Shown piece by piece: positions 1-51,282 of a stretch of 51,282 bases of DNA (positions are counted from its first letter, which is position 1; each line of letters begins with the position of its first letter). A program made the translations under genes and the position numbers. The DNA is from Humidesulfovibrio sp. (GTDB lineage: Bacteria > Desulfobacterota > Desulfovibrionia > Desulfovibrionales > Desulfovibrionaceae). Location: contig NZ_JAVHLD010000021.1 in the NCBI RefSeq assembly GCF_031082295.1, positions 1 through 51,282 of the forward strand, given 5' to 3'. The notes beneath the pieces were generated by a model. It was not told the DNA's origin. It did not search any database and was given only the letters and a program-made list of their open reading frames with translations.

Positions 1-56
1 AATAAGGTAATCAACTCACTTGAGCTCAATACCCGGATGCCTGGAGGAATACGCAG

Positions 57-2108
57 ATGAAATCTGTTGGAATTAAGACAAAATTCCTTGTTCCCGCTGT
101 GGCGTTGGTGATCATCGGCTTTGCGGTAGTCATCTGGCTGAACGCATCTCTGACACGCACAAGCATGCAGTCGATGTCGAAAGAAAGCATGACGCTCTTG
201 TCAGAGGCAATTGCGAAAGATCTTGGTGGAGATATCGACATCTCCTACCAGATGCTCAGCTACTGGAGCAAGGAAAGCTTTGTCCGAGAGGTGTTCGCTA
301 ATGGCAATGCAAACCAGGCTGGCGCGCATTTCTCTGAAATTCTGAAAGAGATGGAAGGATCAACACTTGAGTACATCAATATATTTGACCTGAAAGGTGA
401 TTTACTAGCGTCCACGGCGAATACAGCCCCAGGGAAAAAGGTCAACGTCGCTGACCGAGACTATTTCAAGGGAATTGTCGAAGCCGGCAACACCCGTTCC
501 ATCGGCAAGCCTATCCAAAGCCGCACCACAGGCAAGAAGGTTGTCATCCTCGCCCAGAAGATCACTGATGTCGAAGGTGCCATTGTTGGCGTCCTTAGCG
601 CCGCGATCAACCTTGACGCGCTGACGGCTCAGGTCAACGCGATGAAGATCGGCAGCACAGGCTATGTCGCCATTCTTGGCCCTTCCGGCATGACGGTGGC
701 ACATCCCAACAAGGATCTGTTATTGAAGGAAGACCTTGGCAAGACAGAATGGGGCAAGCGCGCTCTTGCAGTTGAATCCACTGATTTTCTAGAATTTAAT
801 GACAACGGTAGCAAGGCTGTTTCCGTTCGCAAGGACAAGACAACCGGGTGGACAATTCTCGTCTTCGCCCCTCTTGAAGACATCGAACAGGCCGCGGCCG
901 CGGCGGCAAAGAAAGGAATGCTGCTGGGCGGCGGCATCGCCCTTGCTCTGGCGATGTTCATCATCTGGCTCGTCAACACAACCGTGGCCAAGCCGGTCTC
1001 GCTCTGCATGGCCTTTTCGTCTGCCGTTGCCGAGGGTGACCTGGACCGCAAGCTTGAGTTCACGAGCGGCGATGAGCTTGGTGTGTTGGCCAATGGTCTG
1101 CGGCACATGGTCATGAAGCTCAAAGAAGGAATGCAAAACGTTTGCGCCAAGGAAGGCGAAGCCCTCAAGATGGCTGAAAAGGCCGAGGAGGCGCTCAAGG
1201 AAGCGCGCATCGCCCAGGAACAGGCAAGCCTGGCGCGCACCCAGGGTCTGAAGGAAGCTGGAACCAAAATGCACGATGTGGCGCAAGGGGTTGAGGCCGT
1301 CTCGGGCGCGCTGGTGCAACAGGTCACGAACATCGAGGGTGGAGCGGACATCCAGAAGGCCCGCACAACGGAAACGGCCACAGCAATGGACGAGATGAAC
1401 GCAACGATTCTTGAGATTTCGCGCAACGCCTCCACAGCCTCACTCGACGCGGATCGTGTGCGCGAAACGGCGCTGAAGGGCAAGGAAGTTGTGAATCATG
1501 CAGTGGAGGCCATCGGCGCGGTGCACAAACTCTCCACAAGCATGAGTGAACAGATGAATGAGCTTGGAGAGAGCGTCAAGGGCATCGACAACATCCTCAA
1601 CGTCATCAACGACATTGCCGACCAGACCAACCTGCTGGCCTTGAACGCAGCCATTGAGGCGGCTCGCGCCGGTGATGCGGGTCGCGGCTTTGCCGTCGTC
1701 GCCGACGAGGTGCGCAAGCTGGCGGAAAAGACCATGGTCGCCACCAAGGAGGTCGGCCAGGCCATCACCTCCGTTCAGAACGGCTCCAGGCAAAGCATTC
1801 AGAATGTAGAGCGGTCAAACCTTGCGATTGAAGAAGCGAACCGGCTTGCCGGGGACTCCATCGCCTCGCTTGAGCAGGTCTTAAGTCTGGCCTCGTCCAC
1901 CTCGGACCAGATTCGGGCCATTGCCACCGCTGCCGAAGAACAGTCCGGCGCCAGCGGCGAGATCGATCACGCCGTCAAGGACATCATGGCCATCGCAGGC
2001 ACCACGCTGGACTCAGTAGAGGAATGCCGCAACACCATCAACAGCCTGACGCGACTCTCCGAAGAGCTGCGCCGCATCATGCAGGAGCTTGAAAACACGG
2101 GAGGCTAG
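57..2108 (+). CDS. Methyl-accepting chemotaxis protein with periplasmic Cache domain
   Basis: Membrane chemoreceptor that passes a periplasmic ligand signal to CheA/CheW. The 683 residues show a first membrane segment at about 10-30, a Cache-type sensor region at about 35-270 (the DRDYFKGIV and [14 protein letters not shown] stretches are typical), a second membrane segment at about 288-307, HAMP at about 308-362, a helical linker, and the MA signalling domain at about 440-680. The conserved hairpin tip ([20 protein letters not shown] and following residues) lies at about 521-551. The C-terminus ends in ELENTGG and has no NWETF-like pentapeptide for tethering CheR. The start is supported by GGAGG 9 bases upstream. 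It is convergent with the HD-GYP regulator gene, and the two stop codons overlap in a shared CTAG. The ligand cannot be read from sequence; dCache receptors commonly bind small organic acids or amino acids. Confidence 0.95.
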
Positions 2109-3193
2109 TCGCGGCACTCGCGCTGGATGTCCTCAATGAGGGCGAAGTTGGCGATGAAAATGTCGTACAACGTCGGGTCGAAATGTGTCCCACGCCCCTG
2201 GGCCATTATCGATACCGCCTTTTCATTGCTGTAGGCATCCTTGTACGGTCGTTTGGTCGTCAGGGCGTCAAAGACATCCGCTATCGCCGCAATGCGCCCG
2301 AAAAGCGGTATGTTAACGCCGGAAAGGCGTTCAGGATAACCGGTTCCGTCCCATTTTTCGTGGTGCGTGGCTGCGATGAGTGCGCCGGCCTCCAAGTATT
2401 TGGAGCTGCTACCGCCCAGAATATTGGCCCCCATCACGGTATGCCGCCGCATGACCTCCCATTCCTGATCATCAAGCTTTCCCGGCTTGAGCAGGATGGC
2501 GTCGGGAATGCCCATCTTTCCGATGTCGTGCATGGGGCTGCTGTTCAATATCAGATCCACCGCGTCCTCATCGAGCCCGAACTGATCGGCGATGACCGCG
2601 CAATAGCGGCTCATGCGATGAATGTGGCTGGCAGTGTCCTCATCCTTGTATTCCGCCGCTGCAGAGAGCTTGTGAATCGTCTCCATGTGCGCCCGCACCG
2701 TTTCAAGCCGCGCGTGCTCCAGTTCGACCAATGTTGCCCGCAGCGCTTTGGTCTTCTCCGAGACCATCTGCTCCAAACGTTGCTGATAACGTTTCACTTC
2801 GTCACGGTAGCCCTTCATGCGCAAGAGCGAAGTCATGCGCACGCTGAGCTCGGTGGAGTCGATGGGCTTGGCGACAAAATCGTTGGCTCCGCATTCAACG
2901 GCCTTAAGGCGGTCCTCCTTTGCCGAAAGCGCCGTCACCATGACAATGGGAATGTCCGAGAGCTTCGGGATTTCGCGTATCGCCTTGGCAACCAAATACC
3001 CATCCATGCCAGGCATCATTATGTCCAGAAGGACGAGATCGATCGTTTCATCTATCAACGACAGCGCCATCTGGCCGGAGTCGGCCGTCACGCACTCCAG
3101 CCCACTGGCCTTAAGCAAACCTTCAAGAACCTTCCGGTTGATGAGTTCATCATCGACAATTAGAATTTTCGCTGGCTTTTCTTCCATGTACAT
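2105..3193 (-). CDS. Response regulator with HD-GYP output domain
   Basis: Two-component response regulator predicted to hydrolyse cyclic di-GMP when phosphorylated. The N-terminal receiver domain (about 8-125) carries the acidic pair near residues 14-15, the phosphoacceptor Asp in the [11 protein letters not shown] motif (about residue 57) and the signalling Lys in VAKP. A helical linker follows (about 130-175), then an HD-GYP domain with HD in SPMHDIGK (about 222-223) and the diagnostic [11 protein letters not shown] motif (about 277-287). All the signature residues are present, so it is probably an active phosphodiesterase. The start is uncertain: ATG at 3193 or 3187, or GTG at 3196, with only a weak ribosome binding site. 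No histidine kinase gene is adjacent, so the partner kinase is unknown. It converges on the chemoreceptor gene and is divergent from the hemerythrin fusion gene. Confidence 0.92.
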
Positions 3194-3490
3194 CACTTCG
3201 CTGGTGCTGTTTTGATTTTATGATTCGTGGCCGGTATATATTTTAATAACCTACACCCAATAGCAACTCGAATTCAATACCGACATGCCATCAAAATCTT
3301 CTATAAATCAATTTCGTAGACAAATACCACTCACCAGGGTAAGGCCTTTGTGGACTTTAAAGCTGCATCGGAATAGATAAGAATTGAACTCTGACTTTCA
3401 TGGTGACTGACAGCTCATGAAAGCCTGCTGACCATGGCGCCAGGCCCCTCCGCATGATGCGGCCTGCACGCCGAAGGCAATAGGGAGCGC
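3194..3490. other. Divergent intergenic region, HD-GYP gene / MBL-hemerythrin gene
   Basis: Non-coding stretch of about 300 bases between two divergently transcribed signalling genes, clearly AT-rich in its left half (for example the TATATATTTTAATAA run near 3235-3250). It must hold both promoters, but I could not identify convincing -35/-10, sigma-54 or sigma-28 elements. Confidence 0.5.
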
Positions 3491-6106
3491 ATGGGTAAAA
3501 TCTCCAAAATCAAGGTTGCTGAAGGGATTTTCTTCGTCAGCGTCCCGGATGCGGATGTCTATATTCTGTGCGGCTGCCCGGCGGACAGCGTCAAGCACCT
3601 CATGAAGCGAGGCTTGATCCAAAACGTCGAGGTGGATGGCGTTTCGTTTGAAACAGGCCCAAACGCCATCCTTCTCTCCGACGAGCTCATCCAGCATGGC
3701 CGTTTCGCCAACCTCTCAGAATTCCCCATCCTACAGATGTTCTACCGACAGGGCATGATTATTCCCGGCCACCCAAACAACACCGGGGTCAAGCCCGCTC
3801 TCATTGGCCTGCGCAAGCAGGTCGAAGCGCAGATGGAGTACATCTACCGCGGCAACTACGGCCTCATTTCTGAAGAAGAGATGCTTGAGGCAGGCGCTTC
3901 GAAGTCCGATGCCAAGGCCTGGATGCGCCTGAAGCTCAAGTTCGCCTTCGGCAAGATTCGCCGCATGGATGAATATGTTGATCTTGTGGTCGTAGAGAAT
4001 GAGCCGCAGGAAATTCGCAACAAGGTTTTTGTGAAGCGCCTCAAGGTGAACCAGTTTGAGATCTCCTACGGCAAGGAATCCGTGCGGGTTGATCTGAACA
4101 CCACAGAGCACTCCCTGTGCAAGCCTTCCTATGTTCTCGGCTTCCACCACATCAAGCGCGACTACTTCGCCGTTCTGCACTCGGGAGAGGGCGACGGCTG
4201 GGATCCCAACCGCCCGGCCATGGCGAGCATCATCATATTCCAGGGCAATGTCTACCTCCTCGACGCCGGACCCAACATCATGCACAGCCTGAATGCTCTT
4301 GGCATCAGCGTCAACGAGATTTCCGGCATCTTCCACACCCACGCCCACGACGATCATTTCTGCGGCCTGCCGGCTCTCATGCGCTCCGACCACCGCATCC
4401 CTTACTACGCCACCAAGCTCGTACGTGCGTCAGTCATGAAAAAGCTCGCGGCCCTGGCCATGACCAGCGAGGAAGAGTTCGACCATTACTTTGAATTTCA
4501 CGACCTTGAGCTCGGCAAGTGGAACGACATCGACACGCTCGAGGTGAAGCCGGTGTTTTCTCCGCACCCGGTGGAGACCACGGTGATGCTCTTCCGCACC
4601 CTTGATCGCAACGGCTACCGGACCTATGCCCACTTTGCGGACATCGCCAGCCTGGGCCTGCTACGCAAGATGATCACCTCCGATCCTGATGCTCCGGGCC
4701 TTTCACAAGAATTGTATGACGAGGTCTACGCCAATTACCAAGAGCCGGTGGACCTTAAGAAACTCGACATAGGGGGCGGCATGATCCACGGCGATGCCGA
4801 GGATTTCGCCCACGACAAATCCGGAAAGATTCTGCTTGCGCACACGGCCCTTCCGCTTACCTACAGGCAGAAGGAGATCGGTTCCGGCGCGCCCTTCGGC
4901 ATGGTCGATGTGCTCATCCCCGCACACCAGGATTACGTTCGATCTTACGCCTACCACTACCTCAACGCCTATTTCCCAACGGTTTCCAGCAGCAAGCTGC
5001 GGGTGTTGCTCAACTGTCCGGTGGTGAAGTTCAACCCCGAGACCCTTATCCTCAAGGCCGGCCGCAAGGCCGATTGCGTACACCTCATCCTCACCGGCCA
5101 GGTGGAGGTGATCCGCACCAAGAGCGGTGTCTACAGCACTTTGACCACTGGCGGCCTTTTGGGCGAATACACGGCGCTCACCAACAAGGGTTCCCTCGAG
5201 ACATACCGCGCCGCCAATTTTGTCCAGGCGTTGCGCATCCCGCTGGACCTCTATGCCATGTTCGTGAAGAACAACGGCCTCTACGAGGAAATGGTTCGCC
5301 TCCAGGACATCCGCAGCTTCCTGTACACAAGCCGCCTCTTCGGCGACGGCCTGACCTGCACTCGCCAGAACGATATCGCCGTCACGATCGGTTCGCATAT
5401 GGAAACAAGCGGCGAAGCCCTCAAACCCTGCACTCAGCCGACGCTTTGCCTTGTCAAATCCGGCAAGGTGGCTCTTTATGTTGGCCAACGCCTCATAGAG
5501 TCCCTCGGCCCTGGCGAGTTCTTCAACGAGAGCACCGTCCTTTTCGACACCCCTTGCCTCTTCAAGGCCAATGCCGCCAAGGGCACAGTCATCTACACCA
5601 TACCCGGCCATGTTATCTCGGATATTCCCATTGTCCGCTGGAAGCTTCTGGAAACCTATGAAAAGCGTCTCGGCAAGACTGTAAGCCACGACTCGGGCGG
5701 GGATTATTTCCAGTGGCATGACGAATACGCGGTCAATGTCAAAGTCATTGATCAGCAGCACATGGAAATCTACGAGTCCGCAAAGGTGCTCTACTCCGCA
5801 TTATTTGACGGGGACAGCACAGGCAATGCAGAAGAATTGTTCCCAAAACTCATTGCCCATACCAACCGGCATTTCAGTACCGAGAACAAACTCATGCAAG
5901 ACACTGGTTACCCAGGTTTCGCCCAGCACCAGAGGAAGCATGAGCAGATACAACAAGCCTTGCAGGAATTCGCCTCGTATTATGCCTCCAAGCGCATGAC
6001 CCCGAAGAAAGAGGTCGGCATTTTCCTCAAGGACTGGGTTATGACACACATACTCACAGAAGATCGGAGGCTTGGCACCTACCTGAATCGACAAGGTGTC
6101 AGCTAG
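3491..6106 (+). CDS. Metallo-beta-lactamase / tandem cNMP-binding-like / hemerythrin fusion protein
   Basis: Probably a soluble oxygen- or redox-responsive sensor; the exact function is unknown. Of 871 residues, about 1-205 is an uncharacterised N-terminal region. A metallo-beta-lactamase fold spans about 215-500 with HTHAHDDH at 282-289, further likely metal ligands His359 (SPHPVE), Asp384 (HFADIAS) and His479 (LIPAHQD). Two cyclic-nucleotide-binding-like barrels follow at about 505-600 and 630-710. A C-terminal bacteriohemerythrin domain (about 738-866) keeps all seven di-iron ligands: His757, His794, Glu798, His813, His817, His853 and Asp858. No signal peptide or membrane segment is seen, so it should be cytoplasmic. 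AGGGAG lies 5 bases before the ATG. The di-iron site predicts reversible O2 binding; whether the barrels bind a nucleotide, and whether the MBL part is an enzyme or a di-iron sensor, is open. Confidence 0.9.
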   Translation: MGKISKIKVAEGIFFVSVPDADVYILCGCPADSVKHLMKRGLIQNVEVDGVSFETGPNAILLSDELIQHGRFANLSEFPILQMFYRQGMIIPGHPNNTGVKPALIGLRKQVEAQMEYIYRGNYGLISEEEMLEAGASKSDAKAWMRLKLKFAFGKIRRMDEYVDLVVVENEPQEIRNKVFVKRLKVNQFEISYGKESVRVDLNTTEHSLCKPSYVLGFHHIKRDYFAVLHSGEGDGWDPNRPAMASIIIFQGNVYLLDAGPNIMHSLNALGISVNEISGIFHTHAHDDHFCGLPALMRSDHRIPYYATKLVRASVMKKLAALAMTSEEEFDHYFEFHDLELGKWNDIDTLEVKPVFSPHPVETTVMLFRTLDRNGYRTYAHFADIASLGLLRKMITSDPDAPGLSQELYDEVYANYQEPVDLKKLDIGGGMIHGDAEDFAHDKSGKILLAHTALPLTYRQKEIGSGAPFGMVDVLIPAHQDYVRSYAYHYLNAYFPTVSSSKLRVLLNCPVVKFNPETLILKAGRKADCVHLILTGQVEVIRTKSGVYSTLTTGGLLGEYTALTNKGSLETYRAANFVQALRIPLDLYAMFVKNNGLYEEMVRLQDIRSFLYTSRLFGDGLTCTRQNDIAVTIGSHMETSGEALKPCTQPTLCLVKSGKVALYVGQRLIESLGPGEFFNESTVLFDTPCLFKANAAKGTVIYTIPGHVISDIPIVRWKLLETYEKRLGKTVSHDSGGDYFQWHDEYAVNVKVIDQQHMEIYESAKVLYSALFDGDSTGNAEELFPKLIAHTNRHFSTENKLMQDTGYPGFAQHQRKHEQIQQALQEFASYYASKRMTPKKEVGIFLKDWVMTHILTEDRRLGTYLNRQGVS

Positions 6107-6479
6107 CCTGACCTTGCGCCCCTTTCCAGCAGACAAATTTTCAATCGTGCCCAAATTGTTCCGCACAAAATTGTCACATACGCCAACGTGCATTGCTGTA
6201 CATTTTACAAAATTGCAACAAAGCTCGCCCCCTCCCCCTGCATGTTTTAGCTATCCACTGAAATAACACGACTTCCTTCTTTGGCCCGATTCTTGATACC
6301 TTTCTTAAATAATGTTTTGGACAGGCGACAGAAACCGTCTGTTCGTAGCGGCCAGGGTTGATTCGGATAGGCCAGTTGAACTACAGTGCCAGCGCAAGCA
6401 AGAGCACAAAAGAATCAGGGCCACATTCCACAATACTGTCAAGGAACACCTAACGCCACACTTACAGGAGTCAGCCACC
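6107..6479 (+). other. Intergenic region and long leader of glnN
   Basis: About 370 bases without a supported gene. The left part is AT-rich and contains three near-repeats of AAATTG (around 6143, 6166 and 6211). A sigma-54-like promoter at 6281-6297 would give a leader of roughly 170 bases before glnN. The leader stays open in the glnN frame from 6312, but the upstream codons show no family similarity and there is no ribosome binding site at 6312. CAGGAG lies at the right distance before the ATG at 6480. Confidence 0.5.
6281..6297 (+). promoter_or_regulatory. Sigma-54-like promoter for glnN
   Basis: TTGGCCCGATTCTTGAT matches the RpoN consensus (TTGGCACG, four bases, TTGCW) in spacing and in the invariant GG at -24, but has A instead of C in the -12 GC pair. 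Its place upstream of a nitrogen-assimilation gene makes it plausible. No enhancer-binding site was recognised. Confidence 0.45.
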
Positions 6480-8660
6480 ATGAGCGGAATCCAGGCACGT
6501 CTGAACGCCATCTCGGCAGTCATCAATTACAAACCGGCGCACGCCCCCCTCAACTACCACGACACCAAGCCCACCGACATTTTTGGCGCCAACGTCTTCA
6601 GCGACAAGGTGATGAAAGAGCGCCTGCCGAAGGCTGTCTACAAGTCCCTGCAGAAGACCATCGAACTTGGTGAGAAACTGGACGCCTCCATTGCTGACGT
6701 GGTCGCAAACACCATGAAGGACTGGGCCATTGAGAAAGGCGCGACGCACTTCACCCACGTGTTCTACCCGCTCACCGGCATGACCGCCGAAAAACACGAC
6801 GCGTTCCTGGTGCCCGACGGCAAGGGCGGCGCCATCGCCGAATTCAGCGGCAAACTGCTGATCCAGGGCGAGCCCGACGCCTCCAGCTTCCCCTCCGGCG
6901 GCCTGCGCTCCACCTTCGAAGCCCGCGGCTACACCGCCTGGGACGTGACGAGCCCTGCCTACATCCTTGAGAACCCCAACGGCACCTTCCTGTGCATCCC
7001 CACCGCGTTCCTCTCCTGGACCGGCGAGGCGCTTGACAAGAAGACCCCGCTGCTGCGCTCCAACCAGGCCCTGAACAAGCAGGCCAAACGCGTCCTCAAG
7101 CTTTTCGGAGTCGAGTCCAAGCTGCCCATCACCTCCTTTGCCGGTCCTGAGCAGGAGTACTTCCTCATCGACCGCAACTTCGTGTTCTCCCGTCCCGACC
7201 TGCTTATCGCGGGCCGCTCCCTCTTCGGCGCCAAGTCCGCCAAGGGCCAGGAGTTCGAGGACCAGTACTTCGGCGTGGTTCCCCGCCGCGTGCTGTCTTT
7301 CATGATGGAAGTTGAGCGCGAGCTGTTCAAGCTTGGCGTGCCCGTCAAGACCCGCCACAACGAAGTCGCGCCGAGCCAGTTCGAGATCGCGCCCATCTAC
7401 GAGGTCGGCAATCTGGCCACCGACCACAACCAGATGGTCATGACCACCCTGCGCAGCGTGGCCAAGCGCTACGGCATGATCTGCCTGCTGCACGAAAAGC
7501 CTTTCTCCGGCATCAACGGCTCCGGCAAACACCTCAACTACTCCATCGGCAACGCCGAGCTGGGCAGCCTGTACGATCCGGGCGACACCCCGCACGACAA
7601 CGCCCAGTTCCTGGTCTTCTGCGCCGCCGCCATCCGCGCCCTGCACAAGTACGGCGCCATGCTTCGCGCCACCGTCGCCACCGCCTCCAATGATCACCGC
7701 CTGGGCGCCAACGAGGCTCCTCCGGCCATCATGTCCATGTACCTTGGCGAGCAGCTGGCCGACGTGTTCGACCAGATCAAGAAAGGCAAGCTCAAGGACT
7801 CCAAGAGCAAGGGTGTCATGAGCGTCGGTGTGGATACCCTGCCTCCGCTGCCCATGGATCCGGGCGACCGCAACCGCACCAGCCCCTTCGCCTTCACCGG
7901 AAACCGCTTCGAGTTCCGCGCCGTGGGCTCCTCCCAGTCCATCGCCGGCTCCCTGGTGGCCCTGAACACCATGATGGCCGAGTCCCTCGACTACATCGCC
8001 ACCGAGCTTGAGAAGGCCACCAAGGGCGACAGCAAGAAGCTCAACGCCGCCGTGCAGTCCCTGCTCCAGAAGATCGTGAAGGAGCATGACGCCATCGTGT
8101 TCAACGGCGACGGCTACTCCGAGGCTTGGCACAAGGAAGCGGCCAAGCGCGGCCTGCCCAACCTGAAGACCACCCCCGAAGCTCTGCCCGTGCTGACCAC
8201 CAAGCCCGTGGTTGAACTGTTCACCAAGTACGGCGTCCTCTCAGAGGCCGAGCTCAAGAGCCGCGAGGAAATCTACCTCGAGATGTACGCCAAGACCCTG
8301 AAGACCGAAGCCGCCCTGATGGTCCGCATGGCCACCACCATCATCTTCCCCGCCGCCATGCGCTACCAGAGCGAACTCGCCGCCGCCTGCGCCAACCTGA
8401 AGGCCATTGGCAAGGATTACAAGATGGGCGCCCTCGAAGAGGTTACCGCCAAGCTGCGCGCCCTGCAGACGGCCGTTGCCAAACTGGAGAAGCTCGCCGC
8501 GCATGAGGCCAAGAGCACCCATGCCGAGGCCAAGCACCTCTGCGACAAGGTTCTGCCCGCCATGAACGAAGTGCGCAGCTACGCCGACGCCCTTGAAACC
8601 ATCGTGGCCGACGACCTGTGGTCGCTGCCCAGCTACCAGGAAATGCTGTTCATCCGCTAA
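6480..8660 (+). CDS. glnN: Glutamine synthetase type III
   Basis: ATP-dependent condensation of ammonium and glutamate to glutamine; the large GSIII class, unlike the roughly 470-residue GSI. The 726 residues match the family length. Recognisable motifs are the N-terminal [19 protein letters not shown] block (about 138-157), [10 protein letters not shown] (about 221-230) with metal-binding Glu residues, [14 protein letters not shown] (about 291-304), [10 protein letters not shown] (about 346) and the active-site [18 protein letters not shown] (about 462-479), followed by the C-terminal helical GSIII extension. The ATG at 6480 is preceded by CAGGAG. It is monocistronic, between a sigma-54-like promoter and a strong terminator, which suggests nitrogen control. 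Codon use is strongly biased (nearly all AAG, CTG, ATC), as expected for a highly expressed gene. Confidence 0.97.
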
Positions 8661-8686
8661 CCCCGGCCAGACAGCGCTGAAACGAC

Positions 8687-8716
8687 AAGGCCGCCCCATC
8701 CGGGGCGGCCTTTTTG
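8687..8716 (+). terminator. Intrinsic terminator of glnN
   Basis: AAGGCCGCCCC, a 3-base loop, CGGGGCGGCCTT and a T run. It sits 26 bases after the glnN stop and is a textbook rho-independent terminator. Confidence 0.93.
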
Positions 8717-8740
8717 TTGCGTGAAACAGCTGGAATTGAT

Positions 8741-9400
8741 TCAGCGATCGGCAGGAAGCGGCAGATCAAGAGGCTCGTAGCCCTGCCAACCGCTCCCGTC
8801 GAAATGCCACCACTCCGTCGGCAACGGCTCGAATCCCTGAGCCTGCATCGCCCTTTCGAGGGCCAGGCTGTTGCGCCGAGCCTCCGCGCTTGCAGCGGGC
8901 GAATCACGGTGCGCCTTGTCGGTGAAATCGTCATACCCCGTGGGCATGGGCAGTTCTGCACCATTCGCATCAACAAGTGTCACATCCACCGCTGCGCCGC
9001 GGTTGTGCCGCGAACTCTTGACGATAATGCCATCCTTGCGCTCAGGCTTTCCCACATAGCGCTCATCCGGCATGATGGCCCAAAAGGCCTCCTGCACAGA
9101 GAACGGCCTGTAGCAGTCATAGATCTTGAGACCCAAAGCTTGGCCGCGCAGGTTGGCCTGCACCGCCTCCAGCCGCCTGGCGACGTCAGAGCGAAGGAAG
9201 CAGCGGGCGGATGGATACACGCGTTTGCCGGTGAAATTGTTGGTTGTTGCGTAGCGGATGTCGAGCACAAAGCTCTTGTCAGCCTTGCTTGGTTCAACAA
9301 GCCCAGCCTTCTCCAGGTCCTGGGCTGGCTTTTCCAATGCAAACGCCTGAACGCACAAAAGCTGGAGCACAATTACCAAAAGCGCGGCACTACGAGGCAT
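8741..9400 (-). CDS. D-alanyl-D-alanine dipeptidase (VanX/DdpX family, M15D), exported
   Basis: Zinc dipeptidase that cleaves D-Ala-D-Ala; in Gram-negative bacteria such periplasmic enzymes recycle peptidoglycan-derived dipeptide rather than give glycopeptide resistance. The 219 residues start with a signal peptide (about 1-21, MPRSAALLVIVLQLL then CVQAFA). The family residues are all present: the DCYRP arginine (about 98), His132 and Asp139 in SRHNRGAAVDV, and Glu196 and His199 in EWWHFD. The start at 9400 is chosen because AAGGAG lies six bases upstream; starting further up would bury the signal peptide. No vanH or vanA-like ligase gene is near, which argues against a resistance cluster. 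Confidence 0.9.
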   Translation of the reverse strand: MPRSAALLVIVLQLLCVQAFALEKPAQDLEKAGLVEPSKADKSFVLDIRYATTNNFTGKRVYPSARCFLRSDVARRLEAVQANLRGQALGLKIYDCYRPFSVQEAFWAIMPDERYVGKPERKDGIIVKSSRHNRGAAVDVTLVDANGAELPMPTGYDDFTDKAHRDSPAASAEARRNSLALERAMQAQGFEPLPTEWWHFDGSGWQGYEPLDLPLPADR

Positions 9401-9432
9401 GACCATCTCCTTGCTCTGCAAAGAATAAGAAA

Positions 9433-9464
9433 TAAAAACGGGGAGAGATGCGACCCTCCCCCCG
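9433..9464 (-). terminator. Intrinsic terminator after the mucR-type gene
   Basis: Read on the minus strand: a CGGGG-rich arm, an unpaired stretch, CTCCCCG, then TTTTTA. It lies 20-50 bases downstream of the zinc-finger regulator stop and before the dipeptidase start. Confidence 0.75.
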
Positions 9465-9484
9465 TCTTGTGACATCAGGCATGC

Positions 9485-9880
9485 TTATTTGTTCTTGCCA
9501 CGTTTCTTCCAGAGCTCCATTTCCTTCATCTTCTTGCGGCGGTCACGCTGCAAAGACTTGCAGACCAGAGGCATACCCTTCTTGTAGCCGAACTTCTCAC
9601 GGTATTCGGAAGGAGTAAGGTCGTGGGTGGAAAGGTGCTTCTTGGTGATGATCTTAAAGGCCTTGCCGCAAACACAACATGTGATGGTCTTTTCGCGTAC
9701 TGCCTTGGTCGAGTCAACGGAAGACTCTTCTTCCTCGACTTGCACTGGCGCCTCGCCAGCAATGGCCTGAATGCCGCGCACAAGCTTCTTGACCATGGAG
9801 GTGATCTCGTCCTCCGTCATGGTCCTTACGCTGGCCTGCGCTTTGACGATTTCAAGGGCTTCCTTCAAATAGTCATCCAT
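9485..9880 (-). CDS. MucR/Ros family zinc-finger transcriptional regulator
   Basis: DNA-binding regulator of the Ros/MucR family, which controls surface polysaccharide, motility and virulence genes in alphaproteobacteria and is also common in Desulfovibrio. Of 131 residues, the N-terminal half is helical and acidic (about 1-60, probably oligomerisation). The zinc finger uses Cys68 and Cys71 with His82 and His86 in KKHLSTH, and is followed by the typical LTPSEYREKFG block and a very basic tail. AAGGAG precedes the ATG. Targets cannot be read from the sequence; it has its own terminator and is followed by an exported dipeptidase gene. Confidence 0.93.
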   Translation of the reverse strand: MDDYLKEALEIVKAQASVRTMTEDEITSMVKKLVRGIQAIAGEAPVQVEEEESSVDSTKAVREKTITCCVCGKAFKIITKKHLSTHDLTPSEYREKFGYKKGMPLVCKSLQRDRRKKMKEMELWKKRGKNK

Positions 9881-10067
9881 ATCCTTCTCCTTGTCGTTGG
9901 CGGAACATCTTCCGGTAAAGACGGTGCTGCATTCAATTGCATCAGTTTATGGACCGCTAACACTGTCAAACTGTTTCGTCAACAACATGGAGTGTATTTG
10001 GAACGCAAAGAAACTAATGCTTCACAAGGTGCCACTGCAACTGTTCTGCTGCTAGCAAATGTTTATT

Positions 10068-10100
10068 GAAAAAAAAGGGGCCGCCCTTTCGGACGGCCCC
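10068..10100 (-). terminator. Terminator of the ilv operon
   Basis: On the minus strand, GGGGCCGTCC, loop GAAA, GGGCGGCCCC and a run of eight T. It begins 22 bases after the ilvC stop and closes the long minus-strand transcription unit. Confidence 0.93.
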
Positions 10101-10122
10101 ATACAGTAGCGCAGATAGCCAG

Positions 10123-11160
<1,038 letters not shown>

Positions 11161-11643
11161 TTAGTTCTGGATGGAGCGCTTCATGGCCACCATGCCAGAG
11201 CGCGAGATTTCCTTGATGCCGAAGCGGGTCAGAAGACCCACGATGGCGCTGATTTTTTCGTAATTGCCCGTGGCCTCGATGGTCAGCTCGTCGATGCTCA
11301 CATCCACCACCTTGCAGCGGAAGATATCGACGGTGCGTAGGATTTCTGCACGGTTTGCGTCGTTGGCGTTGACCTTCAGAAGGACCATTTCGCGCAGCAC
11401 GCTCTTCAGGTCGGTCAGGTCGACGACCTTGATTACCGTGATAAGCTTGCGCAATTGCTTGACGATCTGCTCGATGATCTGCTCATCGCCCTCGGTGGTG
11501 ATGGTCATGACCGAGACGCCGGTGTCGAGCGTCGGGCCGACGTTCAAGGACTCGATGTTGAAGCCGCGGCCGCTGAACAGACCGGCCACACGGGACAGCA
11601 CTCCAGGCTCGTTTTCCACGGTGACAGACAGGATATGTCGCAT
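11161..11643 (-). CDS. ilvN: Acetolactate synthase small (regulatory) subunit
   Basis: Regulatory partner of IlvB that confers valine feedback inhibition. 160 residues: an N-terminal ACT domain (about 1-75; the VENEPGVLSRVAGLFSGRGF stretch is diagnostic) and a C-terminal ALS-type domain (ELTIEATGNYEKISA). The start at 11643 is supported by AGGAGG six bases upstream. It follows ilvB by 10 bases. By family precedent it is also called ilvH. Confidence 0.97.
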   Translation of the reverse strand: MRHILSVTVENEPGVLSRVAGLFSGRGFNIESLNVGPTLDTGVSVMTITTEGDEQIIEQIVKQLRKLITVIKVVDLTDLKSVLREMVLLKVNANDANRAEILRTVDIFRCKVVDVSIDELTIEATGNYEKISAIVGLLTRFGIKEISRSGMVAMKRSIQN

Positions 11644-11653
11644 GATCCGCCTC

Positions 11654-13345
11654 CTACACAAGCAGCATGTCGGTGAGGGAGGCCCCAGCCGGGACCATGG
11701 GGTACACGTTCTCCTCGCGCTCTACGCGCACGTCCACGATGACCGTGCCAGGCGTATCCAGCGCCTGCCTCAGAACGCGATCCAAGTCCCCCGGGTCCGT
11801 AATGCGGAAACCTGCCGCACCGTATGCCTCGGCCAGCTTCACGAAGTCCGGCTGGGCATCCATGCAGGTTGAGCAGTAGTTCTTCTTGTAGAAGAGCTCC
11901 TGCCACTGCCGCACCATGCCCAGGTAGCCGTTGTTCAGGATGACGATCTTGACGCCAAGGTTGTTGCAGACGCTGGTGGCCATTTCCTGGATGTTCATCT
12001 GGATGGAGCCGTCGCCGGCGATGTCGATGACCATCTTGTCGGGACGGGCGAATTGCGCGCCTATGGCGGCAGGGAAGCCGTACCCCATGGTGCCGAGGCC
12101 GCCGGAGGACAGGAAGCAGTTGGGCTCGTTGAAGCGATAGAACTGCGCCGTCCACATCTGGTGCTGGCCGACTTCCGTGCAGATGACGGCCTCGCCCTTG
12201 GTGATCTCGTGGATCTTTTCCACCACGGACTGAGGCTTGATGGTGGTCTCGCTGGCCTGATAGTTGAGCGGATGCTCCTTGCCCCAGACGCCGACCTTGG
12301 TGACCCAGGGCATGTGCCCGGCCTCGAAGTCGTACTCGGCGAGCGAGGGAGCGAGCTCTTCCTTCAGGGCCTCCAGGGCCAGTCGACAGTCGGACACGAG
12401 CGGTACGTGAACGCTCACGTTTTTCTGGATGCTGGTGGGGTCGATGTCGATGTGCACAAGCTTGGCCATGGGCGCAAAGGTGCTGACCTTGCCCGTGACG
12501 CGGTCGTCGAAGCGCGCCCCGACGGCCAGCACGAGGTCGGCATTGTTGATGGCCATGTTGGCGGCATAAGTGCCGTGCATGCCAAGCATGCCAAGCCAGA
12601 GCTTGTCGTCGCCGGGGAAGCAGCCCAGCCCCATGAGGGTGGCTGTGACCGGGATGTGCAGGTTCTTGGCCAGCCAGGTCAAGGACTCGTGGGCCTTGCT
12701 GGTGATGACGCCACCGCCGGCGTAGATGATGGGGCGCTCGGCATCGCGGATGAGCTGGGCAACCTTTTTGATCTGACCGGAGTGCGGCTTGCAGTTCGGG
12801 TTGTAGCTGCGCATCTTGACGTCATCGGGCCAGACGAACTTGGTCTTGACCTGCATGACGTCCTTGGGCAGGTCGACCAGGACCGGGCCGGGCCGACCTG
12901 AACGCGCGAGGTAGAAGGCCTGGCGGATGACATGCGCCAACTCGCGCACGTCCTTCACCAGATAGTTGTGCTTGGTGCAGGGCCGGGTGATGCCGACGAT
13001 GTCCACTTCCTGGAAGGCGTCGTTGCCGATGAGCGGTGTTGGCACCTGTCCGGTCAGAATGACCACCGGGATGGAGTCCATGTACGCGGTGGCGATGCCG
13101 GTGACGGTGTTCGTGGCGCCGGGACCGCTGGTGACGAGACAACAGCCGACCTTGCCCGACGCGCGGGCAAAGCCGTCTGCTGCATGAATCGCCGCCTGCT
13201 CATGCCTTACAAGCACATGCTTCAGCGAGGTGTTTGGCAGTTCGTTGTAGATGTCTATGACGGCTCCACCAGGGAAACCGAAGAGGACCTCCACTCCTTC
13301 ACGTTTCAAACATTCAAGAAGAATCTGAGCTCCAGTGAGCTCCAT
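11654..13345 (-). CDS. ilvB: Acetolactate synthase large (catalytic) subunit
   Basis: TPP-, Mg- and FAD-dependent condensation of pyruvate to acetolactate, or with 2-oxobutyrate to acetohydroxybutyrate; first common step of branched-chain amino acid synthesis. The 563 residues show the catalytic Glu region ([20 protein letters not shown], about 45-65), the central FAD-binding domain ([12 protein letters not shown]) and the C-terminal TPP-binding motif [11 protein letters not shown] to [12 protein letters not shown]. The ATG at 13345 has AGGAGG about 9 bases upstream. It starts only 4 bases after the stop of the DUF465 gene, so it is probably co-transcribed with the cell-envelope genes upstream. 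I saw no leader peptide or T-box. Confidence 0.98.
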
Positions 13346-13349
13346 AGGC

Positions 13350-13580
13350 TTACGCCTCCTGTTGACGATACTTATCGAGCAAGGCTTGCAGCTTCGTCTT
13401 TCCGGCAAGCTTCTTCTTCTTCAGTTCCTTGATCTCCTGTTCAACGACAGGGCTTAGGAAGGGCTTGCTTTCCAGCTTGACGATCATCTTTTCGTAGTCC
13501 TGATGCTGCAGCCATAGAGCGCGCAGTTCAGTGTCCTGGCCTTCGTACTTTTCAATTAGGGTGCGCTCGGAATTTTCCAT
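13350..13580 (-). CDS. DUF465 (YdcH-like) small coiled-coil protein
   Basis: 76-residue, highly charged helical protein of the DUF465/YdcH family; molecular function unknown. It is almost entirely predicted coiled coil: a central [17 protein letters not shown] segment and a basic C-terminal [19 protein letters not shown] segment are characteristic. AAGGAG precedes the ATG at 13580. It lies between the DUF167 gene and ilvB, four bases from ilvB, so its translation is probably linked to that operon. Confidence 0.85.
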
Positions 13581-13621
13581 TTTCGACTCCTTATTTTGGA
13601 GGTAGTTCGACAGATTGAATA

Positions 13622-13924
13622 TCACACAAGCAAAGACCAGTCGGGTTCGACCTCTGCCTGGATCCGCAGGCTCTTGCTGCGGGAGGTCTGCCCGGAAACC
13701 AGGCTTACCTGGCTGCGCCGAAGGCCCAGCAGGCTCGCAATGAAATTCACCAAGGCTCCGTTGGCCTTGTTGTCCACAGCCGGGGCGCTGAGGCGGACCT
13801 TCAGGCTCTCCTGAAAGAGCCCTGCCAACTCATCGCGCTTGGCGCCAGGCTGAACATGCACCCGGATGCGCCATTCCCCGCTCCCCGCCTGGCGGATGAA
13901 CACGGGAGGCACAACATTTTTCAA
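13622..13924 (-). CDS. DUF167 / UPF0235 (YggU) family protein
   Basis: About 100 residues, with the family hallmarks VHVQPGAKRDE, KVRLSAPAVDNKANGALVNF and LVSGQTSRSKSLRI. The function is unknown; homologues are often encoded next to yggT, as here. The start is uncertain: TTG at 13924, three bases after the DivIVA-gene stop, or a GTG at 13912. Confidence 0.88.
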   Translation of the reverse strand: MKNVVPPVFIRQAGSGEWRIRVHVQPGAKRDELAGLFQESLKVRLSAPAVDNKANGALVNFIASLLGLRRSQVSLVSGQTSRSKSLRIQAEVEPDWSLLV

Positions 13925-13927
13925 AGA

Positions 13928-14431
13928 TCACTCGGCCTTGCGTAAATACTTGAGCTTGGACTCCAGGGACTCCAGCCTCGATACTGCCGGATCGTCAGAG
14001 TCCAGAACGCGCAAGTGCGTTTCCAGGAGCCCGCGCAACTGGATCTCGAACTGGCTGCGCTGGCGCTTCAGGTTTTCGATGTCCTCATAGAGCTGGGCCA
14101 GACGGTTGTGGCCCTGCTGGACCATGCCCTCGGCCTTGGCCCGCGCCTCGTCGAGGATGAGGTGCGCCTCGCGCTGGGCGCCACCCTTGATGTCGTCGAC
14201 CATGCGCTGGGTGCTCATGAGGGTGTCGCGCAGGGTTTCATCGCGCTGGCGAAACTCCTCAACGCTGGCCTCCATGCGCTTGACCTTCTTGATGAGGCTC
14301 TTGCGCTCTTCGGCCACGGCGCCAAGCATCTCTGCCACCTCACCCATGAGCTGGTCGACTTCTTCGGGCGCATAGCCCCAGAGACGCTTGGAAAACTTGC
14401 GGTTGAGCAGATCGATCTTGGAAATGGTCAA
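13928..14431 (-). CDS. DivIVA-domain protein
   Basis: Cytoplasmic coiled-coil protein of the DivIVA/GpsB group, which marks curved membranes or the division site. 167 residues: an N-terminal DivIVA lipid-binding motif (SKIDLLNRKFSKRLWGYAPE then EVDQLM), then nearly continuous coiled coil to about residue 150. The start appears to be TTG at 14431, because any later start would remove the family motif. It lies between yggT and DUF167, an association also common in Gram-positive division clusters; here it is in a deltaproteobacterium upstream of ilvBNC. The role in this organism is inference. Confidence 0.85.
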   Translation of the reverse strand: MTISKIDLLNRKFSKRLWGYAPEEVDQLMGEVAEMLGAVAEERKSLIKKVKRMEASVEEFRQRDETLRDTLMSTQRMVDDIKGGAQREAHLILDEARAKAEGMVQQGHNRLAQLYEDIENLKRQRSQFEIQLRGLLETHLRVLDSDDPAVSRLESLESKLKYLRKAE

Positions 14432-14474
14432 GGCTTCACCCCGTCATGTAGAGGAACGCGCCAGTAGAGCGCCC

Positions 14475-14789
14475 CTATGCTCCAATCATCCTCATGGAGA
14501 TGCTCATGTCGAAGACCAGCTTATCCAAGAGAGCGCCTAGGATCTGAACAGCCACGATGACCACCACGGGCGATAGATCCATGCCGCCGATGACGACAAA
14601 GGGCATCAGGCGACGGATGCGCGCGTATACAGGATCTGTGATGCCTCGCAGGAAGCGGACGATGGGGTTGTAGGGATCGGGGTTCACCCAGCTCAGCAGA
14701 GCCGAGATGATGACCACCCACATGTACAGATTGAGCAGCGTAGAAGCGAGCTGCACGAGTTTTACCAGGATGATCGTGAGATAGGACAT
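14475..14789 (-). CDS. YggT family membrane protein
   Basis: Small integral membrane protein of 104 residues with two hydrophobic segments (about 4-33 and 66-92) and the typical WVNPDPYNPIVRFLRGITDP loop between them. The function of the family is not settled; proposed roles are in osmotic stress and in division or cell shape, because it neighbours divIVA-like genes, as here. GGAGG precedes the ATG at 14789. Confidence 0.9.
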   Translation of the reverse strand: MSYLTIILVKLVQLASTLLNLYMWVVIISALLSWVNPDPYNPIVRFLRGITDPVYARIRRLMPFVVIGGMDLSPVVVIVAVQILGALLDKLVFDMSISMRMIGA

Positions 14790-14885
14790 CAAACCTCCGC
14801 ACCAGGGCTGCCCGAAAATGCCAGGCGACCCTCCGTGTAGGCTTGTTGTGGCATACTGAAGGCCAAGAATCAAGTCCCTTGCGAA

Positions 14886-15560
14886 TCAACCGCTTATTTC
14901 TGGCCAGGCGCGCCGCAGCGCAGACAAAAGCGTCCCGAAATCAGGAATGTGCAGGTCCGCGACGAGCTGCGGGTTCTTGTAGGCCCAGAATGGCACGCTG
15001 GAATTCCTGGCGGTGTGCTCGTCCACATCCGAGTCCCCGAGAAATACCACTTCGGTCCTGTCCATGCCCCAGGCCTCGAGGATGGAGAGCATTCCGGCCG
15101 GGTCCGGCTTGGGCTTCGGCGCGATGCCCGCGGTCATGACCGGGTCGAAGAAGCCGAGCAGGTCGACCGTCTCGAAGACCATGCCCGTGGTGTCGGTGCG
15201 GTTGGTGTTGACCCCAAGAGCGAAACGCCCGGCCTTGAGCCACGAGAGCAGCGTGCGCACGCCCGGCTCTCGGCGCAGATACGGCAGAATGCTGCGGTAA
15301 TCCACCTGCTTGCGGTGTTCCATGGCAGCATCGTAATGCTCCGGCGGGATGATGCGCCTGAGAGAGTCGAAGACGTTCTGGGTGTGCGTGTACATCTCCT
15401 CCTCGGCGTTCATGGGCGACAGCCCGAAGCGCGTGCGGAAGAGATTGTAGTAAGCCGTATTGGCAAGATACGAGTCGATGAGGACGCCGTCACAGTCGAA
15501 GATGAAGCCTTTGACGCCGCGCAGAAACGAGACGTCGAGCTGGTCGGTGAGCAACGGCAC
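14886..15560 (-). CDS. HAD-superfamily hydrolase, phosphoglycolate phosphatase-like
   Basis: Mg-dependent phosphatase of the HAD subfamily IA type; the substrate is unknown. All four HAD motifs are visible: FIFDCDGVLIDS (nucleophile Asp about residue 22), VNTNRTDT, KPKPDP (Lys) and FLGDSDVDEHTAR. 224 residues, with a helical cap between motifs I and II. The start is GTG at 15560, four bases after the stop of the upstream gene, with AAGGGGG as a distant ribosome binding site. It is co-directional with yggT. Confidence 0.88.
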   Translation of the reverse strand: MPLLTDQLDVSFLRGVKGFIFDCDGVLIDSYLANTAYYNLFRTRFGLSPMNAEEEMYTHTQNVFDSLRRIIPPEHYDAAMEHRKQVDYRSILPYLRREPGVRTLLSWLKAGRFALGVNTNRTDTTGMVFETVDLLGFFDPVMTAGIAPKPKPDPAGMLSILEAWGMDRTEVVFLGDSDVDEHTARNSSVPFWAYKNPQLVADLHIPDFGTLLSALRRAWPEISG

Positions 15561-15563
15561 GGG

Positions 15564-16403
15564 CTACGCGCCCCCTTTTGCCGGAGCCACGCAGGCCAGG
15601 CGGACCAGAACATCGAGCCAGGGCCGTGCCGAGGGGCAGCGATCCAGGCCGGAGAGCCTCCAGGCAGGCGCCTGGAACACGCCGTTGCTCTCGGGCACTC
15701 CCGCCTCACGCAGTGTCAGGGCGATTTCCGTCTCCGCCGTCACCAGGTCATGACCTGGCGCCAGAACGGCAAAGGCCTCCAGCATGCGCCTCCAGGGCAG
15801 CGACTCCTCGTCCGGCTCGGGCAGGCCCAACCCGGAAAGCATGGTGCCGACAGCCATGGCGTCGCCATCCGTCTCAACGGAGTCCTCGCCGTCTGCCGGG
15901 GCCGCGACGTGCTCGGCCTCCTCGGCCGGGGAAACGCTCTCGCCCAGGCGCGACCAGGAGTCGCGCAGCCCGGCGTCGATCTGGCGCAGGTCCAGCATGC
16001 GTTCCTCAAGGTTCCAGGCCAGCAGCAGCAGCGTCTGGGCCTGGCGGCGGGCCTCCAGCAGCGGGTCGGACTGAACGTCGGTCGTGGTGCCAACGCCAGC
16101 GAGGCTGCGCTCGACCTCGGCCTGCACGAGCCGTCCGCTTTCGGGAGCAAGGATCTGCGCCTGCTGGAGCAGCCCGTGCACGGCGATTTCACGCGGATTG
16201 GCCACGTCCTCGCCGAAGCGCATGGTGTCGGCCAGAACGGCCTTGGCAGTGCGGCGGTCAAATGGAGCGTTCTCCGGCAGTTGATGGACCGGGCTGTCGG
16301 AGGGGCCAAGGCCGGGATCGAGGAATCGCACGCCGTCAGGCAGGGCCTCGCGTTCGGAGTCAGCCAGCAGGGCCGGATGTAGATGCGGGAAATAGAACGT
16401 CAT
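15564..16403 (-). CDS. Conserved hypothetical protein, 279 aa
   Basis: I do not recognise this protein. It begins MTFYFPHLHPALLADSE, is soluble (no signal peptide or membrane segment), helical, and acidic in the middle (about 160-200, with SPAEEAEHVAAPADGEDS). The upstream codons to 16685 look like out-of-frame translation; TTGGAG lies about 8 bases before ATG 16403. It sits between a Cys-rich small protein and a HAD phosphatase gene, with 3-20 base spacings, so an operon is likely. Confidence 0.75.
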   Translation of the reverse strand: MTFYFPHLHPALLADSEREALPDGVRFLDPGLGPSDSPVHQLPENAPFDRRTAKAVLADTMRFGEDVANPREIAVHGLLQQAQILAPESGRLVQAEVERSLAGVGTTTDVQSDPLLEARRQAQTLLLLAWNLEERMLDLRQIDAGLRDSWSRLGESVSPAEEAEHVAAPADGEDSVETDGDAMAVGTMLSGLGLPEPDEESLPWRRMLEAFAVLAPGHDLVTAETEIALTLREAGVPESNGVFQAPAWRLSGLDRCPSARPWLDVLVRLACVAPAKGGA

Positions 16404-16422
16404 TGCGGACTCCAAGGGGCTT

Positions 16423-16809
16423 TCAGGTGTTCTCGCGCAGGCGGAAGCGTTCGCATTGCCCGGCGCAGACGGGCAGTCGCAGCAGGCAGATGTCCTCCTG
16501 CAAATACCGGCACTCGGGCATCGACTCTCCATCGCCAGCGCGAAGATCCTCGCAAGGCACGTCCTCATCCGCCAGTCGCTCGAAGCGCTTGTGCCAGAGG
16601 GCGCCCAGTTCGGACTCGGACAGGCCGAAATTCTCCGCCCTATCGATGAATTCGTCGTACACTGACTCCCAGCGTGCCAGCACAAGGCAGCGCCATTCGG
16701 TGTGCAGGCCGGGATTCAGGAGCTCTTCAAACAGGCAGCGCCCGGAATGGAAAAATCGGCAACCCACGGCCGGGAATCGGACCAGCGCGCCGCGCGTCGC
16801 ATCACTCAT
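16423..16809 (-). CDS. Cysteine-rich conserved hypothetical protein, 128 aa
   Basis: Small soluble protein with eight cysteines (17, 25, 41, 86, 100, 108, 115, 119) and no signal peptide, which suggests metal or Fe-S binding rather than disulfides. The N-terminal pattern [20 protein letters not shown] followed by EWRC resembles a short Cys motif I associate with sulfate reducers, but I cannot name the family. GGAGG precedes the ATG. It is the first gene of the minus-strand run and is divergent from tatA. Confidence 0.75.
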
Positions 16810-16935
16810 GTGCTGCCTCCGGTGGCCTCTTTAAGCCGCTCCGGGGGCAGTTGTAAAGCTGAGGAAAGAGGACATCCGTCCAGATTGACCGTACTGTCCG
16901 GCGAGAGTATGAGGTCGCCAGAAGAGAGGTGCCAC

Positions 16936-17133
16936 ATGGGCGGAATCACAGGTATCCTGATCGTCGTCATCCTCGTGCTGATATTCACCGGCGCGAACAA
17001 GCTGCCGAAGCTGGGCGAGGGGCTGGGGCGAACCATCAGAAATTTCAAGCGTTCCTTGAACGAACCGGACGAGATCGACGTGACTCCCCGGAACCAGGGC
17101 AAGGACGACAAGGGCGAAACGCCCAGACAATAG
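16936..17133 (+). CDS. tatA: Twin-arginine translocase subunit TatA/E
   Basis: Pore-forming component of the Tat pathway, which exports folded cofactor-containing proteins; periplasmic hydrogenases and dehydrogenases are typical substrates in sulfate reducers. 65 residues: a short N-terminal membrane helix (about 3-18), then the invariant [20 protein letters not shown] amphipathic helix and an acidic tail. GAGAGGT precedes the ATG. tatB and tatC are not in the window, so this is a lone tatA. Its stop is 10 bases from that of pgsA on the other strand. Confidence 0.95.
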
Positions 17134-17143
17134 CGGAGCTCGG

Positions 17144-17728
17144 CTAGTGGTTGTGCAGGCCGTTCTGCGGAATCATCTTGAAGCCGAGATGCACGTAGTA
17201 CACGCCGGTAATGACGGTGAGCACCGCCACGAGCCCTTCGAGCACCAGTCTCAGCTCCGGATAGGCCACAACAAGGCTGTGCTCCACCATGATCAGCAGC
17301 ACGAGCATGATCTGGACCAATGTGGCGCACTTGCTGAACCACACCGGCTTGATCCCCCGCTGCACATCCACCCCCGAATACTGCAGCAGAGCCAGACCGC
17401 CCACGATGAACACATCGCGGCTGACCACCAGCACGGCCAGCCAGGTCGGTATCCATCCCTGCACCGCAAGGCAGGTGAAGGACGTGTCCAGCAGGATCTT
17501 GTCCGCCAAGGGATCGAGCATGGCCCCGAAATTGGACCGCTGCTTCAGGATGCGCGCCAGGGCCCCATCCAGGGCGTCCGTCAGCCCGGCGACTGCGAAG
17601 AGCACCCAGGCGATGTCGAAGCGCCTGTCGGCAAAGGCCATGACGATGCCCGGAGTCAGCAAAATGCGCGAAACAGTGAGGACGTTTGGAATCGTCCAGT
17701 TGTTCTCGCGCAGTGAGGCAGACGTCAT
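17144..17728 (-). CDS. pgsA: CDP-alcohol phosphatidyltransferase (phosphatidylglycerophosphate synthase type)
   Basis: Transfers a phosphatidyl group from CDP-diacylglycerol to an alcohol, probably glycerol-3-phosphate, as the first step to phosphatidylglycerol. The 194-residue membrane protein carries the family signature DG-x2-AR-x8-G-x3-D-x3-D in DALDGALARILKQRS followed by FGAMLDPLADK (about 55-81), and about five hydrophobic segments. The start at ATG 17728 gives the usual NVLTVSRILLTPGIV opening. Substrate specificity among CDP-alcohol transferases cannot be fixed from sequence alone. Confidence 0.9.
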   Translation of the reverse strand: MTSASLRENNWTIPNVLTVSRILLTPGIVMAFADRRFDIAWVLFAVAGLTDALDGALARILKQRSNFGAMLDPLADKILLDTSFTCLAVQGWIPTWLAVLVVSRDVFIVGGLALLQYSGVDVQRGIKPVWFSKCATLVQIMLVLLIMVEHSLVVAYPELRLVLEGLVAVLTVITGVYYVHLGFKMIPQNGLHNH

Positions 17729-17748
17729 GACGTGTTTCCCGTGTCCTG

Positions 17749-18753
17749 CTAGCGTATAGCCGTCAGCTTGCGGCTGGGCAGATATTCCTTGAGCCGGGTT
17801 GCCAGGCGCTCCGGGTTGGTTACCCGCGCGCTCCAAATTGCCGTGCTGTTGCCCTGCCGGATGTCCACGGTTCCGAGCCGCACCTCACGCAGGCAGTCGT
17901 CCCAGCCCTGCAGCGTCTTCGTGAATTCCAGCACCGCGTCCACCTGGGTGAAGCCGGAGATCTCAAGAGGGCGCCCGCTTCCGCCTGGCTGCTGCTCATG
18001 CGCGGAAAAAAACCTGCCCCAGAGGTCAAGCCAGACCTGAGCCACGTCTTGCCCGTCCGCAACGTAGGTCTTGGCGTCCTGCCAGAGCACCGCCTTGAGA
18101 TACCCCTGCGGCACGCGCTCAAGTGTCACGCGGAGGGGAGCCTGGGCCTGGCGCGCAACGCCCTGGAGCGCCCACACGTCGGCGAGCGGCTTCAGGTCGG
18201 CCTCTGACACGCCACGCCCCAGGCTCAGCATGAAGCCACCGGGGTGCTTGCCTCCGGACAACAGCCCCAGGCGCGTCAAAAGCTCACGCAAGGCAGTGCG
18301 GTCAACCTCGACAGTCAACTCAAGCGCCACGGTTGCCGCGGCAAGGTCAGAGGCGTGGGACGGAGCCTTGCCCGCTTGCGTCTTTTCCGAAAGGGCGGCA
18401 GCGCCGGGCTTGGCGGCGGCGGCCTCCTGAAAGCTGTGCACCAGCGGCGCGGCGCGTGAGGCCAGGAACTGGCGCAACAATTCGCTGCGGGGGGCGCTCA
18501 GCGGTGCGGGCAGAATATTTTGCGCGGTCTTGAAAACGGCTTCGACAAATGCGCGTTCCTGGGCCTGCTGGCGTCCCTGCACAGGGTCCATGCCCTTGTC
18601 GGACTGGGCGCTGACCCGGATCGGCTCGGCAGAAGCCGTGGAATGGAACGCCGGCGCGAGGACGATGAGCATGAGCAGGATAAGGCGCGGCAAGCGGCGA
18701 GACTGTTCCGCAATAGTCGAACACAATGCGCGCGGGCGCTCAAGTCCAATCAC
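17749..18753 (-). CDS. Exported protein of unknown function (DUF2066-like)
   Basis: About 334 residues with a signal peptide (LPRLILLMLIVLAPAFHSTA). The part following it (ARG-, GLN- and ALA-rich, DPVQGRQQAQERAFVEAVFK) resembles the start of periplasmic DUF2066- or FlgT-N-like proteins, but the match is weak. The GTG at 18753 is preferred because GGAGG lies 5 bases before it; the open frame continues to 18840. It is followed by pgsA after 20 bases and is probably co-transcribed with it. Confidence 0.72.
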   Translation of the reverse strand: MIGLERPRALCSTIAEQSRRLPRLILLMLIVLAPAFHSTASAEPIRVSAQSDKGMDPVQGRQQAQERAFVEAVFKTAQNILPAPLSAPRSELLRQFLASRAAPLVHSFQEAAAAKPGAAALSEKTQAGKAPSHASDLAAATVALELTVEVDRTALRELLTRLGLLSGGKHPGGFMLSLGRGVSEADLKPLADVWALQGVARQAQAPLRVTLERVPQGYLKAVLWQDAKTYVADGQDVAQVWLDLWGRFFSAHEQQPGGSGRPLEISGFTQVDAVLEFTKTLQGWDDCLREVRLGTVDIRQGNSTAIWSARVTNPERLATRLKEYLPSRKLTAIR

Positions 18754-18949
18754 AATAGCCTCCGAATCAAGTCCCGCGCAGGGCATTGCAATGCCGAAAC
18801 GGACAAAGATGAAAGATGTCGGTTGGAAACATGAGAACACCTTACCCTGCCCAACCTAAACTGGCAAGTGCGTCCAGCAACAGAGCTTGCAGGCTGTCGT
18901 CCCTTGCGCTAGGACTTACGAACTGTGCGAACCGAAGCTGGAGGAAGAC

Positions 18950-19441
18950 ATGAACCTTTACCTGATGCAACACGGCGCATGCCTGCCCCAGGAGGTCAAC
19001 CCCCAGCAGGCGCTCAGCCCAGTCGGGCAAAGCCATGTCAACTGCGCGGCCCAGGCCATGCGCGTCATGGGGCTCTGGTTCGACGCCCTGCTCACCAACC
19101 CCCGCACCGCCTCGGTCCAGACGACGCGCATTGTGGCCGAGGGCCTGGGCTATGCGGCCTCCAGCGTCACCCCCTTCGCCGGACTTGATACCGGCGTGAG
19201 CATCAAGACCTGTCTGGAGGAGCTTCGCGTGTGCGAGCGCTACCAGTCGGTGTTCCTCTGTGGCGAGTTGCCGCTCTTGGGCGACCTCGCCTCGCACCTG
19301 CTCACCAGCGGCCCGAGGCTATCCCTGGCGCTGGAGGGCGGTGCGCTGCTGGCCATCGGCGTCAACAGCCTGAGCAGCCGCTCCGGTTCCCTGCGCTGGC
19401 TGTTGCAGGGGCCGCAACTTCAGATGATCGCGTCGTCGTAG
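18950..19441 (+). CDS. SixA-like histidine phosphatase family protein with altered active site
   Basis: 163 residues with the histidine phosphatase fold. The N-terminus MNLYLMQHG aligns with the catalytic RHG of SixA, but the Arg is Gln (Q7); His8 is kept. The SPxxRAxQTA motif is seen as TNPRTASVQTT (Arg52). The second catalytic His, normally in GHNP, is missing: the aligned segment is LCGELP (about 104-108). Family members with QHG exist, but loss of the second His suggests weak or no phosphatase activity. SixA removes phosphate from His of phosphorelay proteins. GAGGAAGAC precedes the ATG. It is divergent from the DUF2066-like gene. Confidence 0.75.
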   Translation: MNLYLMQHGACLPQEVNPQQALSPVGQSHVNCAAQAMRVMGLWFDALLTNPRTASVQTTRIVAEGLGYAASSVTPFAGLDTGVSIKTCLEELRVCERYQSVFLCGELPLLGDLASHLLTSGPRLSLALEGGALLAIGVNSLSSRSGSLRWLLQGPQLQMIASS

Positions 19442-19452
19442 CTCCTCGGCCC

Positions 19453-20676
19453 CTACTCCACGCAGACCATGTCGAAGCGGTCGCCGGTGATGCACACAGC
19501 GCCGGAGTCCGTGACCTCAAACGTGTTCTCCACGCCCACCATGCCGAGCCCGGCGATGCCGTGCTTCGGCTCAAGGGCAAAGACCTGTCCCTTCTCCACC
19601 GGCCTGTCGAAGCCCTTGGCGATGGCGGGCCAGCCGTCGATGGCCAAGCCGATGCCATGCCCAAGGAAGGGCACCTTGTTCTCCCCAAGACCCATGAAAC
19701 CCTCGCTGAAGCCCGCCTTGTCAGCCCAGGCTGCGCAATGCGCATAAAGTTCGCTCACCAAGGCGCCGGGCCGCAGGTTCTCGGCCAGCCACGCCTGCAC
19801 ATCCACGCAGAAGCTGTGGGCCGAGGCCACCTCGGAAGGGATGCTCTCGACCTTGCCGGCCCAATACACCTGTGTCTTGTCCGTGTGGTAGCCCTCAAGC
19901 TGGAAGCCGATGTCCAGCCCCAGTGGTTCGCCCTTGCGCCACACCTGCCCGGCATAGCCCATGGCCGGCACGGCCGGGTGCTCGCCGCGCAGGCCGAGCG
20001 GACCGTTGAAACTGCTCGGATAATTGGCGGAATCACCAGCCGAGACATGGCCGAGGAAGCACTCCTCGCCGAAGGAGGACATGCGCAGGATGCCCTGGTG
20101 CCCGAGCTCGAAGAACACGCTCCAGGCCACGTGCGCGATCTCGCGCTCGTTCATGCCCGGCTTGATGACCTTCGGCAAAATGTCGTGGAGCGCCATGTGG
20201 TGCCGCTCACCGCACAGGCGCATGACATTGAGCTCCCACTCGCTCTTGAGCGATTCGGCGATGGCGAGGGCCAGGTCGCCCGAGACGAAGCGGTGCGCAG
20301 ACAAACGCGAGGCCAGCATTTCGCCGAGTTGCCAGCTCAGTCCACTCTGATCCACGGCCACAACATCAGTGAACGGTACGCCCGCCTCGGCGGCCAGCCC
20401 AGGCAGGTCCTTGTAGGAGCGGTACGCAGCGCAGCGGACGGTCGGGGCCTCCAGTGCGGCGCGGGCGACGCCTTTGCGCAGCAGAAGCAGGGGCTCGCCG
20501 TCAAGCGGCAACCAGGCGCAACCCATGCCCAAGGTCCCGGTGAGGTAATAGACCTGGGGCCGCGAGAACACGAGGAGACCGCCAGCCTGCGGGGTCAGTT
20601 CGCGCAGCAGTCTGCGGCACTTCTCGTGGCGCAGGGAAAGTTCCTCGGCGGGGATGACGGCCAGGGCTTCAAACAT
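19453..20676 (-). CDS. M24 family metallopeptidase (Xaa-Pro aminopeptidase type)
   Basis: Cytoplasmic dinuclear-metal aminopeptidase, probably cleaving X-Pro peptides. 407 residues: an N-terminal creatinase-like domain (about 1-150) and the pita-bread catalytic domain with ligands in LGLDIGFQLEGYHTDKTQ (two Asp), GHGIGLAIDGWP (His), VFALEPKHGI (Glu) and GMVGVENTFEVT (Glu). All five are present, so it should be active. AAGGAG precedes ATG 20676. Monocistronic; antisense frames across it are shadows. Confidence 0.92.
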   Translation of the reverse strand: MFEALAVIPAEELSLRHEKCRRLLRELTPQAGGLLVFSRPQVYYLTGTLGMGCAWLPLDGEPLLLLRKGVARAALEAPTVRCAAYRSYKDLPGLAAEAGVPFTDVVAVDQSGLSWQLGEMLASRLSAHRFVSGDLALAIAESLKSEWELNVMRLCGERHHMALHDILPKVIKPGMNEREIAHVAWSVFFELGHQGILRMSSFGEECFLGHVSAGDSANYPSSFNGPLGLRGEHPAVPAMGYAGQVWRKGEPLGLDIGFQLEGYHTDKTQVYWAGKVESIPSEVASAHSFCVDVQAWLAENLRPGALVSELYAHCAAWADKAGFSEGFMGLGENKVPFLGHGIGLAIDGWPAIAKGFDRPVEKGQVFALEPKHGIAGLGMVGVENTFEVTDSGAVCITGDRFDMVCVE

Positions 20677-20824
20677 GCGTGGACTCCTTGTCGTTATGGC
20701 AGCGGTCAGGTTCATCGCCCAGTCTGGGCTTCCGGTCCGGGGTCTATGCAGCGCCAACGGAATGCGTTACAACTTTCACCGTCGCCCCGGCCAAGCGCCG
20801 CAGTCCAGGCGGCCAGGGGAATAC

Positions 20825-21256
20825 ATGCTGCACAGCGCAAAAGAGCTAGCCGCACTGCTCGGCAAGGTCAAGACCATCGCCGTGATCGGGGCCAAGGACA
20901 AGCCCGGCCAACCCGTGGACAAGGTCGGCAGATACCTGCTCGAGGCAGGCTTCCGCGTCATCCCCGTGCACCCCAAGCGGGCCGAGGTCTGGGGCCTCAA
21001 GGCCTACCCCACCATTAACGACATCCCCGAGCCCGTAGACCTTGTGGACCTGTTCCGCGCGGCGGACTTCTGCCCGGCCCATGCCGAGGAATTCCTGCGC
21101 CTCTCCCCTTTGCCGAAATGCTTCTGGATGCAGTCCGGCATCGTGAGCCAGCAAGCGCGGGCCATCCTCTCCGGCCACCCGGTGCTCGTCGTCGAGGACC
21201 GCTGCCTCATGGTGGACCACAGGAATCTTGTTTCCTCGGGGACGACGAATGTCTGA
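20825..21256 (+). CDS. CoA-binding protein (YccU type)
   Basis: Small Rossmann-fold protein of the CoA_binding_2 family (143 residues). It shows KTIAVIGAKDKPGQPVDKVG, GFRVIPVHPK, and a conserved Cys/Gln pocket CFWMQSGIVSQQA, typical of the YccU group. Homologues bind CoA, but their role is unknown. Its 3' end overlaps the next gene by 8 bases, which indicates translational coupling with the YkgJ-type gene and then the J-domain gene. Confidence 0.88.
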   Translation: MLHSAKELAALLGKVKTIAVIGAKDKPGQPVDKVGRYLLEAGFRVIPVHPKRAEVWGLKAYPTINDIPEPVDLVDLFRAADFCPAHAEEFLRLSPLPKCFWMQSGIVSQQARAILSGHPVLVVEDRCLMVDHRNLVSSGTTNV

Positions 21257-21716
21257 GACGTCCTTCACCTGCCAGCGCTGCGGACACTGCTGCCAGGGCG
21301 AGGGCGGCATCGTCATGACCGGGCGCGACCGCAACCGACTTGCGCGGCACCTGGGCATGGACATCCCGGCCATGCTTGACCACTGCGCCGAGACAGTGAG
21401 CGGCAAGACCCGCCTGCGCGCCGGGGACGACGGCTACTGCATCTTCTTCAGGCACGGGCAAGGCTGCGGCGTGCACCAGGGCAGGCCCGACATCTGCCGC
21501 GCCTGGCCGTACTTCCGGGGCAACCTGCTGGACGCCTCCAGCTGGGAAATGATCCAGAGCGACTGTCCAGGCGTCAACGCCGAGGCCGGACACGCGTTGT
21601 TCGTCCGCGAGGGCGTTCAGTATCTACAGGAGCATGGCCTGCTGCACGAAGCCGGGCCGGAAGCGCCCCACGCCCTCGTCCTGTGCGAGTCCCTACTGCG
21701 CAGCAAAGACACATGA
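21249..21716 (+). CDS. YkgJ family cysteine cluster protein
   Basis: Putative metal- or Fe-S-binding protein of 155 residues. The cysteine cluster CQRCGHCCQGEGG (Cys8, 11, 14, 15) near the N-terminus and downstream Cys in YCIFF, GCGVHQG and DICRAWPYF are diagnostic of the YkgJ/UPF0153 family. The biochemical function is unknown. Starts inside the upstream CoA-binding gene and its stop overlaps the start of the J-domain gene (ATGA), so all three are translationally coupled. Confidence 0.9.
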   Translation: MSETSFTCQRCGHCCQGEGGIVMTGRDRNRLARHLGMDIPAMLDHCAETVSGKTRLRAGDDGYCIFFRHGQGCGVHQGRPDICRAWPYFRGNLLDASSWEMIQSDCPGVNAEAGHALFVREGVQYLQEHGLLHEAGPEAPHALVLCESLLRSKDT

Positions 21717-22582
21717 ACGTCCAGGACTGCTACCGCATCCTCAAGGTGCCTCCAGGCGCCACACTGGAGGAGGTCAAGGGGGCCTTCCGGCAGCTGGCCT
21801 TCCGCCTGCACCCGGACCTGAACCCCTCGACCAAGGCCGCCGAGCAGTTCCGCCAGGTCAACGAAGCCTACATTCTGCTCACCCGCACCCTGAAGGACGA
21901 CTCCGAAAGCCAAGCCAAAGCGCGCGCCAAAGCCCAAGCCGGCACTGGCACACAGCAGGGCCCGACGTCCAAGGCCGAGCAGGCCCGGGCCGAGAAGGCC
22001 TACGCCCAGAACCAGGCCAACGCCAAGCGGGACGCCCAGCGCAAGGCCGGAGGCAAAGGATTTCACCTCCGCGAGGAGGAGGTCCTGCGCGACCTCTTGT
22101 CCGACCCCTTTGCGCGTCAGGTTTTCGAGGACATCTACAGCCAGCTCAAGACCGGCCAGGCCGTACCGCGTCCGGGGCAGGGTCATGGTCACGCCCACGG
22201 TCACGGCCACGGGCACGCGCCCTTCAAGCCCCACGCCTCGCACCCTGGCCATGCCGAGCCGCCAACCCGCCGCAGCCTGAGCATTCAATGGGGCGATAAG
22301 TCCCTGAACCTTGACGTGAGCAAGGGCATTGTCGGCGGCGTAAAGTCCTGGTTCCGCAGCCAGCTCGATGACGAGCAGACGGTACATTTTCCGGCCCACA
22401 GCCTGGGGCCGGGAAAAACCCTGCGCATCACGGTGAGCGCGCGTTTCAGCGGCGAGCCAAAAACAGTTGAAATTACGCTCCCACCGGACTTCGTGGTGGG
22501 CCGCCCCATTCGCTTGAAAGGCCTGGGCCGCAAGCTCGGCCCTTTCACCGGCGACCTTTTCCTGCGCATTTTGGCGAAATAG
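21713..22582 (+). CDS. J-domain co-chaperone with histidine-rich linker
   Basis: DnaJ-class co-chaperone, CbpA-like, 289 residues. The J-domain is at about 1-65 with the essential HPD in FRLHPDLNP (33-35), followed by an Ala/Gln/Lys-rich segment (about 66-115). A histidine-rich run of alternating Gly/Ala and His follows at 158-180. The C-terminal part (about 225-289, [19 protein letters not shown] to LFLRI) resembles the DnaJ C-terminal substrate domain. It has no CxxCxGxG zinc finger, unlike the true DnaJ at 29274-30389. The overlap with ykgJ and the His run hint at metal handling, but that is inference. Confidence 0.85.
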
Positions 22583-22668
22583 ACCCTGCCGCGCCAATCC
22601 TTCGGCACTTGTCATCCGCCCGGAAATTGACTAGGCCGCAGATAACGTTCGCCGACAAGGAGCCAGGA

Positions 22669-23310
22669 ATGCTCGCCATCCTCGACTACAAAGCTGGCAA
22701 CCAGACCAGCGTTCGCCGCGCTCTCGACCACCTGGGCATTGAGAACCAGATCACCTCGGACCCGGACCTGCTTGCCAGCGCAGACGGCATCATCTTTCCC
22801 GGTGTAGGCGCTGCGGGCCAGGCCATGGACGAGCTGTCCTCCGGCGGGCTGGACGAAGTGCTGAAAAGCCTCATCTGGCAGGAGAAGCCGCTTCTGGGCA
22901 TCTGCGTTGGCTGCCAGATACTGCTCGACTACTGCGAGGAGAACGACACCCGCACCCTGGCCGTGATTCCCGGCGAATGCCGCCTGTTCAACCCGGCCTG
23001 GACCGAGGAGGACGGCACCCCCATCCGCGTGCCGCACATGGGCTGGAACCGCGTGACGCTCAAGAAGGATTGCGCGCTGTTCAATGACATCTCTCCCGCA
23101 GCGGAATTCTATTTCGTGCACAGCTACCACCCCGCGCCCAGGCCGGAGTTCATCATCGGCGAGACAATGTACGGCGAGAATTTTTGCTCTGTGCATGGCC
23201 GCACCGGGCTGTGGGCCGTGCAGTTCCACCCGGAAAAGAGCGGCGCGCCAGGCCTGAAGCTGCTTCAGAACTTCCACGCCTACTGCCTGGAGGCCAAGAA
23301 TGCTCAGTAA
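22669..23310 (+). CDS. hisH: Imidazole glycerol phosphate synthase, glutaminase subunit
   Basis: Class I glutamine amidotransferase that supplies ammonia to HisF in histidine synthesis. 213 residues with the catalytic triad Cys79 ([12 protein letters not shown]), His187 and Glu189 (VQFHPEKSG). The start at ATG 22669 follows AAGGAG. The stop overlaps the hisF start by 11 bases, typical for the two subunits of one enzyme. A HisH/HisF-like pair can also serve LPS sugar amination (WbuY/WbuZ type), but no such sugar genes are nearby. Confidence 0.94.
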
Positions 23311-24079
23311 GCGCATTATCCCCTGCCTTGACGTTCGTAACGGCAAGCTCACCAAGGGCGTGAAGTTCCAGGGCAATGTCGACATCGGCGACCCTGTGGA
23401 GACTGCCCGCATGTACTACGAGCAGGGCGCGGACGAGATCGTGTTCTACGACATCACCGCCTCTTCCGAAGGCCGCGGCATCTTTCTTGACGTGGTGGAA
23501 CGCGTGGCCAGCCAGATATTCATCCCGTTCTCCGTGGGCGGCGGCATCAATTCCGTGTCCGACATGCGGGCGGTGCTCGTGGCCGGAGCCGAAAAAGTCT
23601 CCGTCAATTCCGGCGCGGTGAAGAACCCGGACATCATCAGCGAGGGCGCCGCGGCCTTTGGCTCGCAGTGCGTGGTGCTCGGCATGGATGTGAAGCGCGT
23701 GGAAAAATCCGCGCAAATCCCTTCCGGCTTCGAGGTGGTCATTCATGGCGGGCGCAAGTACACCGGCATGGACGCCATCGAATGGGCCAAGACCGGCGAG
23801 GCGCTGGGCGCGGGCGAGATCTGTCTCAACTCCATCGACGCCGACGGCACCAAGGACGGCTACGACCTTGAACTGACGCGCAAGGTGACCAAGAGCGTGC
23901 GCATTCCGGTCATCGCCTCGGGCGGCGCTGGCAACCCCCAGCACATGGCCGACGCCTTCACCCAGGGCAAGGCCTCCGCGGCGCTCATCGCCTCCATCGT
24001 GCACTACGGCGAGTATACCATCCGTCAGCTCAAGGAGCATATCGCCGGCCAGGGCGTGCCCATGCGCACCATCTGGTAG
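23300..24079 (+). CDS. hisF: Imidazole glycerol phosphate synthase, cyclase subunit
   Basis: TIM-barrel cyclase that forms imidazole glycerol phosphate and AICAR from PRFAR and ammonia. 259 residues, with the opening [19 protein letters not shown] (catalytic Asp11), [21 protein letters not shown], and [14 protein letters not shown] (second Asp region, about 176). A slightly longer insert around residues 130-150 ([17 protein letters not shown]) replaces the usual short loop. Translation is coupled to hisH. The rest of the his pathway is not in this window. Confidence 0.95.
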
Positions 24080-24150
24080 TCGGCGCATCCGCTTGCCCCC
24101 GGCGGCGACCGCCCCTTCAGGCTGTTCCGCCCCAACCCGGCACACAGGCC

Positions 24151-25296
24151 ATGACAGATCTCTTGCGCCGCTACTCCGACATCCTTGCCGCGTCCGCGCG
24201 GGAAGGACTGTTGCGCGTCCTGCCGGTCACGGACACCCCGCCAGAGCTGCTGGACTTTTCCGGCAACGACTACATGGGGCTTGCGCGCAGGCCTGAACTC
24301 GTCGAGGCCGCGGCCGAGGCCGGACGACGCTTTGGAGCCGGGGCCACGGGCTCTCGCCTGCTCTCGGGCAACAGCGCCCTGCATGAAGCGCTGGAGGCCC
24401 GCATCGCCAGCGACAAGGGCACGGAGGCTGCGCTTGTTTTCACCTCCGGCTACCAGGCCAATGCCGCGTGCATCGCCGCCCTGCTCGACAAAGCCACGCT
24501 CGGTGCGGAACCGCTCGTCTTCGCCGACCGCCTGAACCACGCCAGCATGCACCTGGGCTGCGCCCTGGCCGGTGCCCGGCAGACACGCTACAGGCATCTG
24601 GATCTGGCGCACCTGAGCGCGTTGCTTGAAAAGCACGCAGACGACCCGAGGCCGAAGTTCATCCTGTCCGAGACCGTGTTCGGCATGGACGGCGACCTGG
24701 CCGACGTGGCCGCGCTGCAGTCCCTTGCGCTTCGTTTCGACGCGCTGCTGTACCTGGACGAGGCCCACGCCACAGGCGTCTTCGGCCAGAACGGCTTCGG
24801 CCTCGCCGAAACCATCGAGCTTGCGCCCACCACTGTGGTCATGGGAACCTTCAGCAAGGCCCTTGGCGTCAGCGGCGGCTATGTTGCCTGCTCCACTCTG
24901 CTGCGCGACTATCTCATCAACAGGGCCGGGGGCTTCATCTTCTCCACCGCGCCCTCGCCGCTGGTTCTAGGCGCCGCGCTCAGGGCCTGGGAACTCCTGC
25001 CCGGCCTCGGGGCAGAACGCGCCGGACTGCTCGCCCGAGCCGAAAGACTCCGCGTCGAGCTGCGCCAGATGGGCCTGGATACCGGCCCGTCCGTCAGCCA
25101 GATCGTGCCTGTAATACTGGGCGACCCGGTACGCACTGTCGCCGCGCGCGACGCCCTTGCCGCCAAGGGCATCCGCGTGTCCGCCGTGCGTCCGCCCACC
25201 GTGCCGCAAGGCACCTCCCGCCTTCGCCTTGGGCTCTCCGCCGCACACACGGACTCTGACCTGGAGCGTCTGGTCGAGGCGCTGCGCAGCTTATGA
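24151..25296 (+). CDS. bioF: 8-amino-7-oxononanoate synthase
   Basis: PLP enzyme that condenses pimeloyl-ACP with L-alanine, entering the ring-forming steps of biotin synthesis. 381 residues: His130, DEAHATG (203-209) and PLP-binding Lys236 in GTFSKALGVSGG are present. First gene of an operon of five tightly overlapping biotin genes; its stop overlaps the next start (ATGA). The 71-base gap after hisF contains no terminator or BirA operator that I can recognise. bioB is not in the window. Confidence 0.95.
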   Translation: MTDLLRRYSDILAASAREGLLRVLPVTDTPPELLDFSGNDYMGLARRPELVEAAAEAGRRFGAGATGSRLLSGNSALHEALEARIASDKGTEAALVFTSGYQANAACIAALLDKATLGAEPLVFADRLNHASMHLGCALAGARQTRYRHLDLAHLSALLEKHADDPRPKFILSETVFGMDGDLADVAALQSLALRFDALLYLDEAHATGVFGQNGFGLAETIELAPTTVVMGTFSKALGVSGGYVACSTLLRDYLINRAGGFIFSTAPSPLVLGAALRAWELLPGLGAERAGLLARAERLRVELRQMGLDTGPSVSQIVPVILGDPVRTVAARDALAAKGIRVSAVRPPTVPQGTSRLRLGLSAAHTDSDLERLVEALRSL

Positions 25297-25943
25297 TCGG
25301 CCTGATCTTCCTGCACGGCTGGGGCTACGGCCCTGGCACCTGGGACGGCGTTGCCAACGCCTTCGGCCCGGCTCCGGTCGTCTGCCTCGACGCTGGATAC
25401 TTCGGCCCGCCCGCCCTTGAGCTTCCCGACAACACCGACGGCTGGCTCGGCGTGGGCCATTCCCTGGGCTTTGCGCGTCTGCTGCAATGGGACATCCCCT
25501 GGCGCGGACTTGTGGGCGTCGGCGGTTTTCTGCGCTTTTGCCAGAAACACGGCAAAGACAGCGGCACCCCCGCAGACATGCTCGACGCCATGATTGCCCG
25601 CCTGGACACGTCCCCGCAGGACGTGCTGGCGCGCTTCCACAAGCGTTGCGGCCACAGGCTCTCGCCCCTGCCGGACATGACCACCGAGGGGATGAAGCGC
25701 CTGCGCGCGGATCTGCTCTCCCTGCGCGACGTGGACCTCCCATCGCCGCAACGCGACGTTCCGATCCGTCTGCTCAGCGCCAAGGATGACCGCATCGTCC
25801 CGCTGGACCTCGCGCGCGAGGCCCAAGCGTTGCTCACCGGCTCACGCCTCCAGGAACTCGACAACGGCGGCCACGCCCTGCCCATGACACGTCCAGCGGA
25901 CTGCCAGCGGCTCATTCAGGAGTTTCTGCGTGACCTCGGCTAG
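25293..25943 (+). CDS. Alpha/beta hydrolase, probable pimeloyl-ACP methyl ester esterase (BioH/BioG role)
   Basis: 216-residue alpha/beta hydrolase with nucleophile Ser57 in VGHSLG, acid Asp165 or Asp166 (SAKDDRIVP) and His194 (NGGHALP); LHGWGYGPGTWD near the N-terminus forms the oxyanion region. In the BioC-BioH pathway an esterase removes the methyl cap from pimeloyl-ACP methyl ester. Position between bioF and bioC strongly supports that role. Length fits the shorter BioG class better than BioH (about 256), but I cannot assign the subfamily, so no symbol is given. Confidence 0.85.
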   Translation: MIGLIFLHGWGYGPGTWDGVANAFGPAPVVCLDAGYFGPPALELPDNTDGWLGVGHSLGFARLLQWDIPWRGLVGVGGFLRFCQKHGKDSGTPADMLDAMIARLDTSPQDVLARFHKRCGHRLSPLPDMTTEGMKRLRADLLSLRDVDLPSPQRDVPIRLLSAKDDRIVPLDLAREAQALLTGSRLQELDNGGHALPMTRPADCQRLIQEFLRDLG

Positions 25944-26718
25944 CGCACAGCCTGACCAGGCGTCGCGCGCCCTGGCAGTAGCCAGAAGCTTTGGCCGCCG
26001 CGCCAGGGACTACACCCGGCACGCGCACCTGCAACAGCACGCAGCCCACGGCCTTGCCGACTTCCTTCGCGAAAACGGCGGCCTGCCGGATGGTGCGGTG
26101 GTGGAGATCGGCTGCGGCACAGGCCTGCTGACAGAACTGCTGCACATCCAGGGACGGGACTACCTGGCGACGGACCTGTCGCCGGAGATGCTGGACCAGT
26201 GCCGCGCCCGGCTCGGCAGCCCATTGGATGACCGCCCGGGGCTGTCCTTTGCCGTTCTGGACGGCCAGACGGCATCCTTCGCCACGCCGCCCGCCGCCAT
26301 CGTCACCAACCTGACCTGCCAGTGGTTCGTCGATCCTGTGGCGGGTATCGCCCGCCTTGCCCGGCAGACGCAGATGCTGGCCTTTTCCGTGCCGCTCCAG
26401 GGCAGTTTTCCGGAATGGGAGGCCGCCTTTGCCGAGCTGGGACGCAGCTCCGGTCTCTTGCCCCTGCCGGACGAGCAGCAAATCCTCAAGGCGCTCGAGA
26501 CCCTGTCGCCCCAGCGCCTGACTCACAGGATCGAGGAACGTCAGCAACATTTCCCCAGCGCCAAGGCCTTTGCCGACAGCTTCCGGCTCATCGGCGCAGA
26601 ACAGCCGCGCCAGGGGTACACACCCGCCCCCATCCGCCCCGTGCTCAAGCGGTTCGCCCACGGCCTGGACGCCACCGCGCGGATACTCTATGCCCTGGTC
26701 ATGAGAGAACTGCCGTGA
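25930..26718 (+). CDS. bioC: Malonyl-ACP O-methyltransferase
   Basis: SAM-dependent methyltransferase that caps the free carboxyl of malonyl-ACP so that fatty acid synthesis can extend it to pimelate. 262 residues with motif I VVEIGCGTGLLTELL (57-71) and the BioC-like opening VARSFGRRARDYTRHAHLQ. The start is GTG at 25930, 14 bases inside the esterase gene. Its stop overlaps the bioD start. Identity rests on motifs and operon position. Confidence 0.9.
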   Translation: MTSASAQPDQASRALAVARSFGRRARDYTRHAHLQQHAAHGLADFLRENGGLPDGAVVEIGCGTGLLTELLHIQGRDYLATDLSPEMLDQCRARLGSPLDDRPGLSFAVLDGQTASFATPPAAIVTNLTCQWFVDPVAGIARLARQTQMLAFSVPLQGSFPEWEAAFAELGRSSGLLPLPDEQQILKALETLSPQRLTHRIEERQQHFPSAKAFADSFRLIGAEQPRQGYTPAPIRPVLKRFAHGLDATARILYALVMRELP

Positions 26719-27335
26719 GGATCTTCGTCACCGGCACCGACACAGGGGTGGGCAAGACCGTGGCCAGCGCGTGGCTGTGCCTGCACTCCGGTGCGGACTA
26801 CTGGAAGCCGATCCAGTCCGGGCACCCGCCGGATCGAGATGCGGAGGACGTTGCGAGGCTTTCCGGTGCGCGCATCCATCCTGAACGCCACCTGCTGCGC
26901 CTGGCGCGCTCGCCTTTCGAGGCCGCAACCGCCGAGGGGCTGCGCATCGGCCTGGACGACTTCGCCCTTCCGGCTACCGAGCGCCCGCTGGTGATGGAAG
27001 GCGCAGGCGGGGTGCTGGTGCCGCTCAACGAAGACCAGACCATGCTCGACCTCATGGTCAGCCTGGCCGCCCCGGTGGTGGTTGTCGCCCGGACGGGCCT
27101 TGGCACCATCAACCACACCTGCCTGACCCTCCAGGCTTTGCGCGCTCGCAACCTGTTCGTCACGGGCGTCATCCTCTGCGGCGAGGCCGACCAGCCCAAT
27201 CGCGAAGCCATCGAGCGCTTCGGCAATGTCCGGGTGCTCGCGCACATCCCGCCGCTTGCGCCGCTGACGCGCGATGCTCTGCAACGTGTTGCGCCAAGCC
27301 GCGAGGCTTTGGACTGGGTACGGTGGAAGCCATGA
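26715..27335 (+). CDS. bioD: Dethiobiotin synthetase
   Basis: ATP- and CO2-dependent closure of the ureido ring in biotin synthesis. 206 residues. The P-loop is GTDTGVGKT (7-15), followed by YWKPIQSG and the EGAGGVLVPL Mg/substrate motif (about 96). GTG start at 26715, overlapping the bioC stop (GTGA). Slightly short for the family, but complete. The end overlaps bioA at ATGA. Confidence 0.94.
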   Translation: MRIFVTGTDTGVGKTVASAWLCLHSGADYWKPIQSGHPPDRDAEDVARLSGARIHPERHLLRLARSPFEAATAEGLRIGLDDFALPATERPLVMEGAGGVLVPLNEDQTMLDLMVSLAAPVVVVARTGLGTINHTCLTLQALRARNLFVTGVILCGEADQPNREAIERFGNVRVLAHIPPLAPLTRDALQRVAPSREALDWVRWKP

Positions 27336-28687
27336 GCGACAACAAAAGCATCGCCGGCATCGTCGAACTGGACCAGCGGCATGTCTGGCACCCCTTCGTT
27401 CAGGAGCAAACCGCCCCGCCCCCGTTGCCGGTGGCCAGGGCGGCAGGTGCTTCGCTCTTTCTTGAGGACGGCCGGGAAATCCTAGACCTCGCCTCAAGCT
27501 GGTGGGTCAATGTGCACGGCCATTGCCACCCGGCCATTGCGCAGGCCTTGGGAGATCAGGCCCGCACCCTTGAGCACGTGATCTTCGCCGGTTTCACCCA
27601 CGCGCCCGCGGCGCGGCTGGCCGAGCAGCTCGTCAACTTCCTTCCCGCCCCGCTCTCCCGCGTCTTCTATTCCGACAACGGCAGCACCGCCGTGGAGGCC
27701 GCACTCAAGATGGCCTTCCAGTCCTGGCGCAACCAGGGCGAACGCCGCCGCACCCTGTTCCTGGCCTTTGAGGGCGCCTACCACGGCGACACCTTCGGAG
27801 CCATGTCCGTGGGCCGCAGCTCCAACTTCTACGCGCCGTTTGAAGACGTGCTGCTCAAGGTGCGCTTTACGCCCTTTGCCGAGACCTGGCTCAATGCCGA
27901 TGGGGACGTCGATGCGGGTGTCGAGACGCGCGAGGCCGCAGCCCTAGCGGAACTGGACGCCATCCTTGAACGCGATGGCAAACGCGTCGCCGGGTTCATC
28001 GCTGAACCGCTGGTGCAGGGCGCCTCGGGCATGCGCATGTGCCGTCCGGAGTTCCTGCGCTCCGTGTGCGAGCGCGTGGCCGCGCAGGGCATCCCGGTGA
28101 TTCTGGACGAGGTCATGACCGGTTTCGGCCGCACGGGAACGCTCTTCGCCATGGAGCAGGCTGGCGTCACGCCTGACCTTGTGTGCCTGTCCAAGGGGCT
28201 TACCGGCGGCTTCCTGCCCCTGGCCGCCACTGTCGCCTCGACCAAGGTCTACGAAAGCTTCCTCGGGTCGGACTTCGGCACGGCCTTTGCCCACGGGCAT
28301 TCCTACACGGCGAATCCGCTGGGCTGCGCCGCTGCGCTGGCTTCCTTGAGCCTCTTTACAACCGAGGGAACGCTTGAGCGCATCGGCGCCATCCGCGAAG
28401 CCAACCTGCGCTGGCTGAAGGCAGCCGCCCGCCTCCCAGGCATCTGCCGCCCACGCGCCCTTGGTTCCATCGTTGCCGTAAACCTGGGCCTTGAGGCGGA
28501 CTATCACTCGTCGCTGGGGCCGAAGCTCAAGGCGCGCTTCCTTGAGCTTGGCCTGCTGGTACGGCCCCTTGGCAACGTGGTCTATCTCATGCCTCCGGCC
28601 TGCATCACGCCCGAGGACCTTGCCCGCGCCCACCAGACCGTCCTCCAGGTCCTGCGCGAATCCGCGCCGCTTTACGCCCCCCGCTGA
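27332..28687 (+). CDS. bioA: Adenosylmethionine-8-amino-7-oxononanoate aminotransferase
   Basis: PLP-dependent class III aminotransferase giving 7,8-diaminononanoate, with SAM as amino donor. 451 residues: WHPF near the N-terminus and SSWWVNVHGHCHP are typical of BioA. DEVMTGFGRTG is at 259-269 and the PLP Lys288 in CLSKGLTGG. The ATG at 27332 forms ATGA with the bioD stop; a GTG three codons earlier is possible. It is last in the operon and followed by a hairpin at 28708. Confidence 0.94.
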   Translation: MSDNKSIAGIVELDQRHVWHPFVQEQTAPPPLPVARAAGASLFLEDGREILDLASSWWVNVHGHCHPAIAQALGDQARTLEHVIFAGFTHAPAARLAEQLVNFLPAPLSRVFYSDNGSTAVEAALKMAFQSWRNQGERRRTLFLAFEGAYHGDTFGAMSVGRSSNFYAPFEDVLLKVRFTPFAETWLNADGDVDAGVETREAAALAELDAILERDGKRVAGFIAEPLVQGASGMRMCRPEFLRSVCERVAAQGIPVILDEVMTGFGRTGTLFAMEQAGVTPDLVCLSKGLTGGFLPLAATVASTKVYESFLGSDFGTAFAHGHSYTANPLGCAAALASLSLFTTEGTLERIGAIREANLRWLKAAARLPGICRPRALGSIVAVNLGLEADYHSSLGPKLKARFLELGLLVRPLGNVVYLMPPACITPEDLARAHQTVLQVLRESAPLYAPR

Positions 28688-28707
28688 TTCCACCGCAACT
28701 AAGAAAA

Positions 28708-28737
28708 CGCCCGCTCCAGGAGTGCTGGAACGGGCGT
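28708..28737. terminator. Hairpin between bioA and moaC (probably bidirectional terminator)
   Basis: ACGCCCGCTCCAG and its near-perfect complement (one G-U pair) enclose a 4-base loop, between convergent genes. The T tract is better in the minus direction (TTTTCTTAG), so it mainly terminates moaC. Confidence 0.7.
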
Positions 28738-28784
28738 CGATTTAGCGAAACCTGGGGCAGCGGCCCCAAAACCGACTGAAGGCT

Positions 28785-29264
28785 CTAGTCGGCCTGGAAG
28801 GTACCGCTTTTGCCGCCGCTCTTATACACGAGTCGGCAGTCGGTGATGCGGATGTCCTTCTGAACGGCCTTGCACATGTCGTAGATGGTGGCGGCGGCCA
28901 TCTGTGCGGCCACAAGCGCTTCCATCTCCACGCCGGTCTTGGCGCTGGTGCGGGACTCGGCCTCGATGAGCACGCGCCCGCCGGGTTCGTCGATCTCGAA
29001 GGTGATGTCCGCAAAGTCGAGCGGCAGCGGATGGCACAGCGGAATGAGCTCCGCGGTGCGCTTGGCGGCCAGGATGCCCGCGATGCGCGCGGTGCCGAGC
29101 ACCTCGCCCTTGGGCAGGGCCTTTTGCACCAGCAGACGCATGGTCTCCTGGTTGAGCAGCACCTCGATGCGCACCCGCGCAATGCGCATGGTCACGTCCT
29201 TGGTGGTGACGTCGACCATGCGGGCGCGGCCGTTGGCGTCAAGATGCGAGAACTCGTCTGACAC
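28785..29264 (-). CDS. moaC: Cyclic pyranopterin monophosphate synthase
   Basis: Converts the MoaA product to cPMP, first steps of molybdenum cofactor synthesis; needed for W/Mo formate dehydrogenases in sulfate reducers. 159 residues, with [15 protein letters not shown] and [20 protein letters not shown] typical of the family. GTG start at 29264 with AGGAGG. It follows dnaJ by nine bases, so it appears to be in one unit with rpoZ and dnaJ; no other moa genes are nearby. Confidence 0.95.
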
Positions 29265-29273
29265 GTGAACCTC

Positions 29274-30389
29274 CTAGTCGCCCATGACCTTTTCTTTGGC
29301 CTTCTTGAAGAAGTTCTTGGCCTTCTTGAGAGGCTTCTCTTCCTCTATCTTGGCGAACTCGCGCAGGAGTTCCTCCTGGCGGGCATTGAGCGACGTGGGG
29401 GTTTCGACCTTGATTTCAAGAAGCAGGTCGCCCTTGCGGCTGCTGCCCGGATGCGGCAGGCCAAGGCCGCGCAGCTGGAAGACCTCGCCGCCCTGGGTTC
29501 CCTTGGGGATGTCGACGGTGATGGGGTCGTCCAGGGTGGGCACCTCGATCTTGTCACCGAGTGCGGCCTGGACGAAGCTGATGCTGCGATGCAGCACCAG
29601 GTTCTGCCCCTGGCGATCAAAGGTCTTGTCCGGCTCAACGCTCATGACCACGTAGAGGTCGCCAGGAGGCCCGCCGTTCACGCCGGGTTCGCCCTCGCCG
29701 CGCAGCCGCAGCCGGGAGCCGTCGTCAACGCCGGCGGGGATGCGAACCTTGAGTTCGCGCACCTGGCTTGTCTGGCCGGCGCCACGGCATGTGGAGCAGT
29801 ACTGGGTGATGAGCTTGCCACGGCCATGGCAGTTGGGGCACGTCACGGAGATGCGGAAGAAGCCCTGGGCCTGCTGAACGTGCCCGGTGCCGCGGCACTG
29901 GCCGCAATTCTTCATGTCGGTGCCGGGCTCTGCTCCGCTGCCTTTGCAGCTCTCGCACGGCACGTTCACCGGCAGCTTGAGCGCGACCTCGTCACCCTTG
30001 GCGGCCTGCCGAAAGGTGATGTTCAGGTTGTAGCGCAGGTCCATTCCGGCCTGGGCGCGACGACCGCCGGAGCGCGCGCCTCCGGCAAAGCCGAAAACCT
30101 CGCCGAAGATGTCGCTGAACGCCCCGAAGATGTCCTCGGAGGAGGTGAAGCCTCCGGCTCCGCCGTTCATGCCTTCATGGCCGAAGGTGTCATAGCGGCG
30201 GCGCTTTTCGGGATCGCGCAGGCAGTCATAGGCCTCTGCGGCCTCTTTGAACTTGGCCTCGGACTCGGCATCGCCCTGGTTGCGGTCAGGGTGGTGCTCA
30301 AGGGCAAGCTTTCGATAGGCGCGTTTGAGTTCATCTTCGGAGGCATTCTTCTGCACCCCGAGGATTTCATAGTAGTCGCGTTTGGACAT
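29274..30389 (-). CDS. dnaJ: Chaperone protein DnaJ
   Basis: Co-chaperone of DnaK. 371 residues: J-domain at 1-70 with HPD (33-35) in EHHPDRN, a Gly/Phe-rich segment (about 75-110), four CxxCxGxG zinc repeats (CESCKGSG, CGQCRGTG, CPNCHGRG, CSTCRGAG; about 143-205) and the C-terminal substrate domain. All elements are present, so it is a class A DnaJ. It is preceded by rpoZ (9 bases). dnaK and grpE are not in the window. Confidence 0.97.
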   Translation of the reverse strand: MSKRDYYEILGVQKNASEDELKRAYRKLALEHHPDRNQGDAESEAKFKEAAEAYDCLRDPEKRRRYDTFGHEGMNGGAGGFTSSEDIFGAFSDIFGEVFGFAGGARSGGRRAQAGMDLRYNLNITFRQAAKGDEVALKLPVNVPCESCKGSGAEPGTDMKNCGQCRGTGHVQQAQGFFRISVTCPNCHGRGKLITQYCSTCRGAGQTSQVRELKVRIPAGVDDGSRLRLRGEGEPGVNGGPPGDLYVVMSVEPDKTFDRQGQNLVLHRSISFVQAALGDKIEVPTLDDPITVDIPKGTQGGEVFQLRGLGLPHPGSSRKGDLLLEIKVETPTSLNARQEELLREFAKIEEEKPLKKAKNFFKKAKEKVMGD

Positions 30390-30397
30390 GGCCTGAA

Positions 30398-30622
30398 CTA
30401 GATCTCAGTTGATGCGTGGATACCGGCCTCGGGGATGGACTCGCCGGGCAGGACCTTACCTTGAGCGATCTCGCGCAGGGCGGTGACGGCTTCCTTGTTG
30501 TTCGACTCGATGAGGGCCGGGTTGCCTTCACGATACTGCTTCACGCGCTTGATGGCCATCTGCACGATGAGAAAGCGGTTGCCGACCTTGGCCAGACAAT
30601 CTTCAACGGTAATTCTCGCCAT
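30398..30622 (-). CDS. rpoZ: RNA polymerase omega subunit
   Basis: Small assembly subunit of RNA polymerase. 74 residues; opening [20 protein letters not shown] and the [13 protein letters not shown] segment match omega proteins. A very strong ribosome binding site, AAGGAGATATACATG, precedes it. It is followed by dnaJ within nine bases. Confidence 0.95.
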
Positions 30623-30673
30623 GTATATCTCCTTGAGAAAACATCTTTGGGACAGATGCGCACCGCGTTCAGG

Positions 30674-32041
30674 TCATTCGCTTGAAGCCTTGACCGCGCG
30701 CGCAGGCAGGTAGCCTTGCAATTCCTCAATAATCTGGTGGCCTACTGGATAATACATCTCCTCGGCGCCTACCTTGAGCCAGCACTGGTCGGGCGGGAGC
30801 CTCGGATCTGAATAAAAAACAAAAGATGTCAAAGGCTTGGCGTCCTTCGCATACAGGTCAAGAGCCAACCGCTGCACAGCCGGGTAGGCTATGCGCGCGA
30901 TGGGCTCCGCTTCGAACCTTAACTCTTTAAGTCTCCACAGCGACAAGTCAAGCCCGGTGAGCTTGCGGCCATGCTCACGATCCTCCCAGCCAGAGGCCGT
31001 CTTCTCTGCCACCAGGGTCTGGTTGCCCATGGCCGAGTAGATCCTGGCGCTCTGCACCCTTGCGGAATCGTAGGTGATGACGCCACGCCACTGCATGTCA
31101 AAAGCCAGGCGGAACAGGGACTTGGCCTTGCCGTGGTCCAGGAGGAAGCCTGAAGGATGGCGCGATGACCGGCCAAAGACCTGTTCGCTCTCACCCTCTT
31201 GCGGGAATATTTCCAGACGCAAAGGTTCCGTGGCCTTGGCCATGGTGATCTCCAAAGTGAACGAAGGGCGCCCGCCGGGCTGTTGGTCGTTCTTGGCGAG
31301 GATGTTGTCCGCCGTGATGGCCGTGAGATTGTGCAGGAAAAGGCGGACCTCGGAGGAGGAGATTGTGGACCCCTTTAAGGACTCTGGGAGCAGGAAAATG
31401 AAGGAGTCGTCCTTGCGCTCCATTTCCCACTGAACGCCTGAGTTCCCATACGCCGTCAGGTGCTGGGCCTCATCGGTGCGCAGGTCGAGCATGCGGAAGT
31501 CGAAGTAATGGTCAGCAGGCTTGTCGACCTGGTGCAGAAGGCTGGCGTCAAGCAAAAAGACAGAACCGGCAGCCAGGGAAGACTGCGCGTAGAGCGCAGC
31601 GCCGGTCGGCGTCTCGTTGCCGAAGGTCAGCAGCACCTCGGAGAGGCCCACGGTTGAAGGCTTGAGCAGGATACGGACCTTGGGTTCCGAGAAGCCATAG
31701 GCGGCCAGTTCGGCTGCGGGCACCTGGCCCAGTGTTTGGGTGGGCCGGTTATGCGCGATGGCAGCCAGCAAGGCTTCAATTCTGGACCTGTCCGCAGGAG
31801 TGGGTAGGGCGTCTGCCTCGGCCCCGTCGATGCGGACGACCCAACCCGAGGGTTCCTTGACGAGGACAAAGCGCTCCCCAGCAGTGGCGATCTCGATGGA
31901 CTGCACTGAATCGATGGTGTAGCTTGGCCAGACGCCACCGCCCAGCCCGTGGTCCTGCGTCGCCAGGAACAGGCCGAGTGCGAGCGCCATGGCAAGCACC
32001 AGCAAAAGAAGCACCCCGGAGCGGGGCAGATGCATCGTCAA
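30674..32041 (-). CDS. DUF4340 domain-containing protein
   Basis: About 455 residues with an N-terminal hydrophobic segment (about 9-27, GVLLLLVLAMALALGLFLAT), which is a membrane anchor or signal peptide, followed by repeating beta-rich units. Motif AAYGFSEPKVRILL, in which AYGL/FxxP is typical for DUF4340, supports that assignment. The family often accompanies ABC transporters of the gliding type, but none is present here. Start: TTG at 32041 has GGAAGG at a good distance; ATG at 32035 has none. Function unknown. Confidence 0.75.
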   Translation of the reverse strand: MTMHLPRSGVLLLLVLAMALALGLFLATQDHGLGGGVWPSYTIDSVQSIEIATAGERFVLVKEPSGWVVRIDGAEADALPTPADRSRIEALLAAIAHNRPTQTLGQVPAAELAAYGFSEPKVRILLKPSTVGLSEVLLTFGNETPTGAALYAQSSLAAGSVFLLDASLLHQVDKPADHYFDFRMLDLRTDEAQHLTAYGNSGVQWEMERKDDSFIFLLPESLKGSTISSSEVRLFLHNLTAITADNILAKNDQQPGGRPSFTLEITMAKATEPLRLEIFPQEGESEQVFGRSSRHPSGFLLDHGKAKSLFRLAFDMQWRGVITYDSARVQSARIYSAMGNQTLVAEKTASGWEDREHGRKLTGLDLSLWRLKELRFEAEPIARIAYPAVQRLALDLYAKDAKPLTSFVFYSDPRLPPDQCWLKVGAEEMYYPVGHQIIEELQGYLPARAVKASSE

Positions 32042-32237
32042 GGATGGCCTTCCAGGTTAGGCATCGGGCTGCGCCCTCTTCATGACTGTTGCCACTGAGC
32101 GGCCTGACAAACGGTAAAGCGGGGGAACCTTGGCACAGCGAACAAGAACAAAATTTACTATTCGAACTCGCCTTGCGTGTCAAGCGCAAATGAACTAGGT
32201 CAAGCCTTCGCGCCAAGGCGCACAGGAGGACCTTACA

Positions 32238-32996
32238 GTGGCCGGATTCGGCAAGCTTTCCTTTGCACAAAAAAAATGCGTCAGCAGCGTGGGCATGCTC
32301 ATGCAAAAGACCGGCATGGCCGGACCGGGCGCGCGCATCGGCGTTGCAGTCTCGGGCGGGGTGGACAGCTTCGCCCTCATCAAGACCATGACCATACGCA
32401 AGGCCATCGTGCCGTTCCCCATGGAACTCATGGTGCTGCACGTCAACCCCGGCTTTGAGCCCGAGAGCCACCGCCCACTTGTCGATTGGGTCAAGGCAGA
32501 GGGCCTTTCGGCTCACATCGAACTGAGCGACTATGGTCCCAGGGCGCATACCAGCGAAAACCGCAAGAACTCACCCTGCTTCTACTGCAGCATGCTCCGC
32601 AGAAAGCGGCTCTTCGACCTCTGCCGCGAGTACGGCCTGACCCACCTGGCCTTCGGCCATAACGCGGACGACCTCGTGGTCACCTTCTTCATGAATGTTG
32701 TGCAAAATGGCCGCGTCGACGGGCTCTCGGCAAGCGAGGACTTCTTCGGCGGCAGGCTCAAGGTCATCCGCCCTGCCCTGTTCCTCGAAAAATCTTTCAT
32801 GAAGACGGCCGCAAGGCAGTGGGAGCTTCCAATCTGGAAGAATAATTGCCCTTCCAGCGGAAACACGCGCAGAACCGAGATCCATGAATGGCTTAAGCTT
32901 GAGACCGGCAAGGACAAGCGCATCAGCCAAAACGTGTTCAACGCCTTGCGCCGCTATCAACTGGACCGCAATGGCATAGACTTGACCGGTTATTGA
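32238..32996 (+). CDS. TtcA-like PP-loop ATPase (tRNA thiolation family)
   Basis: Adenylating PP-loop protein related to TtcA, which puts the 2-thio group on tRNA cytidine 32. 252 residues: PP-loop SGGVDS (39-44), CFYC (Cys114, Cys117) with the LRRKRLFDLCREYG segment, FGHNADD, and a third Cys in NNCPSSGNTRR (Cys204). Three Cys could hold the [4Fe-4S] cluster of this family. GTG start with AGGAGG. It differs from E. coli TtcA (longer, SGGKDS), so the target base is unproven. Confidence 0.85.
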   Translation: MAGFGKLSFAQKKCVSSVGMLMQKTGMAGPGARIGVAVSGGVDSFALIKTMTIRKAIVPFPMELMVLHVNPGFEPESHRPLVDWVKAEGLSAHIELSDYGPRAHTSENRKNSPCFYCSMLRRKRLFDLCREYGLTHLAFGHNADDLVVTFFMNVVQNGRVDGLSASEDFFGGRLKVIRPALFLEKSFMKTAARQWELPIWKNNCPSSGNTRRTEIHEWLKLETGKDKRISQNVFNALRRYQLDRNGIDLTGY

Positions 32997-33066
32997 TGAT
33001 GGGCTAATGGAAGTGCACTCTGGACGCATATTCAGGCACGGATCAACCATCAAACTGGAATAATTA

Positions 33067-33969
33067 ATGTTTTTCGGACGTTTCCATATTGTCATCTTCC
33101 GCGAGAAACGCGGAACGCCACGCAAGTTCCAGCTCAAGGGCTGGATGCTCATGACAATTGGCGCGCTACTAACCCTGTTGGTTGCTGGAAACGTCATACT
33201 TCTCAAGAACTTCGCCCTGAGCGGCAGCCTTGAAAAAAGTTTAAGCCTCACCGAAAAATCCGCCCACGAACAAAAATCACAGCTCCTGAACCTGAGCCAA
33301 AAGCTAGTGGCACTGCAAAAGGATGTCTCGCGCATACGAGACTTCGACTCCAAGCTTCGCGTCATGATCAACCTGGAGCAGGAAAACATCATGAGCGTTG
33401 CGCCCAGAGGTGGGCCAGCACAGGATGTCGCCAAGGGCTATCTGCCGCTCTACCGCCAGGAACTCCTTGCCAGGAAGATGAACGAGTTCCTGCGGCAGCT
33501 TTCGGTTGAAGCGCGCATGGAAGAAGTCCGCCAGCAGGAAATCATCCAGCGCCTGCGCGCCAACAAGGACGTGCTTGAGGCGACCCCCTCGGTCTGGCCT
33601 GCCAGCGGCTGGGTGACCTCAGGCTTCGGCTGGCGCGTCTCTCCCTTCACCGGCAAGCGTGAATTCCACAAGGGTCTCGACATCTCCGGCCCCATGGGCA
33701 CCCCGATCTACGCTCCCTCTCGCGGCGTCGTGGCCTTCATCGAGCGCGACCCCGCCTACGGCCTCATAGTGAACGTGACGCACGGCTCCGGCCTGGTCAC
33801 CAGCTATGCTCACCTTTCCCGCGTCGGCGTGAAGGTCGGCCAGGTGGTCCAGCGCGGCGAGGTGGTCGCCTACATCGGCGACAGCGGGCGCAGCACCGGA
33901 CCGCACCTGCATTACGAAGTGCGCATCAGCGGCGTTCCCGTGAACCCCATGCGCTATATCCTGAACTGA
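33067..33969 (+). CDS. M23 (LytM) family metallopeptidase, membrane-anchored
   Basis: Peptidoglycan endopeptidase. 300 residues: an N-terminal cytoplasmic tail, a membrane segment (about 28-47), a coiled coil (about 55-170), then the LytM domain (about 180-298). The Zn ligands His201 and Asp205 (HKGLDISG) and His282 (GPHLHYE), plus catalytic His249 (SYAHLS), are all intact, so it is likely active. It stands just before fliR; a role in opening the wall for flagella or in cell shape is possible but not shown. Weak ribosome binding site. Confidence 0.9.
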   Translation: MFFGRFHIVIFREKRGTPRKFQLKGWMLMTIGALLTLLVAGNVILLKNFALSGSLEKSLSLTEKSAHEQKSQLLNLSQKLVALQKDVSRIRDFDSKLRVMINLEQENIMSVAPRGGPAQDVAKGYLPLYRQELLARKMNEFLRQLSVEARMEEVRQQEIIQRLRANKDVLEATPSVWPASGWVTSGFGWRVSPFTGKREFHKGLDISGPMGTPIYAPSRGVVAFIERDPAYGLIVNVTHGSGLVTSYAHLSRVGVKVGQVVQRGEVVAYIGDSGRSTGPHLHYEVRISGVPVNPMRYILN

Positions 33970-34103
33970 TTTCCTTCGCGTAATCCAACAGGCCACGCCC
34001 TTTCCCTGGACGCCCGTCGCAAGCTGGGCTAATCTCTCGCGCATGCGCCCGGGCGGTCAGCGCAACCTGCGCGGTCAGTTCCGGCGCCATCAGGCGGACG
34101 TTC

Positions 34104-34889
34104 ATGGACCTCTTCAACTTCGACCCGCGCATGATCATCAGCTTCTACCTGACGCTATTCCGCATCAGTGTGGTGCTTTTCATCATGCCGTTTTTCGGGG
34201 ACAATATCCCGAACACCATCAAAGCGACCCTGCTCCTCGTGCTCACGCTTGCAGTGTGGCCCAAGCTCTCCTTTCCGGCGCAGTACTTCCCAGCGCATCC
34301 AGCCAATCTTATTCCCATGTTTGCCGGCGAAATACTCCTCGGCATGTCGCTTGGCATCATCGTTCGCATGATCATCGCCGCGGTGCAGATCGGTGGAGCC
34401 ATCATCAACTTCCAGATGGGCTTCTCCATGGTCAATTCCATCGACCCCCTGACCGGCCAGTCAGAACCCATGACCACGCACTTCATCTACATGTGCACCA
34501 TGCTCACCTTCCTGGCGCTGAACGGACACCTCCACCTCATCGGCGCGCTTGGGAACAGCTTTGAGCTTGTGCCTCCCGGGGGGCTGTTCATGACCCCACG
34601 GCTCATGTCTGAAGTCATGCTCTTTTCGAAGCAGATGTTCGTCCTGGGCGTCCGCATCGCGGCACCGGTCATTCTGGCTTTGTTCCTGGTGGACCTTGCG
34701 CTTGCGCTCATCTCGAAGATGGCACCGCAGATGAACGTCATGACCATGGGTTTTCCCTTGAAGATCATGGTCGGCTTCCTTTTCCTGACGTACATTATGG
34801 AACTCATGACGGACTATGTGACCAATTTCATCACGGCCATGGACGGTGTCTTCCTTCACATCATGAAAATCGGCGTCATACAGCCGTGA
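34104..34889 (+). CDS. fliR: Flagellar export apparatus protein FliR
   Basis: Inner-membrane component of the flagellar type III export gate, assembled with FliP and FliQ. 261 residues with about six hydrophobic segments; the MGFSMVNSIDPLTGQSEP loop is characteristic of FliR. The C-terminal end is standard. It heads a series with flhB, 24 bases downstream, and flhA; fliP and fliQ are not in this window. Confidence 0.96.
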   Translation: MDLFNFDPRMIISFYLTLFRISVVLFIMPFFGDNIPNTIKATLLLVLTLAVWPKLSFPAQYFPAHPANLIPMFAGEILLGMSLGIIVRMIIAAVQIGGAIINFQMGFSMVNSIDPLTGQSEPMTTHFIYMCTMLTFLALNGHLHLIGALGNSFELVPPGGLFMTPRLMSEVMLFSKQMFVLGVRIAAPVILALFLVDLALALISKMAPQMNVMTMGFPLKIMVGFLFLTYIMELMTDYVTNFITAMDGVFLHIMKIGVIQP

Positions 34890-34912
34890 GTCAGCTACGT
34901 GGAGCTTGATGC

Positions 34913-35977
34913 ATGTCCAGAGAAGATCCAAGTAGAACAGAAAAAGCCACGCCAAAACGCGTCAAAAAGGCACGCGACGAAGGCAGTGTGGCACGCTCCG
35001 GCGAGGTCAGCACGGTTTGCGTGCTTTTGACCGCTGTCATTTCGCTGCGCTTCATGGGCGAGTTCTACTTCAAGAACTTCAACGAAATATTCAACTGGTT
35101 CTTTGTTGAAGGCCTCACGCAGACGCTGAACCAGCAGACCGTCTACCGCATGTTCCTCTGGTCGCTTATGAAAATGGCGCTCTTGATCCTGCCGTTCATG
35201 ATCTTGATCGCCATAGTCGCCTACACGAATATCCGTCTTCAGATCGGCAAGCTTTGGATCTTCAAGATCAAATGGGATCGGATCAACCTGAACATCCCTG
35301 CGGCCCTGAAAAAACTCATGATCAGCCCGGACGCCCTGGTTCGCCTTGGCCGCAGCGTGCTCCAGGCAGCCATCGTCGGCTTTGCGCCCTATCTCGTCAT
35401 CAAGCAGGAACTGCCGAACCTTATCCCGCTGTTCCACCAGAATGTTCTGGGCATCTCGTCGTACATGCTCCTGGTGGCGTACAAAATGTTCTGCTACGCC
35501 CTGGTTCCGATGATCCTCATGGCCATCGCCGACCTGTGGTGGACCCGCTACCGCTACAACGACAACTTGATGATGACCAAGGAAGAGGTCAAGGACGAGC
35601 GCCGTCAGGCCGAAGGCGACCCTGAAGTGAAGGCCAAGCAGCAGCGCAAATTCTTCGAATTCATGTCGATGCGCCTCTCAAGCAGCGTCCCCAGGGCCGA
35701 TGTTGTCATCACCAACCCCACGCACTACGCCATTGCCTTGCGCTACGACATCACCGAAGCTCCGGCGCCCATGGTCCTGGCCAAAGGCGCGGACCGCATC
35801 GCCAAAAGAATTCGCGATCTGGCCATCGAAAACGACATCCCCATCCACGAAAATCCTCCTCTGGCACAGGCTTTGTATAAGCAGGTAGAAATTGGCGAGA
35901 CCATCCCCGAGGAGATGTACCAGGCCGTGGCCGCGATTCTGGCCCGACTGGCGAAATTCAAGAGCCGCAAAGGCTAA
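34913..35977 (+). CDS. flhB: Flagellar export switch protein FlhB
   Basis: Export gate protein that changes specificity from hook to filament substrates after self-cleavage. 354 residues: typical basic N-terminus (DPSRTEKATPKRVKKARDEG), four membrane segments (about 32-50, 88-106, 145-165, 185-208), and a cytoplasmic domain with the autocleavage motif NPTH (268-271). Complete and standard. Confidence 0.97.
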   Translation: MSREDPSRTEKATPKRVKKARDEGSVARSGEVSTVCVLLTAVISLRFMGEFYFKNFNEIFNWFFVEGLTQTLNQQTVYRMFLWSLMKMALLILPFMILIAIVAYTNIRLQIGKLWIFKIKWDRINLNIPAALKKLMISPDALVRLGRSVLQAAIVGFAPYLVIKQELPNLIPLFHQNVLGISSYMLLVAYKMFCYALVPMILMAIADLWWTRYRYNDNLMMTKEEVKDERRQAEGDPEVKAKQQRKFFEFMSMRLSSSVPRADVVITNPTHYAIALRYDITEAPAPMVLAKGADRIAKRIRDLAIENDIPIHENPPLAQALYKQVEIGETIPEEMYQAVAAILARLAKFKSRKG

Positions 35978-36034
35978 GCCCTCCTCCAAGGTGATGCTCT
36001 CGTCGGGTTACAAACCGCAGGGAGCGTCAAGATT

Positions 36035-38149
36035 ATGGCCACCGCCAACAAAGCCAAGTTCGCCAGCATAGACATCGACTACGCGCAGTTCGCCAAGCAG
36101 GGCGACATTCTCCTCGCCGTCGGCGTTGTCGTCGTGCTGCTGATCATGCTGGTGCCAACGCCGACCATCGTGATCGACTTCATGCTGACCTTCAGCATCG
36201 CCATAAGTCTGGTCATCCTGGTCACAAGCATGTTCCTTGAATCGCCAATGGAATTCTCCATCTTCCCCTCCCTGCTCCTTGTGACGACCCTCATGCGACT
36301 GGCGCTGAACGTTGCCTCCACCCGCCTCATCCTGATGCACGGCGATGAAGGCACGGCGGCAGCGGGCAACGTCATCCAGAGCTTCGCCGAGTTCGTCGTG
36401 GGCGGCAACTACGCCATCGGCATCGTCATCTACTGGATTCTGTTCACCATCAACAAGACCGTCGTTGTCGGCGGTATGTCACGCATCGCAGAAGTCGCCG
36501 CACGCTTCACCTTGGACTCCATGCCCGGCAAGCAGATGGCGGTTGAAGCCGACCTGAACGCGGGCCTCATCGACGAGCCCGAAGCCACCCGCCGCCGCGA
36601 GAAGATCCGCAAGGAGTCGGACTTCTACGGCGCCATGGACGGCGCGGGCAAGTTCGTCTCCGGTGACGTGAAGGCCGGCGCCATCATGCTGGTCATCAAC
36701 CTGGTGGGCGGCTTCTTCATCGGCGTGTTCCAGAAGGACATGAGCTGGCTTGACGCCGCCAAGACCTTCACCATGCTGACCATCGGCGACGGTCTCGTGG
36801 CAACCATCCCATCGCTCATCACAGCGACGGCCACCGGCATCATCGTGTCCCGCGCTGCCGCGGAGGCCAAGATGGGCGAGGAATTCCTCGGCCAGCTGAC
36901 CTTCCATCACCGCGCGCTGAAGCTGGTGTCCGGCATCCTGCTGGTCTTCGGCCTGATCCCGGGCCTGCCCACCCTGCCCTTCATCTTCTTCTCCGGCCTC
37001 GTGTACTGGATCGCCCGCATGTCCGAGCGCACCCGCCCCGAGCACGAAGCCAAGACCAAGGCTGCGAAGGACAAGGCTTCGGGCGCCAGCTCGCAGCTGG
37101 ATACCCCGGAAGAGGTGCAGGCGCTGCTGCCTCTGGATCAGCTGGAGCTGGAGGTCGGCTACGGTCTCATTCCGCTGGTGGACGAGGAACAGAACGGCAA
37201 CCTGCTCTCGCGCATCCGCTCCATCCGCCGCCAGTTCGCCCTGGACATGGGCGTGGTCATCCCCTCGCTGCACCTGCGCGACAACCTGCAGCTCAAGCCT
37301 GGCGAGTACCGCGTGCTGGTGAAGGGCAACGCCATCGCCTCCGCCGAGATCCTGATCGACCACTTCCTGGCCATGGACCCCGGCGACGCCAAGCACCGCA
37401 TCGAGGGCGTGGAGACCGTGGAACCCGCCTTCAACCTGCCCGCCGTCTGGATTCCCGACGTGCAGCGCGAGGCCGCCATGCTCGCAGGCTACACCGTGGT
37501 CGATCCCTCGACAGTGGTTGCCACGCACCTGACCGAGGTGTTCCGCCGCAACCTGCAGGACTTCCTTGGCCGCCAGGAGGTTCAGGAGCTGCTGAACAAC
37601 CTGTCCAAGCGCGCCCCCAAGGCCGTGGACAACCTGGTCCCGAACATGCTGCCGCTCGGCACCGTGCAGAAGGTCCTGCAGAACCTCGTCCGCGAGGGCG
37701 TCAGCATCCGCGACATGCTGACCATTACCGAAGCCTTGTGCGACTATGGCCCGTCCATCCAGGACGCCGGGATGCTGACGGAATATGTCCGCGCCCGTAT
37801 GGGCCGCACCATCGTCAAGAACTACATGGCGAGCGACGGCAGCCTGCCCATCGTCACCTTGTCCGGCGAGATCGACGAACTCTTGACGACCAGCCTGCGC
37901 AGCAGCGACCAGGGCGGCTATCTGGCCCTGGAGCCGGGCAAGGCGCAGCAGGTCATCAAGGCCATCTCAAGCGCCCAGGACAACGCTGCTGGCACCGATG
38001 GACAGCCTGTTCTGCTCACCGCTCCGCAAATTCGCCCACATCTGGCCCAATTGTTGCTTCGCTTCCTGCCAACCATGCCTGTGGTTTCACAGGCAGAAAT
38101 ACCGGCAGATATCCGTATCCAATCCCTGGCCACTGTGAAACTGAGCTAG
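36035..38149 (+). CDS. flhA: Flagellar export apparatus protein FlhA
   Basis: Nonameric export gate protein. 704 residues: eight N-terminal membrane segments up to about 320, with the FHIPEP-family signature RREKIRKESDFYGAMDGAGK (about 188-207) between them, and a large cytoplasmic chaperone-docking domain. A short charged segment (KAAKDKASGASSQ, about 345) links the two. AGGGAG lies upstream. Between flhB and flhF. Confidence 0.97.
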   Translation: MATANKAKFASIDIDYAQFAKQGDILLAVGVVVVLLIMLVPTPTIVIDFMLTFSIAISLVILVTSMFLESPMEFSIFPSLLLVTTLMRLALNVASTRLILMHGDEGTAAAGNVIQSFAEFVVGGNYAIGIVIYWILFTINKTVVVGGMSRIAEVAARFTLDSMPGKQMAVEADLNAGLIDEPEATRRREKIRKESDFYGAMDGAGKFVSGDVKAGAIMLVINLVGGFFIGVFQKDMSWLDAAKTFTMLTIGDGLVATIPSLITATATGIIVSRAAAEAKMGEEFLGQLTFHHRALKLVSGILLVFGLIPGLPTLPFIFFSGLVYWIARMSERTRPEHEAKTKAAKDKASGASSQLDTPEEVQALLPLDQLELEVGYGLIPLVDEEQNGNLLSRIRSIRRQFALDMGVVIPSLHLRDNLQLKPGEYRVLVKGNAIASAEILIDHFLAMDPGDAKHRIEGVETVEPAFNLPAVWIPDVQREAAMLAGYTVVDPSTVVATHLTEVFRRNLQDFLGRQEVQELLNNLSKRAPKAVDNLVPNMLPLGTVQKVLQNLVREGVSIRDMLTITEALCDYGPSIQDAGMLTEYVRARMGRTIVKNYMASDGSLPIVTLSGEIDELLTTSLRSSDQGGYLALEPGKAQQVIKAISSAQDNAAGTDGQPVLLTAPQIRPHLAQLLLRFLPTMPVVSQAEIPADIRIQSLATVKLS

Positions 38150-38153
38150 AGCC

Positions 38154-39275
38154 ATGCAAATAAAAACATTCAAGGGATCAGACACACAGGCTGCGCTGGC
38201 GCGGGTCAAGGCTGAGCTGGGCGATGACGCCATCATCCTGAACACCAAGAGCGTGCGCGCCGCGGGCGGAATGACCTGCGAGATCACCGCGGCCATCGAC
38301 CCCAGGGCAAGCGCCCCAGGCGTCCGCAATGGCAACGGGAACGGCGGCGGCAACGGCTCAAAGCCCACCCAGCGCGACCCCGGAGGTTTCATGCCCATGC
38401 ATGACACGAACCCGGCCGACTGGAACTGCGAGTGGCGGCAGATCAAGGATCATCTGATGGCGCTGGTGAAGCCCCAGATGAACATGGACGATCTGGCGCC
38501 CAGGCAGCGCGTGGCACTCAAGTACCTGGAGCGGGAAGAAGTGGACACCCAGGTCATGCTCAAGGTCTTCCTCGACCTGAAGGCCGATCCGGAGCGTCCC
38601 ATCCTGCCTGTTCTGGAGTCCGTGGCGCCCTGCTACGGGTTCGGGTCAAAAAAATGGCTCCAGAAGATTCACGTGTTCGCCGGACCCCATGGCGCGGGCA
38701 AGACCTCCTGCCTGGTGCGCCTGGCCCTGCGCGAAAAGCAGCTCAAGCCCAAGCAGCGCATCTGCGTGGTTGCGTCGGATGAGGGCCAGGGCAAAGGCCG
38801 TCTGGTGCTCCGCCACTACGCCGATCTCTCCGGCCTGGCCTTCCGCGAGGCCTGCAACGAGGAAGAGATGGAAGCCCTGCTCAAGGAAGCCCACAAGTTC
38901 GACATGATCCTCATCGACCTGCCGGGACTGTCCGGCAAGGCCACCCTCGCCGAGCGCCTGGAAGATCTTGGCCTTTCCGACTGCCGGGACATGGCGGCGC
39001 ACTTGGTTCTGGCACCCTACTTCAGCGCCAGCCAGTACGCGGAGATCGCCCGGCGCTACTGCTGCCCGCAGTTGCAAAGTCTCATCTGGACGAAACTGGA
39101 CGAAGCCTGTACGTTTGGCGCACTGCTCAACATGGCGCGGTTGACCGAGCTTCCGGTTTCGGCCCTGTCCTATGGCCCGGGGCTCAAGAACACCATCACC
39201 CCCGCCGTCGGCGAAATGTTGTGGCGGCTCATCTTCAAGCATACCCTGCCCGGCGCGCAAGCCGAGCGGAATTGA
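38154..39275 (+). CDS. flhF: Flagellar placement GTPase FlhF, with divergent G motifs
   Basis: SRP-type GTPase that determines flagellar location with FlhG. 373 residues: N-terminal MQIKTFKGSDTQAALARVKA, a Gly/Asn-rich linker (about 55-72), an N-domain-like helical part (about 95-155) and the NG domain. The P-loop GPHGAGKTS (177-185) and G4 TKLDE (313-317) are present. The I-box (DTYR region) and the G3 motif (DTAGR) that define SRP GTPases are replaced by ASDEGQGKGR (about 207) and DLPGLSGK (255-262). It may bind GTP but hydrolyse it poorly. Starts 4 bases after flhA. Confidence 0.9.
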   Translation: MQIKTFKGSDTQAALARVKAELGDDAIILNTKSVRAAGGMTCEITAAIDPRASAPGVRNGNGNGGGNGSKPTQRDPGGFMPMHDTNPADWNCEWRQIKDHLMALVKPQMNMDDLAPRQRVALKYLEREEVDTQVMLKVFLDLKADPERPILPVLESVAPCYGFGSKKWLQKIHVFAGPHGAGKTSCLVRLALREKQLKPKQRICVVASDEGQGKGRLVLRHYADLSGLAFREACNEEEMEALLKEAHKFDMILIDLPGLSGKATLAERLEDLGLSDCRDMAAHLVLAPYFSASQYAEIARRYCCPQLQSLIWTKLDEACTFGALLNMARLTELPVSALSYGPGLKNTITPAVGEMLWRLIFKHTLPGAQAERN

Positions 39276-39290
39276 TAGGCGAGGCAGGCA

Positions 39291-40118
39291 ATGACAAGCT
39301 CTCTCCCCCTGGTCTTCTCGGTCACCTCCGGCAAAGGCGGGGTCGGCAAAACCAACATCTCCGTAAACCTCGCGCTCGCGCTCACCAAAATGGGCAAGCG
39401 CGTGGTCATCCTCGACGCCGACCTTGGCTTGGCCAACGTGGACGTGATTCTGGGCCTGGCGCCCAAGCTGAATCTGTTCCACCTGTTTGCCGAAGGCATG
39501 ACGCTTGAGAAGATCCTCTGCGACACGCCCTACGGCTTCCGCATTCTTCCGGCGGCCTCCGGCGTCAGCGACATGGTCAACCTGAACACCGGCCAGAAGC
39601 TCGATCTTCTGGAGGCCATGGACTACCTTGAAGGCGGCATCGATCACCTCATCGTGGACACCGGCGCAGGCATCAACGACAACGTCCTGTATTTCAACAT
39701 CGCGGCCAGCGAACGGTTGGTGGTGCTCACCACTGAGCCCACATCGCTCACCGACGCCTACGCGCTGATCAAGGTGCTCAAGCTCAAGCATGGTGTGGAC
39801 CGTTTCCGCGTGCTGGTGAACATGGCGCGTGATGAAAAAGGCGCCAAGGAGATCTTCACCAAGCTCTACAAGGCCTGCGACCACTTCCTGAGCGGCGTAT
39901 CCCTTGATTTTGTGGGCTTTATCCCGCAAGATGCAGCAGTTCGAAAAGCCGTCATCGCCCAGACCCCGTTCACGCACTTAACACCTGATTGTCCCGCCAG
40001 CCTGGCCATCGGCAGGGCGGCAACCAAGATAACCGGCTGGAAAGTCACGGCAAAAGCAGATGGAAACATTAAGTTTTTCTGGAAAAAGCTCCTCTTTCAG
40101 GAGCAGTCCGTGGCGTGA
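39291..40118 (+). CDS. flhG: MinD-like ATPase FlhG (FleN)
   Basis: ParA/MinD-type ATPase that limits flagellar number and antagonises FlhF. 275 residues: deviant Walker A SGKGGVGKTNISVN (about 13-26), the LDADLGLANVDVILGL switch (about 42-57), and DTGAGIND. A C-terminal basic stretch could form a membrane-targeting helix. Starts 16 bases after flhF. The 3' end overlaps fliA by 59 bases. Confidence 0.94.
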   Translation: MTSSLPLVFSVTSGKGGVGKTNISVNLALALTKMGKRVVILDADLGLANVDVILGLAPKLNLFHLFAEGMTLEKILCDTPYGFRILPAASGVSDMVNLNTGQKLDLLEAMDYLEGGIDHLIVDTGAGINDNVLYFNIAASERLVVLTTEPTSLTDAYALIKVLKLKHGVDRFRVLVNMARDEKGAKEIFTKLYKACDHFLSGVSLDFVGFIPQDAAVRKAVIAQTPFTHLTPDCPASLAIGRAATKITGWKVTAKADGNIKFFWKKLLFQEQSVA

Positions 40119-40851
40119 ACTTGAGACTGGCGAAGTCGCCTGGACGCGGTTTCCACCGCGAGAACAGGAGCTTATCGTCCGTCACTACGCCCCGAAGATC
40201 CGAATCCTCGCGCTCAGAATGAAGAACAAGCTTCCGCAAAGCGTGGAGCTTGGCGAACTCATCAGCGCCGGGAGCATCGGTCTGCTCGATGCTTTGGGAA
40301 AGTACCGGCCAGAGCTTGGCATCAAGTTCGACACGTATTCCGAGAACCGCATCAAAGGAGCCATGTTGGATGAGCTCCGGCGCATGGACTGGTTCTCTCG
40401 CGGCATGCGCCAGAAAGTCAAAATGCTCGACGAGGCCATGCGCCAGATCGAGCATGAGACGGGCGGAGCCGCGACGCAAGAGCAGCTGAGCACCAAGACC
40501 GGCCTCTCCTCCCGAGAGGTGCAGCAGGGACTTGAAGCCTTGCAGAACCAGCTGTGCATCAGCCTAGACGCCTTTCAAGAGAATTTTGTCGGCACACGTG
40601 AATCTCTGTCTGAAAACGAACCTTACCAATCCACTGCATTTCAGGAAATGGTTGACAAGATTGCGAGCCTCATAGAAGAATTGACACCTAGAGAGAAGCT
40701 TGTCATATCACTTTACTACGGTGAAGAATTAAACATGAAAGAGACCGCCCAGGTCATGGACATAACAGAAGGGCGAGTCTCACAGCTCCACTCACAGGCT
40801 CTGGCCAAGCTCCGGGACAATTTCCGGCGGCGCTACGAAAACGAAGGTTGA
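40060..40851 (+). CDS. fliA: Flagellar sigma factor FliA (sigma-28)
   Basis: RNA polymerase sigma factor for late flagellar and chemotaxis genes. 263 residues: sigma region 2 (about 35-110, SAGSIGLLDALGKYRPELGI then KFDTYSENRIKGAMLDELR), region 3 and region 4 with LTPREKLVISLYYGEELNMK and an HTH. The ATG at 40060 is the only recognisable start codon before the conserved part, so the gene overlaps flhG by 59 bases, with no strong ribosome binding site. The last third of the gene drops to about 41 percent GC, unlike the 58-62 percent around it. I found no fliA-type promoters in this window. Confidence 0.94.
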   Translation: METLSFSGKSSSFRSSPWRELETGEVAWTRFPPREQELIVRHYAPKIRILALRMKNKLPQSVELGELISAGSIGLLDALGKYRPELGIKFDTYSENRIKGAMLDELRRMDWFSRGMRQKVKMLDEAMRQIEHETGGAATQEQLSTKTGLSSREVQQGLEALQNQLCISLDAFQENFVGTRESLSENEPYQSTAFQEMVDKIASLIEELTPREKLVISLYYGEELNMKETAQVMDITEGRVSQLHSQALAKLRDNFRRRYENEG

Positions 40852-40868
40852 TCCAGGAGGAACCCAAC

Positions 40869-41252
40869 ATGCCTGCTGACAAGAATATGCGCATCCTTAT
40901 TGTTGACGACTTTTCCACCATGCGCAAAATTATCAAGAACATCCTCCGCCAGCTCGGTTTCAACAACGTCACCGAGGCAGACGATGGAACCACCGGCTGG
41001 GAGACCCTCAACCGCGACAACATCGACTTCATCATCTCCGACTGGAACATGCCGCAGATGACCGGCATTGAGCTGCTGCGCAAGGTCCGCTCCAGCGAGG
41101 AGTACGCCAACACCCCGTTCCTCATGGTCACCGCTGAAGCCCAGCAGGAAAACATCATCGAGGCCGTGCAGGCCAAGGTCTCCAACTACATCGTCAAGCC
41201 CTTCACCCCGGAGACCCTGGGCCAGAAGATCGACAAAATCTTTGCTGGTTAA
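40869..41252 (+). CDS. cheY: CheY chemotaxis response regulator
   Basis: Single-domain receiver that binds the flagellar switch when phosphorylated. 127 residues with Asp13/Asp14, phosphoacceptor Asp58 in ISDWNMP, Thr88 and Lys110 in VKPF. AGGAGG precedes ATG 40869. Close to E. coli CheY in sequence; position between fliA and fliL agrees with a motor output. Confidence 0.96.
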   Translation: MPADKNMRILIVDDFSTMRKIIKNILRQLGFNNVTEADDGTTGWETLNRDNIDFIISDWNMPQMTGIELLRKVRSSEEYANTPFLMVTAEAQQENIIEAVQAKVSNYIVKPFTPETLGQKIDKIFAG

Positions 41253-41280
41253 GGCCTAACCCGTAAGGGGAGGCAGCATC

Positions 41281-41988
41281 ATGGTTCCAGACCCAACTGA
41301 GGAGGCAAACCCAAGCGGCGCGGGCAGACCTGACAACAACGATGTCATGCTCGACACCAGCGAACCTTCGCGCGCAACGCAGAAGGTCGACCTCGATCTG
41401 GACGACGCCCCTTTCCTCGAAGAAGAGGAAGAGGTAAAGCCGGAACCGCAAACTCCGAAGGAGGCAGTCAGCCTCACCGAGGCAGAGGCTGAAAAACCGG
41501 CTCCCAGGGACCGGAAGAAGCTCATCATCATTGGCGCTGCAGCCCTTGTCCTAGTGCTTGCGCTCGGTGTTGCCGCAAAATTCCTCTTTTTCAAGGCCAA
41601 GCCAGCAACGGTAGCCGAACCTTCGGCACACACAGCCCCCCAGGACAATGCCACCCAGGCCGAAGCAGCGCCGCCAGAGCTTCCCGAGATTCAACTTCGC
41701 CTTGAACCGTTCTGGGTCGAGCAAAAGGGCGAGGGTGACGAGGTCCGCTTCCTGATTGCGCGAATACTGCTCGGAACGCACGAGCCGGCAGTGGCCAAAG
41801 ACTTTGAATCGAGAATGATGCAGGGCCGGAACGCCATCTACTACTACTTGAAGAATAAAGATGTACAGTTTTTGGCCGATGAGAAGAACGCGGAGAAGTT
41901 GAAGTCAGAACTGCTGTTGGTGGTCAACCAGTACGTCAGCGACGGCAAGTTCGAAACGCTCCTGTTCGAGGAATATGTGGTGAAATGA
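41281..41988 (+). CDS. fliL: Flagellar basal body-associated protein FliL
   Basis: Inner-membrane, periplasm-facing stator-associated protein. 235 residues, long for the family: a cytoplasmic, acidic N-terminal extension of about 78 residues (LDLDDAPFLEEEEEVKPEP and similar), a membrane segment (80-104) and the periplasmic FliL domain with the conserved FETLLFEEYVVK ending. The next gene begins one base after its stop (TGACATG). Confidence 0.88.
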   Translation: MVPDPTEEANPSGAGRPDNNDVMLDTSEPSRATQKVDLDLDDAPFLEEEEEVKPEPQTPKEAVSLTEAEAEKPAPRDRKKLIIIGAAALVLVLALGVAAKFLFFKAKPATVAEPSAHTAPQDNATQAEAAPPELPEIQLRLEPFWVEQKGEGDEVRFLIARILLGTHEPAVAKDFESRMMQGRNAIYYYLKNKDVQFLADEKNAEKLKSELLLVVNQYVSDGKFETLLFEEYVVK

Positions 41989-41989
41989 C

Positions 41990-42322
41990 ATGGCAACGAC
42001 GCCCCTTGACCTTCCCATCCTGATCTCGCAACTGCCGAACATGCAGCAGATTGCGGGCTCGCACATCATTCCTCAGGATGCGCAGCAGGCCCTTTTCGGC
42101 CAAATGGTGGCCGAGAACCAGCGCAAGGCTGACCAGACGGTCCAAAAGGTTGAGATGAAGGAAGGCACCGAAGCCATCAGCGACGAGGCCGGCGGCAAGA
42201 ATTCCGCTCCCCGCTTTGCCCGCCAACGCCACAAGCCCCTACCGGAGGCCCTGACCGAGCCCGACACCCAGTCTTCCAACGCCTCGCCCTGGGCAGGCAA
42301 CATCATCAACGTAAAGATTTAA
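41990..42322 (+). CDS. Hypothetical protein coupled to fliL, 110 aa
   Basis: Short soluble protein that I do not recognise. It opens LDLPILISQLPNMQQIAGSH and ends in a Gly/Asn-rich tail (SPWAGNIINVKI). The central part is charged and helical (KADQTVQKVEMKEGTE). Starts one base after fliL's stop, so it is probably translated with it and may be a flagellar or stator-associated factor specific to this group. No signal peptide. Confidence 0.7.
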   Translation: MATTPLDLPILISQLPNMQQIAGSHIIPQDAQQALFGQMVAENQRKADQTVQKVEMKEGTEAISDEAGGKNSAPRFARQRHKPLPEALTEPDTQSSNASPWAGNIINVKI

Positions 42323-42339
42323 CCCCCCGCCATATACTC

Positions 42340-42528
42340 CTACTTGGGCTTATCCTTGTCATCTTTCCTGTCCCGAGACGGGTCTATCCCAAGAAACCAG
42401 TGGTCAATCCAGCGCTTACGCTGTCGACGCGATTGCTCGGACCCTGGCTTTTCCTTGCGCCTGTCCATGAAAATGGTGAATAAGAGTCCGAACCCGAATA
42501 CAACGAGAGCGAACCACCAGTTGTTCAT
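42340..42528 (-). CDS. Small membrane protein, 62 aa
   Basis: Minus-strand gene in an otherwise plus-strand cluster. An N-terminal hydrophobic segment (about 4-20, WWFALVVFGFGLLFTIF) is followed by a strongly basic, charged tail (DRRKEKPGSEQSRRQRKRW). GGAGGAAGCGG precedes the ATG, which supports it being real. No family recognised. It starts opposite the fliL-linked gene, and the stop is 18 bases from that gene's stop. Confidence 0.6.
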   Translation of the reverse strand: MNNWWFALVVFGFGLLFTIFMDRRKEKPGSEQSRRQRKRWIDHWFLGIDPSRDRKDDKDKPK

Positions 42529-42719
42529 CCGCTTCCTCCGGGGCTTATATCAGCATGAGTTTCTCTTAATGTCCGTGTACGATGGCGTTATCGAAAACGC
42601 GAGAGATTTTACACGGCGGTTGCGATGGCATTGCCTCTGACGCCGGTAATGTGCATAATGCTTCTGCAAACACGGCACATGGCCTGTTTTCCGCCACCAC
42701 CAACACACAAGGAGGCAGA

Positions 42720-43280
42720 GTGCCCGTACCGAACGATTTCACCCTCTTCAGCGGCGGCGCCCAGGGCGCAGAGGCCGAGTTCGGCAGACTGGCCGAAAAG
42801 ATCGGCGTTCAGGAGGTCAATTTCTCCTTCGAAGGACACAAGATCGAACGCTCGCGCGGCCTTCGCATGCTCACCACGGAAGAACTCATGCGCAAGGATG
42901 TCAGCCTGACGTACGTGTCCAAGCTGCTTGACCGAAACTTCAGCAACGCTCCCCACATTCGCATGGTGCTGCGCACCATCATGTACCAGGTCGACGCGGG
43001 CCTTGAAGTCTTTGTCATCGGCAACATCTTGGAAAACGGCACGGTCAACGGCGGCACCGGCTGGGGCGCGGAATTCGCCAAGATCTGCAACAAGCCGCTG
43101 TTCGTCTTTGACCAGCTGAAAAACGGCTGGTTCACTTACGCGCACGGCAAATGGGATTCCGTTGAAGCGCCGGTGATCACCAAAACCCATTTCACCGGCA
43201 CAGGAACACGCTTTCTGGAAGACAACGGGCGCCAGGCCATCGCCGACCTGTACGCGCGTTCCTTCCGCGCCGAGGCCTAG
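42720..43280 (+). CDS. SLOG-like (YspA/LOG-type) Rossmann protein
   Basis: About 186 residues. The N-terminal FSGGAQGAEAEFG (10-22) and GGTGWGAEFAK (111-121) look like the glycine-rich nucleotide or sugar-nucleotide loops of the SLOG superfamily, as in LOG and YspA proteins; FTGTGTR follows at about 158. The function is unknown. GTG start at 42720 with AAGGAGG just before it; the open frame upstream to 42582 lacks a ribosome binding site. Soluble, no signal peptide. A hairpin lies just after the stop. Confidence 0.7.
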   Translation: MPVPNDFTLFSGGAQGAEAEFGRLAEKIGVQEVNFSFEGHKIERSRGLRMLTTEELMRKDVSLTYVSKLLDRNFSNAPHIRMVLRTIMYQVDAGLEVFVIGNILENGTVNGGTGWGAEFAKICNKPLFVFDQLKNGWFTYAHGKWDSVEAPVITKTHFTGTGTRFLEDNGRQAIADLYARSFRAEA

Positions 43281-43299
43281 CACCAGGCTGCTACTCACT

Positions 43300-43336
43300 G
43301 GGCGATCCCGCTCGTCATTCTTGATCGGGATCGCCC
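43300..43336. terminator. Inverted repeat after the SLOG-like gene
   Basis: GGGCGATCCCG and CGGGATCGCCC (11 bp, perfect) flank a 15-base loop, 20 bases after the stop. It has no T run on either strand, so it is either a weak terminator or an RNA-processing or regulatory structure. Confidence 0.45.
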
Positions 43337-43432
43337 AACGCTGCGTTCAAGGCTCGCCTCGCCGCGGGCGGATCCCCGCAGCCAATGCCTGGGCCTTTCG
43401 CCCGGCTTCATCGACAACCCCACAGGTGCCCC

Positions 43433-43849
43433 ATGCAGATCACCGCGTTGCTGCTTTTGGCCCTTACGGTCACCGAACTGGCCCTGCTCTTCGTGGTCAT
43501 CGTCTTCTACCTGCGCCTGCGCAAGTCCGAAGCGCTCATCGCCCGCATGCAGACCAAGCAGGAGGAGTTCCTGAACAAGCTTCGCGCCAACGCCCAGTTG
43601 GAGCAGGAGCTTGTTGACAGCTTCGAGCGCAGGCAGGACGAGCTTGCCAAGCTCGACGGCCAGCTCACCGAGCGTGTTGTCATCCTGAACAAACTGCTCA
43701 AGCAGGCCGACGAGTACGCCCGCTCTCCCCAGTTCCTGCGCCAGGTCATCATTTCCGGCAACCGCCAGGGCAAGTCGCCCAAGGAGCTGGCCAAGACAAC
43801 GGGCCTGTCCGTTGACGAGGTGGAGCTCATCATCGACCAAAACACCTAG
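43433..43849 (+). CDS. DUF2802-like membrane-anchored helical protein
   Basis: 138 residues: an N-terminal membrane helix (about 3-27, LLLLALTVTELALLFVVIVF), a coiled coil (about 30-95) and a C-terminal helical segment with GKSPKELAKTTGLSVDEVEL that looks like a small HTH-like DUF2802 domain. Function unknown; such genes are often next to flagellar genes, as here. The start at 43433 is the first ATG before the membrane segment. Confidence 0.7.
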   Translation: MQITALLLLALTVTELALLFVVIVFYLRLRKSEALIARMQTKQEEFLNKLRANAQLEQELVDSFERRQDELAKLDGQLTERVVILNKLLKQADEYARSPQFLRQVIISGNRQGKSPKELAKTTGLSVDEVELIIDQNT

Positions 43850-43861
43850 GATTATGGCCGC

Positions 43862-44734
43862 ATGCGAATCCGAGGTTACGGATCGGGCCAGCCGGGCCGC
43901 CAGGGCCTGTCCGGCCAGAATCGCGAACGCGCCGACGCCTTTCGCGGTCGTCACAGCATCGGCGAGCGCATCAAAGGCCGTGTCCTCCGACGCGACCCCT
44001 CGGGCCTGTATTGGGTGCAGGTCGGCGGCGAGGAACTTCTGGCACAGCTAGAAGTTCAAACGGAACCAGGCGATACCCTCATGTTCATTGTCCGCGCCCT
44101 GGTGCCGGAGATCCACCTCCAGGCCTTGCAGGGCGATGCGCCCCAGGATGACCTCCCAAGCCTCGTTCAACGTTTCCGCACCGCGCGCGAAGCCTTCGAA
44201 TCTCATGCCGATCCTTTGCTGCAAGTGCTTGCCAACATCCCGCCCCTTATAGCACCACGCCAGGAAGCCTTCACCATCGCACTGGACGGCGACAGCGAAG
44301 CCGCCAGCCTCTACGCCGCCTCGCAAGAGCTCTTGGCGCGCATCAACTCTGAACAGGGGTGCCTGCCCGGTGCGACGGCCTTGTACGCTCCCTGGCTGCT
44401 TCCAGGCATGCGTCGGCAGGAGATTGTTCGCCGGAATACTGCCAGCGATTTCGTGGAGGCTGGAATGAGCGGGCGCTTTGCCGATTGCGGAAGGCTCGAG
44501 GTTCGGCTCATGTCGAGAGCAGACGAATGCAGCCTTCGGCTACTGGCTGAACAGCCTGAGAAATCCGGCCCCACGCAAGTGGAGCTTGCAGCCCTTGTGC
44601 GCGACGGCTTGGACTTGGAGGCGCATATCCTGGGTGTTACACGTCTGGCAGCGAATGCAGGGGCCGGCATGTTAGGTGAGCTGCTTGGAGACGCCCCGCT
44701 GTGGGCTTCCGGCGGGCTCAACACCCGCGTTTAG
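43862..44734 (+). CDS. Hypothetical protein with FliK-like N-terminal barrel
   Basis: 290 residues. Residues about 35-80 (IGERIKGRVLRRDPSGLYWV, GEELLAQLEVQTEPGDTLMF) resemble the small beta-barrel segment that precedes the C-terminal domain in FliK-like proteins, but the remainder is not recognised. No signal peptide; an Arg/Gly-rich N-terminus (MRIRGYGSGQPGRQG). It starts 12 bases after the DUF2802-like gene and ends the flagellar cluster, which suggests a motility role. Low-confidence function. Confidence 0.65.
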   Translation: MRIRGYGSGQPGRQGLSGQNRERADAFRGRHSIGERIKGRVLRRDPSGLYWVQVGGEELLAQLEVQTEPGDTLMFIVRALVPEIHLQALQGDAPQDDLPSLVQRFRTAREAFESHADPLLQVLANIPPLIAPRQEAFTIALDGDSEAASLYAASQELLARINSEQGCLPGATALYAPWLLPGMRRQEIVRRNTASDFVEAGMSGRFADCGRLEVRLMSRADECSLRLLAEQPEKSGPTQVELAALVRDGLDLEAHILGVTRLAANAGAGMLGELLGDAPLWASGGLNTRV

Positions 44735-44754
44735 CGTCCCTGCCCCTCCGCAAC

Positions 44755-44777
44755 AAAAAAACGCCCATTCGGGCGTT
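44755..44777 (-). terminator. Terminator of the lpxC gene
   Basis: Minus strand: AACGCCCGAATGGGCGTT followed by a T run (about seven). It lies 30 bases after the lpxC stop and separates it from the convergent motility-type gene. Confidence 0.88.
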
Positions 44778-44806
44778 CATCCTTAAACGAATAGGGCCAG
44801 AGGCTA

Positions 44807-45742
44807 TTAGGCGAGGGCTGGCTGGCCGCGCAGGTTGCCGCGCACTGGCGCGTTCTCGGAAACACTCTGCGGCGCGGATGCGGGCAGGTCGAGGATGCGC
44901 TCCTCAAGGTATTCGCTCGCGTTGTCCTCAAGGAAGCGCAGGAAGGCGTTGTTCAAAGCATGGCCCGAGGCAAAAATCTCGAAGCGGCCCTGCAAGGGCA
45001 GTCCCATGACGGCCATGTCGCCAACAAAGTCCAGCATCTTGTGGCGCACGAACTCATCCGGGTAGCGCAGCCCGTCGGTATTCAGCACACCAAACTCGTC
45101 AAGGACAACGGCGTTGTCCAGCGTGCCGCCCAGGGCGAGGCCGTTGGCGTGCAGGTACTCCACCTCGCGCAGGAACCCGAAGGTGCGCGCCTTGGCGATA
45201 TCAGCGGCAAAGGCGTCCGGCGTCACTTCCATGCACAGGTTCTGGCGGCCGATGAGCGGGTGGGCGAACTGGATGGTGCAGTCAACCTCGAAGCCGTCGT
45301 GCGGGGTAGCCTTGATGTACTTGCCGTCTTTCTCAAAGGTCAGCGGTCGAGTGATTGCCAGGACCTTGCGGGCCTTACCCTGACGGCGAACGCCAGCCTG
45401 GTTAAGCAGATAAACAAAGGAGGCGGCGCTGCCGTCCATGATGGGCAGCTCGCGACCCTGCACCTCGATGCGGATGTTGTCGATGCCCATGCCGCGCACA
45501 GCCGCGAGCAGATGCTCCACTGTGGCGATGCTGTCGTGGCCGTTGCCAAGGCTTGTGGCCAGGCCGGTATCCACGACAAGGCGGGGCTTGGGGCTCAGGA
45601 AGGAGGTGCCCGATCCGCTGCGCAGGGCAAAAAGAATGCCCGTATCTTCGGGCGCGGGACGTAGCACAAGCTCAACCTTCCTGCCACCATGCAGGCCGAT
45701 TCCCGTGCAGCGTACCGTATTGCGGATCGTGGTCTGATGCAT
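44807..45742 (-). CDS. lpxC: UDP-3-O-acyl-N-acetylglucosamine deacetylase
   Basis: Zn-dependent, committed step of lipid A synthesis. 311 residues with Zn ligands His77 (TVEHLLAA), His234 and Asp238 (RHKMLDFVG), and the catalytic His261 (GHALNN). All are present. GGAGG precedes the ATG. Last of the minus-strand set with prfA and prmC, but separated from prmC by 160 bases that contain a palindrome at 45761-45774, so it may have its own promoter. Confidence 0.97.
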   Translation of the reverse strand: MHQTTIRNTVRCTGIGLHGGRKVELVLRPAPEDTGILFALRSGSGTSFLSPKPRLVVDTGLATSLGNGHDSIATVEHLLAAVRGMGIDNIRIEVQGRELPIMDGSAASFVYLLNQAGVRRQGKARKVLAITRPLTFEKDGKYIKATPHDGFEVDCTIQFAHPLIGRQNLCMEVTPDAFAADIAKARTFGFLREVEYLHANGLALGGTLDNAVVLDEFGVLNTDGLRYPDEFVRHKMLDFVGDMAVMGLPLQGRFEIFASGHALNNAFLRFLEDNASEYLEERILDLPASAPQSVSENAPVRGNLRGQPALA

Positions 45743-45760
45743 GACTCCTCCGTCAGCAGC

Positions 45761-45774
45761 TCATATGCATATGA
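45761..45774. promoter_or_regulatory. 14-bp perfect palindrome upstream of lpxC
   Basis: TCATATGCATATGA is its own reverse complement and lies 18 bases before the lpxC ATG. A TTGACT at 45795-45800 (minus strand) is at roughly promoter spacing, which would place the palindrome over the -10 region. This fits an operator for a dimeric repressor, but the regulator is unknown. Confidence 0.4.
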
Positions 45775-45905
45775 AGTGCCAACGGTCGGACGCTAGTCAA
45801 CACACTGATTACATGACACAATTTCATGAATCCGCACCAGAAGGAGTGTGTTGATTCCCCCACTCTGTGCACAAATGCAACAACTTGGGCGCAACATTGT
45901 GGCAT

Positions 45906-46787
45906 TCAGGCCGCAGAGCGTTCAGCGCGGAGCATCCTGTCCAGGCCTGAATAATCGCGCAAAATGACAGGGGCAGCAAAGCCCTGATCGGGGCTGCGGA
46001 AGAAATCGAGCACCGCCCTGCCCTGGCCGGAACCGAACTCGCACAACAGCGTCCCGCCAGGCTTGAGCGCTGTTTTCGCCACCCGCGCCAGGCCATGGAT
46101 GTGCGCAAGCCCTTCGTCGGGACTCACCAGCGCGCTGGCCGGCTCGAAATCACGGACCTCGCGGCTCAGTTCGGCGTATTCCGTCTCCGTAACATAGGGC
46201 GGGTTGGCAACGATCATGTCAAGGGAAGCAGGCGCAAGCTCAATGCGGGTGAAGTCAGCGCAGCGAAATTCCAGTCGTTCCTCGACCTTGTGCCGCCGGG
46301 CGTTGCGTCGGGCAACCTCAAGCGCTTCAGCGCTCAAGTCGATGGCAATGCCGCGTGCGTTGGGGAACACATGCGCCAGGGCAACGGCCAGGGCTCCCGA
46401 CCCAGTGCCGAAGTCGGCGAAGGACAGGACGCTGTCCGTGGGAAAGAGACGCTGCGCCTCGTCAATCATGAGTTCCGTTTCCGGGCGCGGAATAAGCACG
46501 TCCGGTGAAACGTGGAAGCTCAAGCCGTAGAATTCCTTTTCGCCCAGAAGGTAGGCCACGGGCTCGCCCTTGGCACGGCGCGCCACAAGAGCCCGAAACA
46601 CATCGAAGGCCTCAGCCTCGAAAGGATCCTTGGCGTGGGTGACAAGCCCGAGGCGCGACATCCCCTGGGCCTTGGCGGCGAGGAGTTCCGCGGATGCGCG
46701 CGGAGCGTCCACGCCAAGTGCGGAGAGTTCGGCGGTGGCGGCGGCCAGGGCCGCGAAGATGGTCTGGTGCTGGTCGCGCCCGGACAC
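45906..46787 (-). CDS. prmC: Peptide chain release factor N5-glutamine methyltransferase
   Basis: SAM-dependent methyltransferase (HemK type) that methylates the GGQ glutamine of RF1 and RF2. 293 residues, with DFGTGSGALAVALA (about 125-138) as SAM motif and NPPY at 195-198. GTG start at 46787, four bases after the prfA stop, so it is coupled to its substrate gene, a common arrangement. Confidence 0.95.
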   Translation of the reverse strand: MSGRDQHQTIFAALAAATAELSALGVDAPRASAELLAAKAQGMSRLGLVTHAKDPFEAEAFDVFRALVARRAKGEPVAYLLGEKEFYGLSFHVSPDVLIPRPETELMIDEAQRLFPTDSVLSFADFGTGSGALAVALAHVFPNARGIAIDLSAEALEVARRNARRHKVEERLEFRCADFTRIELAPASLDMIVANPPYVTETEYAELSREVRDFEPASALVSPDEGLAHIHGLARVAKTALKPGGTLLCEFGSGQGRAVLDFFRSPDQGFAAPVILRDYSGLDRMLRAERSAA

Positions 46788-46791
46788 GGGG

Positions 46792-47865
46792 CTACCCGCC
46801 AGAGGCCTGCTGCTTCAGTGACTCGGTCTGGTAGTGGCTGGTCAGGGCCTGGATGAGGTCGCCGCAATCTCCTTCCATGACCGCGTCAAGCTTGTACAAG
46901 GTCAGGTTGATGCGGTGGTCGGTCACGCGTCCCTGGGGGAAATTGTAGGTGCGGATGCGCTCGGAGCGGTCGCCGGAGCCCACCTGCGCGCGGCGGATGT
47001 CCGTCTCGGCGGCCTTGGCCTTCTCCTGTTCCTGCGACAGCAGGCGCGAGCGCAACACCTTCATGGCCGAGGCCTTGTTCTTGTGCTGCGACTTCTCATC
47101 CTGGCACTGCACCACAAGCCCCGAAGGGATGTGGGTGATGCGCACGGCGGACTCCGTCCTGTTAACGTGCTGGCCGCCGGCGCCGCTGGCGCGGAACACG
47201 TCGATGCGCAGGTCCTCGGTGCGGATGTTCACGTCCACTTCCTCTGCCTCGGGCATGATCGCCACGGTGACGGCGGAGGTGTGGATGCGGCCCTGGGCCT
47301 CGGTGGCGGGCACGCGCTGGACGCGGTGCACACCGGCTTCCCATTTGAGCTTGCTGTACACGCGCTCGCCGGAGATGGAGGCGATGACTTCCTTGTAGCC
47401 GCCGGTGTCGGTGGGGCTGGCGTCGAGAATCTCGACGCGCCATCCCAGGCGCTCGGCGAAGCGGGAGTACATGCGGAAGAGATCGGCGCAGAACAGGGCG
47501 GCTTCCTCGCCGCCGGTGCCCGCGCGAATTTCAAGGATGCTGTTCTTGTCGTCAAGCGGGTCCTTGGGCAGCAAGAGCAGCTTCAGCTCGGCGTCCAGCT
47601 CCTCCAGTCGGGCCTTGAGGCCTTCGCTCTCAGCCTCGGCCATCTCGCGCATCTCGGGATCGGCGTCCTTGAGCAGCTCGTGGTTGTCGGCCAGCTCCTG
47701 GCTCAGGCGCTTGTACTCCTGGAAAGCCTTGACGATGACGCCCAAGTCGGCGTGGCTCTTGGCGACCTTGCGGTAGCGTTCCTGGTCGGCCAGAACCTCA
47801 GGCGCGCCAAGTTCGCGCTCCAGGTCGTGGAAGCTGTGTTCAATCTCTTCGAGCTTGGCAAACAT
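46792..47865 (-). CDS. prfA: Peptide chain release factor 1
   Basis: Recognises UAA and UAG stop codons and triggers peptide release. 357 residues: the stop-codon recognition motif PAT (187-189) in [10 protein letters not shown] and the GGQ (230-232) in [14 protein letters not shown] at 47865 overlaps the stop of the DUF1385 gene (ATGA); AGGAGG lies upstream. Confidence 0.97.
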
Positions 47866-48815
47866 CAGGGGCACCCCTCCTCGCTCACGGCACATTTGAG
47901 GGCGGCCATGGCCACCTCGATCTGGCTGTCGTCCGGTTCCTTGGTGGTCATCATCTGAAGCACCAGTCCGGGCCAGCAGAGCATGCGACAGAGCACGTTG
48001 GAACTGAACTTTCCGGCCAGCCGGATGAGTTCGTAGGCAATGCAGCTGATGGGTATCATGAACAACAGCTTCACGGCCACGATGTACAAGTGCTTGAGCA
48101 GAAAGACTTCCGGCTTGTAGAACGTCAGCAGCCAGGGCACAAGCGCCGTGTACAGCAGGATGCTCACGGCCAGCACGAACAGCAGAAACGAGGTCCCGCA
48201 ACGCGGATGCAGCCGACTGTTGCTGCGCGCGGCGGCTACCGTCACTTCCTTGCCGCTCTCAAAGGCCCAGATGACCTTGTGCTCGGCACCGTGGTACTGG
48301 AAGACACGCCGGATGTCCGGCACGAAAGAGATGGCTCCGATGTAGCCCACAAACATAAGCATTTTGAACGCGCCGTCCCAGGCGTTGAAACTCAGGGTCT
48401 CAACATCGCCGGACAGGCCCAGCCACTGCATGCCCACCGACAGGAAGTGCGGCAGCACGACGAACAGCCCAAGCGCCACGCCAAGGGCCACGATCATGGT
48501 CATCACGAGATGCCAGGGTGTCAGTTCCCCGCCACTCTCGTCCTCCTCCACGGCCTGCATGGCCGAGAAGTTCAGAGCCTTGATACCGTTGACCAGGGTC
48601 TCAAGCAGCACCGGAAAACCGCGAAGCATGGGCTTCCTGAGAATCGCCGCGTCGGTCAGGCTGAACCACGGGCGCAACTCCACGACGATCTCGCCATCGG
48701 GCTTGCGCACGGCGATGGCCAGACGATTCTTGGAGCGCATCATGACGCCTTCGATGACGGCCTGCCCACCCACGGTGGAGTTGGCGGCGAGGAAAGGGAT
48801 CAGGGGGATTTTCAA
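47865..48815 (-). CDS. DUF1385 membrane protein
   Basis: 316 residues: N-terminal [20 protein letters not shown], characteristic of the family, then several membrane segments (about 105-130, 150-170, 210-232, 245-265). EYHGAEHK-like [14 protein letters not shown] contains conserved His residues, possibly metal-binding. Function unknown; homologues often stand between rpmE and prfA, as here. TTG start at 48815 with GAGGT upstream. Confidence 0.9.
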
Positions 48816-48939
48816 GCGCTTACCTCATGGACATTGGGACATTCGGGCCTTGCGTCATGCTGCCAGGACATTCCCGGCGGCCCTACCCAGATAAGTCCAG
48901 GCGGTTCGAAGTAAAGGCCGGGCAGGCCGTGGGAAACAA

Positions 48940-48973
48940 GAATGCCTCCATTGGCGACCCAACAGAGGCATTC
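48940..48973 (-). terminator. Hairpin downstream of rpmE
   Basis: GAATGCCTC and GAGGCATTC (9 bp, perfect) separated by 16 bases, followed on the minus strand by TTGTTTC. Located 20 bases after the rpmE stop; probable weak terminator or attenuator before the DUF1385 gene. Confidence 0.6.
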
Positions 48974-48993
48974 CGAATTGCGTGCGTCGGGCG

Positions 48994-49212
48994 CTACTTC
49001 TTGGCTTCGGCGAGGTTCCCGTACTTCTTGCGGAAGCGGTCGATGCGGCCTGCGGTATCCACAAAACGCTGCTTGCCGGTGTAGAACGGGTGGCAGTTCG
49101 AGCAGATTTCAACCGAGAGTTCCTTGCCCTTGGTGGTGAGCAGGGTGGCCTCGTAGCCGCAGTTGCAACGGATCAACGTTTCGTTGACGTTGGGATGAAT
49201 TTCTTTTTTCAT
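48994..49212 (-). CDS. rpmE: 50S ribosomal protein L31
   Basis: 72 residues. The zinc-binding form: CNCG near residue 16 and [20 protein letters not shown] near 37 give the four Cys. It opens [24 protein letters not shown] precedes the ATG. Followed by a hairpin, then DUF1385, prfA and prmC. Confidence 0.97.
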
Positions 49213-49395
49213 GACTGTCTCCAGGCTCGTTGTTCACGTGAAGCATCGACATATACGCCCGAAATTCTCGGAAAGCAAGAGGTCAGGGCCAAATATTTCC
49301 CGCCGGGCCAAACCAAGGCCACATGCGGCCCGGTTGACTTACGCGACACCGGCGAGTACCGCTCTTCAAGCGATCATTGCCAGCTTGCGCGCCAT

Positions 49396-49484
49396 ACGGG
49401 AGTCCGGGCCAACCGGACTGAGAGGGTCTCTAACCGCGAGGCCGACCGTTGAACCTGTCGGGTCATGCCGTCGGAGGAAATGGA
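49396..49484 (+). ncRNA. TPP riboswitch (THI element)
   Basis: The conserved TPP aptamer elements are visible: GGGAGTCCGG, CCGGACTGAGAG (P2 and the CUGAGA box), and GAACCTGTCGGGTCATGCC then GTCGGAGGAA (P4/P5). It lies about 90 bases before thiC. Downstream, CGTCGTTCACGACG (49547-49560) forms a small hairpin touching the AGGAG ribosome binding site, so control is probably at translation initiation. Confidence 0.9.
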
Positions 49485-49570
49485 CACCATCCCTTCATGC
49501 ATGCACTCCCGCCGACTCAAGCGCCCTGCCCGGCCAAACCCCAGGTCGTCGTTCACGACGAGGAGCATGC

Positions 49571-50848
49571 ATGCCCATCATCAAGACCAACAAGGCCCTT
49601 GCCGACATCCTTGACCAGCACATCACGGCCCTATCCGCCTTGGAGCACATGTCCGAGGCCGACATCCGCCAGCGCATCAATCAGGGCTTGTTGACCCTTC
49701 TTGCCAACCCGGCCCACGTCGGCGTGCGTCCCACCCTTATCGGCCAGCCCGCCCGTGTCAAGGTGAATGCCAACATCGGCACCTCTCCGCTGACAAGCGA
49801 CATGGCTGGCGAGACAGACAAGCTCAAGGTGGCGGAGAACGCCGGGGCCGACGCGGTCATGGACCTGTCCACCGCGGGCGACCTCGACGCCATCCGCGTG
49901 CGCATGCTGGCTGAGACGCCGCTGCCGCTTGGCACCGTGCCCATCTACGCCGTAGCCGGGGCCTGCGCCAAGGACGGCCGCGACCCCTCCGATTTCGAAC
50001 CCGGCGAACTGCTGGTCGAGGTCGAGAAGCAGGCCCGGCAGGGCGTGGACTTCATGACCCTGCACTGCGGGCTCACCCGTCGCGGGGCCGAGCTTGCCAT
50101 GGACGGTTCCCGTATGCTCGGCATCGTCTCGCGTGGCGGGGCCATCCTGGCGCGCTGGATGCGCCGCCGGGGCGAAGAGAACCCGCTCCTGACCCACTAC
50201 GACGCCCTGCTCGACATCGCCCGCGCCCACAACGTCACCTTGAGCCTCGGTGACGGCCTGCGCCCCGGGGCTGGCTGCGATGCCGGCGACCCGGCCCAGT
50301 GGGAGGAGGTGCTGACCTTGGGCGTGCTCGCCAAACGGGCCTGGGCCGCTGGCGTGCAGGTGATGATCGAAGGTCCCGGACATGTGCCCCTGCATCTTGT
50401 GCAGGCGCAGATCCAGGGCATCAAGCGCGCCACCTTCGGCGCTCCGCTGTATGTGCTGGGACCGCTTGTCACAGACACCGCAGCCGGGCGCGACCACATC
50501 GCCGGGGCCATCGGCGGTGCGCTGGCCGCCCAGTACGGCGCGGACTTCCTGTGCTATCTGACTCCGGCCGAGCACCTCTGCCTGCCGGACGCCCGCGATG
50601 TGCACGAAGGCGTTCTCGCCTCGCGCATCGCCGCTCAGGCTGGCGAGGCCGCCCTCGGCCGCCCCTGGGCCGTGAAGCGCGAGCATGAGATGTCCGACGC
50701 GCGCATGAAGCTCGACTGGAAGCGCATGTCTGACACGGCCCTCGACCCCTGCCTGGTTCGCTCGCGCTCTGCAGGCACGGAACACGGCAAGGAATGCGGC
50801 ATGTGCGGCAAGTTCTGCGCCATCCGCATGGCTGAGCCCGAAGCGTAG
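49571..50848 (+). CDS. thiC: Phosphomethylpyrimidine synthase ThiC
   Basis: Radical-SAM-like enzyme converting AIR to HMP-P for thiamine. 425 residues, the short form without the extra N-terminal domain. VKVNANIGTSPLTSD (63-77) and GPGHVPLHLVQAQI are conserved. The C-terminal cluster motif reads CGMCGKFC, that is CX2CX3C, one residue less than the CX2CX4C of long ThiC; I believe this occurs in short and archaeal-type ThiC, but I cannot verify. The TPP riboswitch argues against the paralogue BzaF. GAGGAG precedes the ATG; upstream frame to 49211 is not coding. Confidence 0.93.
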   Translation: MPIIKTNKALADILDQHITALSALEHMSEADIRQRINQGLLTLLANPAHVGVRPTLIGQPARVKVNANIGTSPLTSDMAGETDKLKVAENAGADAVMDLSTAGDLDAIRVRMLAETPLPLGTVPIYAVAGACAKDGRDPSDFEPGELLVEVEKQARQGVDFMTLHCGLTRRGAELAMDGSRMLGIVSRGGAILARWMRRRGEENPLLTHYDALLDIARAHNVTLSLGDGLRPGAGCDAGDPAQWEEVLTLGVLAKRAWAAGVQVMIEGPGHVPLHLVQAQIQGIKRATFGAPLYVLGPLVTDTAAGRDHIAGAIGGALAAQYGADFLCYLTPAEHLCLPDARDVHEGVLASRIAAQAGEAALGRPWAVKREHEMSDARMKLDWKRMSDTALDPCLVRSRSAGTEHGKECGMCGKFCAIRMAEPEA

Positions 50849-50866
50849 TACAGCCAGAGCCAGACG

Positions 50867-50907
50867 CAAAAAAAGAGGCGGGGGCTTTTTCAAGCTCCCG
50901 CCTCTTT
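50867..50907. terminator. Bidirectional terminator between thiC and dsrC
   Basis: AGAGGCGGGGGCT, loop, AGCTCCCGCCTCT with one G-U pair; seven A on the left give a strong minus-strand terminator for dsrC, and TTTAATTG on the right a weaker one for thiC. Confidence 0.9.
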
Positions 50908-50925
50908 AATTGACTGAAGTCGGAA

Positions 50926-51085
50926 CTACACGCAGCCGGTGGGCTTGGGCAGGCCGGCCATTTTGCAGGCGCCCTTGCCGGGGCCGGACGGGAACAGCTC
51001 GTAGATTTCCTTGAGCTTGTAGCCGGTGACCTTGGACAGGATGCGCACCATGGGAGCGATGCCGTTCTTCTTGTAGTAATACGGA
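50926..51085 (-). pseudogene. dsrC: dsrC, 3' fragment (C-terminal half of DsrC)
   Basis: DsrC is the sulfur-trisulfide carrier of dissimilatory sulfite reductase. The preserved part is about 50 of 105 residues: YYKKNGIAPMVRILSKVTGY, then KLKEIYELFPSGPGKGACK and MAGLPKPTGCV, with both redox Cys (in GACK and the penultimate GCV). Upstream of the YYKKNG the match to DsrC ends abruptly at about 51082-51085. The frame stays open for 18 unrelated codons to an ATG at 51135 but they do not resemble DsrC. Either an insertion or rearrangement removed the 5' half, or the join is an assembly error. Because dsrC is normally essential in sulfate reducers, an intact copy is expected elsewhere. Confidence 0.85.
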
Positions 51086-51235
51086 ACATTCTGACAATGT
51101 ACTAAATGACAGCCCCTTACGAGGGGCTGTCTCATTTCGGGATACCAGCTTGGGATACGGGGTTCTCAGCACAACAGCTTTTCCTGTAGACTCGCCGAAT
51201 ACTCAAGCTGGATTTAATACGACGACAGGAGGTCC
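51086..51235. mobile_element. Possible insertion sequence end with hairpin, next to truncated dsrC
   Basis: Sequence unrelated to DsrC begins at about 51086. It has ACATTCTGACAATGT (51087-51101, short inverted repeat) and a perfect 10-bp hairpin (GACAGCCCCT, TACG, AGGGGCTGTC; 51108-51131), as is often seen near IS ends to block read-through. A gene start lies about 100 bases further. The IS family cannot be named, and the other end is outside the window. Confidence 0.4.
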
Positions 51236-51282
51236 ATGACCTGCACCCAGAATATCGGTCCATTCAAAACGCAAGTCGTTTT
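51236..51282 (+). CDS. Start of an unidentified gene (partial, runs off the window)
   Basis: ATG at 51236 is preceded by ACAGGAGG at ideal distance. Only 15 codons are visible (MTCTQNIGPFKTQVV), too few to identify the protein. Its position beyond the dsrC break makes a transposase plausible, but this is not shown. Confidence 0.45.
   Translation, partial: MTCTQNIGPFKTQVV

Follow-up and report, generated by a model that had tools for sequence, protein, structure and literature searches.

A hemerythrin-tailed MBL-fold protein of Humidesulfovibrio belongs to a widespread bacterial family of probable signalling enzymes

The 871-residue protein encoded at 3491..6106 (+ strand) in a 51,282-nucleotide stretch of Humidesulfovibrio sp. 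DNA (contig NZ_JAVHLD010000021.1; the window) belongs to a widespread bacterial family for which we found no studied member in the open-licence literature. It is probably a soluble signalling enzyme, in which a metal-dependent domain cuts a small nucleotide-type signal and a hemerythrin tail reads oxygen or redox state. The most likely reading, which we hold tentatively, is a class-II-type phosphodiesterase with a layout akin to that of Dictyostelium GbpA/GbpB, taking O2/redox input through its hemerythrin.

Domain architecture and family distribution

The open reading frame runs from an ATG at 3491 to a stop at 6104-6106 and follows a Shine-Dalgarno-like AGGGAG (3482..3487, +) visible directly in the sequence; a promoter scan gave no promoter-like site, and terminator-like sites were no more frequent than expected by chance. 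Family scans and an AlphaFold2 model of the whole chain (mean pLDDT 89.6, pTM 0.89) give the domain order pseudo-MBL, MBL, CNBD, CNBD, hemerythrin. In the Pfam scan, Lactamase_B_2 (35.4 bits), Lactamase_B (31.9 bits), cNMP_binding (64.9 bits, two stretches) and Hemerythrin (39 bits against 25.3) all exceeded their curated cut-offs, as did the NCBIfam bacteriohemerythrin model NF033749 (101.7 bits, cut-off 84). These matches confirm the initial annotation that one protein combines an MBL fold with two cNMP-type barrels plus hemerythrin, and the MBL metal motif and seven hemerythrin iron ligands it had recognized belong to ligand sets that are both complete.

Hemerythrin follows the same core in 74 of the best 80 loci among at least 531 matches, a sample that, being the best matches, is enriched for hemerythrin-bearing proteins near the query (the 74 include L057, which is cut by a contig end). 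A full-length paralogue, 56% identical, lies elsewhere in the same genome. Because of this paralogue and the recurrence of the tail, a chance fusion or assembly artefact can be ruled out, and the domain order, first taken to be unusual, proves to be common. Frequent as this architecture is, the open-licence literature yielded neither a characterized member nor a description of it. Among the named genomes scanned, the hemerythrin-tailed form occurs in Desulfovibrionaceae, magnetospirilla, Magnetococcales and others. Presence is patchy: among 297 genomes of the class, at least 16 have the core, a lower bound as 2-3 candidates were scored per genome.

For residue comparisons, 19 of 147 rows were removed as duplicates over a 400-residue stretch, leaving a 128-row alignment with 82 hemerythrin-bearing rows; partial matches (L169, L173 and L217) were left out, and loci L153-L218 yielded a usable open frame in 62 of 66 cases. 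Removal of a further 27 rows (>85% identity or short) gave a 101-row tree, a quick LG+G4 reconstruction that carries a long-branch warning where the distant group joins.

A conserved operon was rejected, as no neighbouring gene recurs across the family, and so was plasmid spread, as the plasmid collection held no match. Response-regulator domains were the commonest Pfam family among neighbours (6 of 64 scanned, from 73 listed; neighbouring frames were chosen by length, some are antisense, and the core was unlocated in 11 of the 80 loci). In 6 close relatives the gene stands next to one for a type III glutamine synthetase. Four Rhodospirillaceae-type loci (L084, L102, L116 and L124) share a downstream gene on the same strand, and in 16 loci, at scattered places, signalling proteins form a mixed cluster.

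The active-type MBL domain resembles class-II phosphodiesterases

Residues 216-478 (4136..4924, +) form an active-type, phosphodiesterase-like MBL domain, as indicated by Lactamase_B_2 and by the fold match to Apyc1. Its ligand set is complete (H284, H286, D288, H289, H359, D384 and H451). The metal motif T283-H284-A285-H286-D287-D288-H289 (4337..4357, +) has its four ligands identical in 86/86 and 128/128 sequences, and H359 (4565..4567, +), D384 (4640..4642, +; presumably the bridging ligand, by family analogy) and H451 (4841..4843, +) are each identical in 128/128, as is H433 (4787..4789, +), a candidate catalytic His in a GGGxIHG motif. Altogether, eight marker residues are identical in all 128 relatives.

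Apyc1 structures are the best fold matches (Z 24.9, 24.8 and 24.1; top match rmsd 2.5 over 221 aligned residues), with further matches to YhfI (Z 22.9), PhnP (22.0), RNase Z 1y44 (22.0) and yeast PDE1 (19.4). Since Apyc1 leads PqqB, RNase Z and an arylsulfatase by just 2-3 Z units, the substrate cannot be read from the fold alone. Curated models of specific enzymes fell far short of their cut-offs, both for Apyc1 (16.6 bits against 50) and for the NCBIfam cyclic-nucleotide phosphodiesterase NF041851 (15.9 bits against 400).

Atypical class-II phosphodiesterases are recognized by membership of PF12706 together with the motif [T/S]HXHXDH, whose X residues tend to be hydrophobic or small (PMC9293780). 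PF12706 is matched here at 35.4 bits (cut-off 27), and the motif reads THAHDDH, with position 283 being T in 121 and S in 1 of the 122 near relatives and the ligands present in all 122. The first X is Ala, Ser, Cys or Gly in 121/122 and Val in one; the second, Asp287, is Asp in 122/122 and departs from this tendency, a point against our leading reading. The protein shares fold, Pfam family and motif with Rv1339, YhfI, C. glutamicum CpdA and Apyc1, of which Apyc1 and YhfI are among its nearest folds, and differs by its invariant Asp before DH and by carrying a second MBL-fold domain in cis where Apyc1 and YhfI are homodimers. PMC9117128 groups Apyc1, YhfI, PDE1 and RNase Z as MBL homodimers of class II type that share an HxHxDH motif; Apyc1 catalysis requires residues from the opposing protomer. 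The domain would on this evidence be a two-metal, class-II-type phosphodiesterase, for which we infer a 3',5'-cyclic mononucleotide as the most likely substrate; the genome provides a supporting cyclic-nucleotide context, with six matches to Guanylate_cyc, the class III cyclase family, that exceed the cut-off.

The initial annotation had instead suggested a possible relation to the ODP chemotaxis sensor; in that reading the MBL domain would bind O2 at a di-iron site and the protein would be a double O2 sensor. Flavodiiron and ODP-type MBL domains have Glu as the second ligand of the metal motif; here this position is His286 in 86/86 sequences. The MBL fold and two metals are common to both, whereas none of the five families in the Pfam scan is an ODP or flavodiiron family and the best folds are phosphodiesterases, and we reject the ODP type on the THAHDDH motif together with these families. 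In T. denticola, the di-iron protein ODP binds oxygen and serves as an O2 sensor for chemotaxis (PMC7666581), and the second gene upstream in the window encodes a chemoreceptor, which would suit the double sensor; however, of the 64 neighbours scanned around relatives, no more than 1 has a chemoreceptor domain. We consider this reading highly improbable.

The N-terminal region models as a second, degenerate MBL domain

The N-terminal ~200 residues, left unassigned by the initial annotation, do not lack a fold. Modelled separately (pLDDT 85.1), residues 1-212 (3491..4126, +) match MBL-fold proteins and, in this model, the N-terminus is a second, degenerate MBL domain that lacks the metal motif. 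The best VIA-align match has Z 11.9 (rmsd 4.9, 160 residues aligned), and all 50 listed matches are MBL-fold proteins by their titles or known folds. The three Foldseek chains at E <= 0.001 are all Apyc1, with non-MBL chains appearing from E 0.1 onward. Residues 1-215 have no Pfam match, and E77-F78-P79, P30 and K35 are conserved in near and distant relatives; Y85, Y117, R120 and Y123 are further conserved residues of this domain. By hhalign, the N-domain has no sequence similarity to the MBL domain (E 0.2-0.29; a value of 3.6e-07 reflects merely a 15-column overlap of the compared stretches), so a duplication shown by sequence is rejected and the MBL assignment rests on structure.

A degenerate MBL domain preceding an active one also recalls long-form RNase Z, and human ELAC2 aligns by fold over residues 1 to 477 (Z 21.1, rmsd 4.0, 378 aligned). 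The protein could then process RNA as a nuclease akin to RNase Z under redox control, and NCBIfam RNase_Z gives a partial match at E 1.2e-11, though far under its cut-off (44.3 bits against 292.95). Against this, the active domain is closer to Apyc1 than to RNase Z 1y44, tandem CNBDs suit a nucleotide messenger better than RNA, and the core is patchily distributed. We judge a nuclease improbable. ELAC2, itself an RNA-processing enzyme, has neither CNBDs nor hemerythrin. In the phosphodiesterase reading, the N-domain may substitute for the partner protomer found in homodimeric MBL phosphodiesterases, in the manner of long-form RNase Z.

The CNBD pair lacks the phosphate-binding Arg

CNBD1 (residues 500-595; 4988..5275, +) is supported by Pfam cNMP_binding at 512-591 and by Foldseek, where tandem CNB domains of PKA/PKG rank top, and CNBD2 (residues 622-712; 5354..5626, +) by the second cNMP_binding stretch and an own-genome scan (5441-5617). 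Their profiles match each other at E 8.4e-14. S568 (5192..5194, +) stands at the phosphate-binding Arg position of CNBD1 and C689 (5555..5557, +) at that of CNBD2. In CNBD1, Arg is present in 0/122 near relatives (0/82 with hemerythrin, 0/40 without) and in 3/6 distant ones; in CNBD2 it is present by column in 10/122 (2/82 and 8/40, respectively) and in 4/6 distant ones, and by motif in 0/122. Distant relatives with a canonical PR[TN]A in their barrels exist. The two CNBDs look like worn-down cyclic-nucleotide sensors; barrels lacking functional residues had been named as grounds for doubting the initial assignment, and this applies in part, with the fold present and the Arg gone. We reject the idea that the Arg was lost as hemerythrin was gained, since CNBD1 lacks Arg with or without the tail and the loss is therefore independent of tail gain, a point that also counts against our leading reading.

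The closest layout is that of Dictyostelium GbpA/GbpB, class IIb MBL phosphodiesterases that are likewise cytosolic, with MBL followed by two CNBDs, compared here by domain layout. Their CNBDs bind cGMP/cAMP and activate the enzyme (PMC11988041), whereas our protein lacks the phosphate Arg and adds a degenerate MBL domain in front and a hemerythrin behind. The GbpA/GbpB-type layout is present, the usual phosphate-binding Arg is absent from CNBD1 of all 122 near relatives and, by motif, from their CNBD2, and we do not file the protein as a GbpA/GbpB-type member. The barrels might nevertheless bind a cyclic nucleotide and activate the MBL domain as in GbpA/GbpB, with the hemerythrin merely tuning activity. 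Shared domain order would favour this, as would the retention in hemerythrin-bearing rows of the cassette Glu559 (77/82) and Glu680 (78/82) and of Thr571 (82/82) and Arg573 (80/82) in CNBD1. It is made unlikely by the loss of the CNBD1 Arg throughout the near relatives and by the trypanosome PKA-R, where replacement of this Arg and a nearby Ala-to-Glu change accompany lost cAMP binding (PMC10959531).

Trypanosoma PKA-R structures, likewise without the Arg, occupy Foldseek ranks 3-6, which raises the alternative that the barrels, like trypanosomatid PKA regulatory subunits, take up an uncharged ligand such as a purine nucleoside, so that the protein integrates O2 with a metabolite. Canonical PKA-R structures rank equally high, however, and neither barrel has the nucleoside-defining Glu as a rule at the place two residues past the cassette Glu (mostly Ser/Thr/Ala in CNBD1, most often Thr/Ser in CNBD2, in hemerythrin-bearing rows). 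The trypanosome-type pocket was rejected on this unconserved Glu, leaving a weak rival that we consider quite improbable. For the gated phosphodiesterase, the tandem CNBDs between enzyme and tail may act as an allosteric relay; lacking the cyclic-phosphate contact in this subfamily, they would transmit strain alone or respond to a different ligand.

The hemerythrin tail is optional and mostly intact

A predicted helix (residues 713-731; 5627..5683, +; AlphaFold2 model) joins CNBD2 to a four-helix hemerythrin domain (residues 740-867; 5708..6091, +), identified by the NCBIfam match and by the fold of DcrH hemerythrin (Z 19.7, rmsd 1.9, 133 aligned). All seven ligands, five His, one Glu and one Asp, are present (H757, H794, E798, H813, H817, H853 and D858). 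They are complete in 68 of 82 bearers, with at least one gone in 14; in the Desulfonema magnum copy, Asp replaces H853. The tail was gained or lost in 8 changes on the 101-row tree, at least 4 of them forced by well-supported branches, and behaves as an optional module. One relative (L171) ends in a Zn_protease-type domain instead of hemerythrin, and an N-terminal receiver domain occurs in one relative.

The tail could serve O2 or iron scavenging, or local protection of the enzyme or cell, with no signalling role. It is gained and lost without change in MBL residues, and the genome has hemerythrin-like matches at seven other places, of which five fall within open frames under 210 aa. The full ligand sets of most bearers span distant groups, however, and in the model the helix joins hemerythrin directly to CNBD2; we find scavenging fairly improbable.

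A precedent for hemerythrin as an input comes from Bhr-HD-GYP of Ferrovum sp., in which one chain joins hemerythrin to a metal phosphodiesterase and each subunit has two di-iron sites (PMC9388753). In this review, hemerythrin redox control is known for a phosphodiesterase and a diguanylate cyclase. Bhr-HD-GYP differs in its HD-GYP domain acting on c-di-GMP, its N-terminal hemerythrin and its lack of CNBDs. The initial idea that two di-metal sites make a combined oxygen or redox sensor is plausible in light of this precedent, while its ODP link is unsupported.

Discussion

The domain identities, intact metal sites, degenerate N-domain, missing Arg and optional tail are computational results, while the substrate, the direction of gating and the roles of the N-domain and CNBDs are inferences. 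The above analyses suggest that a change at the di-iron site of the hemerythrin, either when it binds O2 or when it is oxidized as Bhr-HD-GYP is, may shift CNBD packing, and that the shifted packing would turn hydrolysis on or off, coupling a second messenger to oxygen or redox state. A broader proposal, which we regard as possible but rather doubtful, is that the family consists of widespread oxygen/redox-gated cyclic-mononucleotide phosphodiesterases derived from a GbpA/B-like ancestor, whose CNBDs lost ligand binding and turned into a passive allosteric relay while exchangeable modules (at the C-terminus hemerythrin, a domain of Zn_protease-like type or nothing; an N-terminal receiver in one) supply the signal. 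No description of such a family was found in the open-licence literature.

If true, sulfate reducers and magnetospirilla would link cNMP turnover to O2 sensing through a phosphodiesterase that is the first outside HD-GYP to be coupled to hemerythrin. According to the 2022 review (PMC9388753), Bhr-HD-GYP was then the sole known sensor phosphodiesterase containing hemerythrin, and the family would add a second kind, with an unrelated catalytic fold and probably a different messenger. Barrels with and without the Arg, and proteins with and without the tail, would offer a natural series for the change of CNBDs from ligand sensor to relay. Isolates with a family member include Desulfonema magnum and several magnetospirilla, organisms in which O2 sensing matters.

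Domain composition and predicted structure

The open reading frame at 3491-6106 (+) encodes a protein of 871 residues, in which Pfam models for Lactamase_B_2 / Lactamase_B (best stretches residues 255-361 and 246-316), cNMP_binding in two stretches (the best at residues 512-591) and Hemerythrin (residues 750-862) all match above curated cut-offs; NCBIfam assigns the C-terminus to bacteriohemerythrin. The MBL and hemerythrin ligands noted in the initial annotation were found in the protein. In a PDB sequence search, the nearest matches cover single parts of the protein and not the whole chain: MBLs including an arylsulfatase and ELAC1 for the MBL part, PKG and PKA-R for the barrels, and DcrH and a bacteriohemerythrin for the hemerythrin part. 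The full-chain AlphaFold2 model, built with 64 sequences, is confident (pLDDT 89.6, pTM 0.89). By VIA-align, residues 226-477 match Apyc1 (Z 24.9, rmsd 2.5, 221 aligned), with PhnP-family enzymes, YhfI, PqqB, RNase Z, arylsulfatase and PDE1 just below, and residues 736-871 match DcrH hemerythrin (Z 19.7, rmsd 1.9, 133 aligned); among the 50 Foldseek matches listed, the barrels match the tandem CNB domains of PKA/PKG. Taken alone, we regard this structural description as very likely.

Because the alignment with human ELAC2 spans residues 1 to 477 (Z 21.1, rmsd 4.0, 378 aligned; VIA-align), a second MBL domain was suspected. Predicted separately (pLDDT 85.1), the N-terminus matched Apyc1 in Foldseek at E 5e-05, all three chains at E <= 0.001 being Apyc1, and matched MBL-fold proteins with Z up to 11.9 (rmsd 4.9, 160 residues; VIA-align). 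It carries no metal motif and gave no match in a Pfam scan, and since profile comparison with the active MBL shows no sequence similarity, its MBL identity rests on fold. On the predicted model, the N-terminus forms a second, degenerate MBL-fold domain. Near relatives strongly keep its residues E77, Y85, Y117, R120 and Y123; of these five, the six distant relatives retain E77 alone.

Conservation and distribution of the family

Throughout the 128 distinct rows of the family alignment, the MBL residues H284, H286, D288, H289, H359, D384, H433 and H451 do not vary. All seven hemerythrin ligands are complete in 68 of the 82 hemerythrin-bearing rows, and Gln replaces H813 in six, among them the full-length paralogue in the organism's own genome (L002, 1492-4113; 56% identity), which lies on a contig other than that of the window. 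The phosphate-binding Arg of the cyclic-nucleotide barrels, placed nine positions past the cassette Glu by a register fitted by eye to the PKA consensus, is replaced in the protein by Ser568 (CNBD1) and Cys689 (CNBD2). With the same by-eye register, CNBD1 has this Arg in 0 of 122 near relatives versus three of the six distant ones, and CNBD2 has it in 10 of 122 near relatives by column (0 by motif) and four of six distant ones. As the Arg is missing both with and without the hemerythrin tail, the tail does not explain its loss.

A search of named prokaryote genomes, with two peptides of the protein family as queries, yielded at least 531 confirmed relatives; among the best 80, hemerythrin is present in 74 and absent in 6. 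Record titles for these 80 include Desulfovibrionaceae, Desulfobacterales, Magnetospirillum and Paramagnetospirillum isolates, Magnetococcales, Betaproteobacteria, Campylobacterota, Nitrospirota, Planctomycetota and others, and since many records are MAGs, an isolated unexpected placement may come from a mis-binned contig. The N-domain + MBL query matches 11 of 99 genomes of the window's taxonomic family at E <= 1e-10; at E <= 1e-5 it matches 46 of the 395 genomes of the phylum, mostly over short MBL stretches only. With a wider profile, 11 of 390 genomes of the phylum match over the core (N-domain, MBL and CNBDs), and a twelfth matches over just the barrels. In the class, the core occurs in 16 of 297 genomes, 15 of them with hemerythrin (a count excluding eight genomes that match by the hemerythrin part alone). 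Of the 13 same-genus genomes that this search listed, 10 have it. Two copies were found in six of the seven searched genomes of named loci, these six being magnetospirillum-type genomes (G687, G690, G746-G749), and the second copy ends before hemerythrin in G687 and G690.

In the phylum of a record titled SAR324 (G691, G694-G744), a relative was found at E <= 1e-40 in all but three of the 52 genomes (49), and hemerythrin is present in 2 of 29 fetched loci (L177-L205). Relatives there include open frames of ~480 residues matching N-domain + MBL alone. In the window's phylum, other taxonomic families hold six distant proteins that have N-domain, MBL and CNBDs but no tail; one of them (L026) is 21% identical to the protein. 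A further locus (L022, 1033-3693) has a receiver domain fused N-terminally and no hemerythrin, and in a minus-strand open frame (L171) a C-terminal Zn_protease-like domain (PF05618) replaces it. Presence of hemerythrin, mapped on a tree of 101 rows, requires 8 changes, at least 4 of them forced by well-supported branches; with the root and direction undecided, several losses after a single gain and several separate gains are equally possible.

Gene neighbourhood

Upstream lie a dCache chemoreceptor (57-2108, +) and a convergent HD-GYP response regulator (2105-3196, -), and directly downstream a type III glutamine synthetase (6312-8660, +). Similar chemoreceptors also adjoin the gene in close relatives, and a type III glutamine synthetase stands beside it in six. 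In four Rhodospirillaceae-type loci (L084, L102, L116, L124), the first same-strand gene downstream encodes related proteins of ~180 residues, possibly membrane proteins. The organism's genome holds many cyclic-nucleotide signalling genes.

A possible gated phosphodiesterase

By layout the protein looks like Dictyostelium GbpA/GbpB with an added hemerythrin sensor. It differs in that its CNBD ligand residues fail the comparison, for which reason we do not class it as a GbpA/B-type enzyme; the comparison is one of domain layout. It shows the motif and Pfam features of the atypical class-II PDE group (PMC9293780), except for its invariant Asp287. The initial annotation's suggested kinship with the oxygen sensor ODP found no support. 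A hemerythrin survey records 56 domain architectures, listed in a figure (PMC4919030); the words 'lactamase', 'cyclic' and 'cNMP' are absent from its main text.

In GbpA/GbpB the MBL is described as activated by cyclic nucleotide binding (PMC11988041), and Apyc1-type enzymes are described as homodimers, with residues of the opposite protomer contributing to catalysis (PMC9117128). In Bhr-HD-GYP, a hemerythrin phosphodiesterase reported to be under redox control, the ferrous form is active and the ferric form inactive (PMC9388753). The protein has an intact, invariant two-metal hydrolase site of the THxHxDH type, its nearest folds lying among cyclic-nucleotide phosphodiesterases; the degenerate MBL domain would partner the active one in cis and, with the conserved residues named above, could take the role of the opposite protomer; a CNBD tandem directly follows the enzyme domain, in the manner of GbpA/GbpB, with hemerythrin last. 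From the metal site, folds, cis partner, CNBD tandem, hemerythrin and the Bhr-HD-GYP precedent, we tentatively read the protein as a redox/O2-gated class-II-type phosphodiesterase, a reading we hold at slightly below even. Against it, the matches to the specific Apyc1 and phosphodiesterase models fall short of the cut-offs, Asp287 is odd and no neighbouring gene is telling. With six Guanylate_cyc matches above cut-off and 14 cNMP_binding places in the genome, four of them within the protein and its paralogue, such an enzyme would have a cyclic-nucleotide substrate available.
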